Virus record (IMG/VR): IMGVR_UViG_3300009786_000105
Coordinates: 1-21,969 of that record
Direction: 5' to 3' (one strand)
DNA: 21,969 nt
Origin: a virus
Below are positions 1-21,969 of the stretch, piece after piece (the stretch's first letter is position 1; the number at the start of each line of letters is the position of its first letter). The position numbers and the translations under genes are program-made. The notes beneath the pieces were generated by a model. The model was given only the letters and a program-made list of their open reading frames with translations, was not told where the DNA came from and did no database searches.

Positions 1-156
1 AACAGTTGATAATAAATTAATTAATTCAGGACCCGCTTTCCACATACCACCAGAATCTGCAAAGATCATTTTGGCTTGATACCGTTCTTTTAAGGTTTGC
101 CTGGCGGCTCCGTGGTCGAAACGACGTTTAATTTTATCGGTTATTTTGTTATCCAT
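1..156 (-). CDS. Unrecognised small phage protein, N-terminal 52 residues
   Basis: An open frame starts at ATG (complement of 154-156) and runs off the left edge without a stop. The 52 visible residues are basic at the start (MDNKITDKIKRRFDHGAARQ) and go on through KERYQAKMIFADSGGMW to a segment reading AGPELINLL. I see no signal peptide or membrane segment. The tidy start, the absence of stops and its position just after a terminator support a real gene. It lies beyond the late-operon terminator on the same strand, so it may have its own promoter. The upstream sequence TTAGGT touches the ATG, too close for a normal Shine-Dalgarno site. I do not recognise the family; function unknown. Confidence 0.65.
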   Translation of the reverse strand, partial: MDNKITDKIKRRFDHGAARQTLKERYQAKMIFADSGGMWKAGPELINLLSTV

Positions 157-194
157 ACCTAATAGTAGTTATTAATATTGAAATAGCGGCCAAA

Positions 195-219
195 ATAAAA
201 GGGCCAAACGCCCTTTTAT
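195..219 (-). terminator. Rho-independent terminator of the structural operon
   Basis: A perfect 10-bp inverted repeat (ATAAAAGGGC / GCCCTTTTAT) encloses the 5-base loop GTTTG when read on the minus strand. The descending arm ends in CCCTTTTAT and is followed by TTTG, giving the U-rich tail expected of an intrinsic terminator. It sits 17 bases after the stop of the short fibre gene and 38 bases before the next start. The U tract is better in the minus direction, matching all genes here; some bidirectional activity is possible. Confidence 0.85.
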
Positions 220-236
220 GAATAAATTAAAAGTTA

Positions 237-1232
237 TTAAGTTTCTGCAACAGAACCACTCAGTGTGGGTGTACCCCATGTATTTGAAAGTATAGCAGTA
301 GCAGGTTGTTTAACTACCCATGTAGCAACAAAACTACCTTGTACTATATCTAAATCTGCATGATCTCCTGTTGAATGAGTAGGATTAGCTGTATCAGCCG
401 CGGCATCTTCACATGTTGTAGTAAAAACAATAGTTGTGGCTGAACCAGCGGCAGCGTCTGCCTGAGCTTCAATTTTAATAAAGTTAGCTGTATAAGGTGA
501 TGTGTCAGCAAACTGCACAAATAATGTTTGATCACTTGTTGTTAAAGCATGAGCATCAATTGCACTAACAGAACTGCCCGAGCCTGGGTCACTTCCACCA
601 ATTTGAGTTGTACCTGAATATGCTACACTAGCTATTGTATGACTATGCGAACCTGTTAAATGAACTGTTCCACAGTTAGCACAAAGATCTGTCCATTCTG
701 TATTTTTATCTGTGGTTGCACCACCAGAACGTGCAAATGTCATTGCAATGGAGCCGCCAGCATTAAAAAAGTATCGAAATTTAGCCGCTGTATCAAAATC
801 TATGGTCATTGTATAAATTAATCGAGTTGTCCAATCAGCCGTTTCAGTAACTATACCGCCTGATGTTATATCTGCTCCAAAAGCATTAGCAGAGAGACGA
901 CCATCATATACTGCTGTAACATTAGCTTGAACAGTACCAATAGCCGCGATAGTATCAGTGTTGTCTAATGTTGCATAAGTGGCAACACTAGTGGCTTGGT
1001 GTGTTCCTATGTTTTCAATTCTCGTAAGTAAAGTATTCCATTGTGCGGCTGTAATTGTACTACCAGCGGATACTGCCGCTACGGCACTACCTTGGCCATA
1101 CCCTAAATCTCCTGTACCAACGCCCCAAACTGAATTTACATTATCTACCGTGTGGTCTGCGGCACCTGCGGCACCTTGTGCAAAAATATTATATTCATCA
1201 TCTAATATTGTGTCGCCTGTTGAATAAGCCAT
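237..1232 (-). CDS. Short tail-fibre-like structural protein
   Basis: This 331-residue protein is rich in Ala, Thr, Ser and Gly, with no signal peptide or membrane segment, as expected for a beta-rich virion protein. The N-terminal part (about 1-110) has a helical stretch around AAQWNTLLTRIENIG (about 62-76). The middle carries RYFFNAGGSIAMTF (about 153-166), a signature I know from structural or fibre-like proteins of marine T4-like phages. A Cys/His cluster follows: C184-x-x-C187, H191, then H196-S-H198. The remainder looks like beta-sandwich sequence. It is the last gene before the terminator and follows another fibre gene after 28 bases. The start is backed by a purine-rich site GGAGAGGG ten bases upstream. 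Likely an accessory fibre or receptor-contact protein; the exact role is not visible. Confidence 0.8.
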   Translation of the reverse strand: MAYSTGDTILDDEYNIFAQGAAGAADHTVDNVNSVWGVGTGDLGYGQGSAVAAVSAGSTITAAQWNTLLTRIENIGTHQATSVATYATLDNTDTIAAIGTVQANVTAVYDGRLSANAFGADITSGGIVTETADWTTRLIYTMTIDFDTAAKFRYFFNAGGSIAMTFARSGGATTDKNTEWTDLCANCGTVHLTGSHSHTIASVAYSGTTQIGGSDPGSGSSVSAIDAHALTTSDQTLFVQFADTSPYTANFIKIEAQADAAAGSATTIVFTTTCEDAAADTANPTHSTGDHADLDIVQGSFVATWVVKQPATAILSNTWGTPTLSGSVAET

Positions 1233-1242
1233 GTTATTTTAT

Positions 1243-1250
1243 CCCTCTCC
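1243..1250 (-). promoter_or_regulatory. Strong ribosome binding site for the short fibre gene
   Basis: GGAGAGGG on the minus strand lies ten bases before the ATG at 1232. It is one of the two clearest Shine-Dalgarno sequences in the window and fixes this start. It lies within the 28-base gap after the preceding fibre gene. Confidence 0.75.
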
Positions 1251-1260
1251 GTTCTTAGTA

Positions 1261-2613
1261 TTAATGTGAGATTGCAACAATCGCTTCAACTGTGCCCTCT
1301 TCTGTTGTATATTTATTCGTTAATGATCGACCGATGACATTAAATGAATTTGTTTCTCCTGATTGAGCGGCCCTTGCAAGACCGTTTCCTGCAGAAACCA
1401 ACCTATCACCTTTGTTTACTGTGCCAATTACACGTACAGGTGTTCGACCAGATAAAGCAATTTTAGGGTGTGTTTCATTACTTCCTGCATTTGAATTCAT
1501 TAAATATGCGGCGTGTGTACTAACAACACCAAAAACTTCTTCACTTAAATCTTCACTTGCTTGAGTAACTTCAGCAGATCCACCTAATGCAACAACAGTA
1601 CCTGGATCCATTTCACAATCAGCTTCAAAGCGTTCAGCTAAATCCGCGTATTGTGCTGAGCTACTAAGACCTGTAAATGCTACGGCCTTAATTTCTTTAT
1701 ATTGCAATGCAGTAGTACCTAAGTTAATTGTATTATTAGCACCTGGATTAATGTTTCCATCAGCACCCATAATGTTTAATACTGTAGTGGTAACACCACC
1801 ATCATTAATTTTAACTAAAATATTACCATTGCTTGTTTGATTTTGTATAACAGCGTCGTTTGTTGCAACAGATAATTTTAAATCACTATCAGCACCAACA
1901 ACTACACCGGTATCATTTAATACACCAAGTGTTCCAGAAGTAGTATCATTACCGGTAGCACTCAAAAAGCCTGTCGAATCGATACTGTCTAATAGTTGAG
2001 CATTTGAAGATGTACCAGTAAGAACAGCACCACTTACTGTAGTACTAATATTAATACCAGGAACAACAGTAGCAAAACCTGAGATACTAACAGCCGGAGT
2101 AAATGTAGTATCTTTACTAGTAATGGAAACAACTGTAGATGAAACATACATTTTGACCACAACATGATCAACTGCTGATCCATCTTGAACTGTTTCTACA
2201 ATGGCGCCTGATGTGCCTGAACCTGCTGTAAATGATGGTCCAACTAAAATGTGTGTGGTACCATTATAAACTTTTAATTGTTCGTTTGTGCTATCAAACC
2301 ACAAATCGCCAGCAACTTGGCCAGACGGTGCAGTTGTAGCACTTGTAGCAGATCCTAAATTTTTAAATAGTGTACCACTATAAACTTTTAGTAAACTATT
2401 AGTTTTATCGTACCAAAGTTGTCCTGTTAATGGTGCAGATGGCTGACTAGTATTAGCGTTGCTTTCTAGCAACTTTATGAAGTTTTCGTTTAAAAACTCA
2501 CCATAGCCAGCGTAGTTCTTTCCAACAACAGTTACGGAACTGTCAGTGTTAATGGTACCATCTGCTACTGTAGCAAAAATTGTACCATCTGTTAAATTGA
2601 TTGTGTATGCCAT
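1261..2613 (-). CDS. Tail-fibre-like protein with possible autoproteolytic C-terminal domain
   Basis: A 450-residue virion protein. The N-terminal region (1-60) has the NYAGYGEFLNENFIKLLE-type segment seen in fibre-like proteins of marine T4-like phages. It is followed by two copies of a short repeat, GQLWYDKTNSLLKVYSG (about 63-79) and GDLWFDSTNEQLKVYNG (about 101-117). The middle (about 120-320) is Ser/Thr/Val-rich beta-type sequence. From about 321 the protein changes to SSAQYADLAERFEAD, then GVVSTHAAYLMNS and GTVNKGDRLVSAGNG, the layout of the C-terminal domain of phage fibres sometimes assigned to the Peptidase_G2 or intramolecular-chaperone class. That assignment is from memory and tentative. 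The start is fixed by GGAG eight bases upstream. A late-promoter-like motif lies just before it, so this gene may open a separate fibre transcript. Confidence 0.85.
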   Translation of the reverse strand: MAYTINLTDGTIFATVADGTINTDSSVTVVGKNYAGYGEFLNENFIKLLESNANTSQPSAPLTGQLWYDKTNSLLKVYSGTLFKNLGSATSATTAPSGQVAGDLWFDSTNEQLKVYNGTTHILVGPSFTAGSGTSGAIVETVQDGSAVDHVVVKMYVSSTVVSITSKDTTFTPAVSISGFATVVPGINISTTVSGAVLTGTSSNAQLLDSIDSTGFLSATGNDTTSGTLGVLNDTGVVVGADSDLKLSVATNDAVIQNQTSNGNILVKINDGGVTTTVLNIMGADGNINPGANNTINLGTTALQYKEIKAVAFTGLSSSAQYADLAERFEADCEMDPGTVVALGGSAEVTQASEDLSEEVFGVVSTHAAYLMNSNAGSNETHPKIALSGRTPVRVIGTVNKGDRLVSAGNGLARAAQSGETNSFNVIGRSLTNKYTTEEGTVEAIVAISH

Positions 2614-2621
2614 TTCTTTAT

Positions 2622-2625
2622 CTCC
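2622..2625 (-). promoter_or_regulatory. Ribosome binding site of the tail-fibre gene
   Basis: GGAG on the minus strand, eight bases before the ATG at 2613, in the context CGGAGATAAAGAA. The spacing is close to ideal and decides this start. Confidence 0.75.
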
Positions 2626-2637
2626 GATTCTTTGTAT

Positions 2638-2645
2638 TATTTATC
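2638..2645 (-). promoter_or_regulatory. T4-type late promoter candidate before the fibre genes
   Basis: GATAAATA on the minus strand matches NATAAATA, the late promoter -10 element of T4-like phages (T4 itself TATAAATA). It lies in the 54-base gap between the small structural gene and the fibre gene. A start about seven bases further on would give a leader of roughly 18 bases containing the GGAG site. The core ATAAATA is rare on this strand: I found four copies, three of them in gaps between genes. Confidence 0.6.
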
Positions 2646-2667
2646 AATTTCTTTAAGTATATACTTT

Positions 2668-3330
2668 TTACGTAGTACTTAAATCAGTCAACGTCTGTAT
2701 TCTAACAGTATAGTCGATCTGAATTTGCCTATTCAGGCTTTTTTGTACTGGGTGAAAAATTACATGGGTTACTAGATCAAGATCAGTTGATGATCCTTGC
2801 CATGATGTTAACCCCAATTCATCAAATACATACTCTCCATCGAGATTTACTGAGTTATCAAATGCTTCTTGTCCAGCCGGCTCACCATAATCTAGTAAAC
2901 AAGTACATACAATATCTGTATAAACTTTACCACTTGTATGTGATACTGTAAGTTTGTTTCTTGATGGGTCAGTATTTGCCGCGGCTGTATCATCTACTAC
3001 TTTTGTATATGTTTTATTATATAAGTCAGCATTTGTGCCTGTTGTATTTGGTGGAAGATATGTAATAATTCCTGTAGGATCAACTGAAGATCCTCCGTTG
3101 CCAAAGCACATATTATAAATGTGACCTAAATTCTTATTACTCATTGCCTGTGCTAAACTATTAGAAAAATTTTCATAATGAATAGCATTGCGTTTATCAA
3201 CAAAAACTTCATCATTATTAGGGTCAAATATTTTAATATGCCCTTCGATTAATACTCCGCCTTTCTCGTTAGGTGTAGGGGTATTTTCTTTTTCATTTTG
3301 AGTTTCATTATTTGTATTTTCTTCATTCAT
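2668..3330 (-). CDS. Conserved virion structural protein, function unknown
   Basis: A 220-residue soluble protein. Residues 1-25 are low-complexity (Asn, Glu, Thr, Pro) and probably disordered. The core begins at GHIKIFDPNNDEVFVDKRNA (about 30-49), continues with IHYENFSNSLAQAM and then MCFGNGGSSVDPTGIITYLP. I recognise this FGNGG-x-x-VDPTG pattern from small structural proteins of marine T4-like phages, always without a firmly assigned role. The gene lies between the giant baseplate protein and the fibre genes. It could be an adaptor or fibre-attachment protein, by position only. AAGG ten bases upstream of the ATG supports the start. No similarity to T4 gp8 is visible to me, though that slot would fit. 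Confidence 0.8.
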   Translation of the reverse strand: MNEENTNNETQNEKENTPTPNEKGGVLIEGHIKIFDPNNDEVFVDKRNAIHYENFSNSLAQAMSNKNLGHIYNMCFGNGGSSVDPTGIITYLPPNTTGTNADLYNKTYTKVVDDTAAANTDPSRNKLTVSHTSGKVYTDIVCTCLLDYGEPAGQEAFDNSVNLDGEYVFDELGLTSWQGSSTDLDLVTHVIFHPVQKSLNRQIQIDYTVRIQTLTDLSTT

Positions 3331-3340
3331 ACTGTATTTA

Positions 3341-3344
3341 CCTT
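3341..3344 (-). promoter_or_regulatory. Ribosome binding site of the small structural gene
   Basis: AAGG on the minus strand (context CTAAGGTAAATACAGT), ten bases before the ATG at 3330, inside the 21-base gap after the giant gene. Confidence 0.5.
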
Positions 3345-3351
3345 AGTTTTA

Positions 3352-6300
3352 TTACTCGTTTCTTAAGAATTTTGCCGGTATAGAATCTGTCTTTTGTAAC
3401 GGATCTTCTTGTATAATTGTTGAACCATCATCTACACCATCTGTACTCTTATATAAGAATGTAGTATATGGCCAGTCAAGATATTCACCAATACTCTTAT
3501 TATAAACTTTAGTTGCTGTGGCATGTGTACTAAGTGATGTACCTGCTGTTCCTCTACGTAATCCACCTAATTTATTATTAGTTATATCTCTAGTACGATA
3601 AGTGATACGTTCTTCATCAATTATAATAATTCCAAAAACATTATTAGTTAAATCTGGTGCACCTAATACACTAGCATCATTAACATAAATGAATAAATCT
3701 TCTTTTCCAAGCGGAGAAGTTAATTCTGTTGTTTTGGTTTCGAGCTGTCTATAAATTGCTTTATTACCTTTCATATCATGGAAGATATTATATTCTAGTC
3801 TAGCTGGGACTAGATTTTCACTTGTTAATGTAACACTTATATAATCAGTAGCAGATATACTAAGTGACGTAAATTCAATTTTGCTAATATCCCCGTCTTT
3901 AAGTTTAAAATCTGATCCATAGAATTTACGTTGACCATTAACATGTACTATTAATTTTTCTGGTTTAGTAATATCTCTACCTAATTCGTATTCTGATACT
4001 AAAACTTGAGTTGTCACAACTTTATCAAATGGTGTAGCAGTTTCATCAAAACCCACCATATCAAAACCACTTGGTGTCTCAACAGTTACAATTGATTGAC
4101 CATCATAGACTTTGGTTACGCCATCAAGTCTACCAGTCTGATTAAAAGTTGTAACTGAAATATGATTATCTGCAGGTAATGAAACTGTAGATTTAATTGT
4201 TAATATATTTGTGCTTGGATCAATGGTATATTCAGCATCTGTTCTTATAAAAATCTTTATTTTTTCTTCTGGATATGGAGGTGTTGCTAATATTACGCTA
4301 CGTGATGAACTACCATCTGTTGTTGTAAATGTATAATCAGCACCTAGTGTTAATTTTATATCATCTTTATAAACAGCCAATTCATTGTCTGCGATACTAC
4401 TAACAGAAGTATCAGTTGTTTGAAATAAAGTATAAATTGTTGTTGATCCATCTGAATCAAATTCAAATCCTTCAGGCGGTCTTAATCTTAATCCATTCAA
4501 TTCAACAATAGCGAGATCTGAATTACTACCCGATAAATCATTAGTTAAAGCATAATCATAACTTGAATTATCAGTTGAAATATTTTGTGTTATAGGATTA
4601 TTATGCATTATAGATAATGATGCATTAAATTCATAATAAATTGTTAATGCACTATCTTGTTCGTTATCTTCAAAACCTAAAACATCTATAGCGATATAAT
4701 CTGTTGCAGTTACAGCTTGTTCTTTCTTAATTAATATCTTTGTTTCAAAACCATATGTAGAATTATCCCAGGTGCTTGCACTATCATAATTGTCTATGCT
4801 ATAGTTTGATGTAATACGTTTACCATTAATATAAATTACAACATCTCTTATTTCTTCATGCTTAACAGGAACAATGATATGTACTTCATTGTTGTCTTGT
4901 ATATAATCGGCTGGACTATAACTTTGTTGCCATAATTGATTACCGCCGCCAATACCATATGCAGTAATTCCAATTACATCATTTGTTGAGGCACGGAAAT
5001 CAGTAGCTGAGCTAACAAGTGTTATAGTTTTACCTAACCAATCTACAGTAAAATCTACAGTAGCGGTTTCGCCAACATTATTAAACCTTAAACTTTTACC
5101 TGTGGTAAGGTTGAATACTCTTAATTCAAAAGGATCATCTAATAAAGTACTAAAACTATGAATCATAGTTAATCCGTCCCACTGGAAGAATGATGTTTTC
5201 TCAGTAAAACAAAGTCCTTTATTAAGATAGTCTGCACCAGGTCTTGTGAGAACTGTAAGATTTAATGTATCAAATATTGCTCCTGGCAAAAATTCTTCTG
5301 GTGCATGACTGCTATAAGTGTCTATAAATACACCGCCTCCAACATTAATATCTGTGCTTAATGTTCCAAGATATGAATTTGTAAATGCACTACTTTGATA
5401 AATGGTATCTAAAATTACATCACTATATGTAGGTTTACCCTCAGGACCAAAGTCTAAGTTGTCGTATGGATTAATATCAAAGTTACCAACATTGAATCCA
5501 GTATTTTGACTAAACGTTGGGCTTGTTACTTTTACTCCCGGATAATCTATTCCGGATATTAATAATCCTAAGTCAATACCTGGCATGTCGCTAGTAGGAG
5601 CATATAATCCAGCAGTTCGTTCTATACCTGTTAATTCACTAGCATCAACTAATGTATAGTTTAATGGATTAAATGTTGCTTCACTTAATGTAGAGCCATC
5701 ACCAGTAGATGCTTTATAAACTTTATTATTATAACGAACTAACTGATCAAGTGTATAAACTGTACTTGCGGCCCAATCAACTATTGAACTAGAATACTCA
5801 TATCTGTCAAATTTAATACTAGTTTTATAAGATCTAACACTACCAGGGCTACATACGGCTATAGCTGTTGCACCAGTTCCTCCGCCCTGAGATATTGTAA
5901 TAACTGGGGTAGAAGTATATCCAACTCCACTATTAGTAATTGTAATTGCGGTAACTGCACCAGCTGTATTAATAACAGCCACCATTGTTGCTTGAGTAGT
6001 GCAATCTCCTGTAATTGTAACTATTGGTTTACTAGTATAGCCACTACCACCGCTAATAACAGTTATTGAATCAATGGATAATGTAAAATTATTTTTCCAA
6101 TCTTTATAAGGTTGTGTTAACCAAATTGCATCGTCAAGATCGTAATATTCACCTGAACCTCTGACACCACCTAATTTATGTTGTGGGCTGACGTACTTGG
6201 CTAATGAAGTATTATATTGAGATGGCAAATCAAAGTCTGATGTGTCGCTGTTTGCTGTATCGACTCCAGTGTACTTTAAATTAAATTCTTTAATTTGTGT

Positions 6301-9300
6301 TCTGTATGGTTTAACTTCACTTAAATAACTTTCAATAAATGTTTGGTTATCATTTTGTAAATTAGTAAATGTTTTTAATTCACGTACAGTATGTTCAACA
6401 TCAATTAAACTTGTTTTCATTAAGAAGTCTGAGGTTTCTTGTTCGCTAAAAATATATTCAAATATTAATTTAATTCCCTCAATTCTGTGTGATGCTAAAT
6501 CATCAACGAATAATTCTTCATTAATTGCTTTAATAATTTGTCTTGTTTCTAATACTGGCTCCTCATCAAAATATTGTGCATCAAATACTTCTCTAGAGAA
6601 ACCATTATTGCTCACACTATAATCATGTAATGTAGACTTTATTTTTATAGTACCAGTTTGTAATCCGACCCGTTCCCAGGTACCGTTTGGTTTAAGTTCA
6701 TGTCGTTCCCATTTATTTTGGGCATTGGCTGTTACTTTAACAATAGTGCCGGCTGGAACATCAGTAACAGTTTCTAATGCAGATACAGTTGCAACTTCTC
6801 TAACAGGATTAATATTTTTATTATATCCAATCGCCCACCAATGTGTATATTCCCAATAATTGGGAGTTTTATAATTTTGTATTCTAGTAACTAGCGTTGT
6901 TGTTTTATCACTTTGTAATGTATAAATTGCCCAAAGTCCGCCATTACTGCCATCGGCCTCTACTAGATATCTATGTCCTGCACTTACTAATTCAAATTGT
7001 TGATATTCAAGTTCAATTTCGGTGGCTACTTTTGTATCCCAGGTATTACTAGTAATACTTGGTTCGTTTTCTTCGCTATCTAATAACTTAAATGTTTTCA
7101 TTTCAGTGATTGGATATATTGCTAGGTTTGAATTAGCTCTAGTGATATAATTTTTAAGGGCACTAAATCTATCTTTAAACATAGATTGCCTTGGTCTAAA
7201 TTGTACACCAACTTTATCTTGATCAGATAGTGTTATATCTGGAACTATGTTACCAGCTGAGTCAACGCCACAAAATGAATCTTGTAATTTACGATATACT
7301 CGATCGCTTAAAAATTCTGCAGGATCGCTGTCTTTAATTAATTCGTATTCTGCATGAATATTATTTTCTGTATTTTCTCTATCAAATTCAATATGTACAA
7401 CACTATCATTACTACTAACAAAAGATTGAGAATTATAAATTGCAAATGCATTTGATGCAATAGCACCTATATATGGAATACCACTTGATTTTGGATTTTC
7501 AATATATTGTGCAATAACAACAGGACTTAATGTTTTGCCATGAAATGTGTCAGCAACTTCTAAGTCTTTAACCCAGAAATAAAATTTTGTTTTAATTGAC
7601 CCATTTTCAATAACATCACTTAATTGTGTATAAGATGTGGTATTGTATGGCGTTCCTGTTTCTTCATAGTCTTCTGGTTGAACATCGCTTGATACCCATT
7701 GATAGATATCTGCGGTTGATCCTGTAAATAATTGACCTAGACGTTTTGCTTTATAATCTTCAGTATCTTGGTTGTAGTTTAAAAATCTAGTATTCGTAAC
7801 GTCCCACCAAATTCTTCCTACATGTTCTTGTCCCCAAACATCTCCATAGGTGTTTATAGATCCTTCGCTGTATCCTGCAGGATCTTCGGGTGTAATAATA
7901 TCAATATTTTCTCTAGCAACGCCTAAAATTTTACCTTGTAGTGGATCAATATAATCTAAATATGTTAATATATCATTATCACTTATATCATATAAAAAAC
8001 TAGAATCAAGTAAAGCAGTATTAACAGTTTTTGTTTGCTCTCTTTTAACAGACCAAGAACTACGGTATTCAGTATCATAAAATCTAACTATTCTACCCGA
8101 GTCTGTTAATGTAGTTGTATCATAACCTGGGCTACCAACTAATAATTTACCAGAAACATAGTCAACGCTTTTTCCATAATCATTTAGTGCTGTTACTTTA
8201 GTATCAGTTATTTGTTGTCCATAAACAAATTTACCAGGATTAATAAATGTGTCAGTGGTTGATTTTAAGTAATCAAATGTGTAAACTGCACCACTGGCCG
8301 TCTGAATGTCTTTAATTACAGTTGCACCAGCATCAAATTTAGTTTGTAAGGTTGCACCCATAGTTGCTATATCAAATGTAACGATTAAATTTGTTGCACC
8401 GCCAGGTGCACCAACAGCTATTCCTAACGCATTACTACTAACATCTAAACTGTGGCCAAATCTTGCAAATTGACGTGGAAATGGATTATACATTGTCTGC
8501 ATAAATGAGAATATAGTTAATCCTAAATCAGTTAATACTGATTCATTACCAGTTACCGGCCACACTATAAGTTTATTATTCAGTGCTGTTGTAACTAAAC
8601 TATCTAATGTTAAATGTAATTTATTGCTTGAATTACTAGCAGTAACATTTGGAATATTTGCATTATTAATATCAGTTACTACATTATCTAATGATGTTCC
8701 AGTAAAAGTAACATAGAAGTCATTAATTCTAATTCTCTGCCCTATAGTAACTGTTGGGTTCTCTACAGTTCCTGTAATTAATCCGTATACTCTAGATTTG
8801 TTTATAAATCTAGCTACACTTCCTGCATCATCTTTTATAATACCTTCTGTATTAGATTTAGTGTCTCCTGGGCAACCTGCGTATATAGAACAGTTATATG
8901 AACAAATTTTAACGTCATATCCAAATTCTGCATCTCCTACTACTGCACTAGATGATAAAATTTCTACTAATGACATATTATTAGTTTCAATATCAATAAA
9001 GTCACCAATTTTTATTCCAGATGCTGTTTTAAATGTAACTGTTGATCCACTATAAGTATAACCACCAGAATTAACTACATTATCATCTTCAAGTATTTTT
9101 TCATTAAGTAGTACCGTTGGTACTCCTGTTATAGCACTAGTTGTTGTATATGTAACAGTATCTAAACCTGAGTCGCCATAGTCAACAGTTTTTGTAAGGT
9201 GAAATCTTTGGCAGTCCCTATCATATACATATATTTCACCAACACCAAGTGCCGAGTCTCCACCAGCACCTTCTAAAGCACCAATAGTAACTTGTCTGCC

Positions 9301-12300
9301 ATCTGTTGTTGTGGCTAAACTATGACCAAAACGCATAGGATCACTTGTTGGGTTGCTGATTGTTGCAAATAAACTAAAATAGTCAGTACTATTAATACTT
9401 GCAACTGCACTAGATGCCGGTGCAGTAGTAAATGTAATTACTTTTGTTCCTGAATCATATGTATAATCATAATGTGGTCTTTGTAAAACATCATCTAATC
9501 TAACCTGGAATGCTTCTATAGATGTAGCCTGTTTTAATGTTGCAAGGCTAAAATCTACAGATGACCCATCAAAAGTTGTAATTGTTGATGTTGATAATCT
9601 TTTAATTTTAATTGGCAATCCTGCGGCTGGTGCAGTAACAAAAGTAATAGTTTTTAATGCTGTTGAGTATGACCACTGAGTTGTAAGAGTTTGTATAACA
9701 TTGTTTACAACAACAGAGAGTTCATCAGTTGAGTCTACATCAACTAATCCAGTAATATCAAATTCTCTAGTCGATCCATCACCAGTAAATCTTTGCAGTT
9801 GGTCTTCGTATTCATTTAATTGGTATCCATATACTTTATCTATACCTGGTGCACCAACCCATATTACTCTTGAGTTTTGACTTATAGCAACACTATAACC
9901 AAAGTCACTCATTGTTGAACTACTTCTTCCTGTAGGTACCGTTAATAATTGATAATCTTGAAATACTTCTGAATTAGGTAATTGTCGAATAATAACTGCA
10001 AAACCTTCTTCACTTTGTGATAATCGAGCACCTGTTATATGCCATTTATTATCACTACTACGTACAACAGTTCCAAACCCAGAAATTCCAGTTGCACCAC
10101 ATGTTAAATTTTCGGAGTGACTAAGTGTAGTAGCGGTATCACCTTCAACATATACATCTACAACACCTGTTCCAGCATCTGGTGATCCTATTAATGCTAC
10201 CTTTCCATTTTTAGATTGGCTTACACTAGATCCAAATTTTCCATTTGCTACGGCTGAATATGGATCAATATTAGTAGTATTTGCACTAGTAAATGGTTGT
10301 ATTTTTTCTAGTGTAGCCCATTGTCCTGAATTGTATTCTTGTACCCATATTTTTTCGCCTGTAACCAGTTCAGTTACATAAGATAAATCAGCAACATCAC
10401 TTGCTTGAGTTACTTTTGCTGTTTTTAAAATAAAAACAATACCTATATCAGTCTGTGTTAATGTATTATTCAATCCTTCAGGGAATGAAAAATTAACTGT
10501 TATTTGACTTAAATTATTCACACTTGCAACTTTAAATGCACCATCTAACTCTGTTTTAAAATGTTTAATTATAAAAATATCATTTTTAACAAGCTCGTGC
10601 TTGCCATCAAATGTAAATGTAGTGGTCTCATCTAAATTATCTACCATTGCAATTAATTCAGCTTCTTGCAAACTAGCTCTATAAACATTCCAGGTATAAC
10701 GATTATCTTTAGCTATCCATATTTTAGAACCTTCTGTAATTATATCTAGCTTATTAACTATTTCAGAAAAGTCATCAAGATTAAAACTCTTGACTTCAAC
10801 GTCATCAAAATGAACAAATCCAGCATCTGGCAAACTTTGATCATTATTAATAAAATCTGTAGTAGGCAGTATTGCTGTGGTTGTAATATTATAACTTGAT
10901 TTATAAATGTCTGTAATAAAAGTATTTTGATCTGCTGTGGCGTTGTCTAAATCCTCAATTATTTTTATAGTTGATGGGTTACCGGTAGAACTAGACGCAT
11001 TTAATTTTACTTCAAAATAACTTCTATTTTCACTCGCACCGTAGTTGCCTAATTTTATTGCCCAGTTTTCGTGTATGGTATAGTCACTAAGTTCTTTAGA
11101 TAATTTAGAATTTTTAAATATATCAAGTGCCTGTGTTGTTCCTTTGGTTCCAATGAAGTTACTATAGATACCCATTTGACTAATGTCATTTAGATTTAAT
11201 CCTTCCATATAATCACGAGTTTTAAATCCAACTAATCCAAAGCCAAGTTGATCAGCATCTGATTCTAAATTAGCAAGAGTTTTATTATAAAAACCTTCAC
11301 TTTCATTATTTTTCAAATATATATTTGGAATCATACCTTTTTTAATTTGATCGTATTCTGTTTCTACCCATTTAGTCACATCAAATTTTTCTGATGGTGG
11401 AACCGGTTCTACGGCACTATAAAATTTACTTTTACGTAAAACTATTTCACCTTTATAATATTTTATATTCGAAGCCCACTCGTTAACTGTAGATGAGTCA
11501 TTTCTAAATAAGCCTGGAGAATTAAGTGTTCCATCCCAACTATCAGTATTATATCCAACAAGTTTTAATCGTGCCTGTCTTTGCCCTGTAGAAGGATTAT
11601 AAAGTAAGTCATTAAACACACTAGTATTATCAAATAACAATACATGTTCATAACTTGTAAACTTCAATTCTATGAATGATATAGCGTCTTCGTTGGTTGA
11701 AGTAATTGTAAATTTATTGTCAATTCTGTCCCAGATTAAATCTTCATTATTAATTTTTACTTTATTTTGATTTAATACAAAATCATTAGCTGTTTGTCCT
11801 AATATAGGTGCAACTATTGCATTAGTTCTTTCAATTTTAAGTTTATTTGCATTTGGGTTTAAGTTAATAATACTTCCGTCAATCCACCCTTGTTGACTCC
11901 AGTATAATAATTCATTAATCATTTGTGACCAATTTAAGAAATATTCATTTTCTCGGTCATCAAAAATAAAACCTTTAGATTCTAACCATTTTCCATATGA
12001 ATTTAAAAAGTCGCATGCAGTACCAACATTAGTAAAGGTATATCCATATGGTACTAATTTTTCTGTTGTTGAAAAATCTTTAGACAGACTGACTTGAGTG
12101 GATCCAACATTAAATGAAGTAACATTGCCATTAGGTATACTTTCAAATATAGTAAAATATTGATTTGTTTTGCCTAGTCCAAATATAGAGAATCCACCCT
12201 CAACTTTTTGTACAATTACACTACTATAAGCTACTGTATCAAAGATTTCATTATTATATGTTAATATTTCATAACTTTCATCTGGTAATAATAAACTAGT

Positions 12301-15300
12301 GTTCAAGCTATTTGTGGATGTTTTTTCTGTAAAAACTTTAAGGTATTGTTTATCAGTATAGCTTGCTGTTCTATATGATAATTGTATAGTAGAATTACTT
12401 AAAAGATTTTTAATATGTGTGTTTGAAGAAATACCTTGTACACGGCTATGACCATCAATCCAATTTATATAACTATGTTTTGGTGTATCTTCTCCACATA
12501 ATTCAATAGAGGTAGTTAACCTGTCTCGACTATCATATAGATAATGCCCTACTGAAGTACTATATCGATATCTATCTATATCTACATTTAAAGTAAAATA
12601 TTTTGCAGGTTGTGTTTGTGCCAGTAATTTTTGTATGGCAAATGCCCAACTACTACTTTTCCGCCAAGCATTTTCAGCTGGACCTACATCTCCAGCATCC
12701 CACGATTTTTTCAAACTTAATTCGTCGTAGTTTTTAACTAATACATCAAAGATTGATTTAGTTGCACCTTCGTCATCTGTGGGTTTAATTGTTTCTAAAC
12801 CTGGACGCACAAAGTCTGTTAGATAATATACACCTGCAGGATCAACAACTTTACCTAAAGCAAGATCGCCCCATAAAATTTCGTTGTCACTAGTATAAGG
12901 TGCTGGACCATATGCATTTTCCCACCATACTGGTTTCTTTGTAAAACCTAACATTTCCCATGGTCGACTGCCTGGATCATCAGTATCATAAAAGAGAATG
13001 TGATTACCTCTTGTGTGACCTAATAATAATGAGTCATCAACTCTGTTTGTTGCAGAACTATAATTCCATGTTTTCTTTTCTGAAGCACTATATGTTTGTG
13101 CTTTAAAATCTATTCTGTTTTGTGATACCCAATCTAAGAATGATGGTGCTAATAAGTTAATACATTCTTCTGTTGTATAATCTGTTGTTCTAAATTTACC
13201 TGGTATAACATCATACCAATGCATTGGTGGAGCAATATTAACTTTTAAATTATTATAGATACGTTTTTCAAATTCAAGTAAAATATCATCTCGTGAATCA
13301 CCATATGACATTGTTCGTGATCCATCATGCCCTACAATTACAGTATGTGCAGTTGTATAAGTTGTATCTGTAACTATTTCTGGAAGATAACTATCATATA
13401 AACCTAACTTAGTTGGTGTTGCTGGCAAAAAGTTACCGGCAGTATTTCCATATTCTCTAATTTTTAATACATCACCAGATGATAATATTTTTAATATTAT
13501 TACACGTGGACCATCTGTCGCCACAGTATAATCAGTATCTTTTACTAATAATATGTCATTTACATATATTGATAAAGCAAGAAAGTTAGCTTTAGTAAAA
13601 TCATAAGTTTGTACAGTATCAAATATATCATCATCAGTTGGTGTTATAGTATATTTGGTTTCTGTAAACACTTCACCCATTGGTAATGTATCAGTCCAAT
13701 AAAATGGTGAGTCTGGATTCATTCCTCTGTTTATATCATTCAATGCACCATCTAATTGTTTTGCAGTTGTATCACCTGTGTATTCTTTAGTTGATATTGC
13801 ATCTAACAATCTTTTCTTAAATTTTTCATATTCGTTTCTAGAAAAGTCTAATGCATCAAAGAAATTAATATTTGAATCTTTACAGAATGTTGCCATAAAT
13901 TGCATAGGAGCACTATGCTCAACAATTTGTACACCATAAGATTCATAATTGCCTAGGTTTCTAATATTATTACTACCAAGTATAGTACCGGATAGTTTTG
14001 GCGTTCTTTGTGCCATACCAACAAAATGATTTCTAATTGCACCCAGAGTAATTGTATCAAATGATTTATTAACAGCATTGTTTGCTAAGTTTAAAGGAAC
14101 CTGATAATAGGCACCTTCTTTACTAACTTCTTTACTATTAATGAATACCTGTACGATATCATTTTTAGTTAGTGCCGATGCAAATGTAATTGATGTTGTT
14201 CCGTTAGTTGTTCTAGTACCAGTTGAAGATGTTATAGTAGTACCGATTGTAGATGTTATAGTATAAGTAGAACTATCTTTAAATTTATTATTAATATCAA
14301 CATATACAGCATTATCATCTGTTGCATCATATTTTATATCACATTTTAATGTACTGGTAGTTGTTAATGTGGTTCCATCGATCTTAAAAGTAAAAACTTG
14401 TGGTTGTTTTGAATTAGTTTTTGCTTTTTGCCAACCACTTAAATCTGAATAAGTTGTTTTATCAGTATATTGTCTAGCAAATCCAATAGCAATATTTTTA
14501 GTAGAACTAGTTACATCAACTGTGGAAATAAAAGTATCCTTATAAAAATTATTATCAAATACAATATCTCCAACATTACTTACAGATTCATATTTTAATC
14601 TTAATCCTAAGATAGAATCAATATTGCCAGTACCGGGTGAATAGCTAAAAAGTTTTGTACCTACAAAACTACTACTTGGATATGCAGTTACATCAGATAA
14701 ACTTTTACCGGCAGAATCAAAAATATCAAATAATGGTTGTTGATTCACTGCGGTCTTCTGTTGTCCTTGTATCCAATCAGTTCCGTTATATCTAAATGAT
14801 TTACCTTGTAAAGTTACACCACTCTTACAATAAACAGAGGTATCTGTATTAATTAAATCAGATTCTAATACTAGATTGATAATCGGAACACTAGTTTGTC
14901 CTGGATCCATACTAATACCAACCGGATCTATTATTTCAACTTTATAAACTTTATTCTTAACAGTTGTATCATCATCATTAGTAAATATAATTCTTGACCC
15001 ATCTAATAATTTAAATCCATCAACAGTATATCCTAGAGATCCATGTACATTACTAAGTGCATCAACCTGTGCTGTATCTATAATATCAACTGGTGCAATA
15101 CCACTTGTACCAAAATCATATAATCTTAATCCTGATTTAAATTCAATAACTGGTCGTTTAGCTCGGTTAGCTTGATTAAGTACAGCCGGAACATTATTAA
15201 TTTCCGCTGATTGATTAATAATATCAATATGAACCCAACGATTTGATCTACTCCATGGGTTTTGATCTGGACTTGCTCTGTTTATTGTAAAATAATCTAG

Positions 15301-16980
15301 AGCAGTTGGAGCATTTAGCGAACTATCATATGCTACACTATCAAAACCAACATCATCAAACGGTTTAGATTCACTAATTGTAAATGCTTCTGGTGTTTGA
15401 AAATCTGTTAAGGCTAATAATTTAATAGACGAACCACAGCCTTCAACATAAAATTCATTATCTTGATAACTTGTTGGTTCTGTTGGACCACGGAATATTA
15501 TTTTTAGTCCGTTATTAAGTTTAACACCAGTTGGTGAGGTATATTGTATTTTACCAAGTATATCTGCAGTAACATCAAGTGTTTGTGCGGCATCACCCTC
15601 AACTAATCTAATAACACCAAATTTAGTTGCATCAGTTCCATCTTGATAATATAACGTATCACTAGTGGCTGTAATTAATGGCTGTTGCTGGAAAAAACCT
15701 TCTGCATCTTTATAAAAATGTTCATTATTAAATGTAGTTCCAGATTTAATGTAAACCTTAGTATTATTTGGTACTTCTTGAATTCTACTAAGTGATATAA
15801 ATTGATTATCTGTAGAATCATCACTAAGATATTTAATTTTCCATATTGAATAACGTTGACTTTGTAAAGTTATTTCAACCTCTTTATCCCATACATCATC
15901 GTCATTATCATAAGTTACTCCATCAAATTGTTCTTGTGTACGCCACCCCGATTCTGCACCATCGCCAGGATTTTGATTTGTAAATATTATTGTTTTTCCA
16001 TCAAGATCCTTAACACCATCGATTTCAATATCTTGTGCTATATCAATCGCAGAATCAAATGGTGTTACCCCAAAACCATTCATTACCTTGCCGTCGAAGG
16101 TAACGACGTCCTCGTCAAAACTAGTTAAGAATCTAAAATCTTCATTGGTTGTTCCCTCTGCTGTTTTAACATATCTGTTATTAATTTGATCAAATCTTAA
16201 ATCAGTGACTAAATCTACATCATCGGTTTTAGTCATAGTTAAAAATTGATTTTGTGCATCAGCATCAGGTACTTTAAATGTAATAACACCGTTATCATCA
16301 CCATTGTTTTCAACACCAAATACTTCTCTAGAACTTTGATTAGGTTGCCCTGGAACCGTTCCTGATGTGCCAGAATCAGTTTGGATATAAAAAGGATTTC
16401 CGGTTTGATTCACTGTGAATGTATAATTTCCGCCACGCATTAACGAAACGGTTGGGTTATCACCTTTTATCGTATCAAATGTGTACCCATCAGTACCACG
16501 TGTAATAGTATAAGCATCTTGCGAAACTAGATCAGTTAATTTAATATCAACAGAATCGGCACCGGCTGGTGTCCAATAATATTGACTAAAGTTAATAAAT
16601 TTATCATAGTCAATTAATGGGTCCCAACTATAATATTCAGATGTAAATAATCTATTGTGTTTATTAGTATTAGCACTATGAGTCTTAAGTGCATCAACCA
16701 TACCTGGGTAGGTTATAAGATCTTCTGTTTCATTTGTATTTGTTTTTTTATAACAAACAGTTGGTTCAAGTTGATAATTTTGTCTTGTTGTGTCGGGTTC
16801 TCTAACATAAGCATCGGCAGCCGATACACCTAGACCAGTTTTTAATCCAATGTATCCTTCTACTCTTTTTAATTGAGAAGGCTGTACTAACTGTTCCAGA
16901 GTAGCATTTAGAAACTTTTCATTCGTGGTTGTTCTAAATATCTCGGGTAAAAGATCTATTGTCTTTGTTCTAATTGCCAT
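3352..16980 (-). CDS. Giant mosaic baseplate/tail structural protein (gp7/gpI position)
   Basis: One uninterrupted frame of 4542 residues. The start MAIRTKTIDLLPEIFRTTTN recalls the LLP-type opening of P2 gpI/gp7-like wedge proteins. Next come SYYSWDPLIDYDKF-like sequence (about 113-135), a cupredoxin-like domain (165-265), two related modules around KSG at 412 and 719, and a conserved core with GHDGSRTMSYGDSRDD (about 1215-1235) and WWENAYGPAPY (1352-1362). Later come an aromatic module W1835-W1871, a seven-repeat FG-GAP propeller (2240-2975) with inserts, GxGY repeats (3635-3712), a second aromatic module from W3736, and a fibre-type C-terminus with IDEERITYRTRD and RRGTAGT (about 4440-4480). 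The core segments resemble giant virion proteins of marine T4-like phages. It follows 6 by 18 bases; AGGT lies 13 bases before the ATG. No signal peptide or membrane segment. Its role in wedge assembly and host contact is inferred from position and modules. Confidence 0.88.
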   Translation of the reverse strand: MAIRTKTIDLLPEIFRTTTNEKFLNATLEQLVQPSQLKRVEGYIGLKTGLGVSAADAYVREPDTTRQNYQLEPTVCYKKTNTNETEDLITYPGMVDALKTHSANTNKHNRLFTSEYYSWDPLIDYDKFINFSQYYWTPAGADSVDIKLTDLVSQDAYTITRGTDGYTFDTIKGDNPTVSLMRGGNYTFTVNQTGNPFYIQTDSGTSGTVPGQPNQSSREVFGVENNGDDNGVITFKVPDADAQNQFLTMTKTDDVDLVTDLRFDQINNRYVKTAEGTTNEDFRFLTSFDEDVVTFDGKVMNGFGVTPFDSAIDIAQDIEIDGVKDLDGKTIIFTNQNPGDGAESGWRTQEQFDGVTYDNDDDVWDKEVEITLQSQRYSIWKIKYLSDDSTDNQFISLSRIQEVPNNTKVYIKSGTTFNNEHFYKDAEGFFQQQPLITATSDTLYYQDGTDATKFGVIRLVEGDAAQTLDVTADILGKIQYTSPTGVKLNNGLKIIFRGPTEPTSYQDNEFYVEGCGSSIKLLALTDFQTPEAFTISESKPFDDVGFDSVAYDSSLNAPTALDYFTINRASPDQNPWSRSNRWVHIDIINQSAEINNVPAVLNQANRAKRPVIEFKSGLRLYDFGTSGIAPVDIIDTAQVDALSNVHGSLGYTVDGFKLLDGSRIIFTNDDDTTVKNKVYKVEIIDPVGISMDPGQTSVPIINLVLESDLINTDTSVYCKSGVTLQGKSFRYNGTDWIQGQQKTAVNQQPLFDIFDSAGKSLSDVTAYPSSSFVGTKLFSYSPGTGNIDSILGLRLKYESVSNVGDIVFDNNFYKDTFISTVDVTSSTKNIAIGFARQYTDKTTYSDLSGWQKAKTNSKQPQVFTFKIDGTTLTTTSTLKCDIKYDATDDNAVYVDINNKFKDSSTYTITSTIGTTITSSTGTRTTNGTTSITFASALTKNDIVQVFINSKEVSKEGAYYQVPLNLANNAVNKSFDTITLGAIRNHFVGMAQRTPKLSGTILGSNNIRNLGNYESYGVQIVEHSAPMQFMATFCKDSNINFFDALDFSRNEYEKFKKRLLDAISTKEYTGDTTAKQLDGALNDINRGMNPDSPFYWTDTLPMGEVFTETKYTITPTDDDIFDTVQTYDFTKANFLALSIYVNDILLVKDTDYTVATDGPRVIILKILSSGDVLKIREYGNTAGNFLPATPTKLGLYDSYLPEIVTDTTYTTAHTVIVGHDGSRTMSYGDSRDDILLEFEKRIYNNLKVNIAPPMHWYDVIPGKFRTTDYTTEECINLLAPSFLDWVSQNRIDFKAQTYSASEKKTWNYSSATNRVDDSLLLGHTRGNHILFYDTDDPGSRPWEMLGFTKKPVWWENAYGPAPYTSDNEILWGDLALGKVVDPAGVYYLTDFVRPGLETIKPTDDEGATKSIFDVLVKNYDELSLKKSWDAGDVGPAENAWRKSSSWAFAIQKLLAQTQPAKYFTLNVDIDRYRYSTSVGHYLYDSRDRLTTSIELCGEDTPKHSYINWIDGHSRVQGISSNTHIKNLLSNSTIQLSYRTASYTDKQYLKVFTEKTSTNSLNTSLLLPDESYEILTYNNEIFDTVAYSSVIVQKVEGGFSIFGLGKTNQYFTIFESIPNGNVTSFNVGSTQVSLSKDFSTTEKLVPYGYTFTNVGTACDFLNSYGKWLESKGFIFDDRENEYFLNWSQMINELLYWSQQGWIDGSIINLNPNANKLKIERTNAIVAPILGQTANDFVLNQNKVKINNEDLIWDRIDNKFTITSTNEDAISFIELKFTSYEHVLLFDNTSVFNDLLYNPSTGQRQARLKLVGYNTDSWDGTLNSPGLFRNDSSTVNEWASNIKYYKGEIVLRKSKFYSAVEPVPPSEKFDVTKWVETEYDQIKKGMIPNIYLKNNESEGFYNKTLANLESDADQLGFGLVGFKTRDYMEGLNLNDISQMGIYSNFIGTKGTTQALDIFKNSKLSKELSDYTIHENWAIKLGNYGASENRSYFEVKLNASSSTGNPSTIKIIEDLDNATADQNTFITDIYKSSYNITTTAILPTTDFINNDQSLPDAGFVHFDDVEVKSFNLDDFSEIVNKLDIITEGSKIWIAKDNRYTWNVYRASLQEAELIAMVDNLDETTTFTFDGKHELVKNDIFIIKHFKTELDGAFKVASVNNLSQITVNFSFPEGLNNTLTQTDIGIVFILKTAKVTQASDVADLSYVTELVTGEKIWVQEYNSGQWATLEKIQPFTSANTTNIDPYSAVANGKFGSSVSQSKNGKVALIGSPDAGTGVVDVYVEGDTATTLSHSENLTCGATGISGFGTVVRSSDNKWHITGARLSQSEEGFAVIIRQLPNSEVFQDYQLLTVPTGRSSSTMSDFGYSVAISQNSRVIWVGAPGIDKVYGYQLNEYEDQLQRFTGDGSTREFDITGLVDVDSTDELSVVVNNVIQTLTTQWSYSTALKTITFVTAPAAGLPIKIKRLSTSTITTFDGSSVDFSLATLKQATSIEAFQVRLDDVLQRPHYDYTYDSGTKVITFTTAPASSAVASINSTDYFSLFATISNPTSDPMRFGHSLATTTDGRQVTIGALEGAGGDSALGVGEIYVYDRDCQRFHLTKTVDYGDSGLDTVTYTTTSAITGVPTVLLNEKILEDDNVVNSGGYTYSGSTVTFKTASGIKIGDFIDIETNNMSLVEILSSSAVVGDAEFGYDVKICSYNCSIYAGCPGDTKSNTEGIIKDDAGSVARFINKSRVYGLITGTVENPTVTIGQRIRINDFYVTFTGTSLDNVVTDINNANIPNVTASNSSNKLHLTLDSLVTTALNNKLIVWPVTGNESVLTDLGLTIFSFMQTMYNPFPRQFARFGHSLDVSSNALGIAVGAPGGATNLIVTFDIATMGATLQTKFDAGATVIKDIQTASGAVYTFDYLKSTTDTFINPGKFVYGQQITDTKVTALNDYGKSVDYVSGKLLVGSPGYDTTTLTDSGRIVRFYDTEYRSSWSVKREQTKTVNTALLDSSFLYDISDNDILTYLDYIDPLQGKILGVARENIDIITPEDPAGYSEGSINTYGDVWGQEHVGRIWWDVTNTRFLNYNQDTEDYKAKRLGQLFTGSTADIYQWVSSDVQPEDYEETGTPYNTTSYTQLSDVIENGSIKTKFYFWVKDLEVADTFHGKTLSPVVIAQYIENPKSSGIPYIGAIASNAFAIYNSQSFVSSNDSVVHIEFDRENTENNIHAEYELIKDSDPAEFLSDRVYRKLQDSFCGVDSAGNIVPDITLSDQDKVGVQFRPRQSMFKDRFSALKNYITRANSNLAIYPITEMKTFKLLDSEENEPSITSNTWDTKVATEIELEYQQFELVSAGHRYLVEADGSNGGLWAIYTLQSDKTTTLVTRIQNYKTPNYWEYTHWWAIGYNKNINPVREVATVSALETVTDVPAGTIVKVTANAQNKWERHELKPNGTWERVGLQTGTIKIKSTLHDYSVSNNGFSREVFDAQYFDEEPVLETRQIIKAINEELFVDDLASHRIEGIKLIFEYIFSEQETSDFLMKTSLIDVEHTVRELKTFTNLQNDNQTFIESYLSEVKPYRTQIKEFNLKYTGVDTANSDTSDFDLPSQYNTSLAKYVSPQHKLGGVRGSGEYYDLDDAIWLTQPYKDWKNNFTLSIDSITVISGGSGYTSKPIVTITGDCTTQATMVAVINTAGAVTAITITNSGVGYTSTPVITISQGGGTGATAIAVCSPGSVRSYKTSIKFDRYEYSSSIVDWAASTVYTLDQLVRYNNKVYKASTGDGSTLSEATFNPLNYTLVDASELTGIERTAGLYAPTSDMPGIDLGLLISGIDYPGVKVTSPTFSQNTGFNVGNFDINPYDNLDFGPEGKPTYSDVILDTIYQSSAFTNSYLGTLSTDINVGGGVFIDTYSSHAPEEFLPGAIFDTLNLTVLTRPGADYLNKGLCFTEKTSFFQWDGLTMIHSFSTLLDDPFELRVFNLTTGKSLRFNNVGETATVDFTVDWLGKTITLVSSATDFRASTNDVIGITAYGIGGGNQLWQQSYSPADYIQDNNEVHIIVPVKHEEIRDVVIYINGKRITSNYSIDNYDSASTWDNSTYGFETKILIKKEQAVTATDYIAIDVLGFEDNEQDSALTIYYEFNASLSIMHNNPITQNISTDNSSYDYALTNDLSGSNSDLAIVELNGLRLRPPEGFEFDSDGSTTIYTLFQTTDTSVSSIADNELAVYKDDIKLTLGADYTFTTTDGSSSRSVILATPPYPEEKIKIFIRTDAEYTIDPSTNILTIKSTVSLPADNHISVTTFNQTGRLDGVTKVYDGQSIVTVETPSGFDMVGFDETATPFDKVVTTQVLVSEYELGRDITKPEKLIVHVNGQRKFYGSDFKLKDGDISKIEFTSLSISATDYISVTLTSENLVPARLEYNIFHDMKGNKAIYRQLETKTTELTSPLGKEDLFIYVNDASVLGAPDLTNNVFGIIIIDEERITYRTRDITNNKLGGLRRGTAGTSLSTHATATKVYNKSIGEYLDWPYTTFLYKSTDGVDDGSTIIQEDPLQKTDSIPAKFLRNE
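5845..6078 (-). repeat. Two GxGY beta repeats inside the giant protein
   Basis: Residues about 3635-3712 hold two units 41 residues apart: GGSGYTSKPIVTITG (G3644-Y3648) and GVGYTSTPVITISQGGG (G3685-Y3688). Each is followed by a Gly/Thr/Ala-rich strand region. This motif is common in beta-rich fibre proteins of marine phages. It probably forms a rigid spacer and is followed directly by an aromatic binding-like module. Confidence 0.7.
8056..10263 (-). repeat. Seven FG-GAP-like repeats: predicted beta-propeller within the giant protein
   Basis: Seven units share the pattern (F/Y)G-x-x-V/L ... G(A/S/C)P-type turn ... hydrophobic strand. They begin at F2249, F2302, F2360, F2551, F2686, F2841 and Y2935. 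Clear examples are FGYSVAISQNSRVIWVGAPG, FGHSLDVSSNALGIAVGAPG and YGKSVDYVSGKLLVGSPG. Seven is the blade number of the integrin-alpha propeller. The acidic calcium loop (DxDxDG) of many FG-GAP repeats is absent. Extra domains sit between repeats 3 and 4 (about 2395-2534, two GDGST/DGSS modules), 4 and 5 (about 2600-2662) and 5 and 6 (about 2744-2794). Confidence 0.75.
14700..15990 (-). repeat. Two diverged copies of a fibre-type module in the giant protein
   Basis: The sequence VYIKSGTTFNNEHFYKDAEG (KSG at 412-414) is echoed by VYCKSGVTLQGKSFRYNGTD (KSG at 719-721), 307 residues later. Each is preceded by DGKTIIFTN or DGSRIIFTN and followed by QQQPLI or NQQPLFD. The copies are diverged at the DNA level, so this is an old protein-level duplication and not a recent DNA repeat. 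Confidence 0.65.
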
Positions 16981-16993
16981 TCTTTTTTATAAT

Positions 16994-16997
16994 ACCT
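16994..16997 (-). promoter_or_regulatory. Weak, distant ribosome binding site candidate of the giant gene
   Basis: AGGT on the minus strand lies 13 bases before the ATG at 16980, right after the stop of gene 6. The spacing is longer than usual. The same AGGT-plus-13 arrangement occurs before gene 6 (20408-20411). No other purine-rich site except AAAAAAGA next to the ATG is visible. Confidence 0.35.
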
Positions 16998-16998
16998 A

Positions 16999-19900
16999 TT
17001 AAGTAATTGACTGTCTTAAAACAGTAGATGTTAATGCTGTGACTACTTCAACGTCAGTCACACCTGCCGCATTCATAAAAATTTCATCTGGTGAAGATTT
17101 AACTTCATATAAACCACCAAATGTCTTAGTTGGATCAGTTGGTACAATAACAACTGAACTAATAATATCTCCTAATTCACGATGTAAAAAAGCACTTAGT
17201 TCTGAAAAGTAAAATGTATCACCAAAGTCCCAATTATCTAGACTAAAATATTGATTTAGTGATTCTACTAATCTACTTTTAATTTCACCTTCACTTACTA
17301 CAACTCCAATGTTTTTAATTACTTTAAACGAACCTTGTAATTCTATTGGCGCTTTAGGACCAAACATAGGTTTAAATTTAACACTATTCATTACTATATT
17401 ATCTGATGCCATTTTATATTGATTTAATTTTGTATATGCTAAACTTAATTCATCTATAGTCGGACGAATAGGTTCAGTAACTGTACCCGTTGAATCAACA
17501 ATATAATTTGTAAAATCTGTAGAATAAGTATTGGTAACTAGATATAAATCAATAATGTTAGTGTTTGCAGGATCAATTCTGCGTGTATTTGAACTATTAT
17601 GTGAATATTGAAAATTAAAATCTTGTCTTCCGGTACTCTTGGTATAGTTTGTTGTCGCGGTTAATGTATATGTTGTACCAATAACAGATAATTTATAAAA
17701 TTTAGTATCAGTGGTGGTATAAAATATTTGGCTGTCAGCATATTCTGTTTTTGCTGCCTCTGTTAATACTAATGTTGCATATAGTGTATTAACTGTACCT
17801 GATGCTAATGGAATAAATCTTTCTAGATTATCAAAGTCAGTTGTACGTTCGAAAAATACCAATTTACTTACTACATTAACTGTTGGATCAACAAGGGTTG
17901 TGAAAAAGTCTGGGTCATCAGCTACATTATCACTATCTTTATCTGCATAGCTTATTAATACCTTAAAGTTATCTATAAAACCGTCTTGTTCAACTTCTTG
18001 CCCAACAATATCTAATACTACATCAGTATCTAATGCATTATTTGAATCTGGCTTTGAATTTGATCTTAAAATATTAATGCTATCATTTATTGTTTTTCCT
18101 GTTTTTGAATCGTAAACATTATCAGCGTCATCGTAAATAAATCTATTTTCTATTACACTTGCAAAATAATATTCTAATGATCTATATTTTGTTGTATAAC
18201 TAATACCGTCAGTAGTAAATTGTGCTAACCAACTTGCATCAGTATTAACCTCAAGCGTAGTTTGTGCGTTGCCTGTTGAAAAATCAGCATCTTGATTTAA
18301 ATTATTGGTACTAATAATATACCAAGTACCAGTAAGATGATCGTAACCTACACCAAAGTCTCTTAAAGCCTCTACCTGAGCAATAAGATCAGTTTCTAAA
18401 GTACTGGGTAAATCTGTTATTAGTCTAGGTATCACTTCAGTCGGTATTGCTGTAGATGGAATATATTCATTTAAGGTTACAGGACCACTGCCATCATCTA
18501 AATTACCAGTTCCAAAGTTAGTACCGTCTAATGTTAATGCTGTTACGGTTGTCCATATGACTAGCTTTTCACCTTGTTTAGATGGAGTACCTGACACTAA
18601 TCTATTATTTGCATCAAAAAAGTAACCAACAGGTGGTTCAAATTTAATTAAACCATTTTCTCGTATATGTTTGTTGTTACTTGATGTGAATTCACTAATA
18701 GGCACAGGCGAACCTGATGCAGTATTTTTAAAGTAACCAGTTACAGAATTAACTATAGCGGTACTTTGTTTCCACTCAATACCACTTAAAGTTGGTCTAG
18801 TAAACTGATCATAATAAAAATGTACCATTTGTCTTGCTTTAAGAACAGGTTCTAATTGTGTTGTAATCATTGTGGCTATGTCATTGCTATCAATAAAACT
18901 AAATGTAAAAGTCGGAGTTTTTGAATCTCTATACATCATTCCGTCACTAGCAAAGATATTAGTGGATGAATATTTTCCTGTTGGATCTAATAAGTCTAGT
19001 TGTCTATTAACACCAACGCCGGTTCTAGCTATGGCCTTAGATTTTAGAATTGATGTAAATTCAGTAAAAGGAAAGTTATTGTAATCTTCACCATTTACCA
19101 TACGGTTTTGTGTGTAAAATCTAGCCGGAGCCCTTTCTTTAATTTCAGTTAATGTTTCACGTGTTTTAGCATTTGATACGGCCTGTTGTAAACCTAATGT
19201 AAATGTAACAGTTTCTATCCTGCCAGATCTACTAGCATACGAAATTGGTATTTGAATACTTTGCATTTCGTTTGTATTAACAACATATTGTAATCCATTG
19301 CCTGATCTAACATATACACGATAGTCACCTATGGGTATTTTTGAAAAAGTGCCATCACCAAATATTATATCAACCTGGTCGTTAGATCTACTTTGAACTG
19401 CATAGACTTCTCTAGTTTCTTCTGCTGATGCTGTAGTTTCATCAGTATCAACAGCAAATATATTTTCAACCTGTTTCCATTCAGTTAATGTTGCGTCATT
19501 ATCTGTTAATTCGTATAACCAAACATCTTCATTATTAATACCATCAACATCAATATTAACTATTCTATTACTAATTCTATCTGCAATATTAAAATCTTGA
19601 CTTAATAATTCGCCTTGTTTAAAATTAAAGAAGTATCCAGTATTTGCACCACCAAAGCCAAGTTGGTCATTACGATATAAAACATTAAATGCTCCACCGG
19701 GTTGTGGTGCTGGTTCATAAAGATATGTTTTACCAACACTACTTGCACTAGTAATTTCAAATGACATTGAGCCACCATTAATAGATGTTGAAAAACTTGC
19801 AATTGGTAATGATGTGGCTAAAGTATTCAAAGTATATTCATCTGTACTAATGCCTAGTAAGGATTGGTTATTACCAGAACTGCCATATTTTTGACTACTA

Positions 19901-20394
19901 ATCATGGCGGCATTCATTATTGCGTTAAATTGTTCAAACCAGTCTGTATTTGTAACATCATTCCAGTTAACTGTAATTGCTTGTAAGCTATTACTATTAA
20001 AATCTAAGACATCTTCTGTTGTGCTGATTGATAGTATTTTTAGGAATCCTTGAGCATTTATATTACGTTTTGGTGTATAGCCAATTAAATTAGCTAACTT
20101 AATTACTGAATCTCTACGTTCTGCGGTATCCATAAAGTTTTCGCGAGTATTCATGTCGTTGCGGAAGGCTAAACCTTGACCCATGAATGACATAAGATCC
20201 ATTAATGCAATAAATTCACTTGATTCAGTGAAATCATTAAATGATTCAGGATAATATACTCTAAGATAATCAACGAAACTTTTTCTTATAGTTTCATAAT
20301 CATAACTTTGAAAGTCTGCTTCTTTATATGTGCGATAGATTCTTTTCCAATCCTCAGCGCCAAATATTGATGTTTGTCTAGTTGTCTTAGCCAT
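16999..20394 (-). CDS. 6: Baseplate wedge protein, gp6-like (J family)
   Basis: This 1131-residue protein is homologous to T4 gp6, the central wedge subunit that pairs with gp7 and ties adjacent wedges together around the hub. Conserved parts visible: the N-terminal region with DYLRVYYPESFNDF and FIALMDLMSFMGQGLAFRND (about 43-80), then AERRDSVIKLANLIGYTPK (about 92-110); the J-type motif VDIIFGDGTFSKIPIGDYRV (about 338-357); and the C-terminal block WDFGDTFYFSELSAFLHREL with FGGLYEVKSSPDEIF (about 1053-1108). T4 gp6 is 660 residues, so the extra length lies mainly between about 400 and 950. It lies 64 bases after gene 25, its wedge partner, and 18 bases before the giant gene. Leader: late promoter candidate at 20424-20431 and AGGT 13 bases before the ATG. 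Similarity at both ends makes the assignment firm. Confidence 0.93.
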   Translation of the reverse strand: MAKTTRQTSIFGAEDWKRIYRTYKEADFQSYDYETIRKSFVDYLRVYYPESFNDFTESSEFIALMDLMSFMGQGLAFRNDMNTRENFMDTAERRDSVIKLANLIGYTPKRNINAQGFLKILSISTTEDVLDFNSNSLQAITVNWNDVTNTDWFEQFNAIMNAAMISSQKYGSSGNNQSLLGISTDEYTLNTLATSLPIASFSTSINGGSMSFEITSASSVGKTYLYEPAPQPGGAFNVLYRNDQLGFGGANTGYFFNFKQGELLSQDFNIADRISNRIVNIDVDGINNEDVWLYELTDNDATLTEWKQVENIFAVDTDETTASAEETREVYAVQSRSNDQVDIIFGDGTFSKIPIGDYRVYVRSGNGLQYVVNTNEMQSIQIPISYASRSGRIETVTFTLGLQQAVSNAKTRETLTEIKERAPARFYTQNRMVNGEDYNNFPFTEFTSILKSKAIARTGVGVNRQLDLLDPTGKYSSTNIFASDGMMYRDSKTPTFTFSFIDSNDIATMITTQLEPVLKARQMVHFYYDQFTRPTLSGIEWKQSTAIVNSVTGYFKNTASGSPVPISEFTSSNNKHIRENGLIKFEPPVGYFFDANNRLVSGTPSKQGEKLVIWTTVTALTLDGTNFGTGNLDDGSGPVTLNEYIPSTAIPTEVIPRLITDLPSTLETDLIAQVEALRDFGVGYDHLTGTWYIISTNNLNQDADFSTGNAQTTLEVNTDASWLAQFTTDGISYTTKYRSLEYYFASVIENRFIYDDADNVYDSKTGKTINDSINILRSNSKPDSNNALDTDVVLDIVGQEVEQDGFIDNFKVLISYADKDSDNVADDPDFFTTLVDPTVNVVSKLVFFERTTDFDNLERFIPLASGTVNTLYATLVLTEAAKTEYADSQIFYTTTDTKFYKLSVIGTTYTLTATTNYTKSTGRQDFNFQYSHNSSNTRRIDPANTNIIDLYLVTNTYSTDFTNYIVDSTGTVTEPIRPTIDELSLAYTKLNQYKMASDNIVMNSVKFKPMFGPKAPIELQGSFKVIKNIGVVVSEGEIKSRLVESLNQYFSLDNWDFGDTFYFSELSAFLHRELGDIISSVVIVPTDPTKTFGGLYEVKSSPDEIFMNAAGVTDVEVVTALTSTVLRQSIT

Positions 20395-20423
20395 AGTTCT
20401 ATTAGATACCTATATAATGTTAG

Positions 20424-20431
20424 TATTTATC
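20424..20431 (-). promoter_or_regulatory. T4-type late promoter candidate before gene 6
   Basis: GATAAATA on the minus strand, followed by CTAAC, in the 64-base AT-rich gap between genes 25 and 6. It shares the 11-base string ATAAATACTAA with the motif before gene 25. Initiation about seven bases downstream would leave a leader of about 22 bases. Confidence 0.65.
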
Positions 20432-20458
20432 AGAATTATAAACTGCGTATATTATATA

Positions 20459-20833
20459 TTATAATAAAGCGATTGAATTATTATCAGGATTCAAAAATAC
20501 ACTAAGAAGTTGTGCTTCGGGTATGCCAACAAAGAATACTGAAATTTCTAATAGTATGCCAGAGTCTCTAGCATAAATTGCAATATTTTCTATTTTCATT
20601 CTAGGATCTTGTTCTATAGTTCTTCGGACTTCTTTTTCAATTTCATCTACGGTTTCGTCTGTAAGATTTTCAAATAGCAAGGACCATATAGTAGTACCAT
20701 AGTTAGGTTTATGTAATTTTTCACCTCTGCGAATCATCAGGCTATTAAGAAGATCGCGTATTAATAAATCTCGGTCTTCTAAGCGAAATTTTCGACTTTC
20801 GTCTATTGTATTAAATCCGAAAAATGTTGCCAT
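20459..20833 (-). CDS. 25: Baseplate wedge protein, gp25-like
   Basis: A 124-residue protein of the GPW/gp25 family (T4 gp25 is 132 residues). This is the small wedge subunit that contacts the sheath and joins gp6 and gp53 in the wedge core. Family features: an N-terminal stretch leading to LIRDLLNSLMIRRGEKLHKP (about 28-47), the NYGTTIWSLLFENLTDE segment (about 48-64), a helix with EIEKEVRRTIEQDPRMKIENI (about 69-89; the DPR matches the conserved xPR turn), and a C-terminal beta part. The gene lies 15 bases after the hub-type gene and directly upstream of 6; gp25-gp6 adjacency matches W-J in P2. There is no Shine-Dalgarno sequence before the ATG; a late promoter motif ends only seven bases away. 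Old reports of lysozyme activity for gp25 are not supported by any catalytic motif visible here. Confidence 0.93.
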   Translation of the reverse strand: MATFFGFNTIDESRKFRLEDRDLLIRDLLNSLMIRRGEKLHKPNYGTTIWSLLFENLTDETVDEIEKEVRRTIEQDPRMKIENIAIYARDSGILLEISVFFVGIPEAQLLSVFLNPDNNSIALL

Positions 20834-20840
20834 AGTTTAG

Positions 20841-20848
20841 TATTTATA
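20841..20848 (-). promoter_or_regulatory. T4-type late promoter candidate abutting gene 25
   Basis: TATAAATA on the minus strand is an exact match to the T4 late promoter consensus, in the context AATATAAATACTAAACT then ATG. It overlaps the stop region of the upstream gene. Initiation at the usual distance would fall within one or two bases of the gene 25 ATG. Confidence 0.65.
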
Positions 20849-21969
20849 TTAGGTTCGTCTACTTGCATTTAATGCGGCAGAGATTCTACCATCTGTTAGA
20901 AAAGTCTTACTTATTTTACCAACTTGTTCTTGTACGGTATTAAATGTGTTTTCAGCCGGCCGCGGGTTAAATGAGGTTGATGTAGTAGTGCCTGCTACTC
21001 TTTGATTAACTAAATCAATACTGTGTTGCCCATTACGAATAGTTTGTAGGAATGCATTTCTATTCGTAGAATTAGCTGTTCTATTAAAAAATTGCGTTGC
21101 TGTATCACGACCGTGTTTAGTAGTTGCTAGTAATATTCCTCCAATATTTCTATCAGATTCGTTACCGTTTATAAAACCTTGACTCTGAACAAAGTCAAAT
21201 TGTTTTACTAAATTGTTACCAGCAATAGAAACTTGTTTGCTTACATTTTGTGTTAAATCAGTGAGTGTTTTTAATCCCCCTGCTCCTGTGAAGACTGTTG
21301 GACTTGTTAACACCGATTCAAGTTTGGTTATATCAATACCAAATCCATCTTGTACTATTGCACTTGGATTCTGTAGGAAACGACTAACTACTCCAGGTTT
21401 TAAGATTCCGCCAAGTTCAAGATCTGTTGGGCTCAGTCCAAAAGCACCAAGTCCTTTATCAAGACTAATTTCGTCAGCGTTTTGTGCGGTGCCTTTAACA
21501 AGAGTGCCAAGTAAACTTTTTATATGATCTTTATCTAGAACTACTTTTCCATCTGTATTAATAATTTGTGTAGCCACATCTTTAAGTTCTTTATCGGCTT
21601 CGGTTGATTCTTCTTGTGATAGTGTTTCATCTGTTCCAGGTGTTTTACTTTCAGCATCAGCTCCCGCCTTAGCACCATCCGTATCTGTTTCTACTTCAGG
21701 TTCAGCCGAAGTTGTACTATCTACAGATCCTTCTACACCCTTGTTATGCAAACTTCCAAATTGGCCCCACGGTTCGTGTGTTGGTCCCCGAGTAACAATA
21801 CTTTGTAATATTCCTGGTTGTGCAGTCCACCCTTTTTCAATATCAAATGTAGAATCTGTTAATGATGTTTTTGTCATACCTGATACTTTACTAACACCAG
21901 AAGCACCACCACTATTTAAAAGTATGCAACCAGCTTCAGCAACAAATTTACTACCACCATTAATAGATA
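20849..21969 (-). CDS. Baseplate hub/spike-type structural protein, C-terminal 372 residues
   Basis: The frame stays open to the right edge, so the real start is outside the window. The ATG at 21877 is probably internal: it lacks a spaced ribosome site, and the 30 codons before it have no stop and look structural (INGGSKFVAEAGCILLNSGG). That Gly-rich stretch looks like the end of a beta-helical spike of gp5/VgrG type. Then come KGWTAQPGILQSIV and TRGPTHEPWGQFG, a PTHEPW motif I associate with hub-region proteins of marine T4-like phages. Next is an acidic, low-complexity linker (about 45-100 from M21877) rich in Glu, Asp, Thr and Ala, then a mostly helical C-terminal part with no motif I recognise. 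Its place just before 25 and 6 matches spike gene V before W and J in P2. Gene call firm; function tentative. Confidence 0.8.
   Translation of the reverse strand, partial: SINGGSKFVAEAGCILLNSGGASGVSKVSGMTKTSLTDSTFDIEKGWTAQPGILQSIVTRGPTHEPWGQFGSLHNKGVEGSVDSTTSAEPEVETDTDGAKAGADAESKTPGTDETLSQEESTEADKELKDVATQIINTDGKVVLDKDHIKSLLGTLVKGTAQNADEISLDKGLGAFGLSPTDLELGGILKPGVVSRFLQNPSAIVQDGFGIDITKLESVLTSPTVFTGAGGLKTLTDLTQNVSKQVSIAGNNLVKQFDFVQSQGFINGNESDRNIGGILLATTKHGRDTATQFFNRTANSTNRNAFLQTIRNGQHSIDLVNQRVAGTTTSTSFNPRPAENTFNTVQEQVGKISKTFLTDGRISAALNASRRT

Follow-up and report, generated by a model that had tools for sequence, protein, structure and literature searches.

In integrin alpha, DxDxDGxxD calcium loops occupy the A-B turns of blades 4 to 7 of the propeller. 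Some integrins also carry an alpha-I domain that enters the propeller between blades 2 and 3, a general parallel to the inserts described below. In phage T7, the Phage_T7_tail module anchors the fibre to the tail. The nozzle protein of the same phage, gp12 (tail tubular protein B), is a seven-bladed tail propeller in which a domain projects from a loop of blade 3, and it has a dock for fibres (PMC6702177). FG-GAP propellers are already known in viruses, including a jumbo-phage 'hemagglutinin' and proteins of algal viruses. Thus, the FG-GAP 'hemagglutinin' gp213 of Sinorhizobium phage AP-J-162 has been matched to human integrin (PMC11242549), and a role in host attachment has been proposed for the FG-GAP proteins of algal viruses (PMC11467894). 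Finally, CBB_236, whose number adjoins that of the gp6-like CBB_237, appears among the listed virion structural proteins (PMC5259590) and is a candidate counterpart only of the giant protein analysed here.

We analysed a stretch of viral DNA of 21,969 nucleotides (IMG/VR virus record IMGVR_UViG_3300009786_000105, positions 1 to 21,969; called the window hereafter), all the features of which given below lie on the minus strand. An intact ORF (3352-16980) codes for a protein of 4542 residues, whose scaffold is matched by the virion structural protein profile phrog_10938 (E 1.1e-297), a scaffold family of jumbo-phage virion proteins. The N-terminal scaffold encompasses residues 1-2100 (10681-16980), of which residues 1-150 and ~600-2080 are common to phages PA5oct, Atu_ph07, 121Q, SCTP-2 and Vibrio phage 2.275.O. 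The C-terminal scaffold, residues 2995-3760 (5701-7998), is also common to jumbo isolates. Homologues of the baseplate wedge subunits gp25 (124 aa; 20459-20833) and gp6 (1131 aa; 16999-20394) are encoded upstream, which puts the giant gene in the gp7 position downstream of gp6. Because the gp6 and gp25 genes adjoin it, we assign the giant protein to a baseplate-wedge setting, and synteny suggests that it is located on the wedge arm. The gp6-like subunit is far longer than T4 gp6 (1983-nt gene, ~660 aa), and the wedge of this clade is therefore enlarged beyond the giant protein too. Homology of the scaffold with T4 gp7 was rejected at the sensitivity of hhalign and PDB searches: no relation was detected by profile (hhalign probabilities of 0.3% and 0.1%), no solved structure in the PDB matched the scaffold, and gene order alone resembles gp6-gp7.

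Additional features were observed in the window. The 450-aa protein encoded at 1261-2613 matches Peptidase_G2 (autoproteolytic chaperone type) above the cut-off as well as a tail-fibre family, and is a candidate fibre. In the giant protein, residues 3736-3757 (5710-5775) match CBM_5_12 (chitin-binding type) below threshold (20.9 bits, cut-off 26.2); the gene adjoining the giant-protein orthologue of Vibrio phage 2.275.O is likewise annotated CBM 5/12. Residues 3644-3692 (5905-6051) harbour two GGSGYTSxP-type repeats.

The flanks of the propeller region align, at ~20-40% identity over conserved stretches, with the giant proteins of PA5oct, Atu_ph07, 121Q, SCTP-2 and Vibrio phage 2.275.O. In PA5oct, Atu_ph07 and 121Q the giant gene follows a gene annotated as gp6-like or wedge subunit, as it does in the window, and for the PA5oct orthologue detection by ESI-MS/MS is noted. 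We compared the segments between the scaffold positions equivalent to residues 2100 and 3001, a site of 901 residues in the window. Its length is ~131 residues in 121Q, ~190 in the Vibrio phage, ~289 in PA5oct, ~428 in SCTP-2 and ~1451 in Atu_ph07, and FG-GAP profiles gave no match at this site in any of these five isolates. According to these alignments, the propeller occupies a variable site of a conserved scaffold in a clade-specific manner, because the jumbo isolates that share the scaffold carry other sequence there. Part of the site in Atu_ph07 gp180 is occupied by the GGSGYTSxP-type repeat. The ~430-residue segment of SCTP-2 (residues ~2090-2360; 16165-16977 of the SCTP-2 locus) looks LamG-like by eye, an identity that no Pfam or PDB match supports.

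The region of interest, a predicted seven-unit FG-GAP propeller of the integrin-alpha type with inserts, spans residues 2209-2985 (8026-10356). It starts with a beta hairpin (KIWVQEY..WATLEKI, residues 2209-2228; 10297-10356) that resembles the C-D pair of a blade. Then come blade units 1 (F2249, GSP; 10105-10236) and 2 (F2302, GAR; 9943-10077), strands A-C of units 3 (F2360, GAP; 9799-9903), 4 (F2551, GAL; 9199-9330) and 5 (F2686, GCP; 8800-8925), and units 6 (F2841, GAP; 8209-8460) and 7 (Y2935, GSP; 8026-8178). Unit 3 gives the best single match to Pfam FG-GAP_2, and unit 6 has a B-C loop of 38 residues, partly modelled with low confidence. The FG/YG anchors listed in the preliminary description were all found exactly at these seven positions. 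Among 100 relatives, the glycine is kept in 98-100% at each of them, and the preceding F/Y in most.

Scanned alone, the region matches FG-GAP_2 (PF14312) at 27.2 bits, for a cut-off of 23. The match is weak (13.4 bits) when the whole 4542-aa protein is scanned with Pfam, and the classic FG-GAP family (PF01839) appeared only once, below the cut-off. FG-GAP_2 was matched in all ten relatives of the first alignment (best 3e-20), and ten relatives scanned singly scored 38-57 bits each. When the window units are scanned singly, just two of them, 3 and 1, score with FG-GAP_2 (18.7 and 13.5 bits, both below the cut-off). The profiles of the units match one another. Family profiles were needed because single units and the full protein score below the cut-off. 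Using hhalign profiles built from a 17-sequence family alignment, with seven segments of the inserts and flanks as controls, 15 of the 21 unit pairs exceeded 50% probability, and none of the 49 unit-control pairs did.

With an alignment of 100 sequences, AlphaFold2 modelled residues 2205-2992 as a single confident domain (pLDDT 90.2, pTM 0.91); the model obtained with the 17-sequence alignment was poor (pLDDT 52), and its fold was not used for searching. Foldseek searches of the PDB returned integrin alpha propellers at all of ranks 1 to 10 (E 5.6e-12 to 1e-9), so that the model agrees with the single seven-unit propeller of integrin-alpha type claimed initially. The integrin alignments extend over ~800 columns, with target-normalised TM scores of up to 0.65; a TM of ~0.64, normalised by an integrin propeller of ~450 residues, would require most of the ring to be superposed. 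Among viral models (BFVD), the matches include giant-virus FG-GAP proteins, the Atu_ph07 'hemagglutinin' and a virion protein of cyanophage S-TIM5. Coevolution analysis (~63 effective sequences) supported the hairpins within blades and not the closure of the ring. Blade strands A-B-C-D were assigned by DSSP on the predicted structure. The A-B loops have just 2-5 residues in all 100 relatives, and DxDxDGxxD calcium loops are absent from the A-B turns of blades 4-7 in every one of them, which bears out the earlier remark that the acidic loops are missing. Altogether, the architecture is very probably that of a calcium-free seven-bladed FG-GAP propeller with inserts, as judged from the model.

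The preliminary description also held that three linkers carry whole extra domains, and inserts indeed fill the C-D loops of blades 3, 4 and 5. The loop of blade 3 harbours I1 (9595-9798) and I2 (9382-9594), followed by strand D (9355-9381). I3 (9001-9198) precedes strand D of blade 4 (8953-9000), and I4 (8512-8799) precedes that of blade 5 (8488-8511). I1 of the window matches Phage_T7_tail (PF03906) at 37.3 bits (cut-off 25.2), and the same family matches I1 at E<0.05 in 6 of 16 relatives. I1 and I2 are tandem homologues, with a probability of 96.5% between their profiles in hhalign, and I2 is thus likely to be of the Phage_T7_tail type as well. The I1/I2 profile also gives weak matches to tail adaptor, tail tubular protein B and depolymerase chains. 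Both of the GDGST modules announced earlier are present, although they stand in tandem within the single linker 3-4 rather than in separate linkers. A third, likewise small, beta module lies in linker 4-5, and linker 5-6 holds a module of a different, beta/alpha type (I4), for which we found no Pfam match with the window sequence and no PDB match. Further modules that look like I1/I2 (T7-tail) occur at residues ~4047-4353 of the giant protein (3922-4842; VVIYINGKRIT, ELAVYKDDIK, LIVHVNGQRKF), where the propeller-family profile gives weak matches to I1/I2 positions.

The C-D loops of blades 3, 4 and 5 are long in all 100 relatives (at least 139, 56 and 94 residues, respectively) and carry inserts, and those of blades 1, 2, 6 and 7 are short in all of them. 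In a standard propeller all C-D loops would share one face. Given this C-D position, the inserts of blades 3-5 probably project side by side from one face, in agreement with what had been proposed for them, as far as strand order and propeller geometry indicate. In about one-third of the 100 relatives, I1 and I2 are separated by another ~80 residues, which probably represent a third module of the tandem. A few relatives harbour additional domains of 57-79 aa, placed in blade 1 (B-C loop) or between blades (D-A loops 1-2, 2-3 or 3-4), which would sit on the face opposite the C-D inserts.

We then looked at the distribution of the propeller. The IMG/VR relatives are mostly proteins of ~4000-4950 aa, on contigs of up to 345 kb, and a profile of blades 4-7 retrieved 218 of them. 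The 80 nearest scaffold relatives all match the propeller profile wherever the contig covers it. In six long contigs (300-345 kb), FG-GAP_2 matches are confined to the giant ORF. Using tblastn, we found no propeller relative in cultured phages or in prokaryote genomes; the insert modules weakly match Methylophilales phage Melnitz and its close kin only, among cultured phages. Taking scaffold residues 1201-2100 as a yardstick of evolution rate, parts of the propeller are 31-46% identical where the scaffold is 52% identical (50-65% band), with I1/I2 the lowest at 31%. Within the protein, evolution is fastest in I1/I2 and blades 1-3. There is little difference in the 80-95% band, with 71-84% identity for propeller parts and 84% for the scaffold. 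This pattern fits an exposed part with changing partners, as far as sequence divergence can indicate, rather than the extreme variability of many receptor-binding tips.

Taken together, the data are best explained by a calcium-free decorated propeller in a wedge protein that serves as a docking platform, and we consider this explanation as a whole to be likely. The FG-GAP propeller, inserted at a variable site of a giant protein that is conserved in the baseplate wedge of jumbo myophages, would act on the wedge arm as a docking platform, rigid and shaped like a disc. The domains of blades 3-5 would protrude side by side from one face, with the tandem modules of blade 3 being of the T7 fibre-anchor type. 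The most likely task of the insert modules would be to attach a peripheral tail part specific to the lineage, such as a fibre or whisker, to the baseplate, and the opposite face of the propeller would stay free for a second contact. The T7_tail-type module is a lead towards docking and not proof, as the family is broad. That docking is the main function of the propeller is an evenly balanced proposition.

Alternatively, the propeller itself might be a receptor-binding head, whose D-A/B-C face binds a protein or glycan of the host surface, with the inserts as accessory binding modules. Among solved folds integrin alpha is the nearest, jumbo phages have stand-alone FG-GAP proteins annotated as 'hemagglutinin', and the lineage-specific domains of ~57-79 aa in the blade 1 B-C and the D-A loops decorate the presumed ligand face. 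Rapid evolution of I1/I2 and blades 1-3 would also be expected of a receptor-binding surface, but the propeller is not hypervariable, as seen in the 80-95% band. The calcium sites are absent, the T7_tail-type modules point to virion contacts, and the propeller is embedded in a scaffold protein of the wedge instead of having an adhesin gene of its own. We regard receptor binding by the propeller as possible but rather doubtful. In a bolder variant that seems less probable still, the wedge site might be an interchangeable socket that one large uncultured clade has filled with an integrin-type propeller decorated on one side, and this propeller would be the main host-recognition head; if true, the wedge itself, and not the fibres, would be in charge of recognition.

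A structural spacer that makes the wedge arm stiffer and wider and has no partner of its own would be consistent with the structural role of the T7 gp12 propeller and with the propeller-less relatives, which keep the flanking scaffold with as few as ~130 residues at the site. However, a mere spacer would have no need of inserts, and the insert sites are filled in every one of the 100 relatives, with the extra I1-I2 stretch in about one-third, which makes this possibility improbable. Finally, that FG motifs arose by chance in a string of independent beta-sandwiches without a closed propeller is hardly tenable, as the FG-GAP_2 matches, the unit profiles with clean controls, the anchors, AlphaFold and Foldseek all oppose it, even though just two of the seven window units score FG-GAP_2 alone, both below the cut-off.

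A literature search covering few subscription journals returned no paper on an FG-GAP propeller inside a baseplate wedge protein. In this system, an FG-GAP propeller is conserved within a core tail protein at more than 200 environmental phage loci, several of which lie on jumbo-sized contigs. The domain-insertion site that it marks in the baseplate wedge allows comparisons between isolates, and is a clear place to seek where fibres attach or the host is recognised in jumbo phages, as little is known of the structure of their tails.

Compared with known systems, the phage region has seven FG-GAP units like integrin alpha (alpha5, alphaV, alpha4, alphaIIb), which provides the best fold match in the PDB. 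However, their identity is ~10%, and the phage propeller has no beta-subunit partner and is part of a tail protein. It is devoid of calcium A-B loops and is therefore not classed as an integrin. Its inserts occupy the C-D loops of blades 3, 4 and 5, unlike the alpha-I domain.

Virus-encoded FG-GAP propellers are also found in giant and algal viruses (prasinovirus MntV1, mimivirus relatives), which yielded many BFVD fold matches. Those, however, belong to viruses of eukaryotes and are named as stand-alone or collagen-repeat proteins rather than parts of a baseplate wedge. Closer to our system, the Atu_ph07 'hemagglutinin' (BFVD match A0A2L0UZX4) is a propeller of a jumbo phage that shares the wedge scaffold. 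Like that of AP-J-162, it differs in being a separate protein (~375-409 aa), and its gene is >90 kb from the wedge gene, whose product gp180 has no FG-GAP at the site.

The phrog_10938 proteins (121Q gp582, PA5oct gp355, Atu_ph07 gp180 and SCTP-2 gp140) have a homologous scaffold, and those of 121Q, PA5oct and Atu_ph07 are encoded at the same place after gp6. In contrast with the window, the isolates have ~130-1450 residues of other sequence at the site, and no propeller. The nozzle of cyanophage A4 (9k09_U) was found both by fold (TM 0.13) and by the I1/I2 profile. Lastly, T7 gp12 is, like the window propeller, a phage tail propeller with emerging domains, but it forms the nozzle of a short-tailed phage, and no sequence relation between the blades was found. 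By analogy, it provides the nearest working precedent for a propeller of the docking type.
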